Below are positions 1-61,292 of a stretch of 61,292 nucleotides of DNA, piece after piece. Within the stretch, counting starts at the first letter, position 1. Every line of letters begins with the position of its first letter. Location of the stretch: assembly GCA_024226555.1 (NCBI GenBank), contig JAAELO010000362.1, positions 1 to 61,292 of the forward strand, in the 5' to 3' direction. The notes beneath the pieces were generated by a model. It worked only from the letters and a program-made list of their open reading frames with translations. It was not told where the DNA came from and did no database searches. This stretch comes from Desulfobacterales bacterium (GTDB taxonomy: Bacteria; Desulfobacterota; Desulfobacteria; Desulfobacterales; JAAELO01). A program made the translations under genes and the position numbers.

Positions 1-62
1 GGATGAGGTTATTTTTTTCAAAGGCTGTATTTCAATCAAAATTATAGTTATTAGAGATTCCC
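1..62 (-). repeat. MITE-like element, right part (cut by window start)
   Basis: This is the 3' part of the dispersed inverted-repeat element. It shows the core 'gttattttttt', then 'tgtatttcaatcaaaatt', then the terminal TTATTAGAGATTCCC. It is followed by TTAA, a typical target duplication of the family. The left part lies outside the window. The strand is assigned from the asymmetric core, taking the copy at 34987-35115 as plus. Confidence 0.75.
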
Positions 63-120
63 TTAAGTAGTTCGATCAAAACTAAAGCCTTTTGTTTTAT
101 AGGCAATTATTATGGATTCC
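63..120. repeat. Degenerate end of a second MITE-like copy
   Basis: The segment begins 'ttaagtagttcgatcaaaa' and ends 'ggcaattattatggattcc'. This matches the end of the copy at 48612-48799 (cttaagtagttcggttaaaa ... ggcagttattgattccc), with about 20 extra bases in between. It looks like a decayed half element directly next to the first. Confidence 0.45.
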
Positions 121-460
121 AAAAAAAAAACAATTTATAAATCCAGATTATAGTTTCATGTAACCACTAATCACAGATATTTCTCTCAAAAAACTACATT
201 CAAAAAATCCAAATATAAAACATCCTTATTTTATGTTGCACACAAGGCTTTGTTCTCTTGATTAAATATTCTGTAAAATTAAGGGGTTAAAAAATATTGT
301 TCTGGATTCCCTACCTGATAATAGATTCGACTATTGTGGAAAATTAACTATGGTGCTATTAAAAATAATCATTTAAATATTAGAACAAAATTTCATTTAT
401 GTTAAAGGGTCGTTTTAATAAAGTATTTCAACCCTTAAGCACAAGATCGGAGAAATAAAT
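121..460. other. Intergenic region upstream of the glycerol importer operon
   Basis: No gene is visible in this A+T-rich stretch. A short inverted repeat, TTAAAGGGT (402-410) with ACCCTTAA (431-438), lies in the probable leader just ahead of the glpS ribosome binding site (gatcggagaaataaatATG). A stray 'ggattccct' near 305 resembles the repeat-element end. I could not assign a promoter with confidence. Confidence 0.4.
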
Positions 461-1546
461 ATGGGTTTAACTCTTCAGAATGTCGGCAAAATTGTGGACA
501 ATGAAATGCATCTTGAAGACATTAATCTTACCTTTGAATCAGGTTCTAAAAATATCCTTTTAGGAAGAACTCAAGCTGGAAAAACCTCTCTGTTAAGGAT
601 TATGGCCGGTCTGGATAGACCAACCACCGGAAAAATTATTGTTGATGGAAATGATGTAACAGGCGTATCCGTTCGAAAACGTAATATCGCTATGGTTTAT
701 CAGCAGTTTATAAACTATCCATCCCTGAATATTTATAAGAATATCGCATCTCCACTGAAAATAATCGGTATGAAAAAAGCTGAAATTGATAAAAGAGTTC
801 GTGAAACAGCTGAAGTACTTCACATCGAGCACCTGCTCGACAGGTTACCAGCTGAGCTAAGTGGAGGTCAACAACAACGAACCGCGATAGCCAGAGCCCT
901 TGTTAAAGATTCTCAACTGCTTCTAATGGATGAACCACTTGTAAATCTCGACTACAAACTTCGTGAAGAGTTAAGAAATGAGCTTCAGGATATTTTCAAA
1001 AAACGAGATGCTATTGTAGTTTATACCACAACAGAACCATCTGAGGCATTGATGATAGGTGGAGAGATTGTTGTTCTTGATGAAGGCTGCGTTCTACAGG
1101 AAGGAAAAACAAGTGAAGTCTATCATTACCCATCAAATGTAAAGGTCGCAGAAGTGTTCAGTGATCCACCAATAAGTTATATAAATGGAAGTATAGGTGG
1201 TAATGTTGTTAAATTTGGCAATGACATTGAATTTCCAATTTCAAAACACTTTAAAGGTATCTCTTCTGGTGATTATAAGTTTGGAATCCGTTCCAACCAT
1301 TTCACACTAACGAGACAAAAAGAAACTGATACTGAAATCACATCAAAAGTAGATCTGGCTGAAATAAATGGTTCTGAGACATTTATCCATATCAGGTATG
1401 GCGATAATGATCTGGTAATTCAGGAAGATGGTATACATGAACATAAACTGGGACGTGATATATCCGTGTTTGTAGATCCTGATAATATGTTTGTATATGG
1501 TGTGGATGGTAATTTAGTAACAGCACCCAAAAAAAAGAATATTTAA
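461..1546 (+). CDS. glpS: Glycerol-type ABC importer, ATP-binding subunit GlpS
   Basis: This is a 361-residue ABC ATPase of the carbohydrate (CUT1/MalK-like) type. A nucleotide-binding domain is followed by a C-terminal TOBE-like region from about residue 235. The Walker A is GRTQAGKT (35-42), the signature LSGGQ lies near 135 and the Walker B is LLLMDEP. The switch histidine is missing: where MalK-type proteins have THDQ this one has TTEP. The gene order (two ATPases, two permeases, a DUF2160 protein and a ~580-residue binding protein) matches the glpSTPQUV glycerol importer known from Rhizobium leguminosarum, which is why I use these names; the substrate is inferred. A repeat element begins 2 bp after the stop codon and separates glpS from glpT. 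Confidence 0.85.
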   Translation: MGLTLQNVGKIVDNEMHLEDINLTFESGSKNILLGRTQAGKTSLLRIMAGLDRPTTGKIIVDGNDVTGVSVRKRNIAMVYQQFINYPSLNIYKNIASPLKIIGMKKAEIDKRVRETAEVLHIEHLLDRLPAELSGGQQQRTAIARALVKDSQLLLMDEPLVNLDYKLREELRNELQDIFKKRDAIVVYTTTEPSEALMIGGEIVVLDEGCVLQEGKTSEVYHYPSNVKVAEVFSDPPISYINGSIGGNVVKFGNDIEFPISKHFKGISSGDYKFGIRSNHFTLTRQKETDTEITSKVDLAEINGSETFIHIRYGDNDLVIQEDGIHEHKLGRDISVFVDPDNMFVYGVDGNLVTAPKKKNI

Positions 1547-1547
1547 A

Positions 1548-1678
1548 GGGAACCTCTAATAACTGACTTTTGGCCGAAATACTGTGTTACAAGAAAAAAA
1601 GAACTGCAGTAAAATCAGCTCGTTATTTTTTTCTCAAGCCTTGTATTTCAATCAAAATTCTAATTATTATAGGTTCTC
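1548..1678 (-). repeat. MITE-like element between glpS and glpT
   Basis: A 131-bp copy of the basic size. It begins GGGAACCTCTAATAACTG, has the core cagtaaaatcagctcgttat, and ends in ATTATAGGTTCTC. It is flanked by TAAA on both sides (1544-1547 and 1679-1682), an exact 4-bp direct repeat. It lies inside the transcribed glp operon, so it must be carried in the mRNA as a long hairpin. Confidence 0.9.
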
Positions 1679-1713
1679 TAAACATAACTGCATTAACATA
1701 GGAGAAATTATTA

Positions 1714-2811
1714 ATGACGCGGATAGCATTAGATCAGATCGCCCATTCATATCTTCCAAAGCCCGATGGAAAAGATGATTACGCGTTAAAGAAAATCGAT
1801 ACAATATGGGATGATGGAGCCGCCTACGCTCTTTTAGGGCCTTCAGGCTGTGGTAAAACGACTCTCTTAAATATAATATCCGGACTTTTAACACCAAGTG
1901 AAGGTAAGGTTTTATATGACGGTGTTGATGTAACTAATCTTCCCCCTGAAAAAAGAAATATTGCACAGGTTTTTCAATTTCCTGTTCTTTATGACACAAT
2001 GACAGTTTTTGATAACCTTGCTTTTCCTCTTAGAAACCGTGGTATAGAGAAAAAAGAAGTAGATAAAAGGGTTTATGAAGTTGCTGAACTACTTGAACTG
2101 ACTCCTTTTTTAAAGAAAAAGGCCAAGGGTCTTGGAGCCGATTCAAAGCAGAAAATTTCACTGGGAAGAGGTCTTGTTCGAAAAGATGTAGCGGCAATAC
2201 TATTTGACGAACCTCTTACCGTTATTGACCCCCACCTGAAATGGCTTCTAAGAAGAAAACTCAAAGAGATACATGAGCAAACCGGAATCACTTTTATTTA
2301 TGTTACACATGACCAGGTGGAAGCAATGACTTTTGCTGATAAGGTAGTTGTTATGTATGAAGGTGAAATTGTTCAGGTTGGTACTCCAAGAGAGCTGTTT
2401 GAAAATCCGGAACACACTTTTGTTGGCTATTTTATAGGAAGCCCTGGAATGAATTTTTTAGATTGCAGGCTTGATGGGAAATACGCGGTGTACGGAGATA
2501 CAAAAATTCCACTTTCTGAAAAAACTATTGAAATGGCAAAGAATATAAATGGCCCCCTTCAGCTTGGTATCAGGCCAATGTACATTGAGTTTGATCTTGA
2601 TGGCAAAGAGGGAAGTATTCCAGTTGAAGTCTCAAAGATTGAAGACCTGGGACATTGCAGAATAGTAACTGCTGATCTTTCTGGTAATGAACTTAAAATA
2701 AGAATTCCTGAAGGAGTAAATATTCAAACGGGTACTCAGAAGATCTTTTTTCCACCAGAATGGACTAAGCTATATTCAGATGGAAAACTTATAAATAAAG
2801 GAGCTATATAA
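1714..2811 (+). CDS. glpT: Glycerol-type ABC importer, ATP-binding subunit GlpT
   Basis: A 365-residue ABC ATPase partner of GlpS. The Walker A is GPSGCGKTT, the Walker B is ILFDEP and the switch histidine is present (THDQVEAMT). The signature is degenerate: LSGGQ is replaced by LGADS ahead of KQKISLGRGLVR. GlpS and GlpT therefore complement each other: GlpT supplies Walker A/B and histidine, and GlpS supplies LSGGQ. Only one of the two composite ATP sites is consensus. The start is chosen from the ribosome binding site in 'ataggagaaattattaATG'. The stop overlaps the glpP start by 1 bp, which implies translational coupling. Confidence 0.85.
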   Translation: MTRIALDQIAHSYLPKPDGKDDYALKKIDTIWDDGAAYALLGPSGCGKTTLLNIISGLLTPSEGKVLYDGVDVTNLPPEKRNIAQVFQFPVLYDTMTVFDNLAFPLRNRGIEKKEVDKRVYEVAELLELTPFLKKKAKGLGADSKQKISLGRGLVRKDVAAILFDEPLTVIDPHLKWLLRRKLKEIHEQTGITFIYVTHDQVEAMTFADKVVVMYEGEIVQVGTPRELFENPEHTFVGYFIGSPGMNFLDCRLDGKYAVYGDTKIPLSEKTIEMAKNINGPLQLGIRPMYIEFDLDGKEGSIPVEVSKIEDLGHCRIVTADLSGNELKIRIPEGVNIQTGTQKIFFPPEWTKLYSDGKLINKGAI

Positions 2812-3680
2812 TGGATAAATGGGAAGATAATAAAGCATGGTTTCTTGTTGTCCCTGTTTTTCTAATTGTTGCCTTTAGTGCAATTATTCCATTAATGACA
2901 GTTGTAAATTACTCAATACAGGATATTTTAGCTCCTGGAAAGGGAGTTTTTGTTGGAGTCGAGTGGTTCAGGGAGATATTAAGTGACTCCAGACTACACG
3001 GAGCATTAATTCGCCAGATTATTTACACATTTTCTATCCTGGCAATTGAGATTCCCCTTGGCATTATGATAGCTCTTTTAATGCCGGCAAGAGGATTTTC
3101 ATCATCAATTAGTTTAGTAATAGTTGCAATACCTCTTCTTATACCTTGGAATGTTGTTGGAACAATTTTTCAAATATTTGGTCGTGGTGATATTGGTCTT
3201 GGCGGTGCATTTCTACATAAAATAGGTATTGATTATAACTATGCTTCAGACTCTGTTGATGCCTGGTTAACTGTTTTAACAATGGACGTTTGGCACTGGA
3301 CGCCTCTTGTTGTTCTATTATGTTTTGCCGGCTTAAGAGCGATTCCCGATGCATATTATCAGGCAGCAAAAATTGATGGCGCATCAAAATGGGCTGTTTT
3401 CAGATTTATTCAACTGCCAAAACTTAAAGGTGTTCTGATAATAGCTGTTTTATTAAGGTTTATGGACAGTTTTATGATCTACACTGAACCGTTTGTTTTA
3501 TCAGGTGGTGGTCCAGGGAACGCAACTACATTTTTAAGTCAGTATCTTGCTCAACTTGCAATAGGTCAGTTTGACCTGGGGCCGGCTGCTGCATTTTCAC
3601 TTATTTACTTTCTGATTATTCTGTTGTTCTGTTTTATTTTTTATACATTTATGCAGAACGCTGAAAAGGAGAACGGATAA
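2811..3680 (+). CDS. glpP: Glycerol-type ABC importer, permease GlpP
   Basis: A 289-residue inner-membrane permease of the MalF-like type. It has about six hydrophobic helices and the cytoplasmic EAA-type coupling loop (QAAKIDGASKWAVFRFIQLP) that contacts the ATPases. It overlaps glpT by 1 bp and glpQ by 1 bp, so the three are translated as a coupled unit. No unusual features are visible. The glycerol assignment comes from the operon, not from this sequence alone. Confidence 0.85.
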   Translation: MDKWEDNKAWFLVVPVFLIVAFSAIIPLMTVVNYSIQDILAPGKGVFVGVEWFREILSDSRLHGALIRQIIYTFSILAIEIPLGIMIALLMPARGFSSSISLVIVAIPLLIPWNVVGTIFQIFGRGDIGLGGAFLHKIGIDYNYASDSVDAWLTVLTMDVWHWTPLVVLLCFAGLRAIPDAYYQAAKIDGASKWAVFRFIQLPKLKGVLIIAVLLRFMDSFMIYTEPFVLSGGGPGNATTFLSQYLAQLAIGQFDLGPAAAFSLIYFLIILLFCFIFYTFMQNAEKENG

Positions 3681-4483
3681 TGAGAACCAAGAAACAGAGT
3701 TTTCTGTTAATTCTATATTTTATTCTACTAATGCTGCCTATTTACTGGCTGATAAATATGTCATTAAAAACAAATATTGAAATTAATGGGTCTTTAACAC
3801 TTTTCCCCGATAATTTTACTTTTGCAAACTACATAAAAATATTTACAGATGCTTCCTGGTATACAGGATATCTTAATTCAATAAAATATGTTGTTATAAA
3901 CACACTTATTTCACTTTCGGTAGCACTACCTGCAGCGTATGCTTTTTCCAGATATAAATTTTTAGGTGATAAGCATCTTTTTTTCTGGTTATTAACGAAC
4001 AGAATGTCACCCCCTGCGGTTTTTCTACTTCCATTCTTTCAACTTTATCAGACAGTTGGATTATTTGACACTCATGTAGGTGTTGCTCTTGCACATTGTT
4101 TATTTAATGTTCCACTCTCTGTATGGATACTTGAAGGGTTTATGTCTGGAATACCAAAAGAGATTGATGAAACAGCATTTATTGACGGGTATAGTTTTCC
4201 GAAATTTTTTATCTCAATTTTTATTCCACTAATCAGAGCTGGAATCGGGGTAACTGCGTTTTTCTGTTTTATGTTCAGCTGGGTTGAGCTCCTTCTTGCA
4301 AGAACTCTTACAACGGTTAATGCAAAACCAATCTCAGCAATCATGACAAGAACAGTAAGCGCATCAGGAATGGATTGGGGACTACTCGCTGCCGCAGGTG
4401 TACTTACTATTATTCCAGGAATAATAGTAATCTGGTTTGTTAGAAATCATATGGCAAAAGGTTTTGCACTTGGCCGTGTTTAA
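3680..4483 (+). CDS. glpQ: Glycerol-type ABC importer, permease GlpQ
   Basis: A 267-residue MalG-like permease. It has an N-terminal membrane helix after a basic start (MRTKKQ), a periplasmic segment, then further helices. The coupling loop reads DETAFIDGYSFPKFFISIFI. It forms the transmembrane heterodimer with GlpP. It is not the phosphodiesterase that bears the same symbol in Escherichia coli; the name follows the rhizobial importer nomenclature. Confidence 0.83.
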   Translation: MRTKKQSFLLILYFILLMLPIYWLINMSLKTNIEINGSLTLFPDNFTFANYIKIFTDASWYTGYLNSIKYVVINTLISLSVALPAAYAFSRYKFLGDKHLFFWLLTNRMSPPAVFLLPFFQLYQTVGLFDTHVGVALAHCLFNVPLSVWILEGFMSGIPKEIDETAFIDGYSFPKFFISIFIPLIRAGIGVTAFFCFMFSWVELLLARTLTTVNAKPISAIMTRTVSASGMDWGLLAAAGVLTIIPGIIVIWFVRNHMAKGFALGRV

Positions 4484-4504
4484 ATTTGAAAGGAATTTTT
4501 AATT

Positions 4505-4783
4505 ATGAGTATGGAATGGATGGCCTGGACACCGGTTACAGCATGTTTTTTTATATTTATTATTCTTATGCTTATCGGTATGACAGTATGGCATCAAATT
4601 TCACCCACTTTTGAAAGTAAGGGATTTCTACCTATGAAAACCACCAGGGGAGATCGCCTGTTTATAGGTCTTCTTGGTAGTGCATATATTTACCTTATTT
4701 GGATTATTATTACGGAAGCAAGTCTTTGGTTTGTCATGCCCATAGCACTTCTTTATATTTTTATTGTTATGAAGTTTGGTTAA
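4505..4783 (+). CDS. glpU: DUF2160 membrane protein (GlpU) of the glycerol importer
   Basis: A 92-residue protein with two or three hydrophobic helices separated by a short hydrophilic loop (WHQISPTFESKGFLPMKTTRGDR). Small DUF2160 membrane proteins sit between the permeases and the binding protein in glycerol importer operons and correspond to GlpU. Its role in transport is not established. It is 21 bp downstream of glpQ and 85 bp upstream of the binding protein gene, with a good ribosome binding site (aaaggaattttta) before ATG. Confidence 0.8.
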   Translation: MSMEWMAWTPVTACFFIFIILMLIGMTVWHQISPTFESKGFLPMKTTRGDRLFIGLLGSAYIYLIWIIITEASLWFVMPIALLYIFIVMKFG

Positions 4784-4868
4784 TTATTTGTTCCGTTTCC
4801 GTATTTTATTTTTTGTTCAGTTTTTTTTGAATTAGCTCAATAACGAGCATGTAAAAAAGGGGGATTTA

Positions 4869-6620
4869 ATGAACATTTTAAGAGGTAGAGGATTTAAATT
4901 TTTGATGATAGGAGCAGCTCTTTTTGCTTTTCTCTTTTCATCAACAAGCTTTGCATCAGATGCAAAGTATAAAAAAGCAGCAAAAAAATGGGTGAGTGGT
5001 GAGTTTCAACCTTCAACTTTAAGCAAAAAAGAACAGCTTAAGGAGATGGATTGGTTTATTAATGCAGCTAAACCTTACCGTGGGATGAAAATTAATGTTG
5101 TTTCTGAAACTATAGCAACCCATGAATATGAATCAAAAATGATGGCCAAGGCTTTTTTTGAGATCACCGGGGTCAAAATAACTCACGACCTTATTCAGGA
5201 AGGTGATGTTATTGAAAAGCTACAGACTCAAATGCAGTCTGGAAAAAACATCTATGATGCATATGTAAACGACTCAGATCTTATTGGAACTCATTTCAGA
5301 TATGGACATGTTGTTCCTCTTACAGATTTTATGAAGGGTGAGGGAAAAAGCGTTACACTTCCAACTCTTGATCTGAATGACTTCATTGGATTATCTTTTA
5401 CAACAGGTCCTGATGGAAAACTATATCAGCTACCTGACCAGCAGTTTGCTAACCTTTACTGGTTCCGTTATGACTGGTTTCAAAGACCAGAACTTAGAAA
5501 AAAATTCAAAAAAATATATGGTTATGAACTTGGTGTACCTGTAAACTGGTCTGCATATGAAGACATTGCTGACTTTTTCACAAACAAGGTTAAAAATCTT
5601 GATGGAAAAAGAGTATATGGACATATGGATTACGGTAAAAAAGATCCTTCCCTTGGATGGAGATTTACAGATGCGTGGTTTTCCATGGCTGGAGCCGGAG
5701 ACAAAGGGATTCCAAACGGACTACCTGTTGATGAATGGGGAATCAGAGTAGATGGTTGCCATCCAGTGGGTTCAAGTGTTGAAAGAGGTGGAGCTACAAA
5801 TGGCCCTGCTGCTGTTTACTCACTTAGAAAATATATCAACTGGATGAAAAAATATGCACCACCAGAAGCTGCTGGTATGACTTTTTCTGAAGCAGGACCA
5901 GTTCCGGCTCAGGGTGCTATTGCTCAGCAGATTTTCTGGTATACAGCTTTTACAGCAGATCTTGCTAAAAAAGGACTTCCTGTTGTTAATGCTGATGGAA
6001 CTCCAAAGTGGAGAATGGCTCCATCACCACATGGACCATACTGGGAAAAAGGAATGAAACTGGGTTATCAGGATACAGGTTCATGGACTCTAATGAAGAG
6101 TACTCCTTTAAAGCGTAGAATGGCAGCATGGCTTTATGCTCAGTTTACAGTCTGCAAGACAACATCTCTTAAAAAGACGATTGTAGGTCTTACACCAATC
6201 CGTGAGTCTGATCTTAAATCTGATGCCATGACAAAAATGGCGCCAAAACTTGGTGGACTTGTTGAGTTCTATAGAAGTCCTGCAAGAGTATCATGGACTC
6301 CAACCGGAACAAATGTTCCTGATTATCCAAAACTGGCTCAGCTATGGTGGCAAAATGTTGCTGAAGCTGTAACTGGTGAAAGAACTGCTCAGCAGGCTCT
6401 TGACCGTCTTGCTAAGCAGCAGGATAGAATTCTTCAAAGACTTCAAAGAGCTAATGTTCAGAAAAACTGTGGACCAAAGCTTAATCCTAAAAAAGATCGT
6501 TCATACTGGTTGAATAAACCAGGATCACCTAAGGCTAAATTAGCTAATGAAAAACCACAAGGTATGACTGTTCCATACAAGCAACTTCTGAAAGCATGGA
6601 AAGAGGGTAGAGTTCGTTAG
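4869..6620 (+). CDS. glpV: Glycerol-type ABC importer, periplasmic binding protein GlpV
   Basis: A 583-residue extracellular solute-binding protein. Residues 1 to about 29 form a Sec signal peptide (basic start, hydrophobic stretch, predicted cleavage after SFA). The large size and the conserved block around 'QGAIAQQIFWYTAFTADLA' fit the large binding proteins of GlpV-type importers, which exceed the usual 400 residues. It is the last gene of the operon, preceded by the strong ribosome site 'aaaaagggggattta' and followed 30 bp later by a clear terminator. High production relative to the membrane subunits is expected. Confidence 0.85.
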   Translation: MNILRGRGFKFLMIGAALFAFLFSSTSFASDAKYKKAAKKWVSGEFQPSTLSKKEQLKEMDWFINAAKPYRGMKINVVSETIATHEYESKMMAKAFFEITGVKITHDLIQEGDVIEKLQTQMQSGKNIYDAYVNDSDLIGTHFRYGHVVPLTDFMKGEGKSVTLPTLDLNDFIGLSFTTGPDGKLYQLPDQQFANLYWFRYDWFQRPELRKKFKKIYGYELGVPVNWSAYEDIADFFTNKVKNLDGKRVYGHMDYGKKDPSLGWRFTDAWFSMAGAGDKGIPNGLPVDEWGIRVDGCHPVGSSVERGGATNGPAAVYSLRKYINWMKKYAPPEAAGMTFSEAGPVPAQGAIAQQIFWYTAFTADLAKKGLPVVNADGTPKWRMAPSPHGPYWEKGMKLGYQDTGSWTLMKSTPLKRRMAAWLYAQFTVCKTTSLKKTIVGLTPIRESDLKSDAMTKMAPKLGGLVEFYRSPARVSWTPTGTNVPDYPKLAQLWWQNVAEAVTGERTAQQALDRLAKQQDRILQRLQRANVQKNCGPKLNPKKDRSYWLNKPGSPKAKLANEKPQGMTVPYKQLLKAWKEGRVR

Positions 6621-6649
6621 AACCTGACCTGTAAGATATTATATATAAA

Positions 6650-6684
6650 AAGCCCTTGTTATTGATTGACAAGGGCTTTTTTAT
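6650..6684 (+). terminator. Rho-independent terminator of the glp operon
   Basis: AAGCCCTTGT (6650-6659) pairs with ACAAGGGCTT (6669-6678) across a 9-base loop and is followed by a T-tract (ttttttatt). It closes the operon. Confidence 0.9.
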
Positions 6685-6700
6685 TTAGAGGTTCTCTGTA

Positions 6701-6922
6701 TTAATCTCTTAATGGATCGAAAAGATATTCCAAACCATTAACTTTTATTTCATATATCATACCTAACATCTGCCCCAGTTGATCCTCAGGAAAACCTTTT
6801 TGTGAATACCAAACCACATATGGCTCAGGAAGATCTATTAACAAAAAATCTTTATACTTACCAAATGGCATCCTCGTTTTTACAAGCTTTAAAAGAAACT
6901 CAGGTTCAATTGTGTCTAACAT
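6701..6922 (-). CDS. DUF3820 family protein
   Basis: A small protein with the DUF3820 signature 'MPFGKYKDFLLIDLPEPYVVWY' cut into its parts: MPFGKYK, then LIDLPEPYVVW, then GFPEDQLGQML and EIKVNGLEYLF at the C-terminus. I choose the internal ATG at 6922 (MLDTIEPEFL..., 73 residues), because this is where DUF3820 proteins begin. The frame is open back to an ATG at 7036, which would add 38 hydrophobic, signal-like residues not typical of the family. The function is unknown. The remains of a repeat end ('tagaggttctct') lie just beyond the stop. Confidence 0.65.
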   Translation of the reverse strand: MLDTIEPEFLLKLVKTRMPFGKYKDFLLIDLPEPYVVWYSQKGFPEDQLGQMLGMIYEIKVNGLEYLFDPLRD

Positions 6923-7090
6923 TGTAATATCGCTTTCATTTATTATTTTATAAAATCTAACATTAGTAATCCGATTATATATTGGTGATATTATGAATAA
7001 AATCAATGCAAATTTTGTAATAATATTCATTTTCACTTGAAAAGCCTCTGAAGCGAATAAAACAAAACCTTTTTTTATTCTATAGGCAGC

Positions 7091-7126
7091 AAACTTTTGA
7101 GAAAAGTTTAATCAAAAACTTATGAA
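7091..7126. repeat. Second dispersed repeat family, copy 1
   Basis: A small hairpin (aactttt / aaaagtt) followed by 'taatcaaaaacttatg'. A second copy with the same layout is at 10069-10104. It is unrelated in sequence to the GGGAACC element. Confidence 0.5.
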
Positions 7127-7206
7127 CATGGGTTATGTAAAAGTTTGTTTGTCTGTTTAGGTAGTGAAAATCTGAAATTAAATAACACGTGCAGGTTTCG
7201 TTTAAA

Positions 7207-7393
7207 GAGAATCTCTAATAACCTCTCTTTTGGCGAAATACATTGTTATTTCCAAAAAAAACTGTAAAATTTATAAAATTAAACCTTTTATAAACGAATC
7301 GGCTCGTTACTTTTTGAAATGCAGAGATTTTATAAAACTAAAGCTTTTATAAACGCTATATTTCATCCATAATTTTAATTATTAGAGGTTCCC
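7207..7393 (-). repeat. MITE-like element, enlarged copy (187 bp)
   Basis: It starts GAGAATCTCTAATAACC and ends ATTATTAGAGGTTCCC. The core reads actgtaa...aatcggctcgtta. Two palindromic cassettes of the 'tttataaaa..cttttataaa' type interrupt it, one in the centre (about 7268-7295) and one in the right arm (about 7325-7360). The flanks differ (TAAA left, TTTC right), so no target duplication remains. Confidence 0.88.
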
Positions 7394-7414
7394 TTTCATT
7401 AAATCTACTTTTTT

Positions 7415-7720
7415 TTATTTCATTCTGTACAAATAAACTCTTGGATTATGACCAGGTTCATAGAGATCTAATTCAATGTTATTTAAACATCCAATAGTTA
7501 TTAAAAAATTCTTTAAATACTTTGCAAAATCTATTGGGCATTCACTACTTATTATCCAGCTTTTTTCCAGCATATCAACTTCATGAATATTTAAAAAACT
7601 ATGCTTTGGATCTATTGAAATTCCCACATACCACTGGTAGTAATCTCCTCCATATATTTTTATATTCTTTATGAAAAGACTTGTGGTTTCTACAAATGAA
7701 AGTTTTATGTCTATTAACAT
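7415..7720 (-). CDS. Hypothetical protein, weakly GIY-YIG-like pattern
   Basis: A 101-residue protein without signal peptide or membrane segment. The pattern 'YQWYVGISIDPK', an isolated 'HEVD', 'SWII', then a helix 'CPIDFAKYLKNFLITIGC' and a C-terminal 'VYLY' resembles small uncharacterised proteins that carry 'YYVGIA.D', 'WIYR' and 'YVYAYK' blocks and that look like single GIY-YIG-fold domains. The resemblance is from memory and is weak; no catalytic residues can be named. Repeat elements lie on both sides. Confidence 0.5.
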   Translation of the reverse strand: MLIDIKLSFVETTSLFIKNIKIYGGDYYQWYVGISIDPKHSFLNIHEVDMLEKSWIISSECPIDFAKYLKNFLITIGCLNNIELDLYEPGHNPRVYLYRMK

Positions 7721-7745
7721 TAGATAATTTTCCTTATATTTTGGA

Positions 7746-7785
7746 TGGAACTTCTAATAACTGCCAATATAGCAAAATGTTTAAG
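7746..7785 (+). repeat. Partial MITE-like end
   Basis: The sequence 'ggaacttctaataactgcc' followed by 'atatagcaaaatg' matches the B-type end of the family (GGGAATCTCTAATAACTG...GCGAAATA). The rest of the element is missing. Confidence 0.45.
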
Positions 7786-7820
7786 TTTTATTTGTTTTGA
7801 TCATCTATGCTCTAACTTAA

Positions 7821-7860
7821 GGGAACCTCTAATAATTAGGATTTTGATTGAAATACAAAA
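7821..7860 (+). repeat. Partial MITE-like element (A-type end)
   Basis: GGGAACCTCTAATAATTAGG and then 'attttgattgaaatacaaaa' match the A-type end exactly for 40 bp, preceded by TTAA. Similarity stops after 7860. Confidence 0.7.
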
Positions 7861-8171
7861 TTTGAGAGGATACATTTAAAATAGTTGAAAATAATCAAAA
7901 TATTATGAATGTTCTTTCCATATTCTTTCCAATTTTTTTGACAAGTAATTTTCCTAAAATGTTTTAGAGTGTTTGGGGAAAAATAAATACAGAACAGATT
8001 AAACAACGTAAAAATATTTCTTAAATAATTGGAAAAAAGCGGTTATTTTTGTTTTTTAAGCCTTAGTTTTTCATCAATTTTATTTTTAGATCCAAAATAC
8101 TCAAAATGATAAAATTTTGCATTCATTTGTGTGGAACGCCATTAAAAAATAAAGAAATAAATCTTTGTCTA
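7861..8171. other. Intergenic region without recognised content
   Basis: A+T-rich sequence between the partial repeat and the end of the heptosyltransferase gene. I see no convincing ORF with a ribosome site, no strong terminator and no palindrome. Confidence 0.3.
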
Positions 8172-9206
8172 TTATTTTTCCAGGTAAGTCTTTTTTGCCA
8201 ATTCAAGCTTTTCAATAACATCAGCCGGATTTATCATATCAATTCTGCCTTTTTTGGTTTTGCGGGTAATTTTCTCTTTGGTTTCACCCGGAAGATTATA
8301 CTTATCTATCAGAAGATCATGAAACCTTCCATAAGGCCCGCACCTTCTCGGATCTGAATAGCCATATAGTGCTATTGTCGGAACATTCAAGGCAACCGCC
8401 ATATGCATTGGGCCCGTATCAGGGGCTATTACAATTTTCGACCCTGCCAGTTGAAGAAGTGTATTACGAATGGGTTTTTCAAGCGCAATAACAGGTTTCT
8501 CTTTGCAAAGAGCGGATATTTGAGCCGCCATATCCTTCTCTTTTCCACTTGGCCCGCCAATAAGCATCGGTTGCATATTAAGAGAGGTTTCCACATAATT
8601 AACAACTTCTGCGTAATTTTCAATACCCCAGTCTTTTTCCACATTTGATGAAGCCATCACAAACCCGACAACAGGCCTTGGGATTTTTTCAAAAAAACTG
8701 CTTTTAAAAGCCAATTCTTCTTCTGAAAAATGGAAATCCCACTCCACAGGATAGTTTTCTATTTCTAAATAATCTAAAAACTCATAAAACTGATCGAGAA
8801 CATGTGCAGGGTTTTTATGGGGAATTCTACAGTTTGAAAATAGCCATTGCGCTTCTCTCGATCTTCTGTAATCAAAACCAAGCTTTACTCCACCTTTAAT
8901 GAGTCTTGAAATCATGCTTGCTTTAAGACTTACCTGCAACATTAGAGTCAGGTCAAATTGCTCATCTTTCAGTTCTTCTGCAAGCTTATCCCATGAACTC
9001 TTTCCACCTTTTCGATCAAAAATGATAAAACGGTCGACATTTTTCTGGTTCTTAACAAGATCATAGGTCAAAGGTTGAAGAACCCATGTTATATGAGCAT
9101 CCGGATAACCTTTTCTAAGGCCGTTTATAAAAGCTGATCCATGAACCACATCACCAAGAGCAGAAAGTCTGATTACACATATTTTTTTTGCAGCTATTTT
9201 AGTCAT
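8172..9206 (-). CDS. Glycosyltransferase family 9 (heptosyltransferase)
   Basis: A 344-residue GT9 protein of the ADP-heptose:LPS heptosyltransferase type, transferring heptose to the lipopolysaccharide inner core on the cytoplasmic face. The N-terminal Rossmann domain begins ICVIRLSALGDVVHG. The C-terminal domain carries the nucleotide-sugar motif APDTGPMHMAVALNVPTIAL followed by GYSDPRRCGPY. Length is normal for the family. It resembles heptosyltransferase I (WaaC/RfaC) more than II, but the exact acceptor cannot be read from sequence, so I give no symbol. It is a single gene, with the DUF6165 gene divergent across a repeat element. Confidence 0.85.
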   Translation of the reverse strand: MTKIAAKKICVIRLSALGDVVHGSAFINGLRKGYPDAHITWVLQPLTYDLVKNQKNVDRFIIFDRKGGKSSWDKLAEELKDEQFDLTLMLQVSLKASMISRLIKGGVKLGFDYRRSREAQWLFSNCRIPHKNPAHVLDQFYEFLDYLEIENYPVEWDFHFSEEELAFKSSFFEKIPRPVVGFVMASSNVEKDWGIENYAEVVNYVETSLNMQPMLIGGPSGKEKDMAAQISALCKEKPVIALEKPIRNTLLQLAGSKIVIAPDTGPMHMAVALNVPTIALYGYSDPRRCGPYGRFHDLLIDKYNLPGETKEKITRKTKKGRIDMINPADVIEKLELAKKTYLEK

Positions 9207-9307
9207 TAATTACCTCTCTTTTTTTTGGTACATTACTTTGAAAAATGGAGTTTATCAACAATTTTGCGTGTTAATATTTACGATGTTATTTTTTTATACC
9301 AGCTTGA

Positions 9308-9467
9308 GGGAACCTCTAATAATTAGAATTTTTGATGAAAAAGAACGTTTATAAAAGCTTTTAGTTTTATAAAATCTCTGTATATCAAAAAACAACGGGT
9401 TGATTTTACTACAGTTTTTTTTTGATATATCTGTGTTTCGCAAAAAGATCAGTTATTAGAGATTCCC
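9308..9467 (+). repeat. MITE-like element, 160-bp form
   Basis: It begins GGGAACCTCTAATAATTAG and ends CAGTTATTAGAGATTCCC. It contains one palindromic cassette (gtttataaaagcttttag / ttttataaaatc) in the left arm and the core 'aacaacgggttgattttact' followed by acag and a T-run. Exact TTGA direct repeats flank it (9304-9307 and 9468-9471). Confidence 0.92.
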
Positions 9468-9569
9468 TTGACAATGCAGAAATGCCTTTCTATATTACTG
9501 ATGTTTTGGTTATACTGATTGATGAAGACAAAATCTGCTTAGCAGTTAAAAAGGTATAAGGAGTGAAGA

Positions 9570-9950
9570 ATGAAGATAGATATTTCCATTGGAGAACTTG
9601 TGGACAAACTTACAATTCTCTCAATTAAACTTGAAAAAATCTCAGATGCTGCAAAATTACAAAACTGCAAAAATGAGTATGATATCCTTTTAAAGCCCAT
9701 GGAAGAGTGCGGAATAAAAACAGATTCAGATGAATTTACAAAACTGAAATCAGTAAATCTTGAATTATGGGAAATTGAAGATGAAATCAGAATCAAAGAA
9801 TCAAAGCAGGAGTTTGATGGTGAATTCATCGAACTTGCGAGAAGTGTTTACTTTAAAAATGATGACAGAGCTGATGCAAAACGTGAAATAAACATAAAAT
9901 ACAAATCAGATCTTGTTGAAGAAAAAGAATACGTTAATTATAAAAAATAG
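9570..9950 (+). CDS. DUF6165 family protein
   Basis: A 126-residue soluble, mostly helical protein. The N-terminal block DISIGELVDKLTILSIKLEK, the central LWEIEDEIR and the C-terminal FIELARSVYFKNDDRADAKR match DUF6165, a family often found beside lipopolysaccharide glycosyltransferases. It lies divergent from a heptosyltransferase here, in line with that. The molecular role is unknown. The ribosome site 'aaggagtgaagaATG' supports this start. Confidence 0.75.
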   Translation: MKIDISIGELVDKLTILSIKLEKISDAAKLQNCKNEYDILLKPMEECGIKTDSDEFTKLKSVNLELWEIEDEIRIKESKQEFDGEFIELARSVYFKNDDRADAKREINIKYKSDLVEEKEYVNYKK

Positions 9951-10068
9951 AATAGCGAACCTCTTCTAAACGTAACTTAAATTTTGGTTAAGCATTGATA
10001 GTCCTATATAAAAAATTTCACCGTTTTCTGTGGTATTTTTTTCGATCTCGTTTAAGGCCTTAGGCGAT

Positions 10069-10104
10069 GAACTTTTTGTAAAAAGTTCAATCAAAAACTT
10101 TATG
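10069..10104. repeat. Second dispersed repeat family, copy 2
   Basis: 'gaactttttgtaaaaagttc' forms a hairpin and is followed by 'aatcaaaaactttatg', the same arrangement as at 7091-7126. Just downstream (10125-10160), 'ttaatcaaaattcta...atagattcc' is a degenerate end of the main repeat family. Confidence 0.5.
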
Positions 10105-10164
10105 GTTTTGATAAATAATTGACGGATTTCTTAATCAAAATTCTATTTTTCTATAGATTCCAAA

Positions 10165-10198
10165 AGTAACTATTCCATTAATTAATGGAATAGTTACT
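10165..10198 (-). terminator. Terminator-like hairpin after prfH
   Basis: A near-perfect hairpin: AGTAACTATTCCATTAAT pairs with TAATGGAATAGTTACT. It lies 17 bp beyond the prfH stop codon. The minus-strand T-tract is short (acttttgg), so termination efficiency is uncertain. Confidence 0.65.
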
Positions 10199-10214
10199 TC
10201 TTTATTTCAAACTC

Positions 10215-10841
10215 TTAAAGTTTCTCTTTGAAGTGACTCCCTTTAAAAACTCTGACAGGATTACCACGTTCTAATATATTATGGTTATCCCACCTGTACT
10301 TTTCTGATCTGTCTTTTGACTTATCATTCTCCTCTTTTAACAGACAGGCTATCCTTGCCCTGGCGAGTTTTTTGTTAAGATGTTGTGACCTTTCTTCGGT
10401 TGCAACAGCCATAATTCCAGAAGGAATATGTACAACCCTTACACCGGAAGATGTTTTATTGGCATGTTGTCCTCCCGGGCCTGATGACCTCATGGTATCA
10501 AACCTGAACTCCTTTTCAGACCAAATGAACTCTTCTTCCGGAACAACAAAACTTATACCAATAAACCAGTTTTTCCTTTTATGTTTTGGTCTGTAAATGC
10601 TTTCGCCAACCCATTTTACAGGTCCTTCCCATCTTTTTCTAAAACTATCGAGTTTATCTCCATTTAAAAGTAAAAGAGCCGATTTTAATGTTTTCTTGTT
10701 CGCCCCTTCAATCAGCGCAACTCTGGTAACATCTATTTTGTAAGATTCTGCTTCCTTTTCTACTATATCAAGAATGTTATACACAACCATACAACATTCA
10801 GCAGGACCTCTGCCTGAGGTTATCTGCATAAGGTATTCCAT
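10215..10841 (-). CDS. prfH: Peptide chain release factor H-like protein (PrfH)
   Basis: A 208-residue class I release-factor homologue without the full stop-codon recognition domains of RF1/RF2. The catalytic GGQ is at residues 123-125 within SSGPGGQHANKT, and the basic C-terminal tail fits the ribosome-binding part of the fold. The GGQ loop hydrolyses peptidyl-tRNA in the ribosome. PrfH proteins are encoded next to a distinct RtcB ligase, and published work describes such pairs as rescuing ribosomes whose decoding centre has been cut by a ribotoxin. Here the gene starts 4 bp after the rtcB stop, so the two are translationally coupled. The ribosome site is 'aaggaaaaaatagat'. Confidence 0.88.
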   Translation of the reverse strand: MEYLMQITSGRGPAECCMVVYNILDIVEKEAESYKIDVTRVALIEGANKKTLKSALLLLNGDKLDSFRKRWEGPVKWVGESIYRPKHKRKNWFIGISFVVPEEEFIWSEKEFRFDTMRSSGPGGQHANKTSSGVRVVHIPSGIMAVATEERSQHLNKKLARARIACLLKEENDKSKDRSEKYRWDNHNILERGNPVRVFKGSHFKEKL

Positions 10842-10845
10842 ATAT

Positions 10846-11967
10846 CTATTTTTTCCTTGTTTTATATGTGATTAGAGGTTTGAATGAGGCAACAAGCTCA
10901 ATCAACCCATCATTAATCATGTCATTAATTACCATATCAATATTCTTATATGCCTGGGGGGCTTCCTCATAAAGCAGATCTTTATTTCTACAGATAACAG
11001 TACTTCCTATATCTGTTCTTTCAAGATCTTTAACCCCCCATTTTTTTTCAAGCCGTCCCCTGCAATTACCTCTGTTCCATTTTCTTCCTGCACCATGGGC
11101 TATTGACCATGCACTTTTTTCACAATCGTTAGTTGGTTTAACAAGATAACTTAAAGTACCTCTTGAGCCCAGAACCATTACAAGTCCATCATCTGCAGGA
11201 ACTGCGCCTTTTCTATGGAGCCAGTAGTTCTTCTCAGATTGTTTAATGCTGACAATTGAATTATGATTAGAATCTGTAATCAATTGTGAATCACCGTTTA
11301 AGCGATCCATAAACCTTTCTGCAATAAGCTTTCTGTTTGATTTTGCCCACTTTAAAACCTTATTCTGCTTTTCAATATAGTTAATAGCATCATCAGAGTC
11401 AGGTACCAGTGGAGATGCTCCTGATTTACTGGTATGGCTCCTATATAATACCTCACCATAACCGCGGGAACCGCTATGTACCAAAAGGTTTAAATACTTT
11501 AAATCAAGGCCGGCTTCTTCAAATATTTTTTGATCAAAGATCTCATTAACTTTATTAAGTTCAGCGAAATGATTACCTCCACCAATCGTACCAAGTGCCT
11601 TATCATGATCAGATGATTCAACATTGTTTTCTGTCATCCATTCATCTAAATCACGTTCCGGTGTGTTCTCAAGACCTTTCAACTTTTTAATCCATTTTTC
11701 AGTTTTTAATCTACCGGATCTTAAGGATGTCTTAAACAAACCAGCGCCACAACCTGCATCGTTACCTATCAGGTGTGGATAAATTAATTCACAAATAAAG
11801 GATGCACCAACTGGTCCTCCCTTACCTGGATGTATATCAGGCATTCCGCAGGATAATTTCATACCAGTAAGTTCTGATGTTTTCTTAAGCTGCATCAGTG
11901 AGTCACCTTCTACCCAGTTCTTCTCTGATGCAAAAAGTAATATTTTATTTTTTTCTATTTCAATCAT
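10846..11967 (-). CDS. rtcB: RtcB-family RNA ligase
   Basis: A 373-residue 3'-phosphate/5'-OH RNA ligase that uses GTP and Mn2+. Metal and nucleotide ligands are visible: D70 and C73 in GNDAGCGAG, H133 in GTIGGGNHF, H164 in VHSGSRGYG and the guanylylated histidine H291 in HGAGR. It is shorter than the tRNA-splicing RtcB of about 400-480 residues. It has the form coupled to PrfH (often called RtcB2), whose proposed job is to re-seal 16S rRNA after the damaged ribosome has been released. A hairpin (11985-12016) lies between it and the SEC-C gene; the ribosome site is 'ttggaaatatATG'. Confidence 0.9.
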   Translation of the reverse strand: MIEIEKNKILLFASEKNWVEGDSLMQLKKTSELTGMKLSCGMPDIHPGKGGPVGASFICELIYPHLIGNDAGCGAGLFKTSLRSGRLKTEKWIKKLKGLENTPERDLDEWMTENNVESSDHDKALGTIGGGNHFAELNKVNEIFDQKIFEEAGLDLKYLNLLVHSGSRGYGEVLYRSHTSKSGASPLVPDSDDAINYIEKQNKVLKWAKSNRKLIAERFMDRLNGDSQLITDSNHNSIVSIKQSEKNYWLHRKGAVPADDGLVMVLGSRGTLSYLVKPTNDCEKSAWSIAHGAGRKWNRGNCRGRLEKKWGVKDLERTDIGSTVICRNKDLLYEEAPQAYKNIDMVINDMINDGLIELVASFKPLITYKTRKK

Positions 11968-11984
11968 ATATTTCCAAATTGATA

Positions 11985-12016
11985 GAACCAGATTTTGTAT
12001 AATACAAAACCTGGTC
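11985..12016 (-). other. Intercistronic hairpin between SEC-C gene and rtcB
   Basis: On the minus strand 'ccaggttttgta' pairs with 'tacaaaatctgg' over a 2-4 base loop. There is no T-tract on the minus strand, so it is more likely an RNA stability or attenuation element than a terminator. It could affect the ratio of SEC-C protein to ligase. Confidence 0.6.
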
Positions 12017-12037
12017 CTGTTTTAATTATATTATTCC

Positions 12038-12232
12038 CTAAAAGTAATGATCCCTTTCTATTCCATCATACAATCCACTCTTCATACAGCAATTCTTAAA
12101 TTTTCTGTAAGAACCACATGGACAAGGATCATTTCTTCCAAGCTTTTCTGTTAATTCTTTATAACCATGAACAACACGATCTCCTCTCTTTACTCTTGTT
12201 TCAGAAGGGAAACCATATCTTCTCTTGCTCAT
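12038..12232 (-). CDS. SEC-C zinc-binding protein (start probably extended by a frameshift)
   Basis: A 64-residue protein with the SEC-C zinc motif [13 protein letters not shown] (C37, C39, C48, C49), as found at the end of SecA and in many ribosome- or RNA-linked small proteins. The ATG at 12232 has no ribosome site of its own. Upstream, an ideal site (GGAGGT, 7 bases before ATG at 12275) starts a 12-codon frame, [12 protein letters not shown], that ends in TGA 4 bases before this ATG. Skipping one T of TTTTGA joins the frames as ...[13 protein letters not shown]..., which reads like one continuous protein of 78 residues. Its place first in the operon with rtcB and prfH suggests a third component of the repair module. 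Confidence 0.75.
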
Positions 12233-12236
12233 TGGT

Positions 12237-12275
12237 TCAAAATTTTGCCTGTTTTTTATCTCTGTAATTTTTCAT
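12237..12275 (-). CDS. 12-residue leader ORF / first exon-like segment of the SEC-C gene
   Basis: [12 protein letters not shown] followed by TGA. Its Shine-Dalgarno (GGAGGT at 12283-12288) is the best in this region, with 7-base spacing. The end reads GCA AAA TTT TGA A. A +1 slip of tRNA-Phe on TTTT would bypass the UGA into the SEC-C frame, a layout resembling the CUU UGA site of RF2 mRNA. Alternatives are a coupling leader peptide, a genuine 1-bp insertion mutation, or a sequencing error in the T-run. Confidence 0.55.
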
Positions 12276-12385
12276 GATGTTTACCTCCATATAAAAATTC
12301 AGAACATTTGTTGAATATCCAAAAAAACAAATAGTTTAATATTAATCAGGATACAAAAAATTTCTGTTTAAGTCTTTAACGGATT

Positions 12386-12456
12386 ATTGAATGATAAACT
12401 TACCGGATGTTTTTTAGATTCGTTCAAAACCAGGGAAGTTTATCAATTGTTCAATT
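12386..12456. other. Long imperfect hairpin overlapping the 19-codon ORF
   Basis: The arms are 'attgaatgataaactt' (12386-12401) and 'aagtttatcaattgttcaat' (12436-12456), with a GG/CC extension inside. On the plus strand it is followed by 'attgttttttcattttt', so it could terminate plus-strand transcripts. On the minus strand it contains the end of the small ORF and could be an attenuator. Confidence 0.45.
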
Positions 12457-12473
12457 CTATATTGTTTTTTCAT
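12414..12473 (-). CDS. Candidate 19-residue small ORF with perfect ribosome site
   Basis: It reads MKKQYRIEQLINFPGFERI, then TAA. The Shine-Dalgarno GAGGAGG (12481-12487) is followed 7 bases later by ATG, as strong as any in the window. It lies 139 bp upstream of the SEC-C leader on the same strand. It may be a leader peptide or a microprotein of the repair operon; no family is recognised. Confidence 0.4.
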   Translation of the reverse strand: MKKQYRIEQLINFPGFERI

Positions 12474-12585
12474 TTTTAAACCTCCTCTTTTTTTATGAGT
12501 TGTTCTTTTTGAAACAACCAATTATCATGATATCAAATTAGTTGTAAAGTTTTTTATTAATATTTTTTCTAAAGATAATTAATTA

Positions 12586-13884
12586 TTAGCCTTCACAAAC
12601 CCTGTTCCTACCAGTTTCCTTAGCTCTATATAAAGCTTTATCAGATATTTTAATAAGATCATCGGGTGTCATTGATATATTATCATCAATAGTGCCTACA
12701 CCTAAGCTTAAAGTAAGATAATCATCAATCTTTGAACCTTTGTTAGGGATTTTGAGATTTTTAACAGCTTCTCTGATTGTCTCTGCGGTATGTTTTGCGC
12801 CTTCACCATCAGTTTCTGGTAAGAGTATTACAAACTCCTCTCCTCCATATCTGGCAGCGAGGTCAGCCGGGCGCTTAACGCAATTTTTTATCGCCCTGGC
12901 AACTATTTTAAGGCAATCATCGCCCTTCTGGTGACCATAAGTATCATTATAGAATTTGAAGTAATCGACATCACAAAGTATCATGGATATAAGTTTTTTT
13001 TTATTACGACGCATTCTTTTCCACTCCTGATAGATATATTCATCAAACCTTCTTCTATTGGGAATTTGCGTCAAACCATCAATCATGGATATATGTTTAA
13101 GCTCTTCATTTAGTTTTGTCAGCTTCTCTTCAGTTCTAACAGTATGAGTAATATCTATAGAAAATCCGTAAAAACCGTTTATTCGTCCATCATTATTCTT
13201 AGAAGCTTTAGCATATGAAAGAGCCCAGAAATCTGATCCATCACTTCTTTTTAATTTACTTCGAAACCTGTTTACTTCTTCGGCTTCAAAAAGTGTAAAG
13301 AAAAACTCATCTGCTTTATCTGCATCTGCAAATATCTGGGTTGCCACATGTTTAATATTACGAACCAGTAATTCAGAGGACGAATATCCAAGCATCCAAG
13401 CAAGTTCAGGATTTGCTGAAATTATTTTTCCACTGTTGTCCACATGGAATATACCAATGGGAGCGTGTCCAAAAGTATTCTGGACCATCTCGATTGAAGT
13501 CCCAAGATCTTTTTCCATTGAAGTTTTGGTTGTGATATCTTTTACAAGTATGGAGGTTCCTCTAAAATTACCGTTAGAAACTCTTTCAAAAAAAAACTCC
13601 AGAAGCCGTTTTTCTCCCTTGATAAATAAGGAAAAAATATGGGATTTTTCAAATTCATTACCTGAAAGAATCTCTTCTACTCTTTTACTATTGTTGTTAT
13701 TTATGAGGTCTGAAATATTTACATTTATTGCTCTGTTATTAGAGATATCAAGTAGTCCTTCTATTGACTTACTCCGCTCAACAACAATATTTTTATGATC
13801 TAAGACTATTAATCCAAAACCTGCTTTTACAGAAAGATTAATTATTGAATTATATATTTCCTTATTTTCAAGCACTTTTTTCAT
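12586..13884 (-). CDS. PAS-PAS-GGDEF diguanylate cyclase
   Basis: A 432-residue cytoplasmic protein that should make cyclic di-GMP from two GTP. A PAS-like domain covers about 10-120, a second PAS with PAC motif covers about 128-255, then a short coiled linker and a GGDEF domain run from 265 to 432. The active-site motif is GGEEF (347-351). The product-inhibition site RxxD is intact (R338, D341), five residues before it. No membrane segments are visible, so the PAS domains probably sense an internal signal. It is a single gene; a hairpin 'ttgtttcaaaaagaacaa' lies beyond the stop. Confidence 0.9.
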   Translation of the reverse strand: MKKVLENKEIYNSIINLSVKAGFGLIVLDHKNIVVERSKSIEGLLDISNNRAINVNISDLINNNNSKRVEEILSGNEFEKSHIFSLFIKGEKRLLEFFFERVSNGNFRGTSILVKDITTKTSMEKDLGTSIEMVQNTFGHAPIGIFHVDNSGKIISANPELAWMLGYSSSELLVRNIKHVATQIFADADKADEFFFTLFEAEEVNRFRSKLKRSDGSDFWALSYAKASKNNDGRINGFYGFSIDITHTVRTEEKLTKLNEELKHISMIDGLTQIPNRRRFDEYIYQEWKRMRRNKKKLISMILCDVDYFKFYNDTYGHQKGDDCLKIVARAIKNCVKRPADLAARYGGEEFVILLPETDGEGAKHTAETIREAVKNLKIPNKGSKIDDYLTLSLGVGTIDDNISMTPDDLIKISDKALYRAKETGRNRVCEG

Positions 13885-14193
13885 TAAAGAAACCTGTAGA
13901 AATGTTAGTGGTTCAGGATTCAGAATAGACAGTTTTTAAATAGCACATTTTTATTAAACCCTCAATATTAATAGACAGTTTAATTGTATTTCATCAAAAA
14001 ATCTAATTATTAGAGATTTCCATTAGAAGATTCCCTTGTATTATTTAACATTATCCAGAAATTCCCGTTTGTTCTCTGCTTAATGTTAACCTCAAAAATT
14101 AATAAAGTAGATTAATCTTCAGAAATTAAATTAAAAAACAAAATTAAACCGTTTTTGTTTTCCTTCATTTTTTTCAAGATATCGTTAACTTAA
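13885..14193. repeat. Intergenic region with degenerate MITE-like ends
   Basis: No gene is visible. Positions 13985-14021 match the A-type end (tgtatttcatcaaaaaatct then AATTATTAGAGATTTCC), and 14022-14035 (attagaagattccc) is a second end. The remainder is A+T-rich without clear signals. Confidence 0.55.
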
Positions 14194-14260
14194 GGGAACC
14201 TCTAATAATTAGATTTTGGATGAAATATAAGGCATGACAAAAAATAACGAGCCGATTCCC
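14194..14260 (+). repeat. Internally deleted MITE-like element (67 bp)
   Basis: GGGAACCTCTAATAATTAG, the left arm and 'aaaataacgagccgat' are present, then it jumps straight to ATTCCC. Exact TTAA flanks both ends (14190-14193 and 14261-14264). The deletion junction lies at a GAT shared by the core (gagccgat) and the right end (gattccc). Confidence 0.88.
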
Positions 14261-14290
14261 TTAATAGTTTGGTTTTAGAGGTTAACAGAA

Positions 14291-16138
14291 TTAATTATTT
14301 CTTAAAACTTCTCTTATTTTGGTAGAAAAATCAGTAATATTGAAGGGTTTTTGAATGAAATCTGCCTGATCAAGAACTTTAGCAGCATTCTCTTTTAAGC
14401 TGTAACCACTTGATAGAAGTACTTTAACATCTTTATTTATTTTTTTGAGCGCTTCAAATGTCTCCTGACCACTCATATCAGGCATAACAAGGTCTATTAT
14501 GACCATATCTATATTTTCAGAATCAAGCTTATAAATCTCAATTCCCTCTTTGCCACTACCAACACATATGTTGTGGTAGCCGAGTTCTTCAAGATATTCA
14601 CTACAGATCTCTCTAACCAGATCTTCATCATCGATTAAAAGAATTTTTTCATTACCATGGATTCGTTTTTTGAAATTGGCTGACTTTTGTGAATTTGTGT
14701 ATGTGCCTGATGCAGGAATATATATGTTGAAAGTGGTACCAGACCTCTCTTCACTCTCCACATTTATTAATCCATTATGATTTTTAATTATTCCATAAGC
14801 TGAGGCAAGACCTAAACCAGAACATTCACTCATGGCTTTTGTGGTAAAAAAGGGTTCAAACACTCTTTCCATAACTTCATTTGACATGCCCTCACCAGTG
14901 TCTCTGATACTGATTTTTACATATTCTCCGGCCTCTATCATTAGTAATGCAACATCATCATCGGTGAGTATCGTATTCTCTGTATTTATATAAATATCAC
15001 CATTACCAGGCATTGCATGGTAGGCATTAACAAACAGATTCAAAAGAACCTGCTCAATCTGGCTTTTATCAGCATTAATTGACCATATTTTATCTGTATA
15101 ATTTTCGTGGATATTAATATTTTTTCGTGTTCTGCCAAACACATTACATGTTTTATGAAGTATTGTGTTTACATTTGCGCTCTCAACTTTGTATTTTCCA
15201 CCTCTTGCAAAGCCCAGGATTTGTCTGGTAAGCCTTGAACCACTTGCAACAAGATCAGATATATTATTGAATCTTTTATAATCAGGATTTTCATTTACTG
15301 ACTTTAGTTTTAAAAGAGAAACGTTACCCTGTATTGCCATCAGAATATTGTTCATATCATGGGCGATACCACCAGCTAAGGTACCTATGGCTTCCATTTT
15401 CTGTGAGTGTAAGAGTTGTTTATAAATCTCTTCTTTCTCTTTTTCAACCATCTCTTTTTCACTGAGTTGCATATTTAACTCAGACATAAGATTTGCATTG
15501 GATAGGGCAATTGCTGCTGGTTTTGAAAAACTTGAGAGTAAGTTTAGTTCATACTCTCCAATCTCTTTCTCATTAAAGAATCCGAATGTAAGAACCCCTA
15601 TTGTTTCGGATCCTTTCTTTAGTGGGGCGCCAATTAAGGAGTTAAGATCTTTGTAAAGAACGTTGTCGAGTTTACCTTCCCAGTTTTGATAGTTCTTTAC
15701 AAGTAAGGGCTCTCCGGAGTTTAGAATTCTGCCACAAGCACCTTCACCAGGCTTAAAATAGTTGTGTAGAACATGTTTATATTTTCCAGTGGCAACTGTT
15801 ATATTCAGTTCATTTTTCTCTTTATCATGAAGAGCTATATATGCGTCTTGAGAATCTAAAAGAGCTCCAACTTTTGTAATTATTGATCTAAGAAGAGTTT
15901 TTGTTTCAAGTTGACTAACAATATCGATACTAATTTCCTGAAGGGCTTCCAAATGGCTATTTTGCATCTGCAGAGCTTCTTGTGTAGCTCTTCTCTCTTT
16001 AATTTCAGACTCAAGTCTTGCATTTGTCCTAAGTAGTTCTTCTGTTCTTGATTCAACAACCTGATCAAGTTCTTCCCATGATTTACTACTAAGTGCCTTA
16101 TCATTGAGAAAATATTTTTTTAAACTATCCACTTTCAA
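14291..16138 (-). CDS. Hybrid sensor histidine kinase (GAF-HisKA-HATPase-receiver)
   Basis: A 615-residue soluble hybrid kinase. An N-terminal coiled-coil region leads to a GAF domain (about 65-210), a second coiled coil, a HisKA domain with the phosphorylated histidine in GGIAHDMNNILM, an ATPase domain (NLFVNAYHAMP, DTGEGM, CSGLGLASAYGI) and a C-terminal receiver starting KILLIDDEDLVRE with the phospho-acceptor in VIIDLVMPDMSG. It has no membrane segment, so the input is cytoplasmic. No cognate DNA-binding regulator is adjacent. The start is followed upstream by a minimal repeat element only 34 bp away. Confidence 0.88.
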   Translation of the reverse strand: MKVDSLKKYFLNDKALSSKSWEELDQVVESRTEELLRTNARLESEIKERRATQEALQMQNSHLEALQEISIDIVSQLETKTLLRSIITKVGALLDSQDAYIALHDKEKNELNITVATGKYKHVLHNYFKPGEGACGRILNSGEPLLVKNYQNWEGKLDNVLYKDLNSLIGAPLKKGSETIGVLTFGFFNEKEIGEYELNLLSSFSKPAAIALSNANLMSELNMQLSEKEMVEKEKEEIYKQLLHSQKMEAIGTLAGGIAHDMNNILMAIQGNVSLLKLKSVNENPDYKRFNNISDLVASGSRLTRQILGFARGGKYKVESANVNTILHKTCNVFGRTRKNINIHENYTDKIWSINADKSQIEQVLLNLFVNAYHAMPGNGDIYINTENTILTDDDVALLMIEAGEYVKISIRDTGEGMSNEVMERVFEPFFTTKAMSECSGLGLASAYGIIKNHNGLINVESEERSGTTFNIYIPASGTYTNSQKSANFKKRIHGNEKILLIDDEDLVREICSEYLEELGYHNICVGSGKEGIEIYKLDSENIDMVIIDLVMPDMSGQETFEALKKINKDVKVLLSSGYSLKENAAKVLDQADFIQKPFNITDFSTKIREVLRNN

Positions 16139-16172
16139 ACTCTTCTTTCTTACAATAAAACCAATAACTACT

Positions 16173-16209
16173 GGGAACCTCTAATAAATTCTAATTATTA
16201 GAGGTTCCC
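16173..16209. repeat. Minimal MITE-like element (37 bp, both ends joined)
   Basis: GGGAACCTCTAATAA is joined through a few bases to TAATTATTAGAGGTTCCC with nothing between, making a nearly perfect 37-bp palindrome. The flanks (TACT, AATA) do not match. It lies in the leader of the hybrid kinase gene. Confidence 0.9.
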
Positions 16210-16270
16210 AATATTTAGTTCATACTAACTCTTTTTCAAAACCATTAGATTGTATTTGTCAAAAACAATC

Positions 16271-16303
16271 GGGTAAAAAAGAAGGCGGTTTAAAAAAACC
16301 GCC
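16271..16303 (-). terminator. Terminator of the TAXI gene
   Basis: On the minus strand GGCGGTTTTTTT pairs through TTTAAACCGCC and is followed by 'ttcttttttaccc'. The stem is at 16284-16303 and the T-tract at 16271-16283. Confidence 0.85.
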
Positions 16304-16323
16304 CCTTTTAAAAAATCAAAGAA

Positions 16324-17307
16324 TTACATTAAACCAGCTTCCTTATAATATTTTAAAGCACCAGGATGAATTGGTGCTGACATTCCTTCAAGCATATTTT
16401 TCTTTGTTAGAACCTGATATGCAGGGTGAAGTTTTTTGAAATCATCAAAGTTTTCAAAAACTTCTTTTGTAATTGCGTAAACTGTATCTTCAGAAACTTT
16501 GGCAGAAGTTACAAACGTTGCTTTTACACCAAAAGTATCCACATTCGCTGTATTTTTAGCTCCTGGGTATAATTTTATTGGGATAAAAGATTTAGCATAG
16601 TATGGATATTTTTTAAGAAGGCTGTCTATTCCAACTATTTTTACGAAACGAGCTTTTCTCATACCGGATGTTGCTTCCTTGAAAGCACCACTTGGATGAC
16701 CCACTGTATAAAAAAATGCATCTATTCTGTCATCCTGAAGAAGGCCAGGAGCTTCAGCTGCCTTTACATGTTCAGCTGTAATATCCTTATTAAAATTGAT
16801 ACCAACAGCTGTTAGTGCATCAATAGCATTCTGACGTTGTCCCGATCCGGGATTTCCAATATTAACTCTTTTTCCTTTAAGATCATTGATAGACAGAATT
16901 TTTGAATCTGTTGCTGCAAGAAGAGTTACTGATTCAGGATGAATTGTAAATACAGCTCTAAGATCTTTCTGAGGACCTTTCTCTTTCCATTCCGCAAGTC
17001 CCTTAACAGCCTGGAACTGACGGTCTGATTGAACCACACCAAATTCTAAATCACCTGCCATTATCGCATTTACATTGAATACCGATCCACCGGTAGATTC
17101 AACAGTACACCTGATGCCATAGGTACTTCTTTTTTTGTTTACGATTTTAGCAATCGCACCACCTGTTGGATAATAAACACCTGTAATTCCACCTGTACCA
17201 ATTGTTACATAATTTGTTTTCTTGCCGGATTTATTATCTGAGGAACAACTTGAAAATAGAGCAATACAAAATATTAGAATAATTCCGTAAATCAATGTTT
17301 TTTTCAT
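16324..17307 (-). CDS. TAXI-family TRAP transporter binding lipoprotein
   Basis: A 327-residue periplasmic solute-binding protein of the TAXI subfamily, which usually delivers small organic acids to a DctQM-type TRAP permease. It has a lipoprotein signal (ALFSSC, lipidated cysteine near residue 21). Characteristic blocks are TIGTGGITGVYYPTGGAIAK near the N-terminus and VNIGNPGSGQRQNA in the middle. No TRAP permease gene is next to it, so it is an orphan here. It may serve a permease elsewhere or act as a sensor input, and the neighbouring histidine kinase gives weak context for the latter. It is monocistronic, with its own terminator. Confidence 0.87.
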   Translation of the reverse strand: MKKTLIYGIILIFCIALFSSCSSDNKSGKKTNYVTIGTGGITGVYYPTGGAIAKIVNKKRSTYGIRCTVESTGGSVFNVNAIMAGDLEFGVVQSDRQFQAVKGLAEWKEKGPQKDLRAVFTIHPESVTLLAATDSKILSINDLKGKRVNIGNPGSGQRQNAIDALTAVGINFNKDITAEHVKAAEAPGLLQDDRIDAFFYTVGHPSGAFKEATSGMRKARFVKIVGIDSLLKKYPYYAKSFIPIKLYPGAKNTANVDTFGVKATFVTSAKVSEDTVYAITKEVFENFDDFKKLHPAYQVLTKKNMLEGMSAPIHPGALKYYKEAGLM

Positions 17308-17622
17308 TCCATCCTCCGAATTAAGTTAACAGTTTCAAAGCACATTTTTTTATAATTCAAAATTCTCAATATGTGTCATTAAAACAAATCATAGAGTAAT
17401 CAAACAAAATGGCTTTTTTCGACTTAAGAATTTAGAATCATTTAATAATTATATTAGGAACAATTACCAGATCATTATCACCAACTCAACAAGTTTGTTT
17501 ATTAAATTTGAATCATTTTTTAGAAAGGTTCCATATTGTTATGTTTGAAAATTTTGAATTTGGAAAAAATTTTAAAAAAAAGATAGATTTCTATTATTAA
17601 TCAAATGTTATAATGAAAAGAT
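17308..17622. other. Divergent promoter region, nothing specific recognised
   Basis: This 315-bp A+T-rich gap must hold the promoters for the TAXI gene (minus) and the glycosyltransferase gene (plus). I find no operator-like palindrome and no full repeat copy; 'aggttccata' near 17527 is only a fragment of the repeat end. Confidence 0.3.
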
Positions 17623-18447
17623 ATGGAAAATAATGAAAAAGTTAGTGTTATAATACCTACTTATAATAGAGGGTGGGCGCTTAAAAGGGCAATTGATTCA
17701 GTTTTGTCGCAGGATTATAATAATTTTGAGCTTATTGTTGTTGATGATGGTTCAACAGATGACACAAAATCTATTATTGAAGAATATGGTGATAATATCC
17801 TCTATCTGTATCAGGATAATGGCGGGGTAAGTTCTGCAAGAAATCTTGGGATAAAGAACTCAAGTGGTTCTTTAATAGCACTTCTTGATTCTGATGATGT
17901 TTGGATGGAAGGAAAATTAGAGGCTCAGGTAAAATTCTTTCATCAAAACAAAAGCTCTGTTATTTGTCAGACTGATGAGATTTGGATCAGGAACGGAAAA
18001 CGTGTTAATCCGATGAAAAAACACAGAAAAATAGCAGGCTATATTTTTAAAGAATCCCTTCATCTTTGTTTAATAAGTCCTTCAGCTGTAATGATGAGAA
18101 AATCATTGTTTGATGAAATTGGTTTGTTTGATGAATCTTTATTGTCCTGTGAAGATTATGACTTATGGCTTAGGGTTCTTTTGAAACACCCTGTTGATCT
18201 TATACAAATACCATATATTTATAAATATGGGGGGCACGATGATCAACTTTCAAAAGCTTTTGGTCTGGATAAGTATCGAATATTGTCTTTAAGAAAGCTT
18301 TTGGAAAATGAAAATCTGAATAAAGTTGACTATGAAGCTATAAAAGAGGTTTTAAATAGAAAGTGTGAGATATATGCAAAAGGTTGTGAGAAAAGAGAAA
18401 AACTTGATGAAGCATCATATTATAGAGACCTTGCTTTAAAATATTAA
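17623..18447 (+). CDS. Glycosyltransferase family 2
   Basis: A 274-residue GT-A fold transferase, probably acting in surface polysaccharide or lipopolysaccharide synthesis at the cytoplasmic membrane. The N-terminus VSVIIPTYNRGWALKRAIDS, the metal-binding VVDDGSTD and the DSDDVW motif are intact. A C-terminal helical region follows. No membrane segments are seen. Sugar and acceptor cannot be told from sequence. It stands alone, upstream of a penicillin-binding protein gene with a 244-bp gap. Only a weak ribosome site (gaaaagatATG) precedes the start. Confidence 0.85.
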   Translation: MENNEKVSVIIPTYNRGWALKRAIDSVLSQDYNNFELIVVDDGSTDDTKSIIEEYGDNILYLYQDNGGVSSARNLGIKNSSGSLIALLDSDDVWMEGKLEAQVKFFHQNKSSVICQTDEIWIRNGKRVNPMKKHRKIAGYIFKESLHLCLISPSAVMMRKSLFDEIGLFDESLLSCEDYDLWLRVLLKHPVDLIQIPYIYKYGGHDDQLSKAFGLDKYRILSLRKLLENENLNKVDYEAIKEVLNRKCEIYAKGCEKREKLDEASYYRDLALKY

Positions 18448-18691
18448 TAAATAGCAAATTACAGATAATGATCTGTCAAAAAGTCCCTTTATTTTTTGCA
18501 AATAAAACAATCATGCCAAATCTATGTAACTCATTGTAATTATATGCAATGTATAATATTTTTAACGTGCAAAGGTTTTTTAGTTGCAATTATTTAGCTA
18601 AATGTTATTCTGTGTTGTTGAATAATAAATTGTTGATTAATCAGTGGACATTAACTGATTTTTGACATTAAAGCCCCGGGGCAGATAAAGA

Positions 18692-21232
18692 ATGAAAAAC
18701 AACAGATCTGAAAAGAAAATAAAAAATAAACAGAATAGCATTGTTCGAAAACTATTGAAATGGATGGTTATTGGTGGAATTTTCTCAATTATTTTTGGTG
18801 CAATATCAGCTTTCTGCATATACTACTATTATGCACGAAATCTTCCGGAAATAGCCACTTTAAGAGATTACAGACCTCAAACCATAACAACAGTATACTC
18901 TGATGATGGTCGTAAAGTCGGAGAGTTCTATAAGCAAAGGCGTATTGTTATACCAATTTACAAAATGCCTCCACTTTTGGTTAAAGCATTTATAGCCACT
19001 GAAGATTCAAGGTTCTATGAGCATAAAGGTATAGACTTTTTTGGTATCATAAGAGCCTTTTATAAAAATCTCAGAGCAGGAGCAATTGTTCAGGGTGGAA
19101 GTACTTTTACCCAGCAGGTCATAAAAAACTTCCTGCTAACTCCTGAAAAGAAGTACGATAGAAAAATTAAAGAAGCTATTCTCGCATACAGACTTGAGAA
19201 AAAATTTACAAAAGAGGACATTTTATACATGTACCTCAACGATATATACCTTGGACACGGTGCTTATGGCGTTGAAGCAGCTTCTGAAAACTATTTTGGT
19301 AAATCTGTATCGGAACTCAACCTTGCTGAGTGTGCTATGCTTGCTGGTTTACCCCAGGCTCCAAGCAGGTATTCACCATTTAGACATCCTGAAAGAGCGA
19401 AACAACGACAAATACTCGTTCTTAACAGAATGGTTGCTGAAGAGTATATAACCAATATTCAGGCAACAGAAGCTATTAATACTGTTCTTGATATAAAACC
19501 AAGAAAAAACTGGTTTATTGAAAAGGTTCCTTTCTATACTGAATTTGTAAGGAAATATATTAGTGAAAAATATGGTGATAAAGCACTTTATGAACAAGGG
19601 CTTAAAATATATACTTCAGTAAATATAGAGATGCAAAAAGCTGCCAGATCTTCTCTGACAAAAGGGTTAACCGAACTGGATAAAAGGCAGGGTTACAGGG
19701 GGCCTTTTAAAACTCTTGAGCTTGATAAGATTGAACCGTTTTGCCAGGATTATAATTTAAAGCTTTTAAAAAATCCAATTGAAGTAGAACATGTTTTAAA
19801 AGGTGTTGTTATTCATGTTCAGGATGACGGTGAGCCTGAAAACAGATATGTAACTGTAAGGATGGGTAATCACAGAGGAGTAATTAAGCTTACAGATATG
19901 ACATGGGCTCGTATTCCAGATGTTGATGTTAAATATTTTGAAGGGAAAATTACTCATCCGGGTGAAGCTCTTGCTGTTGGGGATATGATTCATGTAAAAG
20001 TTAAAGGTATTCTTGAAGATGCTAAATTCATGAATCCGGATGACGATGAAGGTAAGAAAAAAGAAAAGAAAAAGCCTTCGATTGCTGAAGACACTCTTCC
20101 CGAAGCTGATGATGAACTGCCTGGAGCAGATGATGACGAATACTTTGACGAATCTGAAGTTCTTTGGGCTTTGGATCTTGAACAAACACCAGTTGTTCAG
20201 GGAGCTATTCTTACCATGGAAGCTTCAACCGGAAAAATAAAAGTAATGATTGGTGGAAGAGACTACCGCGATAACCAGTTTAACAGAGCAATTCAATCCA
20301 AAAGACAACCAGGTTCATCTTTTAAACCTATTATTTATGCAGCTGCTCTTGATAAAGGATATACCCCTGCAAGCATGATTGTAGATTCTCCTGTTGTTGT
20401 TAAAAGTTCTGAAAGTGACTTTACCTGGAAACCAAGAAATTATGGAAAGAAATTTTATGGACCAACACTTCTCAGAAGAGCCCTTGCTAAATCCTACAAT
20501 GTAGTAACAGTGAAAATATTAAGATCTATTGGTATAGATTACGTAATCGATTATTCCAAAAAACTTGGTATAACTTCCCACTTAAGGCGTGAAGGTGGTT
20601 TAGCACTTGGGTCTTCAGGGGTTTCTCTACTTGAGATGGTAAGATCCTATTCTGTTTTTGCAAATCTTGGATATCTCGTCGACCCTGTTTTTATTACAAA
20701 AATTGAGGACAGGGATGGTAATATAATAGAGGAATCGAGCCTGGCTAAGAAACAGGTAATTGATATGAGTACTTCCTATATCATGACTAACCTTCTTGAA
20801 AGTGTTGTAAAAACAGGAACAGGAAAGAAGATCAGAGTTTTAAAACGACCTGTTGCCGGAAAAACCGGTACAACAAATAAACAAAATGATGCCTGGTTTG
20901 TAGGTTACACTCCTGAGTATGTAACTGGAACCTGGGTTGGGCACGATGTTGAATCATTCCTGGGTTGGGGTGAAACAGGGGCTGGGGCTGCAATTCCTAT
21001 CTGGCTCAATTTTATGCAGGATATCCTTAAGAATAAGCCGGTCAAAGGATTTCAGGTTCCGGAAGGTGTTGTTTTTGCAAAAATTGATGCAGAAACAGGC
21101 CTTTTACCCATACCAGAATCCAAAAAAACTATTTTCGAATGTTTTAAAGAGGGGACAATCCCAAAGGAATATTCACCAAAACCAGATGCAATTGACGAAA
21201 ATGAAGAGATCTGGAAATTTGGAGCTGATTAG
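18692..21232 (+). CDS. Penicillin-binding protein 1A (bifunctional, class A)
   Basis: An 846-residue peptidoglycan synthase anchored by one N-terminal membrane helix (about 25-50). The glycosyltransferase domain shows EDSRFYEHKG, then GGSTFTQQVIKN and the block ending in GYGVEAA-like GAYGVEAASENYFGK. An OB-like insertion follows. The transpeptidase domain carries the nucleophile motif SSFKP, then SYN and KTGTTN. The insert between domains contains a lysine-rich run followed by a very acidic stretch (about 450-485), which is unusual. The ribosome site is 'ccccggggcagataaagaATG', atypically G+C-rich for this genome. Class A PBPs of this size correspond to PBP1A (MrcA). Confidence 0.9.
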   Translation: MKNNRSEKKIKNKQNSIVRKLLKWMVIGGIFSIIFGAISAFCIYYYYARNLPEIATLRDYRPQTITTVYSDDGRKVGEFYKQRRIVIPIYKMPPLLVKAFIATEDSRFYEHKGIDFFGIIRAFYKNLRAGAIVQGGSTFTQQVIKNFLLTPEKKYDRKIKEAILAYRLEKKFTKEDILYMYLNDIYLGHGAYGVEAASENYFGKSVSELNLAECAMLAGLPQAPSRYSPFRHPERAKQRQILVLNRMVAEEYITNIQATEAINTVLDIKPRKNWFIEKVPFYTEFVRKYISEKYGDKALYEQGLKIYTSVNIEMQKAARSSLTKGLTELDKRQGYRGPFKTLELDKIEPFCQDYNLKLLKNPIEVEHVLKGVVIHVQDDGEPENRYVTVRMGNHRGVIKLTDMTWARIPDVDVKYFEGKITHPGEALAVGDMIHVKVKGILEDAKFMNPDDDEGKKKEKKKPSIAEDTLPEADDELPGADDDEYFDESEVLWALDLEQTPVVQGAILTMEASTGKIKVMIGGRDYRDNQFNRAIQSKRQPGSSFKPIIYAAALDKGYTPASMIVDSPVVVKSSESDFTWKPRNYGKKFYGPTLLRRALAKSYNVVTVKILRSIGIDYVIDYSKKLGITSHLRREGGLALGSSGVSLLEMVRSYSVFANLGYLVDPVFITKIEDRDGNIIEESSLAKKQVIDMSTSYIMTNLLESVVKTGTGKKIRVLKRPVAGKTGTTNKQNDAWFVGYTPEYVTGTWVGHDVESFLGWGETGAGAAIPIWLNFMQDILKNKPVKGFQVPEGVVFAKIDAETGLLPIPESKKTIFECFKEGTIPKEYSPKPDAIDENEEIWKFGAD

Positions 21233-21251
21233 AATTCGGCAAAAACTAAAA

Positions 21252-21290
21252 GGAATGTTAAAGGATATTAATTAACCCCTTTAACATTCC
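21252..21290 (+). terminator. Hairpin after the PBP1A gene
   Basis: A perfect 13-bp stem, GGAATGTTAAAGG (21252-21264) with CCTTTAACATTCC (21278-21290). The following sequence (atatattt) is only weakly T-rich. Confidence 0.65.
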
Positions 21291-21431
21291 ATATATTTAA
21301 AGAAATCCTCTTTTTTGTTTCCAAAACACATACCTTTAATGTATCATGATTTAAAGAAAAAAGCCTTGATAAACTTTTATTAAATGCTTCAGATAAATAT
21401 ATAAAAGAATCAGTCATAAGGAAATTTCTAA

Positions 21432-22214
21432 ATGAAGTCTTCTACTATTATATTACTTACTTCTTTAATTATTTTAATAACAAATATTAATATTAGAGCT
21501 GAAAAAAAAATTCTAATTGTTGCAGAATCATTTCCTCCTTTTGAGTTTGTTAAAGATGGAGACGCTTTTGGAGTTGATGTGGATATTGTGAAAGCGATTT
21601 TCAGTAAGATGAATATAGAGTTTGAAATAGAGTTTTATCCATGGAAACGTGCCTGGTTTATGGTAGAAAAAGGACAAGCGGACGCAGTTTTTTCAACATC
21701 CAGAAAAGAGTTCCGAAAGCCATACCTTCATTACCCGAAGGAGGATATGTGGGAAAGTAACTATGTTTTCTTTAAAAAGATCGGTAATAATAAAGAAGTT
21801 TCAATAGGTTATAATGAAGCACTCAAAAAAAAATACAGGGTAGGAGTAATTCACGGACACTCTTATGATAAAAGTTTCTGGGATGCTTACCCTAACCAAA
21901 GTGATGGCAGTTTAAATTCTAATCTTTATGCGGCTTCAAGTGTTGATTTAAATTTTCGCCTTCTATCCATGGATAGAATAGATGTTTTTATTGTAGATAG
22001 AATCGTTGGTAGTTATGTTGTAAAATCAAAAAACCTGCAAAATAAGATATTCTCTTCTAATAAAGTTCTTTTCTCAAAGGGATACCCAATGCCATTTGTG
22101 AAAAAAAGCTCCTATCCGAATATTAAAAGAATATCTGAAGTTTTTGAAGAACATCTCATTGAATTTAAAAAGAGCAAAGAGTATCAAAAAATCATTTCAA
22201 AGTGGGTTAATTAG
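21432..22214 (+). CDS. Periplasmic binding protein, amino-acid type (SBP_bac_3)
   Basis: A 260-residue exported binding protein of the family that includes polar amino-acid receptors and related domains of sensor kinases. It has a signal peptide (residues 1 to about 23) and the sequence ILIVAESFPPFEFVKDGDAFGVDVDIVKAI at the mature N-terminus, typical of the first lobe, here split into its parts FPPFEF and GVDVDIV. No permease or ATPase genes are adjacent, so it is an orphan whose ligand is unknown. Such stand-alone receptors are common in Desulfobacterota and Vibrionales-type genomes. The start has 'cataaggaaatttctaaATG' upstream. Confidence 0.8.
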   Translation: MKSSTIILLTSLIILITNINIRAEKKILIVAESFPPFEFVKDGDAFGVDVDIVKAIFSKMNIEFEIEFYPWKRAWFMVEKGQADAVFSTSRKEFRKPYLHYPKEDMWESNYVFFKKIGNNKEVSIGYNEALKKKYRVGVIHGHSYDKSFWDAYPNQSDGSLNSNLYAASSVDLNFRLLSMDRIDVFIVDRIVGSYVVKSKNLQNKIFSSNKVLFSKGYPMPFVKKSSYPNIKRISEVFEEHLIEFKKSKEYQKIISKWVN

Positions 22215-22256
22215 GTTCTCTGAAGTAAAACAGCATTTATTTTAATACCCATATCC

Positions 22257-22436
22257 TTACATAATATTAATCAATATCTTATCAATAAGCTCTATTACAA
22301 TCTTGTAAATCTCCCTTTTTTTCTATGTATAGATATCAACACTTTTACCGCCTACACTTAACCTGATAAATTCATAGTTATTTTTAAAGGCATTCCCATC
22401 GAGTGGAATAAATTTACTTACTTTATAAATTATATG
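22257..22436 (-). pseudogene. Decayed C-terminal paralogue of the 22588-22986 gene
   Basis: Read on the minus strand from 22436, the translation runs HIIYKVSKFIPLDGN..., then FIRLSVGG, then VDIYT, a TAG stop at 22323-22325, then KKREIYKIV. This lines up without gaps with the end of the neighbouring protein (LIEKGKRFTKLDPS, VVRFNIDG, INIYTQKKGENYKVI). The TAG stands exactly where the intact copy has CAG (Gln). No N-terminal half is visible between 22437 and 22587. I infer a tandem duplication that has since decayed. Confidence 0.65.
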
Positions 22437-22587
22437 AAGGAATTGTAAGTCGGCTTGAGGAAGGAAATCCGACAAATTTGAAAATACTGATTAATCAGAA
22501 ATACGCCATTGGGCTCTATACAACCTACACTACAATCCATGTTTCCTGAGTCCTATATAAATTTTTCAATTTATTAAAGGTTCCATA

Positions 22588-22986
22588 TTAATCTGAAAAA
22601 CCAATTACTTTGTAGTTTTCACCCTTTTTCTGTGTATAAATATTTATTCCTTCACCATCAATATTAAATCTGACAACATCATATTTCTCTTTGAATTCAC
22701 TGGGGTCCAGTTTTGTGAATCTTTTCCCCTTTTCAATTAAATAAGCAGGGACTTTCTTGTGGTAGGAGGTTAGCCTTTTATGAAGTTCAAAAAGATCCTT
22801 TTTATTCTTAATAATTTTCTTTCTGTCAAATGAGTAAGGTATATCAACAACTTCCATAGCTACTTCCAAATTTCCGCTGAAAAGTGACTCGAAGTATATT
22901 TTTGCAACTTCTGTGCTTTCGAGTTCTCCAGCCCGGGCATTGAATGATAAAAACAGAACAATTAATAGAATCCATAAATATTTCAT
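22588..22986 (-). CDS. Small secreted protein of unknown function
   Basis: A 132-residue protein with a clear Sec signal peptide (residues 1-19, cleavage after ARA). The mature part is charged and looks like a small alpha+beta fold of the NTF2/DUF4878 type (ESTEVAKIYFESLFSGNLEVAMEVV at the start, split as a helix pair, and a strand-rich end), but I do not name a family with confidence. A strong ribosome site (aaggaggctatATG) precedes it. A decayed paralogue lies directly downstream at 22257-22436. It is divergent from pstS and shares its 155-bp upstream region, so it could respond to the same signal. Confidence 0.65.
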   Translation of the reverse strand: MKYLWILLIVLFLSFNARAGELESTEVAKIYFESLFSGNLEVAMEVVDIPYSFDRKKIIKNKKDLFELHKRLTSYHKKVPAYLIEKGKRFTKLDPSEFKEKYDVVRFNIDGEGINIYTQKKGENYKVIGFSD

Positions 22987-23049
22987 ATAGCCTCCTTAAA
23001 ATTAAGAAAAATATTGATATCATAAACCTTTAATAAAATTTTAATTTTA

Positions 23050-23095
23050 CTCTAACACAATCCTAACGTTTTTTATCTAAAAAGCTCTTAACGTT
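23050..23095 (+). promoter_or_regulatory. Candidate PhoB-box-like repeats upstream of pstS
   Basis: CTAAC occurs at 23052-23056 and again at 23063-23067, an 11-bp period as in tandem PhoB half-sites. CTAA (23077-23080) and CTTAACG (23087-23093) follow with looser spacing. The sequence differs from the enterobacterial consensus, so this is a suggestion based on position and period only. Confidence 0.3.
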
Positions 23096-23141
23096 AAAAA
23101 TTAACTAAGATTATGAATAAACAATGAAATGGAGAAGGTCA

Positions 23142-23954
23142 ATGAAAGTAAAAAAATATATAGCACTATTAATTGCGACTTCACTATTAATACCAGGTAT
23201 GTCATTAGCGGAAAGATTAGTATTAAAAGGTTCCACAACAGTTCTTCCAATTGCACAAAAAGTATCAGAAGCTTATATGAAAATGAACCCTGATGTAAAA
23301 ATATCTTTGTCAGGTGGTGGTTCTTCAAATGGTATTAAAGCTATCATAGATGGTACAACAGATATTGGAAATGCCTCAAGGTTTATTAAAGGCAAAGAGG
23401 TTAAGCTTGCTGTTACTAAAGGAGTTTATCCCGTTCCCCATAGAATAGCTCTTGATTGTATTGTTCCTGTGGTTCACAAATCTAATGGCGTTTCAAATCT
23501 GACAGTTAAGCAGCTTCGTAATATCTATCTTGGAAAAATACGAAACTGGAGTGAGGTTGGTGGCGCAAATAAGAGAATAGTAGTTATTTCAAGAGACAGT
23601 TCATCAGGTACTTATGATGCATGGAAAAGTCTTGTTATGAAAAAGAAAAGAGTAGTTCCAAGTGCACTTACAGTTCCATCAAATGGTGGTCTTGTTCAGG
23701 CTATATCAAATACTAAAGGAGCGGTTGGTTATATTGCTTTAGGGTATGTTACGAAAACAATCAAAACTCTTAAGGTTGAAGGTATACGTGGCAGTGAAAA
23801 AACAACAAAACAAGGGGTCTATCCAATTAGCAGACCTTTATACATGTTCACAAAAAGCTGGCCTAAAGGCAAAACACTGGATTTTATAAATTATATACTT
23901 TCAGTCAAAGGGCAAAAATTAGTGAAATCTGTTGGTAGTATTCCTCTTTATTAA
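23142..23954 (+). CDS. pstS: Phosphate ABC transporter binding protein PstS
   Basis: A 270-residue periplasmic phosphate receptor. Signal peptide residues 1 to about 25 end in LAERL. The mature start LVLKGSTTVLPIAQKVSEAY, the loop SGGGSSNGIKAI and the block SRDSSSGTYDAW supply the serine/threonine/arginine residues that bind phosphate in this family. I take the ATG at 23142, because it follows GGAGAAGGTCA at proper distance; an upstream in-frame ATG at 23124 lacks a site. A hairpin separates it from pstC, which would favour high pstS expression. First gene of the pst-pho cluster. Confidence 0.9.
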   Translation: MKVKKYIALLIATSLLIPGMSLAERLVLKGSTTVLPIAQKVSEAYMKMNPDVKISLSGGGSSNGIKAIIDGTTDIGNASRFIKGKEVKLAVTKGVYPVPHRIALDCIVPVVHKSNGVSNLTVKQLRNIYLGKIRNWSEVGGANKRIVVISRDSSSGTYDAWKSLVMKKKRVVPSALTVPSNGGLVQAISNTKGAVGYIALGYVTKTIKTLKVEGIRGSEKTTKQGVYPISRPLYMFTKSWPKGKTLDFINYILSVKGQKLVKSVGSIPLY

Positions 23955-23969
23955 GATCTGGAAGATAAA

Positions 23970-23996
23970 AAAGGTCAGTCTTTTTGGCTGACCTTT
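23970..23996 (+). terminator. Hairpin between pstS and pstC
   Basis: AAAGGTCAG (23970-23978) pairs with CTGACCTTT (23988-23996). It lacks a real T-tract, so it is probably a partial terminator or a 3'-end stabiliser that raises PstS over the membrane subunits. Confidence 0.7.
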
Positions 23997-24007
23997 AAGG
24001 AAATGAA

Positions 24008-24901
24008 ATGATTTTTAATAGAAAAACAACTGAAAAGACTGTACACTCGATGTTTTTTCTTATTACTACTGTTTCTTTAACTGTATTATCTCTCATAATG
24101 TTGTTTCTATTTACAGAAAGTATTCCATTATTTGAAACAGTATCTATAAAAGATTTCCTGTTTGGTGAATTTTGGTATCCAACTGATGAGCCTGCTGAGT
24201 TTGGAATACTCTCTTTAATAATTGGTTCTCTCTATGTGACTATAATCTCATCTGTGATTGCAATTCCTTTAGGTTTAATGACAGCTATTTATTTAGCTGA
24301 AATAGCTTCCGAAAGAATGGCGGAGATTGTAAAACCAATTGTAGAGATGCTCGCATCTCTACCATCCATTGTTATTGGTTTTTTTGGAATGGTAGTTATT
24401 TCTCCACTTCTTCAGGAGACTTTTGATGTCCCAATTGGTCTTAATCTTTTTAATGCATCTCTAATGCTTGCTTTTATGATAATTCCAACTATTTGCAGTC
24501 TTTCTGAAGATGCAATACACAGCGTACCGGTTGCTTTGAAAGAAGCGTCGCTGGCACTAGGAGCAACCCATCTTGAAACAATTATTAAAGTTGTGATTCC
24601 TGCATCAATTTCCGGAATCTGCACAGCAGTCATTCTTGGAATGTCTAGAGCAATTGGAGAAACGATGGTCGTTTTAATGATAGCTGGAGGTGCAGCAATG
24701 ATTCCAACATCAATTTTTGATCCAGTAAGGCCAATGCCTGCAAGTATAGCAGCTGAGATGGCGGAAACCCCATTCGGAGGCGAACACTACCACGCTCTTT
24801 TTGCGACAGGCCTTGTTCTGTTCATATTTACTTTAATGTTTAATATGGTTGCAGCGTATATATCAAATAAATACAGACAGGTTGGAGAAGCCAGTCTATA
24901 G
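24008..24901 (+). CDS. pstC: Phosphate ABC transporter permease PstC
   Basis: A 297-residue inner-membrane permease with about six helices. The ATPase-coupling loop reads KEASLALGATHLETIIKVVI, followed by the conserved GMSRAIGETMVVLMIAGG. It forms the transmembrane channel with PstA. Its stop codon TAG (24899-24901) shares its G with the first base of a repeat-family terminal sequence (GGGAACCTCTAAAAAC), so a repeat remnant occupies the 26-bp gap to pstA. Confidence 0.92.
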   Translation: MIFNRKTTEKTVHSMFFLITTVSLTVLSLIMLFLFTESIPLFETVSIKDFLFGEFWYPTDEPAEFGILSLIIGSLYVTIISSVIAIPLGLMTAIYLAEIASERMAEIVKPIVEMLASLPSIVIGFFGMVVISPLLQETFDVPIGLNLFNASLMLAFMIIPTICSLSEDAIHSVPVALKEASLALGATHLETIIKVVIPASISGICTAVILGMSRAIGETMVVLMIAGGAAMIPTSIFDPVRPMPASIAAEMAETPFGGEHYHALFATGLVLFIFTLMFNMVAAYISNKYRQVGEASL

Positions 24902-24914
24902 GGAACCTCTAAAA
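24901..24914 (+). repeat. Remnant of a MITE-like terminal repeat between pstC and pstA
   Basis: GGGAACCTCTAAAA matches the element end for its first 12 bases; nothing else of the element remains. It begins on the last base of the pstC stop codon. Confidence 0.6.
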
Positions 24915-24927
24915 ACAGGACAAAATT

Positions 24928-25860
24928 ATGAATGAGGCTATTATAGATACACTTAAATTGGAATATACAAATATTAAATCAGTTAATGAAAAAGTTCTTC
25001 TTTTTAAAGATTCGGGTAAAAGGCGAAGAACAATTGAACAATTGTTTTTTATGATGTTTAAGGTTGCTGCAATGATTAATGGATTAGCCCTTATTGTTAT
25101 CGTTTCCTATCTTGTAATAAACGGTTATCAAAGTATAAGCTTTGAATTTTTGATCGAAGCTCCTAAAGAATCGATGACTAAAGGTGGAATTTTTCCATGT
25201 ATACTCGGAACCCTTTATCTTTCCTGCGGAGCAATTATTTTTGCACTTCCAATAGGGATTGCTTCCGCAATATATATAAATGAATATGCAGTGCAGAGCA
25301 GGTTTCTCAATTTTATAAGGTTAGGTATAAATACCCTTGCCGGAGTCCCGTCAATTGTTTTTGGCCTGTTTGGTCTTGCTTTCTTCTGTATAGTCCTGAA
25401 GATGGGTGTAAGCATAATTGCCGGATCCCTAACATTAGGGATTATGAGTCTACCTGTTATTATTTCAGCAACAGAAGAAGCATTAAAATCAGTACCGGAT
25501 ACATACAGAGAAGCATCATTGGGACTTGGGGCAACCAAATGGCAAACTATATATAAAGTAGTATTACCAACAGCACTACCTGGTATTTTAACCGGAACTA
25601 TTCTGGCCCTAAGTAGGGCAGCTGGTGAAACAGCACCAATAATGTTCACTGGTGCTGTTTTTTTTACACAAACACTGCCAACTTCAATTTTTGATGAAGT
25701 TATGGCACTTCCCTATCATATTTATGTACTTGCAACAGCCGGGATAAACATCGAATTGACAAGACCTCTTCAATATGGAAGTGCGCTGGTTCTCTTGATA
25801 ATGGTTCTTGGAATGAATTTAGTTGCTATAATATACAGGTCTAAGTTGAGGAGAAAGTAA
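24928..25860 (+). CDS. pstA: Phosphate ABC transporter permease PstA
   Basis: A 310-residue permease partner of PstC, with a longer cytoplasmic N-terminus (about 45 residues) before the first helix. The coupling loop [20 protein letters not shown] and the following [20 protein letters not shown] are typical. Its stop overlaps the pstB start by 1 bp (TAATG), indicating translational coupling. Confidence 0.92.
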
Positions 25861-26621
25861 TGAATGATTTTTTTAAACTCACTGCAAGTGATGTTGATTT
25901 CTACTACGGTGATTTTAAGGCGTTAAAAAATGTTTCACTGAATTTCATTGAGAAAGAAGTCATGGCACTTATTGGACCATCAGGATGCGGGAAAAGTACT
26001 TTTTTGAGATGTATAAACAGGATGAATGATCTTATATCGGGTACCAGGGTTGATGGAAGTATAGTTCTTGATAATGTCGATATCTATAATGATAGAATAG
26101 ATGTGGTTAACCTGAGAAAAAAGGTGGGAATGGTATTTCAAAAACCAAATCCATTTCCAAAAAGCATTTTTGAAAACGTTGCTTATGGGCTGAGAGTTAA
26201 CGGCATTCGGGATAAAAATGCTATTGCTGGTATGGTTGAAAAAAGCTTAATACAGGCAGCATTATTTGATGAGGTAAAGGATAGGCTGAAGGATTCAGCT
26301 CTGGGCCTTTCAGGAGGACAGCAGCAAAGACTATGTATTGCAAGGGCACTGGCTGTGGAACCTGAAATACTTCTCATGGATGAACCTGCATCAGCACTTG
26401 ACCCGATTGCAACTCAAAAAATAGAAGAGCTGATTCATCAGCTGAAGAAAGATTATACAATAATAATAGTAACTCATAATATGCAGCAGGCTGCAAGGGT
26501 TTCAGATAAGACAGCGTTTTTCTATATGGGAGAACTTGTGGAAGTAAATAAAACAGATACTCTTTTTACCAAGCCTGAAAAAATTCAAACAGAAGAGTAT
26601 ATTACAGGGAGATTTGGTTGA
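25860..26621 (+). CDS. pstB: Phosphate ABC transporter ATPase PstB
   Basis: A 253-residue cytoplasmic ATPase that drives phosphate import. The Walker A is GPSGCGKST, the signature [15 protein letters not shown] and the Walker [14 protein letters not shown]; the switch histidine is in VTHNMQQA. The motif [11 protein letters not shown] after Walker A is typical of PstB. All catalytic residues are present. PhoU begins 3 bp downstream. Confidence 0.94.
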
Positions 26622-26624
26622 ATC

Positions 26625-27305
26625 ATGAAATATCACCTTCAAAAAGAGCTGGATAAAATAAAGGAAAAACTCCTGACGCTTGGAGCTTTGGTAGAGGATA
26701 GGGTCTATAAAGCTGTAAGGTCAATAGAGTCGAAAGATGAAGTCGTTGCAAAAAAAATTATTGAAGCTGATAATGAGATTGATGAAATGGAGATTGAACT
26801 TGAGGAGGATTGCCTGAAAGTTCTTGCTCTGCATCAGCCTGTAGCTGTTGATTTAAGGTTTATAATTGCTGTTATTAAAATTAATAATGACCTTGAGAGA
26901 GTGGCAGATCAGGCTGTTAATATTGCCAGTCGTGTTGCAAATATTTCAAAAAGAGAGAAATCCGAAGAGTTTTTCCATGATTACTCGTTAATGGAAGAGA
27001 AAGTGGAATACATGTTTGTAAAAAGTCTTGATGCATTTGTTAATATGGATGTATCACTGGCTGAAAAGATTATTAAAATGGATGATGAGGTTGACAAGCT
27101 CAAGGGTGAAGCATACGATATTATCAAAGATGCGATGATTAAAAGGTCTGACCAGATAGGTTATTTGATAAATTTTTTTCTGATTTCAAGACACCTGGAA
27201 AGAATAGCTGACTATGCAACGAATATTGCAGAAGAGGTTATATACCTTGTTGAAGGAAAAATAGTCAGACATAGAGATGAGTATTTATATAAAGGGAAAC
27301 TCTAA
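26625..27305 (+). CDS. phoU: Phosphate signalling protein PhoU
   Basis: A 226-residue all-helical protein made of two three-helix repeats, each with the metal-binding type motif (ERVADQAVNIA and ERIADYATNIAEE). It links the Pst transporter to PhoR and represses the regulon when phosphate is plentiful. The last residues, YKGKL, and the TAA stop are encoded by the first bases of a repeat element that begins at 27294 (GGGAAACTCTAATAA), so insertion of the element reset the end of the protein. Confidence 0.92.
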   Translation: MKYHLQKELDKIKEKLLTLGALVEDRVYKAVRSIESKDEVVAKKIIEADNEIDEMEIELEEDCLKVLALHQPVAVDLRFIIAVIKINNDLERVADQAVNIASRVANISKREKSEEFFHDYSLMEEKVEYMFVKSLDAFVNMDVSLAEKIIKMDDEVDKLKGEAYDIIKDAMIKRSDQIGYLINFFLISRHLERIADYATNIAEEVIYLVEGKIVRHRDEYLYKGKL

Positions 27306-27455
27306 TAATTAGAATTTTGATTGAAATATAGCGTTTATAAAAGCTTTCAGTTTTATAAAATCTCGGCATAAGGAAAAATAACGAGCTGATTTTACAACAG
27401 TTTTTTTTCGAAATTACGCTGTAGTTCGATTAAAAGGCGGCTACTAGAGGTTCCA
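27294..27455 (+). repeat. MITE-like element overlapping the phoU 3' end
   Basis: A 162-bp copy: GGGAAACTCTAATAATTAG, a palindromic cassette (gcgtttataaaagctttc / gttttataaaatctc) in the left arm, the core aaataacgagctgatttta, an acag T-run, and the end GGCTACTAGAGGTTCC. It separates phoU from phoB. Left flank TAAA; the right flank is altered. Confidence 0.9.
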
Positions 27456-27473
27456 TTAAAAAAAAGGTATTTT

Positions 27474-28157
27474 ATGCCAAAAGAACACATATTAGCAGTT
27501 GATGATGAAGAGGATATTTTGGAGCTGATTCAGTTTAATCTGAACAGAGAGGGGTATAAAGTCAGTTGCGCAATCTCTGGAGAAGATGCTTTGAGAAAAG
27601 TGAGTACTAAAAATCCGGATCTTATTCTTCTGGATCTCATGTTACCGGATCTTGATGGTTTTGCTGTTGCGAGAAGGCTTAAAGAAGACCCTAAGAGAAG
27701 ACATATACCCATTATTATGTTGACTGCAAAAGGAGAAGAGTCTGACATTGTTACTGGTCTTGAACTGGGGGCAGATGATTATATTGTTAAACCATTTAGT
27801 CCGAGAATCCTTATTGCAAGGGTAAGAACTCTCTTAAGAAGGATTGATTCAAAAGACAGTACAATAGATGTTCTTGAAATTAAAGATCTTGTAATAGATC
27901 CAATAAAACATATTGTAATGGTTAAAGGTGAAGCTGTTGAACTTACCGTTTCTGAATTTCAGATACTTTATTTCCTGGCTAAAAAACCTGGCTGGGTATT
28001 TACCAGATCAAAAATTGTTGATGAGATCAGAGGCAATAATTATGCTGTTACTGATAGAAGTGTGGATGTTCAGATAGTTGGCCTTAGAAAGAAGCTGAAA
28101 GAATGTGGGACTTATATAGAGACTGTTCGGGGCGTAGGATACAGGTTTGGGGAATAA
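27474..28157 (+). CDS. phoB: Phosphate response regulator PhoB
   Basis: A 227-residue OmpR-type response regulator. The receiver domain (1-120) has the acidic pocket VDDEED, the phospho-acceptor D54 in LLDLMLPDLDG and the switch lysine in IVKPFSP. The winged-helix DNA-binding domain (about 130-225) ends in the typical VRGVGYRFGE. It is activated by the PhoR encoded just downstream and should control pst. It lies behind the phoU-phoB repeat element, so its mRNA leader or linkage to pst depends on read-through of that element. Confidence 0.93.
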   Translation: MPKEHILAVDDEEDILELIQFNLNREGYKVSCAISGEDALRKVSTKNPDLILLDLMLPDLDGFAVARRLKEDPKRRHIPIIMLTAKGEESDIVTGLELGADDYIVKPFSPRILIARVRTLLRRIDSKDSTIDVLEIKDLVIDPIKHIVMVKGEAVELTVSEFQILYFLAKKPGWVFTRSKIVDEIRGNNYAVTDRSVDVQIVGLRKKLKECGTYIETVRGVGYRFGE

Positions 28158-28158
28158 T

Positions 28159-29958
28159 ATGAAGAAGAAACGTTTGTTGTGGCAACTTTATCCTACCTAT
28201 CTTTTTATAATAATAATTTCTTTAGTAGCTGTTAGCATCTATTCGTCCAGATCTTTTAAAGAGTTTTTTATTGAAGATACAATAGTGGACTTACAAGCTC
28301 GTGCAAAAATTTTAAAAAGTCAGATAGGTCAGATAATGGCAACTAAAGGTATAAATGTAGATGCCAGAATTGACAATATCTGTAAATTAACCGGGAAAAA
28401 TTCACAGACCCGGGTTACTGTTATTTTGCCATCTGGTAAAGTAATTGGCGATTCAGATGAGAATCCTGAAACAATGGAAGACCACTCCGGAAGACCGGAA
28501 ATCGTTAAAGCTTTTAAAGGGAAAACAGGAGTAAATGACAGGTTTAGTACAACATTAAATATGCATATGATGTATGTGGCAATCCCTGTGGAAAAAGGTA
28601 GTGATCTTCTGGGGATTTTAAGGGTTTCCATTCCCCTGTCCAAAATAGATAATAAACTAAATACTATAATGTATTCAATTAGCTTTAGTGGCTTTTTAAT
28701 AGCAATACTTGCAGCTTGTTTATGCTTTTTTGTATCAAGAAAAATAGTAAAACCTATTGAACAGATGAAGGAAGGAGCAAAAAAATTTTCTGAAGGTAAG
28801 TTTGAACATAAACTATATATTCCCGAGTCTGAAGAGATTGGAGAATTGGCAGAATCTATGAATGAGATGGCAAGGCAGTTGGATGAGAGGATAAATATAG
28901 TTGAGAGTCAGAGAAACGAACTTGAAGCAGTTCTATCAAGTATGGTTGAAGGTGTTTTAGCTATTGACAGAAACAAAAAAATAATAAGCATGAATCATGC
29001 AGCTACAGCTTTCTTTGGCGGTAATCGTAGTGATTATAAAGGTAAAAGTATAAATGAGATAGTTAGGAACATAAGTTTCCAGAAACTGATAGAAAGATCT
29101 GTTGATAAATCTGAAGTTGTCCAGGAAGATATAACATTTAAAAGAAATAAAGCCAGAATCCTGAATGTGAGAAGTACTTCTTTAAGGGATGCAACAAATA
29201 GTCAAATAGGAACTTTGATTATTTTTAATGATGTTACAAATCTAAGAAATCTTGAAAATATGCGAAGGGATTTTGCAGCCAATGTATCCCATGAAATTAA
29301 AACACCACTTACTGCGATTAAGGGCTTTGTGGAGACATTAAATAATGTTCCAAAATCAAATCATGATGAAATAGACAGATTTTTAGATATTATTGGTAGA
29401 AATGTTAACCGTTTGAACTTAATTATTGAGGATCTCTTAAAACTCTCAAGAATAGAAAGCGATACTGAAAATGGTAAAATAGAACTTGAAAAAGGAAAGC
29501 TTTCTCAGGTTATAAACAATAGTGTAAATCTATGCTCACATCAGCTTAAGGAGAAAAATATTGAAATTAATATAAATATAAATGATAAATGTGAGTTTTT
29601 AATGGATGAATTTTTACTTGAACGTGCATTTGTGAATATAATAGATAACGCCTTTAAATATAGTGATGAGGGAGATAAAATTCATATTGAATCATTTGAA
29701 AATGAAAATGAAATTCATATTAAATTTACAGATTTTGGAATTGGTATTCCAGAAAAAAATTTATCAAGACTTTTTGAACGATTTTATAGAGTAGATAAAG
29801 CAAGAAGTCGAAAAATGGGTGGTACTGGCTTAGGGCTTGCTATTGTGAAGCATATAATGGTTGCACATGAAGGAGCTGTCACAGTTGAAAGCAAAGTAGG
29901 TGTTGGTACAATGTTTACTTTGATATTTCCTAAAATAGATTCTCTATATAAAAAATAA
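28159..29958 (+). CDS. phoR: Phosphate sensor histidine kinase PhoR
   Basis: A membrane kinase of 599 residues from the ATG at 28159, which has a ribosome site in 'ttggggaataat'. An in-frame ATG at 28147 overlaps phoB and is less likely. Two membrane helices (about 7-27 and 165-190) enclose a periplasmic PAS-like sensor domain. A HAMP domain, a cytoplasmic PAS domain, HisKA with FAANVSHEIKTPL and an ATPase domain (IDNAFKYS, DFGIGI, GGTGLGLAIVKH) follow. The large external domain is the Gram-positive-like form of PhoR, unlike the short enterobacterial one. Confidence 0.9.
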   Translation: MKKKRLLWQLYPTYLFIIIISLVAVSIYSSRSFKEFFIEDTIVDLQARAKILKSQIGQIMATKGINVDARIDNICKLTGKNSQTRVTVILPSGKVIGDSDENPETMEDHSGRPEIVKAFKGKTGVNDRFSTTLNMHMMYVAIPVEKGSDLLGILRVSIPLSKIDNKLNTIMYSISFSGFLIAILAACLCFFVSRKIVKPIEQMKEGAKKFSEGKFEHKLYIPESEEIGELAESMNEMARQLDERINIVESQRNELEAVLSSMVEGVLAIDRNKKIISMNHAATAFFGGNRSDYKGKSINEIVRNISFQKLIERSVDKSEVVQEDITFKRNKARILNVRSTSLRDATNSQIGTLIIFNDVTNLRNLENMRRDFAANVSHEIKTPLTAIKGFVETLNNVPKSNHDEIDRFLDIIGRNVNRLNLIIEDLLKLSRIESDTENGKIELEKGKLSQVINNSVNLCSHQLKEKNIEINININDKCEFLMDEFLLERAFVNIIDNAFKYSDEGDKIHIESFENENEIHIKFTDFGIGIPEKNLSRLFERFYRVDKARSRKMGGTGLGLAIVKHIMVAHEGAVTVESKVGVGTMFTLIFPKIDSLYKK

Positions 29959-30034
29959 AGAATAGATGAGTTCTATATAAATATTGTGGTAATTTATCCT
30001 CTTAAGGTTCCCGGTAATTTCAATAAACAGTTTA

Positions 30035-30484
30035 TCAAACCTTATGTTTCTTATTCCTGTTGAGCATTTCGGTTATGTTATCATAAAATTTCTGATCATC
30101 TTCAAAGTTTTCTGATCCAAGCCATTCCATTGCTTTTTTTATGTCTTTAAAAGGTTTGTATTCAAACCTTACATTTGCTATCTCAGAGAAAACCTGAAAC
30201 ATCCTTCCAAGACCGTAATCCAGATCATCACAAACTACAAGAGCCGATTTTCCATTTGGTCTAAGATAAGATTTACAGCTTGATTCTTTTGCTATTTTTT
30301 TAAAATCTTCAGTTGGGATACCTGAAAGGTCAGCCTTACTAAAATCCCATAAAATACGACTTGTCACATCTCCTGAGTAATAACTTGATATCCAGTTTAT
30401 TAAATCTTCAGTTGAAATACTTCCTATAGCAACATTTGTTGTTAAATCATCAGATACATTTATATTACAATCTATTGGTGCCAC
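30035..30484 (-). CDS. SpoIIAA/STAS-like protein, function unknown
   Basis: A 149-residue soluble protein. The block ILWDFSKADLSGI and the later LVVCDDLDYGLGRMFQVF resemble SpoIIAA-like proteins, a single-domain STAS-related fold found in many Proteobacteria with no assigned role. The N-terminal segment is rich in strands. It starts 17 bp after the PhzF-like gene and is probably co-transcribed with it. Confidence 0.6.
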   Translation of the reverse strand: MAPIDCNINVSDDLTTNVAIGSISTEDLINWISSYYSGDVTSRILWDFSKADLSGIPTEDFKKIAKESSCKSYLRPNGKSALVVCDDLDYGLGRMFQVFSEIANVRFEYKPFKDIKKAMEWLGSENFEDDQKFYDNITEMLNRNKKHKV

Positions 30485-30501
30485 AAAGAACCTCCAGAAA
30501 A

Positions 30502-31338
30502 TTATTTTTTGATAAAACGGGTTTTTCCACTTACTTTTACCCCCTCTCCTTTTTTTAATGTATATTGTACAAAAAGTTGAGATGGAAACCCCATATCCTC
30601 TCCCTGTAAAACCTCAAAACTTTTGTTTCCCTTCCATTTAATATCTCTCAGGTATCCGCCTAATGCTGCCGCCGCAGCACCTGTTGCAGGATCTTCATAA
30701 ACACCACCGGCAGCAAATGCATTTCTTGAGTGGATTCTATTTTCCGATTCTTCCCATAAAAGAGATATAGTTGATATCTCTTCTTTAAACATTAAATTTT
30801 TAACAGGTTCAAGCTGATATTCCATTTTTGATAATTTTTCTCTGCTATTTAAAAAAATTATAATATGTTTTGCCCCGGCAGATGCAAATTTAATTGGAAA
30901 GTTAAGATTTATATCATCTATATTCAGATTAAACTCAGTTAGCATGCTATCAATATACTCAGTAGGTACTTCGGATGTACATGTTTCTGGAGATCTTAAA
31001 GTTGTGGAAAAAATATTCTCTGATTTTGCAATATCAATTGATATATCATCACTATTCAGGTAGAGCTTGTAAACTCCAGAACCATGCAACTCTCCAATGG
31101 CAGTACCACTTGCTATTGTTGCATGCCCACAGAAAGGGATCTCGATTTCAGGTGAAAAATAACGGATTCTAAAACCATCCATATGTGGTTTTAAAAAAGC
31201 GGTTTCAGAATAGCCAACTTCTTTTGCGATATTCAACATTTCGTTTTCAGGTGGGTGTTCATCATCTATTAAAACCCCTGCAGGGTTGCCACCAATATTA
31301 TTATATGTAAACGCCGCTATCTTCAGAACCTTTTCCAT
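30502..31338 (-). CDS. PhzF family isomerase/epimerase
   Basis: A 278-residue protein of the PhzF/diaminopimelate epimerase fold. The N-terminal block FTYNNIGGNPAGVLI, the likely catalytic glutamate in GYSETAFL, the IPFCGHATIASGTAIG segment and EDPATGAAAAALGGYL near the C-terminus are all present. Family members isomerise or epimerise varied small substrates, and this one's is unknown. There is no phenazine pathway here, so the phenazine name should not be carried over. It is the first gene of a two-gene minus-strand unit. Confidence 0.87.
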   Translation of the reverse strand: MEKVLKIAAFTYNNIGGNPAGVLIDDEHPPENEMLNIAKEVGYSETAFLKPHMDGFRIRYFSPEIEIPFCGHATIASGTAIGELHGSGVYKLYLNSDDISIDIAKSENIFSTTLRSPETCTSEVPTEYIDSMLTEFNLNIDDINLNFPIKFASAGAKHIIIFLNSREKLSKMEYQLEPVKNLMFKEEISTISLLWEESENRIHSRNAFAAGGVYEDPATGAAAAALGGYLRDIKWKGNKSFEVLQGEDMGFPSQLFVQYTLKKGEGVKVSGKTRFIKK

Positions 31339-31684
31339 TTGGAAAGCTACCTTTAAGATTTTTAAGTTTGATTATGGGGTAACATATTAATAAGAAAAAA
31401 TGTGTATGTCAATTTATTAAAAACAAATCAGATCTGAGTTTTTTTTTTGAATTCCTCGAATGCTTTTAATTATGAGTTTAAAGAAGATTTAAAGAGAAAA
31501 AATTGATTCTGAGAATAGAATATTAGTTCTGCTTAATTAATTTTATATCTTAATTATACAAAAACACATTAATAAAAAGAGGTTCCATAGATATTGAATT
31601 GTTATGTTTTCATTTTTATTAGAATATTAATACAAGTTTTCCAATGGATCCCTGTCTGGGTCCTTGAAATAACTAAAAAACACA
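31339..31684. other. Divergent intergenic region, phzF-like side
   Basis: This part holds no gene that I can see. It must contain the phzF-like promoter. 'agaggttccatag' near 31580 is a fragment of a repeat end. The operators and promoter of the acyl-CoA dehydrogenase operon follow in 31685-31759. Confidence 0.35.
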
Positions 31685-31704
31685 ATGTCATCATTTGATG
31701 TAAT
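31685..31704. promoter_or_regulatory. Upstream TetR operator (imperfect)
   Basis: ATGTCATCATTTGATGTAAT, an imperfect copy of the perfect operator at 31740-31759. It lies upstream of the promoter, so the two sites bracket it. The regulator is probably the TetR protein at 34281. Confidence 0.6.
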
Positions 31705-31709
31705 ATTTC

Positions 31710-31738
31710 TTGACATAATTAATTATTAAAAATAATAT
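31710..31738 (+). promoter_or_regulatory. Sigma-70-type promoter of the acyl-CoA dehydrogenase operon
   Basis: TTGACA (31710-31715), a 17-bp spacer, then TAATAT (31733-31738). It is a near-consensus promoter, immediately followed by the operator. Confidence 0.7.
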
Positions 31739-31739
31739 G

Positions 31740-31759
31740 ATTACATCATATGATGTAAT
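31740..31759. promoter_or_regulatory. Perfect palindromic TetR operator
   Basis: ATTACATCATATGATGTAAT, a perfect 20-bp palindrome right after the -10 box. The same 20 bases occur at 40021-40040 before the thiolase gene, which defines a shared regulon. Confidence 0.75.
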
Positions 31760-31816
31760 TCGTTAATTCGCTTCATTTTAAGATTTAATCAGAAGTTTTT
31801 TAGAAAAGAGGACTTT

Positions 31817-32980
31817 ATGTTTGAATTAAACAAAATGCAAAAAGAGATCAGGAAATCAGTTAGAGCCTTTGCAAAAGGTGAATTTGAAAAAGAACAATGT
31901 ATGGAGATGGATAAATCTTGTAAATTCCCTGAATCACAAAAAAATAAGGCTGCTGATACCGGGTATCTGGGGGTTCACTTTCCTGAGGAATTTAACGGGG
32001 GATCTCTTGGTGTTGTAGAAAATGCATTGATAGCAGAGGAGCTATGCATTAAAGATTCAACAACAGGTTGTGCAATTATGCTATCCATTATGGGATCAGA
32101 ATTTCTCCTGCGTTATGGTAGTGATTCATTGAAGAAGAGATATCTACCTGAACTTTCAGGTGGAAAGATAATTTCATCAGAAGCTTTTTCTGAACAAACA
32201 TCAGACAGCGAATTTTTGAATATCAATACTGTTGCTGAAAAAACAGACAGTGGATGGGTGTTAAATGGAAAAAAGGCCAACGTGATAAACGGAGATTCCT
32301 CAGATATATTTTTCATACTATGCAAAATAGAAGAAAATCAAGATGGAAGAGATAATTCATTAGCTGTATTTCTGGTTGATTCATCAAGAAGTGGTATAAT
32401 TGTTGATGAAAAAAAAGATTCTCTGGGTCTCAGGATGCTTAATTGGGTAGATATAACTTTCAACAATGTTACGATTCCACTCGAAAATCATATAGTATCA
32501 ATAGGAAATGATAAAAAAGAGTTATATCTGTATAGATCTGAAATTCTGGTTCAGATAGCTGCTATGGCAACAGGTATTGCAAAAGGAGCATATGAAAGAT
32601 CACTTAGTTATATTAAATTAAGAGAGCAGTTTGGCAAAAAAATAGGCGAATTCCAGATAACCAGACACAAAATTGCTGAAATGGCAACTCAGATAGAACT
32701 TGCATCACTTATAACTCACAAGGCTGCGCAAACAATTGATAGTGGGAAACCAGATTATGCAATATGCGCAATGGCAAAAAACAGTGCAACGAGAAGTGCT
32801 GTCAAAGTAACTGATGAAGCGATTCAGCTTTTCGGTGGATATGGCTTTACAAGTGAGTATGAAGTGGAACGATACTACAGAGACGCTAAGGTGCTTGAAC
32901 TTTTGGGAAGTAGTAAATCATTCCTGAAAGATAAAATAGCAGATAAAGAGATCGGTAGAATAAAAAAAAGTAAAAAATAA
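31817..32980 (+). CDS. Acyl-CoA dehydrogenase
   Basis: A 387-residue FAD enzyme that oxidises acyl-CoA to enoyl-CoA in the first step of beta-oxidation. The C-terminal helical domain has FGGYGFTSEYEVERYYRDAK. The usual catalytic glutamate of the YEGT motif is replaced (LELLGSS). A glutamate occurs instead in KLREQFGKKIGEFQ, at the place where isovaleryl-CoA dehydrogenase keeps its base, so catalysis may follow that type. The mid-domain acyl-binding block is SEAFSEQTSDSEF, altered from the typical MTEPxAGSD. The gene is preceded by a promoter bracketed by TetR operators and is first in an operon with a second dehydrogenase and the regulator. Confidence 0.88.
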   Translation: MFELNKMQKEIRKSVRAFAKGEFEKEQCMEMDKSCKFPESQKNKAADTGYLGVHFPEEFNGGSLGVVENALIAEELCIKDSTTGCAIMLSIMGSEFLLRYGSDSLKKRYLPELSGGKIISSEAFSEQTSDSEFLNINTVAEKTDSGWVLNGKKANVINGDSSDIFFILCKIEENQDGRDNSLAVFLVDSSRSGIIVDEKKDSLGLRMLNWVDITFNNVTIPLENHIVSIGNDKKELYLYRSEILVQIAAMATGIAKGAYERSLSYIKLREQFGKKIGEFQITRHKIAEMATQIELASLITHKAAQTIDSGKPDYAICAMAKNSATRSAVKVTDEAIQLFGGYGFTSEYEVERYYRDAKVLELLGSSKSFLKDKIADKEIGRIKKSKK

Positions 32981-33017
32981 CATCAGTATCCACGAACTAA
33001 TAAAAGCTGAGGTATCT

Positions 33018-34163
33018 ATGGAAATACTTGAATATACAGATGAACATAAGGAGTTCAGGAATAGATTAAGAGAGTTTGCTATAAAAGAAATTATCCCACT
33101 TGCTGATGAGTGGGAGGAAAACCATCTGATTCCAAAAGAGATCTGGCAAAAAATGGGTAAAGCTGGTTTTCTTTGTACAAATGTCCCCTCTGAATATGGC
33201 GGACATGGTCTGGATTTTCTATATTCGGTTATTATTATTGAAGAACTTTCAAGAACAAATCAGTCTGGTTTAGTTGTTAGTCTTCACAGTGATATAGTTG
33301 TACCTTATATCACTTCATATGGTTCTGAAGAGATTAAAAAGAAATACATTCCAGGAACTGTAACGGGTGATACAATCACTGCAGTTGCAATGACTGAACC
33401 TGACGCAGGGAGTGATCTTGTTTCCATGAAAACAACAGCTATCCACGACGGAGATTCCGTAGTTATAAATGGTTCAAAAACCTTTATTTCAAATGGTATT
33501 AACTGCGGCCTTGTTGTTGTTGCAGCATGCGATCCTGAAGAACCAGATCCATACAGATCAATCTCTTTATATATCGTTGAAGAGGGGACACCTGGTTTTG
33601 AAAAAGGAAAAAAACTGGACAAGATGGGAATGCACAGTCAGGATACCTCTGAACTGTTTTTCAATAACTGTAAAATTCCAAAAGAGAACCTTTTAGGAGA
33701 TAAAGGTGGTGGGTTCATCATGCTCATGGAAAAACTTCAGCAGGAGAGACTTGTATGCGCAATAGGTGCGGTTGCCGGTGCTCAATATATCCTGGAAAAT
33801 ACAATTGATTATTGTAAAAATACGCTATCCGGTTCTGGAAAGCCTTTGTCAAAATCACAGGCTACAAGATTTGCTATTGTGGAGATGAGCACTGAAGTTA
33901 AATTAGGAAAAACATTTGTTGATAAACTAATTGCTGAGCATATGAATGGAGAAAATGTAGTTATAGAGACATCAATGTCAAAATACTGGACCACTGAAAT
34001 GATAAAGAGAACGGTGGACAGATGCCTTGACCTCACAGAAGATTATGGAATTTCTGAAGAGTGTCTTTTAGGCAGAGCAATGCGCGATGTTAGAGTTCAT
34101 TCTATATTTGCAGGGACAAACGAGATTATGAAAGAGATTTGTAGTAAATTTATGGGGCTCTAA
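33018..34163 (+). CDS. Acyl-CoA dehydrogenase, long-chain-like
   Basis: A 381-residue acyl-CoA dehydrogenase, 37 bp downstream of the first. Acyl/flavin motifs are AMTEPDAGSDLVSMKT and FISNGINCG. The canonical YEGT glutamate is alanine here (FAGTNEIMKEI), but the sequence around it matches long-chain dehydrogenases (GGTNEIMKE). The glutamate those enzymes use, in a FEET-type helix, is present as LENTIDY. Together with its neighbour this gives two dehydrogenases that both use a relocated base. Electrons should go to an ETF that is not encoded in the window. Confidence 0.9.
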   Translation: MEILEYTDEHKEFRNRLREFAIKEIIPLADEWEENHLIPKEIWQKMGKAGFLCTNVPSEYGGHGLDFLYSVIIIEELSRTNQSGLVVSLHSDIVVPYITSYGSEEIKKKYIPGTVTGDTITAVAMTEPDAGSDLVSMKTTAIHDGDSVVINGSKTFISNGINCGLVVVAACDPEEPDPYRSISLYIVEEGTPGFEKGKKLDKMGMHSQDTSELFFNNCKIPKENLLGDKGGGFIMLMEKLQQERLVCAIGAVAGAQYILENTIDYCKNTLSGSGKPLSKSQATRFAIVEMSTEVKLGKTFVDKLIAEHMNGENVVIETSMSKYWTTEMIKRTVDRCLDLTEDYGISEECLLGRAMRDVRVHSIFAGTNEIMKEICSKFMGL

Positions 34164-34280
34164 AAAAAACAAATAAAGAAATAGATTATAGACTTTAAAG
34201 ATAAAAATGGGTATATCTGCTTTCTGATACTTGTTATTAGATAGATTTAATATGAATTAAAAAAGATTGAGAATAGTATT

Positions 34281-34907
34281 ATGGCAACACCACTGGAAAA
34301 AGCCAGAAAAAACCCGGATTCAGTGAAAGCAAAAATTCTGAATAATGCCCGTAAACATTTTGGTGAGTATGGTTTTCATGGAACCACAACAAGAATGATC
34401 GCCAACACTACAGGTATAGACATATCTTCTCTTCACTACCACTGGGGTGATAAAGTAAATCTTTTTGAAGCTGTGATTTTAGACATCACTGACGGAACGA
34501 GGCAAAAACTTGTTGATGTTGAGAGCAAAGTTAAAGGACTTCCTCTTGCTGAAAGAATCGATATTGCATTAGACGAAATGGCTGATTATCTTTTTGAAAA
34601 TCCTGAAATTTCTAACCTGACCCTATTCAGGTATTTCACAAAAACAAGGGAAGATACCGGAATTGATTTTAATGTTCCTGAGTTTATATCAGACATAGCT
34701 TTTTCCATGGGACTTGCTGAAAATTCTAATGAAGTTCCGGTTGAAGCACAAATGCAGATCATTGCAATGATGAACTCTATTTATAATTTTGTTTCAGGTG
34801 AGAATTTCTATCGTTCAGTTATGAAAATTGACCATGAAGAATACAAAAAACATGCTAAAGAGACTCTGAAATTTTACTACAGAGCTCCTTTTAAGGATCT
34901 TGAATAA
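34281..34907 (+). CDS. TetR family regulator of acyl-CoA metabolism
   Basis: A 208-residue repressor-type protein. The N-terminal helix-turn-helix (ARKHFGEYGFHGTTTRMIAN followed by the recognition helix region DISSLHYHWGDKVNLF) is followed by a variable ligand domain. It is the last gene after the two dehydrogenases. The perfect palindromes at 31740 and 40021 are the likely targets, and an acyl-CoA is the likely inducer, by analogy to FadR/PsrA-type TetR proteins. I see no operator directly before this gene, so autoregulation would have to run through the operon promoter. Confidence 0.85.
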   Translation: MATPLEKARKNPDSVKAKILNNARKHFGEYGFHGTTTRMIANTTGIDISSLHYHWGDKVNLFEAVILDITDGTRQKLVDVESKVKGLPLAERIDIALDEMADYLFENPEISNLTLFRYFTKTREDTGIDFNVPEFISDIAFSMGLAENSNEVPVEAQMQIIAMMNSIYNFVSGENFYRSVMKIDHEEYKKHAKETLKFYYRAPFKDLE

Positions 34908-34912
34908 TATTA

Positions 34913-34966
34913 GGGAATTTTTAATAACTGCCTTTGAACCTAAATTCTGCGTTATTAGAGATTTCT
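34913..34966. repeat. Short MITE-like derivative (54 bp) with two like ends
   Basis: GGGAATTTTTAATAACTGCC at the left and GCGTTATTAGAGATTTCT at the right. Both ends look like the B-type end of the full element, with the centre missing. Confidence 0.65.
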
Positions 34967-34986
34967 TATTTTAAATTTTCTTTATA

Positions 34987-35115
34987 GGGAACCTCTAATA
35001 ATTAGAATTTTGGATAAAATACAAGGCATTTCAAAAAATAACGAGCCGACTTTATTACAGTTTTTTTTGGAAATAACAAAGTATTTTGCCAAAAGAACAG
35101 TTATTAGAGGTTCCC
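34987..35115 (+). repeat. MITE-like element, basic 129-bp form (reference copy)
   Basis: A-type end GGGAACCTCTAATAATTAG, then gaattttggataaaatac, the core aaaaataacgagccgacttt followed by attacag and eight T, then ggaaataac and the B-type end CAGTTATTAGAGGTTCCC. Exact TATA flanks both ends (34983-34986 and 35116-35119). I use this copy to define the plus orientation. Confidence 0.95.
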
Positions 35116-35170
35116 TATAGTTTATATTTTTCCGATTCAATCTGTCATAAATTGAAAAAGAAAAATTACA

Positions 35171-37018
35171 TCACCTCTTTACTGAAATAGAGGAATACTT
35201 AACAGAGTTCATTTTTTTGATATCTTCGTAAAAAGATTTCATTTTTTCAGGGGTTAATTCAAGTACATTTATAGTAGTTTCTCTTATCAATTGAGTTTTG
35301 TTTTTAGAATTTATAATGTAACACTTTGAACTAAAAAACTCATTTTGAATTTCATATTTTTTAAAATCAATTTTAGTAATTATTTTATTTTTAGGAACGT
35401 TTATTATTTCTTTATATTCTTGTTTTAAACCATTGGCGTAATTTATAGTTCTGCCAGGAACATAATCACTGAAAAAATCTCTGAAAAATGGTGAAAGCAG
35501 GTAAATACTTTTATTTTTTCTTCTTACTACACACTCTTCATTGACAAATTTTATATCAGCATAGGTATTCTTATTGTCGTAGGAATTATAAACAACAGAG
35601 TTTACAATATTTTTAGGGGAATTCTCATTAAATATTTTTTGTATATATCTTTTTTTGCTATTGTATGACCTCTTAAAAAAATAATTTCTTATAAATGGAG
35701 AATAGTATTTTTTAAATGAAAGCTTAGCTTTGAATAATGAATCCATACTGTTTGGATCTATTGTTGTTTCCATTTGTAAAAGACGGGTTTTATACTTCGC
35801 TTCAGGAATATTAACAATTTTTCCACTATTAATTGATAATGCCTTCAAATTGAAAAAAGCTGTTGAAATTTCTCCTATATCTGAATCCTTCCATAGTGGG
35901 AAAATTATTTCTTTTTTTGAATCTAAATCAACCTGAATTAGAACATTGCTTAGAAAAATACTGGCAGGACAACTGAAATCAAACCCTCCGGCACCCTTAT
36001 TTCTGGTAACTAACAGATCTGTTTTTATTCCCGCTGTTTTTAGCATTTCATTCAATAAATATGTAACTTCCAGATGATTTCCCTGCTTATATCTAAATAC
36101 TTTTTCAAGGTTAATGTTTTTCTTAGAATATTTTTCAAAAGAAATATTTCTGTGAATATAATTAAGGATCATTTCTACTTTATCCCGATCAGACTCAGCA
36201 TCCTTAGTTAAGTATTCTACCTGCTCCTTGATCTTATTCTTGGATTGAAAAAAAGATTCTGATAAATATTTCTTTTTAAATCTTTTTGAAAGAAGTTTCC
36301 AATCCGGAGCACGATAGTATTTCAGATAACTGTCTAAAACGCATAATACTCTTGGTGAATTTTCCCTACTATATTTATAATCAAATACATCATAAAATGG
36401 TGGTATATTCTCTTTATCCCAAACCATAACCTTATTTCCGAAGGTAGAAAAATTAAGTGTATTTTTCACCCCTCCATAGGTTTTGAATTTATATATTAAA
36501 TCACCTTCAGTAGTTAGTGTTAATCTTCTTTTTGCAACAGGAATAACTTCCTGAAACCAATTCTCCATATATGTATATGTTTGATGAGAGAATGTAGTTA
36601 AAGAGATCTCTATTACTGAACCCTTTTGTACATTTGGAATCATAAGTTTTCTTGTTTCAATAAACTTTCTTTCAATTTTCGGGTTATCTACCTGTACTTC
36701 ACCAGAAGGATTAAACAACCTTACTTTCAAATTTCTAATCTTATTACCAAATCCGGGTAACTTAACGGTTCCATATTTCATCCCCTCTTTTGTGAGGATA
36801 TGTAGTTTTAGATTATACTTATAGCTTGTTGCAAAACGATAATTGGACATATCGAATTTGGATTTGATTTGCATTTCGTAATATTCATAGACGGCATCAT
36901 AATCCTTCCAAGTATCTTTATTAAAGGGTTTACTGTAATTCAGGTCAATGTTGGGTGTTTTTACACATGCTGATAATGACATAAAAAATAATATTAATAG
37001 TAATCTCAAAAACTTCAT
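35171..37018 (-). CDS. DUF3857/transglutaminase-like lipoprotein, catalytic residues lost
   Basis: A lipoprotein of 615 residues from the ATG at 37018 (ribosome site 'agagaggcgaa'; lipobox LSAC near residue 18). An N-terminal DUF3857-type beta domain is followed by a transglutaminase-like domain. Where the paralogue at 37030-38925 has the nucleophile in YGDCKE, this protein has QGNHLE: the cysteine is histidine. The histidine position (NHMIS in the paralogue) is also changed (SNVLI). It is therefore probably a structural or binding partner instead of an enzyme. It follows its paralogue by 11 bp, so the pair is co-expressed. Confidence 0.8.
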   Translation of the reverse strand: MKFLRLLLILFFMSLSACVKTPNIDLNYSKPFNKDTWKDYDAVYEYYEMQIKSKFDMSNYRFATSYKYNLKLHILTKEGMKYGTVKLPGFGNKIRNLKVRLFNPSGEVQVDNPKIERKFIETRKLMIPNVQKGSVIEISLTTFSHQTYTYMENWFQEVIPVAKRRLTLTTEGDLIYKFKTYGGVKNTLNFSTFGNKVMVWDKENIPPFYDVFDYKYSRENSPRVLCVLDSYLKYYRAPDWKLLSKRFKKKYLSESFFQSKNKIKEQVEYLTKDAESDRDKVEMILNYIHRNISFEKYSKKNINLEKVFRYKQGNHLEVTYLLNEMLKTAGIKTDLLVTRNKGAGGFDFSCPASIFLSNVLIQVDLDSKKEIIFPLWKDSDIGEISTAFFNLKALSINSGKIVNIPEAKYKTRLLQMETTIDPNSMDSLFKAKLSFKKYYSPFIRNYFFKRSYNSKKRYIQKIFNENSPKNIVNSVVYNSYDNKNTYADIKFVNEECVVRRKNKSIYLLSPFFRDFFSDYVPGRTINYANGLKQEYKEIINVPKNKIITKIDFKKYEIQNEFFSSKCYIINSKNKTQLIRETTINVLELTPEKMKSFYEDIKKMNSVKYSSISVKR

Positions 37019-37029
37019 TTCGCCTCTCT

Positions 37030-38925
37030 TTAATTCCAAGCAACTGCTTTCATTATTTTAGTCTGATTTTTCTTAATGCTCTCAAATACACTATTACTAA
37101 CTGTATGTTTCTTTGATATCTGGCTATATTGTCGGTATACTTTATTTTTCTTAAAACCTATAAAACATTGCGAATAGGGTAAATTTTGACTATTAGAATT
37201 TACTTCCTCTATGTTCTTAGGAAAAATCCATACATCCTTTTGATTGAATTGTTCAAAATATGTTTTTCCATAAATGATTTTATCTCTGTTTGTATTGTTA
37301 TAATTATATACCGAGGGGGTGCTGAGCTTAAATCCTCCTGAATCAACCTGAAGGAAACTCTCCTGAAATGAACTTTTATAATTTATCTCAATATTTTCAC
37401 AGTAATAAATGATTAATTTTATATCAAACGGTTTGATGCCAAAACTCTGCTGAAGATATTTTGCAGCAAGAGTTTTTTTCTGTGTTGTGGGGTATCTTTT
37501 TAATTTGTTATATAAATTCAATGCTGCTTTTCCATAAAGAGATACTTTACCATTACTCATCCAGATTTTTTTTGTTTTATTAAAATCTATTTTTGTTTCA
37601 GTTTCAATTTCATTTTTGTAATCATCATCCCTTTCGATCACTTGAATCCTTGATTTACCCGGGCTTAAAATGAAAGCTTTCCTGCCAATCAGATGGTAGT
37701 ATGAATTATTTGAATTGCTGTGTGTATTTGTTCCATCGAGAAATTTTTTTAAATTATCAACTTCAGAAAAAGAGATCATATGATTAAAGGAACCAAGATT
37801 TGGATAATTGTTTAACAGTTGAGCATTACCGCGGGTTTTTACAAGTGCCAGATTACACTTAATAGAGTTCTGCTCCAGAAGAACTTTTATTAATGAATTA
37901 ATCTCTTTGCAATCACCATAACCATTTTTGAGTACATTTGAAGTATTTCTTGGGATAAAAGCATATTTTCCATGTGTATCTAAATTATAACGAACTCTAT
38001 TTGTAATTCCATCAAAGCTGTTTTCTATTAATTGCCTTTTACCTTTTGATACCCTAAGTAGACTTGAAGCAAGGTTTTTTATCTCTGTAGACTCATCCAT
38101 TGCATCTTTGACAAGTTTTAGATAGTGATCTCCTAATTCTTTCCAGGAATACGATTTTTTACCTTTTGGAGGAAGACTGAAATTTAATGATGCATACCAG
38201 TTCTCTGGTAAATCAACTTTGGCATTAATATGAGTGGAATTCAAACCTTTTACTTCTATTTCAAAGGTTGCCAAATCCTTTACAGTTTCAAAATTTCTTT
38301 CAACATCTATATTTTCTTTATTCTCAAATCCAAAATTAAGTTGATTATCAACTGGATACCTAAACCTGATTATTTTATTCATTTGTGGATATCTTGAACG
38401 AATAAAGAGCCTGCTTAAGAATTCAGGTCTGGAATATCTTTTAATTGATACAATTTTGAGCAGCACACCTTTTCTGTAATCTGGTATTTTAACAGTATAT
38501 TTATAATTTCCATCAATTATTTTTCTCTTTTTTATTTTTCGCTGGGAATTATTTTGAACATCACTTGAGAAGTGGTGTTCAGATTTATCTGGATAATAAA
38601 CATCAACATCTAATTTCTCAATTTTTACATAGAAATTATTTTCATGAATTGAATACTCTTCTAATAATCCAGGATTTTTCTTATTAATATAGAACCATTT
38701 AGTTTCTTTAACAACAGCCTGGTTTCCGGTTTCTTTATTGTAAAATGATATTTCTGTTAAATTATTTAATCCAATTACAGCTCTGTTGCTCCATTTAAAC
38801 GAGGACTTTTTGGATTGATCTCTGTATTTGTTTATAGTTTGAGTATCTAAAGTTGTATTGCATGATGATATTAAAAACAGTGAACAAATAATTATAATTG
38901 TTCTATTGTAAAACCTAAAAAACAT
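37030..38925 (-). CDS. DUF3857/transglutaminase-like lipoprotein with intact triad
   Basis: A 631-residue envelope lipoprotein (lipobox LISSC near residue 22). The N-terminal part is the DUF3857 beta domain, and the middle holds a transglutaminase core with cysteine in GYGDCKEIN, histidine in FNHMISF and aspartate in FLDGTN. Such proteins act outside the cytoplasm, as peptidases or cross-linking enzymes of unknown substrate. It is first of a pair with the apparently inactive paralogue. The divergent gap to 38963 is only 37 bp. Confidence 0.82.
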   Translation of the reverse strand: MFFRFYNRTIIIICSLFLISSCNTTLDTQTINKYRDQSKKSSFKWSNRAVIGLNNLTEISFYNKETGNQAVVKETKWFYINKKNPGLLEEYSIHENNFYVKIEKLDVDVYYPDKSEHHFSSDVQNNSQRKIKKRKIIDGNYKYTVKIPDYRKGVLLKIVSIKRYSRPEFLSRLFIRSRYPQMNKIIRFRYPVDNQLNFGFENKENIDVERNFETVKDLATFEIEVKGLNSTHINAKVDLPENWYASLNFSLPPKGKKSYSWKELGDHYLKLVKDAMDESTEIKNLASSLLRVSKGKRQLIENSFDGITNRVRYNLDTHGKYAFIPRNTSNVLKNGYGDCKEINSLIKVLLEQNSIKCNLALVKTRGNAQLLNNYPNLGSFNHMISFSEVDNLKKFLDGTNTHSNSNNSYYHLIGRKAFILSPGKSRIQVIERDDDYKNEIETETKIDFNKTKKIWMSNGKVSLYGKAALNLYNKLKRYPTTQKKTLAAKYLQQSFGIKPFDIKLIIYYCENIEINYKSSFQESFLQVDSGGFKLSTPSVYNYNNTNRDKIIYGKTYFEQFNQKDVWIFPKNIEEVNSNSQNLPYSQCFIGFKKNKVYRQYSQISKKHTVSNSVFESIKKNQTKIMKAVAWN

Positions 38926-38962
38926 TCTAAAAAAAACCCTTCAATTATTAAATAAGATAAAC

Positions 38963-39196
38963 TTGGAAAGTATTTTATATCATAAATTATGTCAATATAA
39001 TCCGTACTTTAAACTTCTAAATACATCAATAATTAACCAAGAAAATAAATCATCTGATTGGGATGATACAGATATGAAATTGTATATTAGAACGTTGAAG
39101 AAGATCCCGAGAGAACATAGATTTCATTTGGTTGAAATTTTAGCAAAAAACAAAGAATGGGAAAAATACTATCAAGCAACACGCAAGAAACTCTGA
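38963..39196 (+). CDS. Uncertain small ORF, possibly a gene fragment
   Basis: A 77-residue frame from a TTG start without a clear ribosome site. The second half (DDTDMKLYIRTLKKIPREHRFHLVEIL, here split as DDTDMKLYIRTLKKIP and EHRFHLVEIL) has a regular helical, charged pattern that looks protein-coding. The first half does not. I recognise no family. It may be the tail of a lost gene in this decayed stretch (a frameshifted barrel gene follows). Confidence 0.3.
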   Translation: MESILYHKLCQYNPYFKLLNTSIINQENKSSDWDDTDMKLYIRTLKKIPREHRFHLVEILAKNKEWEKYYQATRKKL

Positions 39197-39236
39197 AGTT
39201 AACAGAGCACATTTAAGGAAGCTATATAATCTATAG

Positions 39237-39800
39237 TTAGAATTTTATATTTAAACCTACACACCCTATCCATCTTTCGCCTTCGTCTTCATCACCAGTC
39301 ACGTAATATTTGGCTGATATAACTAACTGAACATGATCAGAAACAGTGAACATAAAACCTGCTTCAGGATAAATACCAACTAAATAGTCTTTTCCAGTAG
39401 ATTTTGTTTCACCATATTCATCAATTACCCCATCTTCATCATTATCAATTCCATCTTTATCAGCAGATTCAGTTTCTTCATGGGCTCCACAGAAAACATG
39501 TGCTCCAATAAATGGTGTAAACTTACCAGGTAAATGAAATCTCATTCCAACTGAAGCACCAGCATACTTTGTCCTCATTGAATAATTCACAACTAAGCAT
39601 CGTTGTATACCATCCGGAATTACTATAAACTCCAACTTTTATTAATCCAAAATCAGGCTTGTTCTTCCCCCAACTTCCATAAAATATCCATCAGGTAAAG
39701 ATTTTTTTCCTTGTTTGGGATTTTTATTTAATTGTGCAAAACTTATGGATGGAAAAATTATTAATACAATAATAAGTAGTTTAATATATCTTTGAAACAT
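39237..39800 (-). pseudogene. Outer-membrane beta-barrel protein broken by two frameshifts
   Basis: The signal peptide MFQRYIKLLIIVLIIFPSIS (then FA-QLNKN) starts at 39800 in one frame, which stops at 39642. The middle (SWGKNKPDFGLIKVGVYSNS, then GWYTTMLSCELFNEDK) is in a second frame. The end (KYAGASVGMRFHLPGKFTPF onward, with an acidic DKDGIDNDEDG loop and the C-terminal phenylalanine of barrels) is in a third. A -1 shift near 'ttttatgga' and a compensating +1 shift near 'gacaaagtat' join them into one sensible barrel of about 188 residues. It may be real decay or two indel errors. Confidence 0.7.
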
Positions 39801-39987
39801 TGACACAGGTTCCTTTTTTTTATTTCTCAACGCAAATAGTATCTGCCTGTAGATCATATTGTAAAAACATATAAACTGTATATTAGCCTTTGTAAACTAC
39901 AATTAACTCACATAGCGTATTTAGATATTAATTTAATTTAAATGAAACAACTCACTTTTCTATAAAATTTAATTAAGGCAATTTCCC
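39801..39987. other. Intergenic region before the thiolase promoter
   Basis: This A+T-rich stretch holds the upstream region of the broken barrel gene; its ribosome site is 'aaaaaggaacc'. I see no other feature until the palindrome at 39988. Confidence 0.3.
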
Positions 39988-40005
39988 ATTGACATCTGTG
40001 TCAAT
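39988..40005. promoter_or_regulatory. Palindrome overlapping the -35 box of the thiolase promoter
   Basis: ATTGACA, a 4-base gap, then TGTCAAT. The left arm contains the -35 hexamer TTGACA. It could be a second operator for a different regulator. Confidence 0.45.
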
Positions 40006-40017
40006 GTATTTTAATAA
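39989..40017 (+). promoter_or_regulatory. Promoter of the thiolase-fadJ operon
   Basis: TTGACA (39989-39994), a 17-bp spacer, and TAATAA (40012-40017) as -10. The -10 box lies inside the left arm of the 40-bp palindrome. Confidence 0.6.
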
Positions 40018-40050
40018 TTGATTACATCATATGATGTAATCAATTATTAA
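40011..40050. promoter_or_regulatory. Perfect 40-bp palindrome containing the TetR operator
   Basis: The central 20 bases ATTACATCATATGATGTAAT are identical to 31740-31759. They are extended on both sides by TTAATAATTG and CAATTATTAA, so all 40 bases are symmetric. A further half-site (atatgatgt) is at 40055-40063. Binding here would block the overlapping promoter. Confidence 0.8.
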
Positions 40051-40245
40051 TGCCATATGATGTTTAGTCAAATCGATATTAAAATCCGGTGAATAATGTC
40101 GGAAACATACAGAACGTTGAATTTCAATATTTAAGAAAAGTTGTACCTGAATATTTCCATAGTAGAAAAGATTTACAAAATATATCGGTAATCTCAATTA
40201 AACATCATTTTGAGATTATTCATCATTACAAAATGGAGGTAACAA

Positions 40246-41454
40246 ATGAGTACACCAGCATTTATCTATGATGCCATTCGAACGCCACGTGGAAAAGGCA
40301 AAAAAGATGGTTCATTACATGAAGTTAAGCCAATCAGTTTGTTAACCGGACTTCTGAAATCCCTGCAGGAAAAACACGATTTAGACACCTCGAAAGTTGA
40401 TGATCTGGTTATTGGATGTGTAACACCAGTTGGAGAGCAGGGCTCAAATATCGCAAAAACAGCAGTACTCGCAGCCGGGTGGGATGATAAAGTTGCTGGT
40501 ATGCAGATGGATAGATTCTGTGCTTCATCTTTAGAAACATCAGCGATAGCAACAATGAAAATTATGAGTGGTTGGGAGAACATAGTAGTTGCAGGAGGAC
40601 TTGAAAGTATGTCCAGGATTCCATTAGGTTCAAATGGAGCTCCCTGGGCTGAGGATCCTCAAACTGCAATGGACACTGGTTTTGTTCCCCAGGGTATTGG
40701 CGCTGATCTGATCGCAACAATAGAGGGGTTTTCAAGGGAAGATGTTGATGCATTTGCGGTTAGTTCACAGAAAAAAGCACATTCAGCTCAGGAAAACGGA
40801 TATTTTGATAATTCTGTTGTCCCTGTTAAAGACGAGAATGGTTTTACCATATTAGACAAAGATGAATTTATCAGACCCAACACCACAGTAGAAAATCTTG
40901 CTAAATTAAATCCATCTTTTGAATTTGTTGGTTCTTTGGGTTTTAATGCTGTTGCACTCTCTAAATATCCACATCTTCCAGCTATAAATCATGTACACCA
41001 TGCAGGGAACTCTTCAGGAATAGTTGATGGAGCATGTTTATTACTTTTTGGAAATGAAAAAGCCGGAAAAGATATGGGTCTTACGCCACGAGGTCGTATT
41101 GTTTCATCATCTGTTACCAGTACAGAGCCAACCATTATGCTTACAGGTCCTGCTCCGGCAACATATAAAGCACTTGAAGTTGCTGGGTTAACACTTGATG
41201 ATATCGACCTTTTCGAAGTTAATGAAGCCTTTGCTTCAGTTACAATGAGATTCCAGAAAGAGACAGGGGTTCCATGGGAAAAAATTAATGTAAATGGTGG
41301 GTCGATTGCTCTTGGGCATCCACTTGGTGCAACAGGTGGAATTCTTATTGGTACTGTTTTGGATGAACTTGAAAGACAGAATTTAAGATATGGTCTTTGC
41401 ACAATGTGTGCTGGCGGGGGAATTGGTATCGCCACAATAGTCGAGAGAATATAA
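40246..41454 (+). CDS. Thiolase (acetyl-CoA C-acyltransferase)
   Basis: A 402-residue thiolase catalysing the last step of beta-oxidation, cleaving 3-ketoacyl-CoA. The nucleophile cysteine lies in [10 protein letters not shown], followed by [17 protein letters not shown], the GHPLGATGG loop with its histidine, and the second cysteine in CAGGGIG complete the active site. The ribosome site 'aaaatggaggtaacaa' supports this start. It is transcribed from the TetR-controlled promoter at 39989 and is followed 32 bp later by the FadJ-type gene, forming the usual FadAB-like pair in FadA-FadB order. Confidence 0.92.
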
Positions 41455-41486
41455 CAGACAATTCACAAAATATTATAGGTGAAGAT

Positions 41487-43634
41487 ATGACTGGTTTTAT
41501 ATATGAAAAAAATGAGCAGGACATTGTGACTATTACGATGGATATGGAAGGTCCTGTCAACACAATGAACGAAAAATATATGGAGTTAATGGCTGAAACC
41601 ATTGAACGCCTGGAAAGTGAAAAAGATAGTTTCAAAGGTGTAATTATAGCCTCCGCCAAGAAAACATTTTTTGCAGGTGGCGATCTCAATAACCTGTTGG
41701 CAATCAATAAGGGCGATGAAGAGGAGTTCTTCAAAGCCAATGAAATTAATAAACAATACTTGAGACGCCTTGAAAAGCTTGGTAAACCTGTTGTTGCCGC
41801 AATTAATGGAGCTGCACTTGGAGGTGGTTGCGAAATCTGCCTTGCCTGTAACTACAGAGTCGCAATTAATGATCCAAAAAGTCAGATAGGAATGCCTGAA
41901 GTATCACTTGGTCTTCTTCCGGGAGCTGGTGGAGTTGTTCGAACTGTCAGAATGTTAGGGCTTCAAAATGCTCTTCCACTTCTGCTTGAAGGTAAAAGAC
42001 TAAAGCCTGAAAGAGCTTTAAAAGCAGGTTTAATAGATGAACTTGCAGATGATGCAAATGATATGATTGAAAAAGCCGTTAAATATATCAATGCAAATCC
42101 AGAAGCAGTTCAACCCTTTGATGTGGATGGATATAAAATTCCTGGAGGCGATCTTAAAAATCCAAATGTTCTTCAGGTGGCTATGATAGCACCTTCCATG
42201 TTGCTGAAAAAGACCAAAGACTTAATGCCGGCACCAAAGAAAATACTATCTGTTGCAGTAGAAAGTTTAAGAGTAGATGTTGATACTGCACTTAGAATAG
42301 AAAGTCGTGGATTTACAAGCCTTATTACATCAGATGTTGCTAAAAATATGATCACTACTTTTTTCTTCCAGCTTAATGAACTTAATGCAGGAGGAAGCAG
42401 GCCCAAAGAGATAGAAAAAACAAAAGTTAAAAAAGTCGGTATTCTTGGCGCTGGTATGATGGGACAGGGAATAGCATATGTTTCTGCTAAGGCTGGTATA
42501 GAAGTTATTTTAAAAGACATTAGTATGGAAGCTGCAGAGATTGGTAAGGATTACAGCAGAAAAATCTGCGATAAACTTGTCAGTAAAAAGAGGATGGATG
42601 GGGCAAAAAAGGATGCTCTTCTTAACCTCATAAAACCTGTTGAAAAAGATGAAGAACTGGAAGGATGCGATCTCATCATAGAAGCAGTCTTTGAAAACAT
42701 AGAGCTCAAGAAAAAACTGTTCAAAGATACTGAGAAATATCTAACCAAAAATGGAGTTTATGGCTCAAATACATCCACGCTTCCAATTACTGAACTTTCA
42801 AAAGCGGTTTCAAAACCAGAAAACTTTATTGGTCTGCACTTTTTCTCACCAGTTGAAAAAATGCCACTTCTTGAGATTATTACAAGCCATAAAACAAATG
42901 CCCAAACCCTTGCGAAATCATTTGATTATGCACAGCAAATAAAGAAAGTACCAATTGTAGTAAATGATTCAAGGGGATTTTTCACATCCCGTGTTTTTGG
43001 AACTTTCATAGATGAGGGGTGCAAACTTCTTAAAGAAGGTGTTGATCCGGTTTTAATAGATAAACTTGCTCGAATGGCAGGTATGCCGGTTGGGCCTCTT
43101 GAAATACATGATGAAGTAAGTCAGGAACTATCTAAAAAAGTCGCTGCGACAAATCGTGATCTTGATAAAATGATAGGGCAGGAATTTTCAGACATCCATC
43201 TATCTTCTGTTGAAGTTGGAAATAGAATGATAGATGAATTTGGAAGAGGCGGCCGTGCATATGGTGGTGGCTATTATGAATACCCGGAAAATGGTAAAAA
43301 ATACATATGGCCAAAGCTATATGAACTATACCATAATCCAGAAGTTAATCTTCCCCACCAGGATATTAAAGATAGAATTCTTTTCAGACAGGTCATTGAA
43401 TCATTAAAATGTTATGAAGAGGGAGTATTTGAATCTGTAATAAATGGTAATATAGGCTCAATAATGGGTATTGGTTTTCCTCCACATACAGGTGGAGTAT
43501 TCCAGTTTATTAATACTTATGGTTTGAATAATTTTGTAAAAAGAGTAAGAGAGCTTTCAGATAAATATGGATCTGATTTTGAGGTTCCACAAATTTTACT
43601 TGATAGAGCTGAAAAAGAGGAGTTATTTGTTTAG
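41487..43634 (+). CDS. Enoyl-CoA hydratase / 3-hydroxyacyl-CoA dehydrogenase fusion (FadJ/FadB-like)
   Basis: A bifunctional beta-oxidation enzyme of 715 residues from the ATG at 41487 (ribosome site 'aggtgaagat'); the frame is open further upstream inside the thiolase gene. The hydratase domain (about 1-200) has both catalytic glutamates (GGGCEICLAC, MPEVSLGLLPG). The NAD-binding domain starts GILGAGMMGQGIAYVSAKAG near 315, and the C-terminal domain carries HFFSPVEKMPLLEI. It forms a multienzyme complex with the upstream thiolase in this family. A long hairpin after the stop probably terminates the operon. Confidence 0.9.
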   Translation: MTGFIYEKNEQDIVTITMDMEGPVNTMNEKYMELMAETIERLESEKDSFKGVIIASAKKTFFAGGDLNNLLAINKGDEEEFFKANEINKQYLRRLEKLGKPVVAAINGAALGGGCEICLACNYRVAINDPKSQIGMPEVSLGLLPGAGGVVRTVRMLGLQNALPLLLEGKRLKPERALKAGLIDELADDANDMIEKAVKYINANPEAVQPFDVDGYKIPGGDLKNPNVLQVAMIAPSMLLKKTKDLMPAPKKILSVAVESLRVDVDTALRIESRGFTSLITSDVAKNMITTFFFQLNELNAGGSRPKEIEKTKVKKVGILGAGMMGQGIAYVSAKAGIEVILKDISMEAAEIGKDYSRKICDKLVSKKRMDGAKKDALLNLIKPVEKDEELEGCDLIIEAVFENIELKKKLFKDTEKYLTKNGVYGSNTSTLPITELSKAVSKPENFIGLHFFSPVEKMPLLEIITSHKTNAQTLAKSFDYAQQIKKVPIVVNDSRGFFTSRVFGTFIDEGCKLLKEGVDPVLIDKLARMAGMPVGPLEIHDEVSQELSKKVAATNRDLDKMIGQEFSDIHLSSVEVGNRMIDEFGRGGRAYGGGYYEYPENGKKYIWPKLYELYHNPEVNLPHQDIKDRILFRQVIESLKCYEEGVFESVINGNIGSIMGIGFPPHTGGVFQFINTYGLNNFVKRVRELSDKYGSDFEVPQILLDRAEKEELFV

Positions 43635-43684
43635 TCTGTTTTTAAAAGGTCCAGAACACTTCTTTTAAAGAGTAATAAATAGAA

Positions 43685-43730
43685 TTGAAAAATACTGGAG
43701 TACCTTTAGCGGGTACTCCAATATTTCAAA
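43685..43730 (+). terminator. Terminator-like hairpin after fadJ-like gene
   Basis: TTGAAAAATACTGGAGTACC pairs with GGTACTCCAATATTTCAA around a short loop (tttagcg). It lacks a T-tract on the plus strand; the minus strand has 'tatttttcaa'. Confidence 0.65.
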
Positions 43731-43772
43731 AAGAGTATAAAATTGGTAGTTATAATTTTTTAACATATTTAA

Positions 43773-43901
43773 GGGAATCTCTAATAACTGATCTTTTGGC
43801 AAAATACTTTGTTATTTCCAAAAAAAACTGTAATAAAATCGGCTCGTTATTTTTTAAAATGCCTTGTATTTTAACCAAAATTCTAATTATTAGAGGTTCC
43901 C
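43773..43901 (-). repeat. MITE-like element, basic form, at a gene break
   Basis: A 129-bp copy in reverse orientation: GGGAATCTCTAATAACTG, core ctgtaataaaatcggctcgt, end AATTATTAGAGGTTCCC. The flanks differ (TTAA left, TATA right), unlike most full copies. The truncated dehydrogenase gene begins only 4 bp after it. Confidence 0.93.
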
Positions 43902-43905
43902 TATA

Positions 43906-44118
43906 GATAATAATGAAATTTACGGAGCTGCTCTTGATGTCTTAAAAGAAGAACCACCAAATATTAAAAATCCTGTTCTTAACAATAAGAAAATTGTTGT
44001 AACTCCACATAATGCATGGGCTACGCACGAATCAAGGAAGAGATTACTTAATATTGCAATTAAGAATGTAGATGCCTTTATTAAAGGAAGGCCTGAAAAT
44101 GTAATTAATGGATTGTAA
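43906..44118 (+). pseudogene. C-terminal fragment of a D-2-hydroxyacid dehydrogenase
   Basis: An open frame of 70 codons without a start reads DNNEIYGAALDVLKEEPP, then NPVLNNKKIVVTPHNAWATH and a helical tail ending VINGL. This is the C-terminal end of the D-isomer specific 2-hydroxyacid dehydrogenase family (hydroxypyruvate/glycerate dehydrogenase type), with the catalytic histidine in TPHNAW. The N-terminal three quarters are absent. Upstream is a repeat element, and the frame hits a stop inside the element end. The sequence is otherwise intact, so the break appears recent. Confidence 0.85.
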
Positions 44119-44146
44119 AAAAAGCAGCCGAACTGCTTTTTTTACA
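44114..44146. terminator. Bidirectional terminator
   Basis: TGTAAAAAAAGCAG pairs with CTGCTTTTTTTACA. It has T-runs on both strands and serves the dehydrogenase remnant (plus) and the XRE gene (minus), whose stop is 14 bp away. Confidence 0.85.
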
Positions 44147-44159
44147 ATAAAAATATAAT

Positions 44160-44573
44160 CTAACGAGTGTAAACATTTGATCTAAGAATGCTTAACTGAT
44201 TTACATAGAACTCTTTTGTAAGATGTCTATTGTCATATGATGTGCAGAATAGATCATTTAATTCATCTCGTGTAATATCATGTTCTTCTGAATCATAAAG
44301 ATCACGAATGATTTCTATTTCATCTTCATCTGGTGCACCACATAGAAGAGATTTGGGAGGAATATTCAAGAAATCTGCTATATAGCAAATTCTGTCTATT
44401 GAGATTCCAACATTTCCAGTTTCTAACCTTGAAACATAAGATCTTGAAGTATCCATTGCACTTGCGAAACTACTTTGGTTGTAGCCTTCAACAGTTCTCC
44501 AAAATTTTATTCCTCTTCCAAGAGATGATAAAAATTTTTTCTCCTGATCATTTTTTGGGGACATATTAAACAT
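44160..44573 (-). CDS. XRE family DNA-binding regulator
   Basis: A 137-residue protein with an N-terminal Cro/CI-type helix-turn-helix (about 17-75: the first helix pair around FWRTVEGYNQSSFASAM, then the recognition helix TSRSYVSRLETG). The C-terminal part, about 60 residues and acidic, is not recognised. It probably controls itself and perhaps the divergent phosphoesterase gene; the 560-bp gap holds a perfect 18-bp palindrome. It shows no phage context. Confidence 0.82.
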   Translation of the reverse strand: MFNMSPKNDQEKKFLSSLGRGIKFWRTVEGYNQSSFASAMDTSRSYVSRLETGNVGISIDRICYIADFLNIPPKSLLCGAPDEDEIEIIRDLYDSEEHDITRDELNDLFCTSYDNRHLTKEFYVNQLSILRSNVYTR

Positions 44574-45132
44574 TCTCCTTCATTAAAAAAATTTAAATTT
44601 GGATGTAAAAAATTATATAAATTTCTCTAAATTATGTCTATAGTGCTTTAATACTTAAAACGATAATTTATAAAGACTTACAAAATAAAATACATTTTGA
44701 TAAAGTGTTTATTTATTTAACAAACATTTATACAGGTACATACCAAAAACTAATTAATTGTAAAATAAAAAAACGAAAAAGCACAGTTTTTTTTGTAGGT
44801 ATTAATACCTACTGTAAAATATTATCTGATAGTTAACATGGTTTAAGCGCGCTGTGGTAAGGGGTTTGAGGTGTTTTGAAAATCAATAAATATAAATATC
44901 AAAAAACTAAAAAAAAGGTTTTTTTTGAATATCTAAATATAAAAAAAGGAAATGAAATACAAAAAACTATCATGAATCTTAATTCACAGTTTAAATAGAG
45001 TGAATTTAATAAATCGATTCGAGTTTTTTCATAGGTATTACAAAAAAAATACAAAACATTTTTTAGTGTAATATTTAAATAATTGATATAACTTAAATAA
45101 AACTAAAATAGAGAAACGAAAGAGGCTTTCAA
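44574..45132. other. Large divergent intergenic region, regulatory sequences
   Basis: No gene is found in 559 bp. It contains the palindrome at 44795, a related shorter one GGTACATACC (44735-44744), a half-site TAGGTATTA (45032-45040) and a short G+C-rich patch (44846-44875, 'taagcgcgctgtggtaagg') that stands out against the A+T-rich background. The phosphoesterase promoter must lie near 45040-45110. Confidence 0.4.
44795..44812. promoter_or_regulatory. Perfect 18-bp palindrome, candidate XRE operator
   Basis: GTAGGTATTAATACCTAC. It is the strongest symmetric site in the gap between the XRE regulator and the phosphoesterase. Related half-sites occur nearby. Confidence 0.5.
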
Positions 45133-45888
45133 TTGCGGGTTTACAATGTTTCAGATTTACATGTGGATTATAACGAAAATTTAAAATGGGTAAATGGAAT
45201 ATCAGAATTTGAATATAAAAATGATATACTGATATTGAATGGGGACATTTCTGATAAAATAACACTAATTGCAGATGTTTTTAAAAAGTTAAAAAAGTGT
45301 TTTTCATATATTATGTTTGTCCCTGGAAATCATGATTTGTGGGTAAGAGAAGGATCTGCAAATTCTGTGGAAAAATTTCAGGAAATACAGAAAGTAGCTG
45401 ATGAATATGGAATTCATACAGAAGAGGTTAGCTTCAATAAATTGAGAATTGTCCCATTATTAGGTTGGTATGATTATAGTTTTGGTTTGCCAACTGATAA
45501 TCTTCATAATATGTGGAATGATTTTAATTTTTGCAACTGGCCTGATGATTATGATTATTTTCTTATAACCGAGATGTTTACCAATCTTAATAAAATAAAT
45601 AAGAAACAAGATGATGAATTTGTCATATCATTTTCTCATTTTTTACCTAACATTGACGTTATGCCACCTTTTATACCAACAGATAAAAGATTTATATATC
45701 CGGTTTTAGGATCCAATCTTATTGGAGAACAGGTTAAAAAGCTTGAATCTGATATTCATATCTACGGACACAGTCATGTTAACAATAAAGTAATTATAGA
45801 TAATACTTTGTACATTAATAATGCATATGGTTATCCTTCTGAAAAAAATATATGCTGTAAAAAAATTGTTAAGATCTATGAATTTTGA
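45133..45888 (+). CDS. Metallophosphoesterase
   Basis: A 251-residue calcineurin-like phosphoesterase. All metal-binding blocks are present: SDLHVD, NGDISD, PGNHDLW, the histidine in SFSHFLP and GHSHVN. The substrate is unknown; phosphodiester or nucleotide bonds are typical. The start is TTG at 45133, with 'agaggctttcaa' as ribosome site, and the protein starts directly with the first strand (RVYNVSDLHVD), as usual. No signal peptide is seen, so it is cytoplasmic. It is a single gene, downstream of the regulatory gap shared with the XRE regulator. Confidence 0.85.
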   Translation: MRVYNVSDLHVDYNENLKWVNGISEFEYKNDILILNGDISDKITLIADVFKKLKKCFSYIMFVPGNHDLWVREGSANSVEKFQEIQKVADEYGIHTEEVSFNKLRIVPLLGWYDYSFGLPTDNLHNMWNDFNFCNWPDDYDYFLITEMFTNLNKINKKQDDEFVISFSHFLPNIDVMPPFIPTDKRFIYPVLGSNLIGEQVKKLESDIHIYGHSHVNNKVIIDNTLYINNAYGYPSEKNICCKKIVKIYEF

Positions 45889-45976
45889 TAGAAAAAGTTG
45901 CCGTATTGTAAGATTTGCAACATAATAAAAATTTGAATAGGTAAATATATTAATATTAATTATAAGGGATTAAAAT

Positions 45977-46297
45977 ATGAAAACTTCTATTAAATTGAAA
46001 ATATTTGGTGTTTTCCTTGTTATCGGCCTGATAATATTTGGCTACTTCTATTTCAAATATTTCTTTTCTGAAGAACAGAAAAATATAACAAAGAGAAAAA
46101 TAGAGAACCTACAGGGCCTAAATTTAAAGGTAACTGTTTTTGGAATGGATGGAAAAATTTTAGCGACTTATAAAAATGTTGGTAAAATAACAAGTGCAAC
46201 AGATGGACGAAACTATACGTATTTCAGAACAAGTGATGATAGATATGTTCAGATTCCTAATTCTGTCTGGTATATAGCTGAAGATCAAAAAAATTGA
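45977..46297 (+). CDS. Small membrane-anchored hypothetical protein
   Basis: A 106-residue protein with one N-terminal membrane helix (about 8-30) and a periplasmic domain of about 65 residues. The domain contains LNLKVTVFGMDGKILATYKN, split as a strand pair, then GKITSATDGRNYTYF and YVQIPNSVWYIAE. The conserved look suggests a real family, but I cannot name it. Ribosome site 'ataagggattaaaat'. Confidence 0.6.
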   Translation: MKTSIKLKIFGVFLVIGLIIFGYFYFKYFFSEEQKNITKRKIENLQGLNLKVTVFGMDGKILATYKNVGKITSATDGRNYTYFRTSDDRYVQIPNSVWYIAEDQKN

Positions 46298-46316
46298 TGG
46301 TGAAGATGGAAGTATA

Positions 46317-47357
46317 TTAGAAATTCCCTTGATATGCTTCCATAATAATAACACCTTGTTTGTAACCTAAACCTCCATTACCATGAACCAGGCCGTATCG
46401 CTTTTTTTCTTTTTTAAGGCAGTTGAACATTTCAATAATAGCATTTAATGATGGGTTATTCCATGGAGCCTTGGAAAGATTCATACCACCTGTAATTGTT
46501 ATTTCATGATATTTAAGGAAAGTTGATATTTCATCAATTGATTTAATTAGCTTTGATTTTAGAAGGAAAGCTACGGGAACAATTGGGTAGCATGTATAAA
46601 CTTCCATTAATGCATTTTTATTTAAAAACTCTTTAAAGAATTCTATCCCGGAGTTTTTAAGGGCTTCTGAAATAGAATTTTCCAGATGTTTGTAATCTTT
46701 AATTTGATGTATATTTTTTTGTCCATCTAAAACTTCACCAAAACCGGTTCCAAGTATTTTTAAACAATTGTTTTTGTGCATATATATATATTTGTTGTTA
46801 GAAATAACCAATTGTCCCTCAAAATCTACAACGGGGTTTGCACAATCTACTCCTCTGAAGAGTCCTGTAATATAATTAAACCATTTCTCATCAGGTTTAT
46901 AATCTTTATGACGTCTCTTAAAAGTTTTTAAATAATTTGAAAACAGATCTTCGGCAAAATTTTTGAATTTTGTTTCAGTAAAATTTTCTTTTAGTATGAA
47001 CTCGTTCGCTATTTCATTATATAATGATGGAATAGATTCATTATATATGGACATTTTTTTGTTTCTATTTTCCTTTGAGTAATCAGATTTAATATGATCT
47101 TTACCCTTAATAATAATGAAATCATATAACTCATCTTTTATAAGTTTATCAGCATATATAACTGCTTCAACAGGAGCACATCCACTTCTGAAATGATTAC
47201 CTTCCAATTCTGAGTGCCACTCTGTTTCAAGGGGATCAATATATAATTCATTAAAATTTAAATTTTCAGTTTTAATCCTCTCTATTAACTCATCTGTTTC
47301 ATTCGTATTTCCAATTCCATCAACAATTTTATCAGCAGCAATTATAAATGAATCCAT
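46317..47357 (-). CDS. Divergent thiolase-fold (acetyltransferase-like) protein
   Basis: A protein of 346 residues from the ATG at 47357; an in-frame ATG at 47423 would add 22 residues. It follows the pattern of SCP2-type thiolases. RSGCAPVEAVIYADKLI has a cysteine where the thiolase nucleophile sits, and the C-terminal block ITGGMNLSKAPWNNP with GLVHGNGGLGYKQGV matches the end of acetyl-CoA acetyltransferase-like proteins. The typical GHP loop is absent, and the protein is very rich in Lys/Asn. Activity is uncertain. It is divergent from an enoyl-CoA hydratase gene, which supports a role in acyl-CoA metabolism. Confidence 0.6.
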   Translation of the reverse strand: MDSFIIAADKIVDGIGNTNETDELIERIKTENLNFNELYIDPLETEWHSELEGNHFRSGCAPVEAVIYADKLIKDELYDFIIIKGKDHIKSDYSKENRNKKMSIYNESIPSLYNEIANEFILKENFTETKFKNFAEDLFSNYLKTFKRRHKDYKPDEKWFNYITGLFRGVDCANPVVDFEGQLVISNNKYIYMHKNNCLKILGTGFGEVLDGQKNIHQIKDYKHLENSISEALKNSGIEFFKEFLNKNALMEVYTCYPIVPVAFLLKSKLIKSIDEISTFLKYHEITITGGMNLSKAPWNNPSLNAIIEMFNCLKKEKKRYGLVHGNGGLGYKQGVIIMEAYQGNF

Positions 47358-47520
47358 ATATAAAAAGTTCCTATAATACTTTAGTCTCAGAAGTTGACAA
47401 AAATAGACCTTTGATCTAATCATTATCAGGTCTATTTGATTTATATTATTGGTATCTTAACAGTTTGAGCCGATTCTAAAAGTAAAATTTTATAAATATA
47501 ATAATTTGGAGGTTTTTTAA

Positions 47521-48312
47521 ATGGAGTATGAAAATATTCTTTTAGGTGTTGAAGATGGAATTGCAACAATTACTTTTAACAGACCAAAAGCTTTAAATGC
47601 TTTAAACGCACCACTTGTTAGAGATTTAAGTGATGCGATAAAAAAAGTCTCTGAAGATGAAGATATCAGATGTCTTATACTTACTGGTAGTGGAGATAAA
47701 GCTTTTGTTGCAGGAGCAGATATTGTTGAGCTAACAAAATTTAACTCTTTGCAGGCAAAAAATCATATACATTTTGTACAATCAACTTTTGATAATTTAC
47801 AAAAACTATCTGTACCAGTGATAGCAGCAGTCAATGGATTTGCTCTTGGTGGTGGTCTTGAAGTGGCCATGTCATGTGATTTTATCTATGCATCAGATAA
47901 TGCTAAATTTGGACTTCCTGAAATTAACCTTGGTTTAATCCCTGGTTTTGGTGGAACACAAAGACTGCCTAGAATGATTGGACCCAACCTGGCCAAAGAG
48001 ATGCTGTTTACCGGAAAAATGATAGATGCACAAGAAGCAAACTCAATTGGACTTGTTAATAAGGTGATGCCTCAGTCAGAGCTTATGGATACTGTATTAA
48101 AAACTGCAAAAACTATTGCATCAAAAGGGAAAGTATCATTAAGAGCCGCAAAGCAAACAGTAAATTCAGGTTTAAATGTTGATCTTGAGACTGGTTGTAA
48201 AATGGAAGCTGATATTTTCTCGATCTGCATATCAAGTGAAGATGCAAAAGAGGGTACAACAGCATTTCTTGAAAAAAGAAAAGCTGAATTCAAAGGTACT
48301 TACAACTCTTAG
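47521..48312 (+). CDS. Enoyl-CoA hydratase (crotonase family)
   Basis: A 263-residue hydratase that adds water to short-chain enoyl-CoA. The oxyanion-hole and catalytic blocks are complete: AGADIVEL, the first glutamate in GGGLEVAMSCDF and the second in LPEINLGLIPGFGG. It is the type found as Crt in butyrate metabolism, but I leave the symbol blank, because the substrate cannot be told. Ribosome site 'ttggaggttttttaa'. A strong terminator follows the stop. It has no TetR palindrome upstream, so it is not visibly part of the 31740/40021 regulon. Confidence 0.9.
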   Translation: MEYENILLGVEDGIATITFNRPKALNALNAPLVRDLSDAIKKVSEDEDIRCLILTGSGDKAFVAGADIVELTKFNSLQAKNHIHFVQSTFDNLQKLSVPVIAAVNGFALGGGLEVAMSCDFIYASDNAKFGLPEINLGLIPGFGGTQRLPRMIGPNLAKEMLFTGKMIDAQEANSIGLVNKVMPQSELMDTVLKTAKTIASKGKVSLRAAKQTVNSGLNVDLETGCKMEADIFSICISSEDAKEGTTAFLEKRKAEFKGTYNS

Positions 48313-48317
48313 AATTC

Positions 48318-48360
48318 AAATGACAGTATTAAGTGTATTTTTTTAATACTGTCATTTTTC
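48318..48360 (+). terminator. Terminator after the enoyl-CoA hydratase gene
   Basis: AAATGACAGTATTAA pairs with TTAATACTGTCATTT over a 10-base loop, followed by a T-run (tttttc). The stem is perfect. Confidence 0.9.
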
Positions 48361-48387
48361 ATATTTTAAAATAACAGAAGCTTTGAT

Positions 48388-48582
48388 TTATTCAAGAGCT
48401 TTCCCTGCTTTATCTATAGCATTTTCTATTTTTCTCTCTGTTCCGATCACTTTATAGATTACTTTATCGATTGATTTGCCTACTTTTTGAAATGAACTGT
48501 ATTTTGTTACAAGAAAAGCAATAATGATGCATACTATTAAAGGTACAATAACAAGTTTAAAACTTTTTTTGAAAAATTTCAT
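48388..48582 (-). CDS. Small single-helix membrane protein
   Basis: A 64-residue protein from the ATG at 48582, which has the ribosome site GGAG six bases ahead. The frame is open to 48666, but that part lies in the repeat element. A basic start (MKFFKKSFK) is followed by one membrane helix (about 10-26) and a charged helical tail (QKVGKSIDKVIYKVIGTERK). No family is recognised. It is a single gene. Confidence 0.55.
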   Translation of the reverse strand: MKFFKKSFKLVIVPLIVCIIIAFLVTKYSSFQKVGKSIDKVIYKVIGTERKIENAIDKAGKALE

Positions 48583-48611
48583 AGTCGTCTCCAAATTAGT
48601 GTATGTCTTAT

Positions 48612-48799
48612 GAGAACCTATAATTAGAATTTTGATTGAAATACAAGGTATTAGAAAAAATAACAAACCGGTTCGTTTATAAAAAAGGTTATATTCTATA
48701 AAGTTTACAGTTTTTTTTCTTAATATACCCCCATTGTTTTGTTTTTATTCATTTTAAAACAACTTAAGTAGTTCGGTTAAAAGGCAGTTATTGATTCCC
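48612..48799 (+). repeat. MITE-like element, 188-bp form with centre and right-arm cassettes
   Basis: GAGAACCTATAATTAG at the left and GCAGTTATTGATTCCC at the right. A cassette sits in the centre (between aataacaaaccgg and cagttttttt). A different one is in the right arm (accccc, attgttttgttttt, attttaaaacaacttaag). The flanks (TTAT, TTAA) nearly match. Confidence 0.88.
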
Positions 48800-48859
48800 T
48801 TAATAATTTTACACAATAGATCTTATTTGTAAATATCAATTAATAATAACTTGTACATC

Positions 48860-48883
48860 AGGTTCTATAATTTATAAGAACCT
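48860..48883. promoter_or_regulatory. Inverted repeat upstream of the paaK-like gene
   Basis: AGGTTCT and AGAACCT are separated by 10 A/T bases, about 180 bp before the start codon. It is a candidate operator or hairpin; nothing else of note lies in this gap. Confidence 0.35.
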
Positions 48884-49065
48884 TATTGTAAATTCTATTA
48901 TTTATCAAATAGTTAAACTGGAATTTGATTGTAGTAAAAACTGTTTAGTGGAATTTGTTGACAGAACCACTTGAATTTTATTTCCATAGATTATAAGTGT
49001 TTTACCAAATATTTTCGGAACCATAGGGAAAAGTTAATCTTGATTTTTATTAAGGAGATTTTAAA

Positions 49066-50367
49066 ATGATTTACAATATTGAATATGAGACAATGCCAAG
49101 GGAGGCAATTGAAGCTATTCAGTTAAAAAGACTAAAAGCAACTTTAGATAATGTATATGCAACGGTTCCGTTCTATAAAGAGAAATTTAAAGAAGCTGGA
49201 ATGGAACCCTCTGACATTAAAACTTTGAAAGATCTTTCAAAGGTTCCTTTTACAGTAAAGCAGGATTTAAGAGACAACTACCCATATGGAATGTTTGCAG
49301 TTCCTATGAATAATGTTGTTAGAATTCATGCCTCTTCAGGAACTACCGGAAGTCCAACAGTAGTAGGCTATACAAAAAGAGATATCAAAACATGGTCTGA
49401 GTTAATGGCAAGATCACTTGCCGCTGGTGGTGCAACTCCCGGGGATATTATTCATAATGCCTATGGATATGGTCTTTTTACAGGTGGGCTTGGAGTTCAT
49501 TATGGAGCTGAAGAGTTAGGTGCTTCTGTAATTCCGGTTTCAGGTGGTAATACAAAAAGGCAGATTGTTATTATGAAGGATTTTGGTCCAACAATTTTAA
49601 CAGCAACTCCATCTTACACCCTTCATCTTGCGGAAGTTGCAAATGACATGGGTATTGATTTTAAAGATTTGAATTTCAAGTTTGGTATATTTGGAGCAGA
49701 ACCATGGTCTGAAACCATGCGTCAGGATATTCAGAATAAATTAGGCATTACCGCTTGTGATATATACGGACTTAGTGAAGTTATGGGGCCAGGTGTTGCC
49801 ATTGAATGTTTTGAGGCACAAAAAGGTCTTCATGTATTTGAAGATCATTTTATAGCGGAGATAATAGATCCTGAAACGGAAGAGGTTCTTCCCTATGGTG
49901 AAATGGGAGAATTGGTTTTTACATCTATAACAAAAGAAGCTTTTCCAATAATAAGATACAGAACAAGAGATATTACGTCACTGTCGGTAGAGCCTTGTAT
50001 TTGTGGGAGGACACATGTTAGAATGAACAAAGTTAGTGGTAGAACCGATGATATGTTGATTATTAGAGGTGTAAATGTATTTCCTTCTCAAATTGAAAGT
50101 GTTTTGATGAAATCAAATGAAATTGCTCCCCATTATCAATTGATTGTTGATAGGGAAGGAAATCTTGATAATCTTACTGTTAAGGTTGAGATCGATGAAG
50201 CTCACTTTGCAGATGAAGTAAAGCAACTTCAGAATCTCAGCAACAAAATTTCACATAATATCAAAGAGTATTTAGGTGTTTCTGCAAAAGTTAAGCTTGT
50301 TGAACCAAAATCTATTGCAAGAAGTGAAGGAAAAGCTGTAAGGGTTATAGACAATAGAAAATTATAA
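49066..50367 (+). CDS. paaK: Phenylacetate-CoA ligase (PaaK-like AMP-forming)
   Basis: A 433-residue acyl-CoA synthetase that activates phenylacetate or a related aryl acid with ATP. The phosphate loop is [18 protein letters not shown], and later motifs include [13 protein letters not shown] and [20 protein letters not shown] with the C-terminal PaaK domain. An ACT-domain protein follows, which is the usual partner in anaerobes. There, such ligases serve breakdown or salvage of aromatic amino-acid products (often with indolepyruvate oxidoreductase, not seen here). A 194-bp repeat element sits between the two genes. Ribosome site 'aaggagattttaaa'. Confidence 0.88.
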
Positions 50368-50390
50368 AGGAAGTAGTATTTAATCCTAAA

Positions 50391-50584
50391 GGGAACTATA
50401 ATAACCGCTTTTTAACTGAACTACTTAAGTTGTTTTAAAAAGAATAAAAACAAAACAACGGGGTATATTATGAAAAAAAAATGTTGTAAAATAAGCTCAT
50501 TATTTTTTCTAATGCAGAGATTTTATAAAACAAAAGTTTTATAATCTGTATTTCAATAAAAAATTATAGTTATTAGAGGTTCCC
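50391..50584 (-). repeat. MITE-like element, 194-bp form, between paaK and the ACT gene
   Basis: GGGAACTATAATAACCGC at the left and AGTTATTAGAGGTTCCC at the right. It carries the tgttttaaaaag...aaaacaac cassette in the left arm and the 'attttataaaac..gttttataat' cassette in the right arm. Exact TAAA flanks both ends (50387-50390 and 50585-50588). Confidence 0.92.
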
Positions 50585-50608
50585 TAAACATATTTCCGGA
50601 GGGATTTT

Positions 50609-51031
50609 ATGAAAGTTGAACAGATATCAATTTTTCTTGAGAATAAAGAGGGCAGGATTGCAGAAGTTACATCTATTTTATATAAAGCAGATGTAAATAT
50701 CAGAGCACTATCACTTGCAGATACAAATGATTTTGGCGTTTTAAGATTGATTGTTGATAAACCTGAAATTGCAGAAAAAGCATTAAAAGACAACGAGTTC
50801 ACAGTTGGAAAAACCAATGTAGTTGCTGTTGAAGTTGATGATCAACCTGGGGGATTACACAAGATACTTACAATATTGGATGAAGAGAAAATCAATGTTG
50901 AATATATGTATGCCTATGTACCTAAAAATGTTGAGAAACCGATAATGATTTTTAGATTTGATAATATAGAAGCTGCAATTAATGTTCTTGAAAGCAACAA
51001 TATCAAGGTTGTTTCTAATACTGCATTCTAA
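50609..51031 (+). CDS. ACT domain protein
   Basis: A 140-residue protein of two tandem ACT domains. The first begins [20 protein letters not shown] and the second [23 protein letters not shown] domains bind amino acids and act as allosteric sensors; this two-domain form is encoded with PaaK-type ligases in many anaerobes. It starts 25 bp after a repeat element with its own ribosome site (ccggagggatttt), and a terminator follows. Confidence 0.87.
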
Positions 51032-51058
51032 AAAACAAATATGAAATATTTAAAGATC

Positions 51059-51094
51059 TGCCTGGTAAGTTAAATTGCCAGGCATTTCTGTTTT
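51059..51094 (+). terminator. Terminator after the ACT gene
   Basis: TGCCTGG (51059-51065) pairs with CCAGGCA (51078-51084), followed by 'tttctgtttt'. Confidence 0.85.
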
Positions 51095-51096
51095 AA

Positions 51097-51285
51097 TGGA
51101 ATCTCTAATAACTGATCTTTTAGCGAAATACTTAAGTTGTTCAAAAAACGGAACAACAGAATTATTTCCAAAAAAAAACTGTAATAAAATCGGCTCGTTA
51201 TTTTTGGAAATGCAGAGATTTTATAAAACTAAAAGCTTTTATAATCTGAATTTCATCCAAAATTCTAATTATTAGAGAGGTCACC
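51097..51285 (-). repeat. MITE-like element, 189-bp form
   Basis: TGGAATCTCTAATAACTG at the left and AATTATTAGAGAGGTCACC at the right. It has the acttaagttgttc..gaacaac cassette in the left arm and the 'attttataaaac..gcttttataa' cassette in the right arm. Exact TTAA flanks both ends (51093-51096 and 51286-51289). The right TTAA adjoins GG and forms part of the ribosome site of the next gene. Confidence 0.9.
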
Positions 51286-51298
51286 TTAAGGTAACTAA

Positions 51299-52408
51299 AT
51301 GAATCCGATTTACACAGGAATAGAAGAGGATATAGAAAAAAAGATATTGTATGGCCTTTCCTGTGAATGGGATTTGGTTGTTAACGAGCTTGAATTTAAA
51401 TATTCAGGAAGACTGAAAAAACCATCATTTAGTATAGATCACTATAAAAATATCCTCGCACAGTACAAACCATCAAAAAATGAAATAGGCTTTAGCAGGC
51501 AATTTGTTATGTCATGCTCCTGGGATTCAGTCAGAGAGGTTTTGATTCATGAAATAGCCCACCAGTTTGATTTCCAGATCTTTAATAATAATAGTAAACC
51601 ACATGGTGATACATTTAAAACAGCATGTGGAATATTAAATGCAGACCCATTAGCGAGCGGAAATTATAAAACTTTAAAAGAAAAAATTACAGAGAATGAT
51701 GAATTATCTGAAAATGATAAATTACTGATAAAAGTTAAAAAACTCATGGCACTTGCCAGGAGTACAAATAGAAATGAAGCAGAAAGTGCAATGGCTAAAG
51801 CACACAGTTTAATCGAAAAATATAATATTGACCTTATAAATAGTTCAGTAAAAAGAAATTTTAATACTATTTTTATCGGGAAACCTGCATTAAGGCATTT
51901 TAAAGAAACCTACTATATGGCTCAACTTTTAACAGATTTTTACTATGTTGAAGGGATTTGGGTGTCCTCTTTTGTTGTTGAAAAAGGTAAGATGGGAAAA
52001 GTATTTGAAATAAGTGGAACTGTACAAAATTTAAAAATAACCTCCTATGTTAATGATTTCATAAACAGATATATTGAGATGAAATGGGCAGAGTATAAAA
52101 AAGATAAAAAACTGAACAGGTATAGAAAAACGGATTTTGCAATTGGAATCATTGAAGGCTTTCGAACTAAACTTGAAAACAAAAAAACAGAGAGTAACGG
52201 TGATTACACAAAATCATTAATAAAAGTTGAAGATAAAGATCTGTTTGAATATTACAATAGAAGGTACCCCAGACAAAGAACCATCCAAAGAAAATCATCA
52301 TTCCATGATAAAGGTATTATAAATGATGGTATCAAAATTGGAAAAAAGCTGATCATCTCAGAAGGTATTGAAGAAAAAATTAAAAATACCAACCATCTCC
52401 TCACATAA
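51299..52408 (+). CDS. SprT-like zinc metallopeptidase with DUF2786 domain
   Basis: A 369-residue protein combining a SprT-type metalloprotease (zinc motif LIHEIAHQFD near residue 82-91, third ligand region HGDTFKTAC near 102-110) with a DUF2786 domain (LIKVKKLMALARSTNRNEAE, near 142-165). The C-terminal half is unassigned and rich in Lys/Tyr. SprT relatives cut DNA-protein crosslinks in eukaryotes (Spartan), and the bacterial function is unknown. The start is supported by 'ttaaggtaactaaATG', in which the AAGG comes from the target duplication of the preceding repeat element. Confidence 0.75.
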   Translation: MNPIYTGIEEDIEKKILYGLSCEWDLVVNELEFKYSGRLKKPSFSIDHYKNILAQYKPSKNEIGFSRQFVMSCSWDSVREVLIHEIAHQFDFQIFNNNSKPHGDTFKTACGILNADPLASGNYKTLKEKITENDELSENDKLLIKVKKLMALARSTNRNEAESAMAKAHSLIEKYNIDLINSSVKRNFNTIFIGKPALRHFKETYYMAQLLTDFYYVEGIWVSSFVVEKGKMGKVFEISGTVQNLKITSYVNDFINRYIEMKWAEYKKDKKLNRYRKTDFAIGIIEGFRTKLENKKTESNGDYTKSLIKVEDKDLFEYYNRRYPRQRTIQRKSSFHDKGIINDGIKIGKKLIISEGIEEKIKNTNHLLT

Positions 52409-52735
52409 ATCAGCGTATAAAATCAGAAAAAGATCAAGTAATCCTGATTACAAAATTTAAATTTAAATAATAAAAATAATTTATATCATATTAAATCAAT
52501 AACTTCTGTATTTAAATGAATTATATTTTAAAAAGTGATTCCGTTTTTGGGTAAAATGGACTATTTATTTTTAGATTATTTATGTTAGAAATGCGTTCAG
52601 AATATTAAGGAGATTACTCTCTGTTCATTGTTAAAAAAGACTTGAATGTTGGAATACAGTGTGATAGCGATTAGTCGTAGAAAAAGTAATACCCCACTGA
52701 ACTTAACCTGTTTTCTTTGAAAGGAATTTTTTGAG
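52409..52735. other. Intergenic region upstream of cytochrome c-rnf
   Basis: This 327-bp gap holds the expected promoter of the cytochrome/rnf operon. A weak hairpin (aatcag / ctgatt, about 52420-52453) follows the SprT-like gene. 'taaggag' at 52607 looks like a ribosome site but leads to no convincing ORF. I see no clear operator. Confidence 0.35.
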
Positions 52736-53116
52736 ATGACCTCAAAGAAAGAACTAAAAATAGCTTTTAGTATGGCCATTTTATTGTTTATTGTAGGGGT
52801 GTTTTGTTACTCGGCCTTTTCATCAACAAAACCTGCGCAACCAGTTAGACTTATGTTTAAGTGCGTTGCCGGTAATGTTCTTTTTGACCATGCAACTCAT
52901 GCAGAGGAAAAAGGTAAATATGATGCATCATGTGATGATTGTCACCATGAAGAATCAGATGATGCTGATAATCAAACCTGCGGTGAGTGCCATAAAAGAG
53001 AGGGAACAGAGGACGTTGAAACTAAACGATCCGATGCTTTCCATGGTCAGTGCATTGAATGCCATAAAGAAAAAGAACTTGGTCCTGTTGAATGTAGCAA
53101 ATGTCATGTGATGTAA
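52736..53116 (+). CDS. Tetraheme cytochrome c (class III-like), Rnf-associated
   Basis: A 126-residue exported cytochrome with an N-terminal signal/anchor helix (about 10-30) and four CXXCH heme motifs: CDDCH (66), CGECH (82), CIECH (106) and CSKCH (120). Free histidines fit as second ligands, notably H52 and H55 in FDHATH, as in cytochromes c3. Its position directly before rnfC matches Rnf operons of sulfate reducers, where such a cytochrome is thought to exchange electrons between the periplasmic pool and Rnf. It retains the helix, so it may stay membrane-bound. Confidence 0.9.
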   Translation: MTSKKELKIAFSMAILLFIVGVFCYSAFSSTKPAQPVRLMFKCVAGNVLFDHATHAEEKGKYDASCDDCHHEESDDADNQTCGECHKREGTEDVETKRSDAFHGQCIECHKEKELGPVECSKCHVM

Positions 53117-53219
53117 GTTTTGAAATTTTGTAACAGATAGAAAATTTTAAAGCTTTAATAGCCTAACAAAACGGTGAAGGTATCATGTTTTTGTTTACTA
53201 TAAAATTAAAGGTTGAAAT

Positions 53220-54509
53220 ATGATTAAGAAATCATTATTTGGAGTTATTCCGCCATGTTTCTCTTATGACAGATATGGCGAGCACTCTGAATCAGTAACA
53301 ATACAAACCCCCGACTCGGTAACGTTATTAATTGATAAAGAACATGATTATCCTGTTTCAAAAAGTATTTTAAAAGCAGGAGATCTTGTTATTCAAAATG
53401 AAGTTCTGAAAATTAATGACAATGCCATTAACTATGTTGTAACTCCAATCAGTGGTGAAATTTTAGAGATTTCACACTACTCTGGCTTTTACGGCCGTGA
53501 ACATCATGCAATTAAGATAAAAGCCATTGATGATGGCAAAACAGATGATATTTTTGCAGTTTGTAAAGAAAAAGCAGATCTTGAAAATGCATTGAAGTAC
53601 CTTAAGGGTATACCTGGATCACCGGATTTTAATGTTTTTAAAGATTTTAATATCAATACTGTAGTTATTAATTGTGCTGATTCTGATATGGGAGTTTTCA
53701 CAAATCAGTTTATTCTTAACAACTCTGCAAATGACATTAAATCAGGTATTAAGAGTTTAAAATCGATTTCAGGAAATAAAGATCTTCGATTTATACTTGC
53801 AATTCCTGACAATTTAATGAAGCCTTCTGAACTTTCCGATTTTGATGAGGTTAAAGTTAATCAGAAATATCCTTCAGCATTCCCGATTCAAATCTGTGAA
53901 GATCTTTTGGGTATTAATGTTCCAGCAGGAACAACTACTGAAGAACAAGGGGTTGCTTTTTTCACATCCGAAACAGCAGCTTCCATTGGAAGCGCTTATA
54001 TAAAAGGTGAAATACCATTTGAAAAAACTATTACAGTTACAAAAAAAGATGGCTCTATTGTTTTTGTAAAAGCAATGATGGGAACACCTTTGAATGCAAT
54101 ATTCAATGAACTTGATATAACACTTACAGATGGTGACAGAATTATTTCAGGTGGCCTTATGACCGGAAATTCGGTTTATTCCGAGTTTCAACCGGTTCTG
54201 GCTGATACGGATGGGCTAATCATTCAGGATAGTGCAGATGTTGTAATAGCATCTGATACTCCATGTATTAATTGCGGTGATTGTATCAGAGTATGTCCTT
54301 CTAAAATTCAAATAAGCATGCTTGTAAGATATATAGAGGCCGGAGAATATGAGGACGCTCAGGATATGTATGATCTGGACTCCTGTATTGAGTGTGGTAT
54401 TTGCAGTTATGTTTGTGTTGCAAAAATTCCACTTCTACAATTTATAAAGCTTGCAAAGCATGAGCTTGGACTTAAGGAGTTAGAAATGGAGGAAACCGAT
54501 GCTGAATAA
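53220..54509 (+). CDS. rnfC: Rnf complex subunit C
   Basis: The 429-residue NADH-oxidising module of the Rnf ion-pumping ferredoxin:NAD oxidoreductase. It has an N-terminal beta domain, a flavin-binding middle and a C-terminal double [4Fe-4S] ferredoxin domain (CINCGDCIRVCP and CIECGICSYVC). It is cytoplasmic, attached to RnfD. The NADH/FMN loop that is usually glycine-rich is shorter and less typical (about residues 115-160), in keeping with sulfate-reducer Rnf proteins. It overlaps rnfD by 11 bp. Confidence 0.9.
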   Translation: MIKKSLFGVIPPCFSYDRYGEHSESVTIQTPDSVTLLIDKEHDYPVSKSILKAGDLVIQNEVLKINDNAINYVVTPISGEILEISHYSGFYGREHHAIKIKAIDDGKTDDIFAVCKEKADLENALKYLKGIPGSPDFNVFKDFNINTVVINCADSDMGVFTNQFILNNSANDIKSGIKSLKSISGNKDLRFILAIPDNLMKPSELSDFDEVKVNQKYPSAFPIQICEDLLGINVPAGTTTEEQGVAFFTSETAASIGSAYIKGEIPFEKTITVTKKDGSIVFVKAMMGTPLNAIFNELDITLTDGDRIISGGLMTGNSVYSEFQPVLADTDGLIIQDSADVVIASDTPCINCGDCIRVCPSKIQISMLVRYIEAGEYEDAQDMYDLDSCIECGICSYVCVAKIPLLQFIKLAKHELGLKELEMEETDAE

Positions 54510-55461
54510 TAAATATATAGTTTCACATTCTCCATTTATCCATATTGGGAGTTGTATTTCAAACAGAAGCTATAATATTATGGCTGCTGCATTTCTTGCA
54601 ATACTGCCCAGTTTTTTTACATATGGAGCACCAGCAATAGGTGCAGTTTGTCTTGCAATTTCATCAGCAATCCTGTGGGAACTTTTAATGAATGTAATTT
54701 CAAAAAGTGAATACACAATTGGTGATGGTAATGCTGCAACAATAGGAATTATTTTTTCCATGTTGCTACCAGCAACAGTTCCATGGTGGGTTGTTATAAC
54801 AGGAACCGGAGTCGCTGTAGTGATGGGAAAAACAATTTATGGTGGAATTGGGGCAAACCCATTCAATCCGGTTTTAATTGGATACGCCTTACTAAAAATA
54901 TCATGGGGAGATCTTCTATCTATAGATGAGTCTCTTTTGAACTATAATTTTGATTACACTATGGCTTCAGCAATCGATGCTTTAAAAAACATTGGTGTTG
55001 AATCAGTGGACAAATATACTCTTACAAACCTGTTTTTAGGTAACCAGGCAGGTGGTATGGGGGCAACCTGTGGATTAGCTTTATTAGCAGGTGGATTATA
55101 TTTGATAGCAAGAGGAATGATAAGATGGGAAATCTGTGTATCTTTTCTAACAGGTATAATTCTTACATCTTTAATATTCAACCTTGCTGACCCAACCAAA
55201 TTTGCCGGACCAATGTTCCACGTTTTTACAGGATTCACTCTTGTGGGAGCAATTTTCCTTGCAACTGAAGATTCATCATCTCCGGTTAATTTTGTACCAA
55301 TGCTGATATATGGATTAGGTTGTGGGGTAATGATAATCTTAATAAGAAACATCGGAAAATTCCCGGATGGAGTTGTTCTATCAATTATTGTAATGAATAT
55401 CGTAAGCCCTTTAATAGACAAAATAAGAACTAAGTCAAGGGGAAAGGGGTCTTATGCGTGA
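54499..55461 (+). CDS. rnfD: Rnf complex subunit D
   Basis: A 320-residue membrane subunit with about nine to ten helices that forms part of the ion path with RnfE and RnfA. Blocks GDGNAATIGIIFSMLLPAT and GGIGANPFNPVLIGYALL are typical of RnfD/NqrB. The covalent-flavin motif normally reads (S/T)xATPL; here the aligned segment is DYTMASAIDALK, so the flavin-bearing threonine is apparently serine or missing. It overlaps rnfG by 8 bp. Confidence 0.9.
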   Translation: MLNNKYIVSHSPFIHIGSCISNRSYNIMAAAFLAILPSFFTYGAPAIGAVCLAISSAILWELLMNVISKSEYTIGDGNAATIGIIFSMLLPATVPWWVVITGTGVAVVMGKTIYGGIGANPFNPVLIGYALLKISWGDLLSIDESLLNYNFDYTMASAIDALKNIGVESVDKYTLTNLFLGNQAGGMGATCGLALLAGGLYLIARGMIRWEICVSFLTGIILTSLIFNLADPTKFAGPMFHVFTGFTLVGAIFLATEDSSSPVNFVPMLIYGLGCGVMIILIRNIGKFPDGVVLSIIVMNIVSPLIDKIRTKSRGKGSYA

Positions 55462-56047
55462 ATTAATAAAAATGGTTGTCATTTTAACTATTCTTAGTTC
55501 CTTTTCTGGTGGAATTTTAGCTTATGTAAAAGATGTGACCGAAAAAGATATCGACATGCAGAGGTTAAAATTTGAAAAAGCTCCTGCTATTAAGGAGATA
55601 CTTGCAAATGCAACAAACGACCCGTTAAAAGACAGATTTGTTGTAATGGATGGGAAAAAGAAAGTCAGTGTCTTTGTTGGAAAGGTTGATGAAAAGTTTA
55701 ACTTTATTACCTTTGAAGCCCAGGGCAAGGGCTTTGGTGGTGATATGGGAGTTATGATTGGTGTTAACCTTGAAGAAGATAAAATCATTGGAATTGGTGT
55801 GACAACCCATTCGGAAACTCCTGGTATTGGTTCAAAGGCAAAAACAGACAAAGCATTTAAAGCTCAGTTTGTTGATATGGCCCTTGTTGAAAAATTCAGC
55901 GTTAAAGATGATGGTGGAGCTGTTGATACTATTTCAGGAGCAACTGTAACTTCTAAGGGTGTCTGTATTGCTCTTAATCAGGCATCAGCTTTATACAAAA
56001 GAATTAAACCTGAAATTCTTAAAAAAATTAATGAGTTACCTAAGTAG
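55454..56047 (+). CDS. rnfG: Rnf complex subunit G
   Basis: A 197-residue periplasmic flavoprotein subunit with one N-terminal anchor helix. The FMN is expected to be bound covalently to the threonine of the SGAT motif (DTISGATVTSKGV), which is intact. The FMN-binding domain motif GIGVTTHSETPGIGSK precedes it. It is the likely contact for the cytochrome c encoded first in the operon. Confidence 0.92.
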   Translation: MRELIKMVVILTILSSFSGGILAYVKDVTEKDIDMQRLKFEKAPAIKEILANATNDPLKDRFVVMDGKKKVSVFVGKVDEKFNFITFEAQGKGFGGDMGVMIGVNLEEDKIIGIGVTTHSETPGIGSKAKTDKAFKAQFVDMALVEKFSVKDDGGAVDTISGATVTSKGVCIALNQASALYKRIKPEILKKINELPK

Positions 56048-56059
56048 GAGTAAATCGAT

Positions 56060-56653
56060 ATGGCAAAAACATTAGCTCAGGAATTTACAAAAGGATTGTG
56101 GGATGAAATCCCCCCATTTCGTCTTGTATTAGGTCTATGTCCGGCGCTTGGTGTTTCCACTACTATGGAAAATGGAATAGGGATGGGCATAGCAACTACT
56201 TTTGTTTTGATATGTTCCAACATTCTTGTTTCTTTATTTAGAAATATTATACCTACAAAAGTTAGAATTGTTTGTTTTATAATAATAATTGCAACCTTTG
56301 TAACACTCGTTGAACTTTTAATGCAGGCTTATACCTACGAACTGTTTTTAAAACTCGGGGTTTTTATTCCACTAATAGTTGTTAACTGTGTTGTTTTAGG
56401 ACGTGCAGAAGCCTTTGCATATAAAAATAAATTATTACCTTCATTAGCAGACGGTTTAGGAATTGGATTAGGATTTACCATGGCTCTTGGAGCTTTAGGC
56501 TTTGTAAGAGAAGTCTTAGGTACTGGCGCTTGCTACGGAGTTAATCTTATGGGAAGTTCATATAAGCCCTTTACATTTATGGTTGAAGCCCCGGGAGCTT
56601 TTGTGGCTTTAGGACTTATGCTCTGTTTAATGAATATGGTTGGGAAAAAGTAG
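56060..56653 (+). CDS. rnfE: Rnf complex subunit E
   Basis: A 197-residue subunit with six membrane helices, homologous to RnfA and inverted in topology relative to it. The conserved cysteine-containing segments LVLGLCPALGVSTTMENG and PLIVVNCVVLGRAEAFA, which hold the membrane iron-sulfur centre between RnfA and RnfE, are present. The start is 12 bp after rnfG. Confidence 0.93.
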   Translation: MAKTLAQEFTKGLWDEIPPFRLVLGLCPALGVSTTMENGIGMGIATTFVLICSNILVSLFRNIIPTKVRIVCFIIIIATFVTLVELLMQAYTYELFLKLGVFIPLIVVNCVVLGRAEAFAYKNKLLPSLADGLGIGLGFTMALGALGFVREVLGTGACYGVNLMGSSYKPFTFMVEAPGAFVALGLMLCLMNMVGKK

Positions 56654-56662
56654 GAGTTCATT

Positions 56663-57235
56663 ATGGAATTAATTGTTCTTGCGATTAGTTGTATTTTTGT
56701 TAACAACATCCTTTTGGCTCAGTTTTTAGGAAATTGTCCATTTTTAGGAACTTCTAAAAAGATGGAAACAGCTATTGGAATGTCTATGGCTGTTATATTT
56801 GTTCTGGTTATGGCTGGAATTATTACATGGGTTACAGAAGAGTATTTTCTAAAACAATATGGTTTGCAATATTTAAGAACTATCTCTTTTATTCTTGTTA
56901 TTGCAGCTTTAGTTCAGTTCGTTGAGATGTTTTTAAAGAAGAGTATTCCAGCCCTTTATGCTGGTCTTGGAATTTTTCTTCCTCTTATTACAACAAACTG
57001 TGCTGTTATGGGTGTTTGTCTCATAAATATAAAAGAAGAATACACTTTTATTGAAGCTTTGGTTTCATCAATCAGTTATGCAGTTGGTTTTGGTCTGGCA
57101 CTTGTTTTATTCGCTGGTGTAAGAGAGCGGATATTACTTGCAAGAGTACCCAGACCTTTGCAGGATACATCAATTGGACTAATTACTGCAGGTATGTTAG
57201 CACTTGCATTTTACGCTTTTAAGGGGATGGTATAA
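56663..57235 (+). CDS. rnfA: Rnf complex subunit A
   Basis: A 190-residue six-helix membrane subunit paired with RnfE. It carries the matching cysteine blocks NNILLAQFLGNCPFLGTSKK and PLITTNCAVMGVCL. The stop codon overlaps a small hairpin (TAAGCTC / GAGCTTA, 57233-57250), and a 102-bp gap with its own ribosome site separates it from rnfB. The rnfB gene may therefore be expressed at a different level. Confidence 0.93.
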   Translation: MELIVLAISCIFVNNILLAQFLGNCPFLGTSKKMETAIGMSMAVIFVLVMAGIITWVTEEYFLKQYGLQYLRTISFILVIAALVQFVEMFLKKSIPALYAGLGIFLPLITTNCAVMGVCLINIKEEYTFIEALVSSISYAVGFGLALVLFAGVRERILLARVPRPLQDTSIGLITAGMLALAFYAFKGMV

Positions 57236-57337
57236 GCTCTTTTGAGCTTATTACCACACCTAACAAAAGGGTGAAGTAGTATTTATATAATTTCAAAATA
57301 AACACTGAAAGGATAATATCCTTTAAGGAGTTTTATC

Positions 57338-59434
57338 ATGGTAGAAGCTATTCTGTTGATGCTTGGAATGGGAGTAGTGTGCGGTTCAATACTAAGTATT
57401 GCCTCCAAAGTATTCTATGTATATGAAGATCCCAGAATTGCAGAAGTTGAAGGTGTTCTTGCTGGTGCAAACTGCGGCGCATGTGGTTATGCAGGATGTT
57501 CAGCAGCAGCTGAAGCTGTTGTAAGTGGAGAAGATACAGCAGGTGTTTGTGTTATATCAGGAACTGAAGTTGCAGAACTTGTGGGCGGTATTATGGGCCT
57601 TGAAGTAGGCGTTGCTGAACCATTACTTTCTGTAAATTATTGTGATGGCGGATCAAGGGCTGATGATAAATATTATTACTCTGGTATTCACACATGTGCA
57701 GCAACTGAATCTATGTATGGTGGAAAAAGAGTATGTAGTGTTGGTTGTTTAGGTCTTGGTGATTGCGTTAAATCCTGCGCTTTTGGTGCCATTGAAATGG
57801 GAAAAAATGGATATCCTGAAGTTAAAGAGGGTAAATGTGTTGGATGTGGTGCATGTGAAACAGCTTGCCCTAAAGATATTTTAAAAGTACGAACAATGAC
57901 TGAGAGGCTACTCTCATTTAATAAAGAAACGGATGCATTAGCACCGTGTCAGCAAACATGTCCTGCTGAGATCGATATCTCAAGATATATAGATCAGATC
58001 AGAACCGGTGATTATGAAGGTGCTGTAAATACAATCAGAGAAAGAAATCCACTTCTTCTTTCATGTGGACGTGTTTGTCCCCATCCTTGTGAAGATATGT
58101 GCCGAAGAGGAGTCGAAGAGGATGCAGTTTCAATAAACCAGTTAAAACGATTTGCTGCTGATTATGAAATGAATTCCGGCAAAAGATTTCCAATATCATG
58201 CGCTCCCGATACAGGAAAAAAAGTAGCTGTTGTTGGTGGTGGACCCGCTGGTTTAAGCTGTGCTTTTTTCCTTAGAAGAATAGGGCACGATGTAACAATT
58301 TTTGACATGATGCCTAAATTAGGCGGTATGATTCGCTATGGTATCCCGGAATACAGACTTCCAAAAGAAGTTCTTGAATGGGAAATTGAAGGAATTACTG
58401 ACCTGGGTATTAAAGTAAAATCAAATGTTAAACTTGGTCATGACTTTGATATAAGTTCTCTTGTGGCAGCAGAATTCGATGCTGTATTCCTTGGTATAGG
58501 AGCATGGAAGGATTACAATCTAAACATACCCGGTGAAGACTTTAAGGGTTGTTTTACAGGTATAGATTTCCTTACCAATTTTGCAACTTACCAACAGGAA
58601 GAGGGACTTGATCCTGTATTTATTGGAAAAAAATGCGTGGTTATTGGTGGTGGAAATACCGCAATTGATTGCGTTCGTACCCTTGTAAGATTAGGTGCTG
58701 AAGAAGTTTCAATAGTATACAGAAGAACAAGAAATGAAATGCCAGCTAATATGGTTGAAATTGAAGCTGCTGAACATGAAGGTATAAACTTCTATTTTCT
58801 GGCCGCTCCAACAAAAGTTATTGGCGATGATAACGGTAAAGCTACACATCTTGAATATTTAAAGATGGAGTTAGGTGAACCTGATGCAAGTGGAAGAAGA
58901 AGACCAGTTGCAATAGATGGATCTGAAACATTGCTTGAAATTGATATGATTGTTACAGCAATAGGCCAGGGACCAGATATTGGCTTTAAAACTGCTGAAG
59001 GTAAAAGAATTGGTGAACTTGAAACCACAAGATGGGATACAATAGATTCAGTAAATCCTGAAACTCTTCAAACAAATATTCCATACATCTTCACAGGTGG
59101 AGACTCTGCAACAGGTGCTTCATTAGTTGTTGAAGCAATCGGTGGAGGAAGAAGAGCCGCAAGGTCAATTAATCAGTTTTTAAATGGAGAAAAAGTAATT
59201 AATGAAGAAAATTCTCTGTTTAAAAGAAATATTCCAGGAACAATTTTTCCAAGTGTTGACGGTTTAGTTGGAACTACAAGGGCAACAATGCCTGAACTTG
59301 ACGTTGATTACAGGATTAAATGTTTTGATGAAGCAGACCTTGTAATAACTGAAGAGACTGCAAAAAAAGAATCTAGTCGATGCTTGACATGCTGTAGAAT
59401 TTGTTACAATAAAGACAAAGAAAAAGCAGCTTAA
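57338..59434 (+). CDS. rnfB: RnfB fused to a GltD/NfnL-like NAD(P)H flavoprotein
   Basis: 698 residues, more than twice the usual RnfB length. Residues 1-28 are the membrane anchor. The four-cysteine [4Fe-4S] domain follows (C46, C49, C54, C71), then two ferredoxin clusters (about 133-177), which makes a normal RnfB of about 190 residues. From C204 on it continues as a glutamate-synthase small-subunit-like protein: an N-terminal iron-sulfur domain (CQQTCPAEIDIS, CGRVCPHPCEDMC), the FAD site VVGGGPAGLSCAFF (about 298) and the NAD(P) site VIGGGNTAIDC (about 435). It ends in a cysteine cluster CLTCCRICYN. The fusion would place a pyridine-nucleotide flavoenzyme at the ferredoxin entry of Rnf. 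Confidence 0.92.
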   Translation: MVEAILLMLGMGVVCGSILSIASKVFYVYEDPRIAEVEGVLAGANCGACGYAGCSAAAEAVVSGEDTAGVCVISGTEVAELVGGIMGLEVGVAEPLLSVNYCDGGSRADDKYYYSGIHTCAATESMYGGKRVCSVGCLGLGDCVKSCAFGAIEMGKNGYPEVKEGKCVGCGACETACPKDILKVRTMTERLLSFNKETDALAPCQQTCPAEIDISRYIDQIRTGDYEGAVNTIRERNPLLLSCGRVCPHPCEDMCRRGVEEDAVSINQLKRFAADYEMNSGKRFPISCAPDTGKKVAVVGGGPAGLSCAFFLRRIGHDVTIFDMMPKLGGMIRYGIPEYRLPKEVLEWEIEGITDLGIKVKSNVKLGHDFDISSLVAAEFDAVFLGIGAWKDYNLNIPGEDFKGCFTGIDFLTNFATYQQEEGLDPVFIGKKCVVIGGGNTAIDCVRTLVRLGAEEVSIVYRRTRNEMPANMVEIEAAEHEGINFYFLAAPTKVIGDDNGKATHLEYLKMELGEPDASGRRRPVAIDGSETLLEIDMIVTAIGQGPDIGFKTAEGKRIGELETTRWDTIDSVNPETLQTNIPYIFTGGDSATGASLVVEAIGGGRRAARSINQFLNGEKVINEENSLFKRNIPGTIFPSVDGLVGTTRATMPELDVDYRIKCFDEADLVITEETAKKESSRCLTCCRICYNKDKEKAA

Positions 59435-59451
59435 TAAAGCTGATTAAGATA

Positions 59452-59529
59452 ATTGAACACAGATCAACTGGTAAAATCTTTAAACTTATCATATACAGGT
59501 CGCAAACTTATATACGATCTGTGTTCAAT
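59452..59529. other. Long inverted repeat after rnfB
   Basis: ATTGAACACAGATC (59452-59465) and GATCTGTGTTCAAT (59516-59529) are perfect 14-bp arms enclosing 50 bases. No T-tract follows, so it is not a classical terminator. It may be a processed RNA end, a transcription roadblock or a small RNA. The rest of 59530-59868 is A+T-rich with only a degenerate repeat end (gggaatcattaatttt, 59768). Confidence 0.6.
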
Positions 59530-59868
59530 ACCTTATTATATCCAAGGGATAATCTAACCCCTTTGTTTTATAAAACTAAAACCTATATAAAATGAACAAA
59601 ACTCTATTTATTTGAGCTACTAATATAAAATCAAATCAAAAAAAAAATCAATTTAAATAGTTTAAATTAAGACCTGTTTGATATTTCCCCTATCCTCTAT
59701 AATGAACTCTTTTCTTAACAACTGCAGGTATGTTAGAGTGTAAATTAACTTTATATATATTTTATAAAGGGAATCATTAATTTTAATTCTTCATAGAATT
59801 ATGTAATACAGATCAGCACTAAGAACCATAATTTTTAAATTTGCATTTCAATTTTTTAAACAAATAAA

Positions 59869-59998
59869 GGGAACCTCTAATAATTAGAATTTTGATTGAA
59901 ATGCAAGGCGAGAGAAAAAATAACGAGCTGATTTTACTACAGTTATATTTTTTGAAAAACGCTGTAGTTCGATTAAAAGGTGGTTATTAGAGATTCCC
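59869..59998 (+). repeat. MITE-like element, basic 130-bp form
   Basis: GGGAACCTCTAATAATTAG, then 'tttgattgaaatgcaaggc', the core aaaaataacgagctgatttt followed by actacag, and the end GTGGTTATTAGAGATTCCC. Exact TAAA flanks both ends (59865-59868 and 59999-60002). The element ends 29 bp before the flavodiiron start codon, so it lies in that gene's leader or promoter region. Confidence 0.94.
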
Positions 59999-60027
59999 TA
60001 AATCTCATTTTTTAAGGAGAAATAAGT

Positions 60028-61215
60028 ATGAAAATCAATGTGAAAAATAATGTGGATTGGATAGGTAAAATTGACTGGGAATTAAGAAAATTTCACGGTG
60101 ATGAATATTCAACTCACAGAGGATCATCTTATAATTCATATCTGATACAAGAAGAAAAAAATGTCGTAATAGATACAATCTGGAAACCATTTGCCAAAGA
60201 TTACATAGAAAATCTAAAAACAGAGATAGATCTGAAAAAAATAGATTATATAATTGTGAATCACGCAGAAGTTGATCACAGCGGAAGTCTTCCCGAACTA
60301 ATGTCACTTATTCCAGATACACCAATATACTGTACAAAAAATGCTCTTAGGTCAATCAAAGGTCACTATCATGAAGACTGGAATTTTAATCCCGTAAAAA
60401 CTGGTGATTCAATTGATATTGGAAATGGTAAATCACTCGTATTTGTTGAGATGAGAATGCTTCACTGGCCGGATAGCATGGCAACATATTTAACAAAAGA
60501 TAATGTTCTGTTCAGCAACGATGCATTCGGACAACATTATGCCAGCGAGTACATGTTTAATGATCTTGTTGATCAAAATGAATTGTTTACAGAATGCATA
60601 AAATATTATGCAAATATCTTAACCCCATTCAATAAGTTCGTTGAGAAGAAAATCAAAGAAGTGCTCGATATGAAAATTCCAATAGATATCATTGCTACAA
60701 GCCATGGCATTATCTGGAGGGACAATCCAACTCAAATTATAGAAAAATACCTGTCATGGGCAACAGCATACAAAGAAGACCAAATAACTATTCTTTATGA
60801 CTCCATGTGGGATGCCACAAGAATTATGGCTGAAAACATTGCAAAAGGTATCAAAGCTAAAGATGACAAAGTTGATATTAAACTGTTCAACATAGCTAAA
60901 ACAGATAAAAATGATATCTTAACAGAAGTTTTCAAATCCAAAATAATACTTGTTGGCTCCCCTACTATAAACCAGGGTATTACTGTTGCCACAGCAGGAC
61001 TCCTTGAAGCAATCGAAGGCCTGAAGTTTAAAGGCAAAAAAGCCGCAGCATTCGGATCATACGGCTGGAGCGGAGAATCAGTTAAAAAAATTAATAAGGT
61101 ACTGGAAAACTCAGGATTTGAAATGATTAATAAAGGGCTAAAATGCCTGTGGAAACCTGATACTGAAAGCATAGAACAATGCATCTCATTTGGAAATGAA
61201 ATAGCAGGAAGTTAA
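60028..61215 (+). CDS. Flavodiiron protein (A-type flavoprotein, FprA/Roo-like)
   Basis: A 395-residue soluble enzyme reducing O2 to water or NO to N2O. The N-terminal metallo-beta-lactamase-like domain has a complete diiron site: H79, E81, D83 and H84 (NHAEVDHSG), H146 (MLHWPDSM), D165 (SNDAFGQH) and the histidine in TSHGIIW. The C-terminal flavodoxin domain starts at ITILYDSMWDATRIMAENI and binds FMN. In Desulfovibrio the homologue (Roo) takes electrons from rubredoxin; no rubredoxin gene is adjacent here. Whether it prefers O2 or NO cannot be told. Ribosome site 'ttaaggagaaataagt'. Confidence 0.92.
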   Translation: MKINVKNNVDWIGKIDWELRKFHGDEYSTHRGSSYNSYLIQEEKNVVIDTIWKPFAKDYIENLKTEIDLKKIDYIIVNHAEVDHSGSLPELMSLIPDTPIYCTKNALRSIKGHYHEDWNFNPVKTGDSIDIGNGKSLVFVEMRMLHWPDSMATYLTKDNVLFSNDAFGQHYASEYMFNDLVDQNELFTECIKYYANILTPFNKFVEKKIKEVLDMKIPIDIIATSHGIIWRDNPTQIIEKYLSWATAYKEDQITILYDSMWDATRIMAENIAKGIKAKDDKVDIKLFNIAKTDKNDILTEVFKSKIILVGSPTINQGITVATAGLLEAIEGLKFKGKKAAAFGSYGWSGESVKKINKVLENSGFEMINKGLKCLWKPDTESIEQCISFGNEIAGS

Positions 61216-61219
61216 ATAT

Positions 61220-61292
61220 GGTAACCTCTAAACCTATGCAATTAATATAACTTGAGAAAATAAGACTACAAAACAAAACTGGTAACCTCTAA
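61220..61292 (+). repeat. Two partial repeat-family ends at the window edge
   Basis: GGTAACCTCTAAAC begins at 61220 and GGTAACCTCTAA at 61281, both variants of the element end (GGGAACCTCTAA). The second probably continues beyond the window. Confidence 0.5.

Follow-up and report, generated by a model that had tools for sequence, protein, structure and literature searches.

The short repeats dispersed through the genome of a Desulfobacterales bacterium (hereafter the host) are very probably MITEs: judging from their sequences, they are non-coding elements of ~130 bp that would fold as hairpins over their full length and would be moved by an IS5-family transposase at TWWA sites. The ~16-bp ends of the elements would be recognised in trans by a transposase of the NF033581 type (DUF772 plus DDE_Tnp_1), which would insert them at TWWA and duplicate 4 bp of the target. 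The body between these ends appears to go back to an old lineage of hairpins in the phylum, and the ends of that lineage may have been swapped or have evolved anew at least twice, suiting different transposases. Beyond the host, and beyond what the sequence-only reading had noticed, one lineage of hairpin bodies is coupled to at least three transposition signatures: TWWA with a 4-bp duplication, a 5-bp duplication, and ANNT with a 4-bp duplication.

Copies in the window and in the host genome

Within the window (the whole stretch of DNA that was analysed, 61,292 nt) the 15-bp end motif GGGAACCTCTAATAA is found 34 times at ≤3 mismatches, against 2.3 on average and at most 7 in 100 shuffles, and the copies range in size from 37 to 194 bp (Table 1). 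Seven of them had been described in the sequence-only reading as having identical 4-bp flanks, and all seven are present, including the copy with a deletion at 14194. The same reading counted about ten copies as near-complete, which holds in part: those at 7207, 27294 and 43773 are two-ended and lack an exact 4-bp match, the right end at 51097 is damaged, and the ends at 48612 are degenerate.

Table 1. Repeat copies in the 61,292-nt window and their target duplications
Feature	Position	Strand	Target duplication and remarks
Reference MITE copy, 129 bp	34987..35115	+	TATA; folds as single hairpin, z -8.4
MITE copy, 131 bp	1548..1678	-	TAAA
MITE copy, 187 bp	7207..7393	-	two-ended; no exact duplication
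MITE copy, 160 bp	9308..9467	+	TTGA
MITE copy with deletion, 67 bp	14194..14260	+	TTAA retained
Minimal copy, 37 bp	16173..16209	.	hardly more than both ends; no duplication
MITE copy, 162 bp	27294..27455	+	two-ended; flanks TAAA / TTAA, inexact
MITE copy, 129 bp	43773..43901	-	two-ended; no exact duplication
MITE copy, degenerate ends	48612..48799	+	flanks TTAT / TTAA, inexact
MITE copy, 194 bp	50391..50584	-	TAAA
MITE copy, 189 bp, right end damaged	51097..51285	-	TTAA
MITE copy, 130 bp	59869..59998	+	TAAA

The longer copies at 7207-7393, 9308-9467 and 50391-50584 (~160 or ~190 bp) carry extra AT-rich hairpin units, e.g., TTTATAAAAGCTTTTAGTTTTATAAA, in steps of ~30 bp. Isolated 15-bp ends (0-1 mismatch), with nothing else of an element around them, were also seen directly before ATG triplets, at 24901-24915 in the window and at L055:8260-8274 and L061:12415-12429. 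The solo end at 24901, the one site compared with the ORF list, lies in the gap between a pstC-like ORF and its neighbour at 24928.

The host assembly comprises 7.69 Mb in 904 contigs and is 98% complete. It belongs to the order Desulfobacterales, as do all 39 other genomes listed as relatives. A 26-mer of the left end (≤2 mismatches) occurs 741 times in these 7.69 Mb and its reversed control pattern not once, a count that shows how far the amplification of one class can reach. With the reference copy (34987-35115) as query at least 40 further places are found in the genome (40 of 1361 candidates were scored), and identity over the aligned part is 97-100% at 39 of these and 91% at one. A sample of the family, made up of the window and 80 stretches from contigs already known to match (1,637,239 bases), yielded 793 ends, against 67 with a reversed control motif, and 257 inverted pairs. 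Two-ended copies in the sample measure 35-284 bp, with the main length peak at 128-131 bp and smaller peaks at ~160 and ~190 bp. Scaled from the sample by the 26-mer, the genome holds about 930 two-ended copies; the initial estimate of well over a thousand is reached if partial copies are included, and not by two-ended copies alone. Among copies of the 100-200 bp size class, 75 of 217 match at least one other copy in the sample at ≥97% identity, so the spread has been recent. The family also seems to fragment the host assembly, several contigs terminating at copies; contigs C735, C441, C279, C283, C248 and C247 start or stop within ~20 bases of one.

Insertion signature and a probable IS5-family partner

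Flanks were compared for 253 inverted pairs with sufficient flanking sequence (4 of the 257 were left out). Exact identity over 4 bp is found in 119 of them, whereas 500 shuffles of the partners averaged 16.4 and never exceeded 27, and there is no comparable excess at 3 bp (12 against 19.6 expected) or at 5 bp (6 against 2.7). The excess of matching 4-mers read from a handful of copies in the window is thus seen again with many more copies. Counts for some of the duplications are 30 for TAAA/TTTA, 29 for TTAA, 15 for ATAA/TTAT and 14 for TATA; from the tetranucleotide background 1.3 TTAA duplications would be expected. The preferred target of the host family is TWWA, which bears out the preference for TTAA-like targets proposed from the window. 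There is no exact 4-bp match in 134 pairs, and the share of matches falls as the ends get poorer, from 9 of 15 pairs whose ends are perfect and 77 of 126 at 1-2 mismatches to 33 of 112 at 3-6, the pattern that decay would give.

REPIN/RAYT systems are dispersed short palindromic repeats, thought to be mobilised in trans by an HUH transposase, and the host elements are likewise small, palindromic and very numerous. That they belong with REP/REPIN elements and owe their spread to a Y1 (HUH) transposase that leaves no target duplication is nonetheless very improbable, given the exact 4-bp duplications, the two long inverted ends and the matching ends of an IS in relatives (see below) that encodes a DDE and not an HUH transposase. 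The rejection of a simple REP-like repeat in the sequence-only reading is upheld by the same duplications.

Empty sites offer a second view of insertion. The flanks of each element were joined minus one duplication and searched against the sampled genome, giving 169 alignments that span the junction, many of which are self-matches or matches to other copies. Four alignments were inspected. A paralogous empty site for the element at L188:3579-3708 lies in L224, with TTAT present once and a junction free of indels, and the nested insertions at L212:9710-9865 and L060:5475-5600 have uninterrupted counterparts with a single target copy; the fourth alignment (L185) is less clean.

The elements have terminal inverted repeats and a fixed 4-bp target duplication, as MITEs do, and are too short for a transposase gene. 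A further feature of MITEs, ends in common with an autonomous transposon, is seen through an IS present in five related genomes. PF05598 (DUF772) was searched in 17 relatives, with matches in 11, and 30 loci were retained. Both ends are found at IS distance in two of these (L123 and L124), six have single or unsuitable end matches and 22 have none. The IS of genome G001 (L124) is 1289 bp long, terminates in GGGCACCTCTAAAAATC and GGGTTTCTCTAATAATT, is flanked by a TTAA duplication and encodes an intact transposase of 337 aa. Against NF033581 (IS5 family; cut-off 140) this transposase scores 280.9 bits and a second scanned transposase 271.3 bits, and both have PF05598 and PF01609 (DDE_Tnp_1) domains. 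Close relatives of the G001 transposase (E ≤1e-40) occur at 10 loci in 6 of 389 genomes of the order. At seven of these loci, spread over five genomes, both ends are present (GGGNNYCTCTAAWAAT, ≤2 mismatches) at a distance of 1281-1290 bp, and the remaining three, all in G009, have one end each. Five of the seven two-ended loci are flanked by exact 4-bp duplications (TTAA, TTTA, TTAT, TGAA, ATAA), three of the five being copies of one IS in G069, and the other two have none. In its duplications, and with a DUF772 plus DDE_Tnp_1 transposase above the family cut-off, the partner IS has the features of the IS5 family (IS5_4 group).

The MITE left end is found in 4 of the 6 genomes with this transposase and in 12 of the 383 others (Fisher p 2.8e-5, the genomes being not independent); by the 26-mer pattern, two of the six lack it. 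The sequence that MITE and IS have in common is confined to the terminal ~12-20 bp, so a simple internal deletion of these IS does not account for the MITE. A complete IS that combines these ends with a transposase gene, which the sequence-only reading had suggested looking for, thus exists in five relatives; it was not found in the host's own assembly, where no PF05598 protein is present, the best match to the G001 transposase has an E-value of 0.2, and the six PF01609 loci show no pair of MITE-type ends, apart from two single matches at 4 mismatches. Since the smallest contigs seen are 3.2 kb, a collapsed IS may be missing from the host assembly; alternatively, the IS may have been lost. The host copies would then have been moved by an IS5_4-type transposase, or by a close relative of it that is unassembled or since lost. 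Insertion by a transposase acting in trans, as first proposed, is supported by the excess of matching 4-mers, by the paralogous and nested empty sites and by the IS with the same ends in relatives.

A 383-aa frame runs antisense across the entire transposase gene of the partner IS (L124:769-1920), and similarly long antisense frames are present in L123 and L125. Other multicopy DUF772 transposases were seen in G368 (L147, L149 and L151) and G302 (L142, L145, L148 and L150), the frames measuring 515 or 330 aa in the former and 534 aa in the latter; these loci lack class A ends (defined below).

One hairpin body, at least three transposition signatures

Counting the host, 16 of the 389 genomes of the order contain the MITE left end. 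A cultured bacterium, Desulfospira joergensenii, is also a carrier, with one copy seen. Among the two-ended copies listed from relatives (n = 17), 16 are 141-142 bp long and one is 153 bp, and exact 4-bp flanks are found in 11. These elements share their first ~50 bp with the host family (82% over 50 bp, E 2.6e-7), as well as the right arm and the hairpin layout; the host copies, too, fold into a single hairpin with a like arrangement (z -8.4). Their centre differs from that of the host family, and reads GGAGGAATA...TATTTCGAGGATTAAA. An RNAalifold structure of 18 elements from relatives has 48 pairs, 24 of them with two-sided changes that keep the pair; shuffling gives a mean of 10.8 such pairs (0 of 500 reach 24), and 4-9 remain when the partners are slid by 1-3 columns, the structure having been derived from the same alignment on which it was scored and the elements being related. 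As judged from this alignment, the covariation shows a conserved hairpin and says nothing on its use. Arm pairing could also be kept by the correction of imperfect palindromes during replication.

A conserved hairpin is also what would be expected of host regulatory elements under selection (terminators, mRNA-stability hairpins or protein sites), the mobility of which would be incidental or past. This explanation draws on the full-length fold, on the covarying pairs in relatives and on placement: 209 of 213 copies of 100-200 bp lie outside mechanically called ORFs (a copy that overlaps only an ORF edge being scored as outside), whereas random placement puts 66% inside one, although the intergenic share is an upper bound because any insertion into a gene breaks the ORF. 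Non-genic placement is also explained by purifying selection together with an AT-rich target, and the near-identical copies are recent. Orientation between tandem genes (59 same, 46 opposite) shows no clear bias, and the gaps that hold copies (109 tandem, 41 divergent and 33 convergent) resemble all gaps (463, 146 and 118) with no clear preference for a type. Regulatory elements are accordingly an improbable account of the family. A terminator or promoter role was also sought from orientation and gene context, and the sampled copies gave no clear signal of either.

With the repeats regarded as MITEs, the distribution of their body can be followed with a covariance model (R1) of the ~97-bp body, built from 21 elements, none of them from the host genome. 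At E ≤1e-4 the model finds the body in at least 79 of 395 genomes of the phylum (≤10 candidates scored per genome), and in the host genome it has at least 9 matches, the best with an E-value of 7.2e-18. An older host copy at L043:10914-11020 has a centre of the phylum type and scores 53.5 bits to R1 in a local search; it stands beside the amplified, derived family. Typical window copies match R1 weakly (20.9 bits at 59891, E 0.06, within the copy at 59869..59998), which shows drift of the amplified family away from the common body.

Rfam has no match to the window at the gathering score, and two miRNA models in six loci of relatives lie far under their cut-offs and were taken as chance. The left end has no exact match in viral contigs, and one 141-bp element used as query has no match in phages. 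The hairpin core is present in plasmids of 'Deltaproteobacteria bacterium Smac51', and a single 25-base match in a Rickettsiales plasmid was taken as chance. In Smac51, a cockroach-gut deltaproteobacterium (L105:1449-1595 and plasmid CP026659), a plasmid carries several instances of the body, on which the end is a different one, AGAAGTCATTTCATAAATAAG, perhaps accompanied by duplication of TA; this end set, with four well-paired elements, was left out of the class count.

The ends found on the common body fall into several classes. Altogether 130 loci were examined, 30 from the R1 search and 100 more of its best places, with the end motifs defined on the first 30 and used to class the whole set; 115 were classed and 15 were dropped for poor or cut ends. 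Class A (GGGTATCTCTAAAAATT / GGGTGTCTTGAAAAATT; 46 elements) has the 4-bp target signature TWWA, with exact 4-bp duplications in 24 against 2.9 expected and 5-bp duplications in none. Class B (GAGACCTTTGAAAAATG, end motif GAGACCTTTG) has 37 elements, 36 with distinct flanks, and in these 36 duplications are of 5 bp in 15 (0.5 expected) and of 4 bp in three. In class C (AGTGTCTGAACGAAAACT, end motif AGTGTCTGAACG; 21 elements) 4-bp duplications of the ANNT type are found in 14 against 1.9 expected, and 5-bp duplications in none. Class D (AGTGTCCATCCAGAAATG) has 11 elements, among which no duplication length stands out. Two end classes are found together in 6 of 29 genomes. The PF05598 loci of six genomes, checked for class A and B motifs, include no clean class B IS, and of the 30 PF01609 loci kept from 17 genomes and checked for all classes, none is a clean IS bounded by ends of class B, C or D. 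In G397, class-B-like ends stand 1425 bp apart on a decayed element that lacks a duplication and whose broken transposase scores 56.8 bits against IS5_4 (cut-off 140); as the class B partner this element is suggestive only.

In a tree of the bodies the classes cluster, and the best tree has 11 class changes where the minimum is 3. A single lineage of bodies must then have changed its signature at least twice, or three times if class D is separate. We infer that the ends were exchanged, and not slowly remodelled. Repeated swapping of ends on the body lineage is likely but not proven, and as the well-supported branches force only one origin per class, repeated exchange is not claimed. Slow divergence of one ancestral element, in step with diverging IS5-type transposases, could also have placed different ends on a common body, and we regard this as a real possibility, if somewhat short of an even chance. 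By eye the ends are alike in pattern, with a G-rich tip followed by an A/T run, and differ most at their tips; the single forced origin per class also speaks for divergence, and the decayed class-B-like IS is weakly IS5_4-like, albeit under the cut-off. Divergence fits less well with the shift in duplication length from 4 to 5 bp and in target from TWWA to ANNT, with the coexistence of two classes in the same genomes, and with the number of changes in the best tree.

MITEs are usually seen as remnants of one IS, in which the ends matter and the interior drifts freely. Here the interior persists across the phylum while the ends, the target and the duplication length change. One tentative and more speculative proposal is that the body is a selected functional module, a parasite of transposases that repeatedly gains new ends, such that at least three specificities would drive the same ~97-bp body. 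Its conserved structure, perhaps through arm pairing as a cruciform or as RNA, would then aid spread or host tolerance, and the usual MITE pattern of conserved ends and a free interior would be inverted. Two questions become testable: how a non-autonomous element changes from one transposase to another, and whether the interior of a MITE has a function of its own.

Comparison with described elements

Tn3-derived TIMEs are reportedly non-autonomous inverted-repeat elements which, to go by a title, generate mosaic elements; the host family is similarly non-autonomous with inverted repeats, and differs in transposase family. The host repeats are MITEs, a known kind of element, and in the accessible part of the open-access literature no description of these ends or of this hairpin body was found, by topic or by sequence string. 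As far as the accessible sections describe them, MITEs of the IS5 family are also short and non-coding, with IS5-type ends and a 4-bp duplication, and the NF033581 partner found in relatives adds to the likeness (PMC3852290). In the table rows seen there, archaeal IS5-associated MITEs have copy numbers of 2-34. The host family differs from the IS5-associated MITEs described in those sections in its far higher copy number, in resembling an IS at the ends only, and in a body that also occurs with other ends (PMC3852290).

ERIC (RU-1) and Correia/NEMIS elements, in the excerpted text of one review, are similar in size (~100-200 bp), AT-richness, stable long stem-loop and target duplications (PMC2229807). 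A table of that review gives ERIC ends of 7 bp and Correia ends tipped with TA (PMC2229807). The 7-bp ends with TA termini listed there as a feature of ERIC/RU-1 are not found in the host family (PMC2229807). Going by these descriptions, the host family is set apart from both ERIC and Correia by ends of ~16 bp that start with GGG, by the target TWWA and by its hosts (PMC2229807).

A further parallel is with Thiomargarita, where the available passages describe high-copy MITEs in a large sulfur bacterium, with one large hairpin and no partner IS identified (PMC4853749). The MITE in hupL has 10-bp direct repeats and the other has TATA ends, according to the same passages (PMC4853749), and by description it is these direct repeats and ends that distinguish the Thiomargarita MITEs from the host family.
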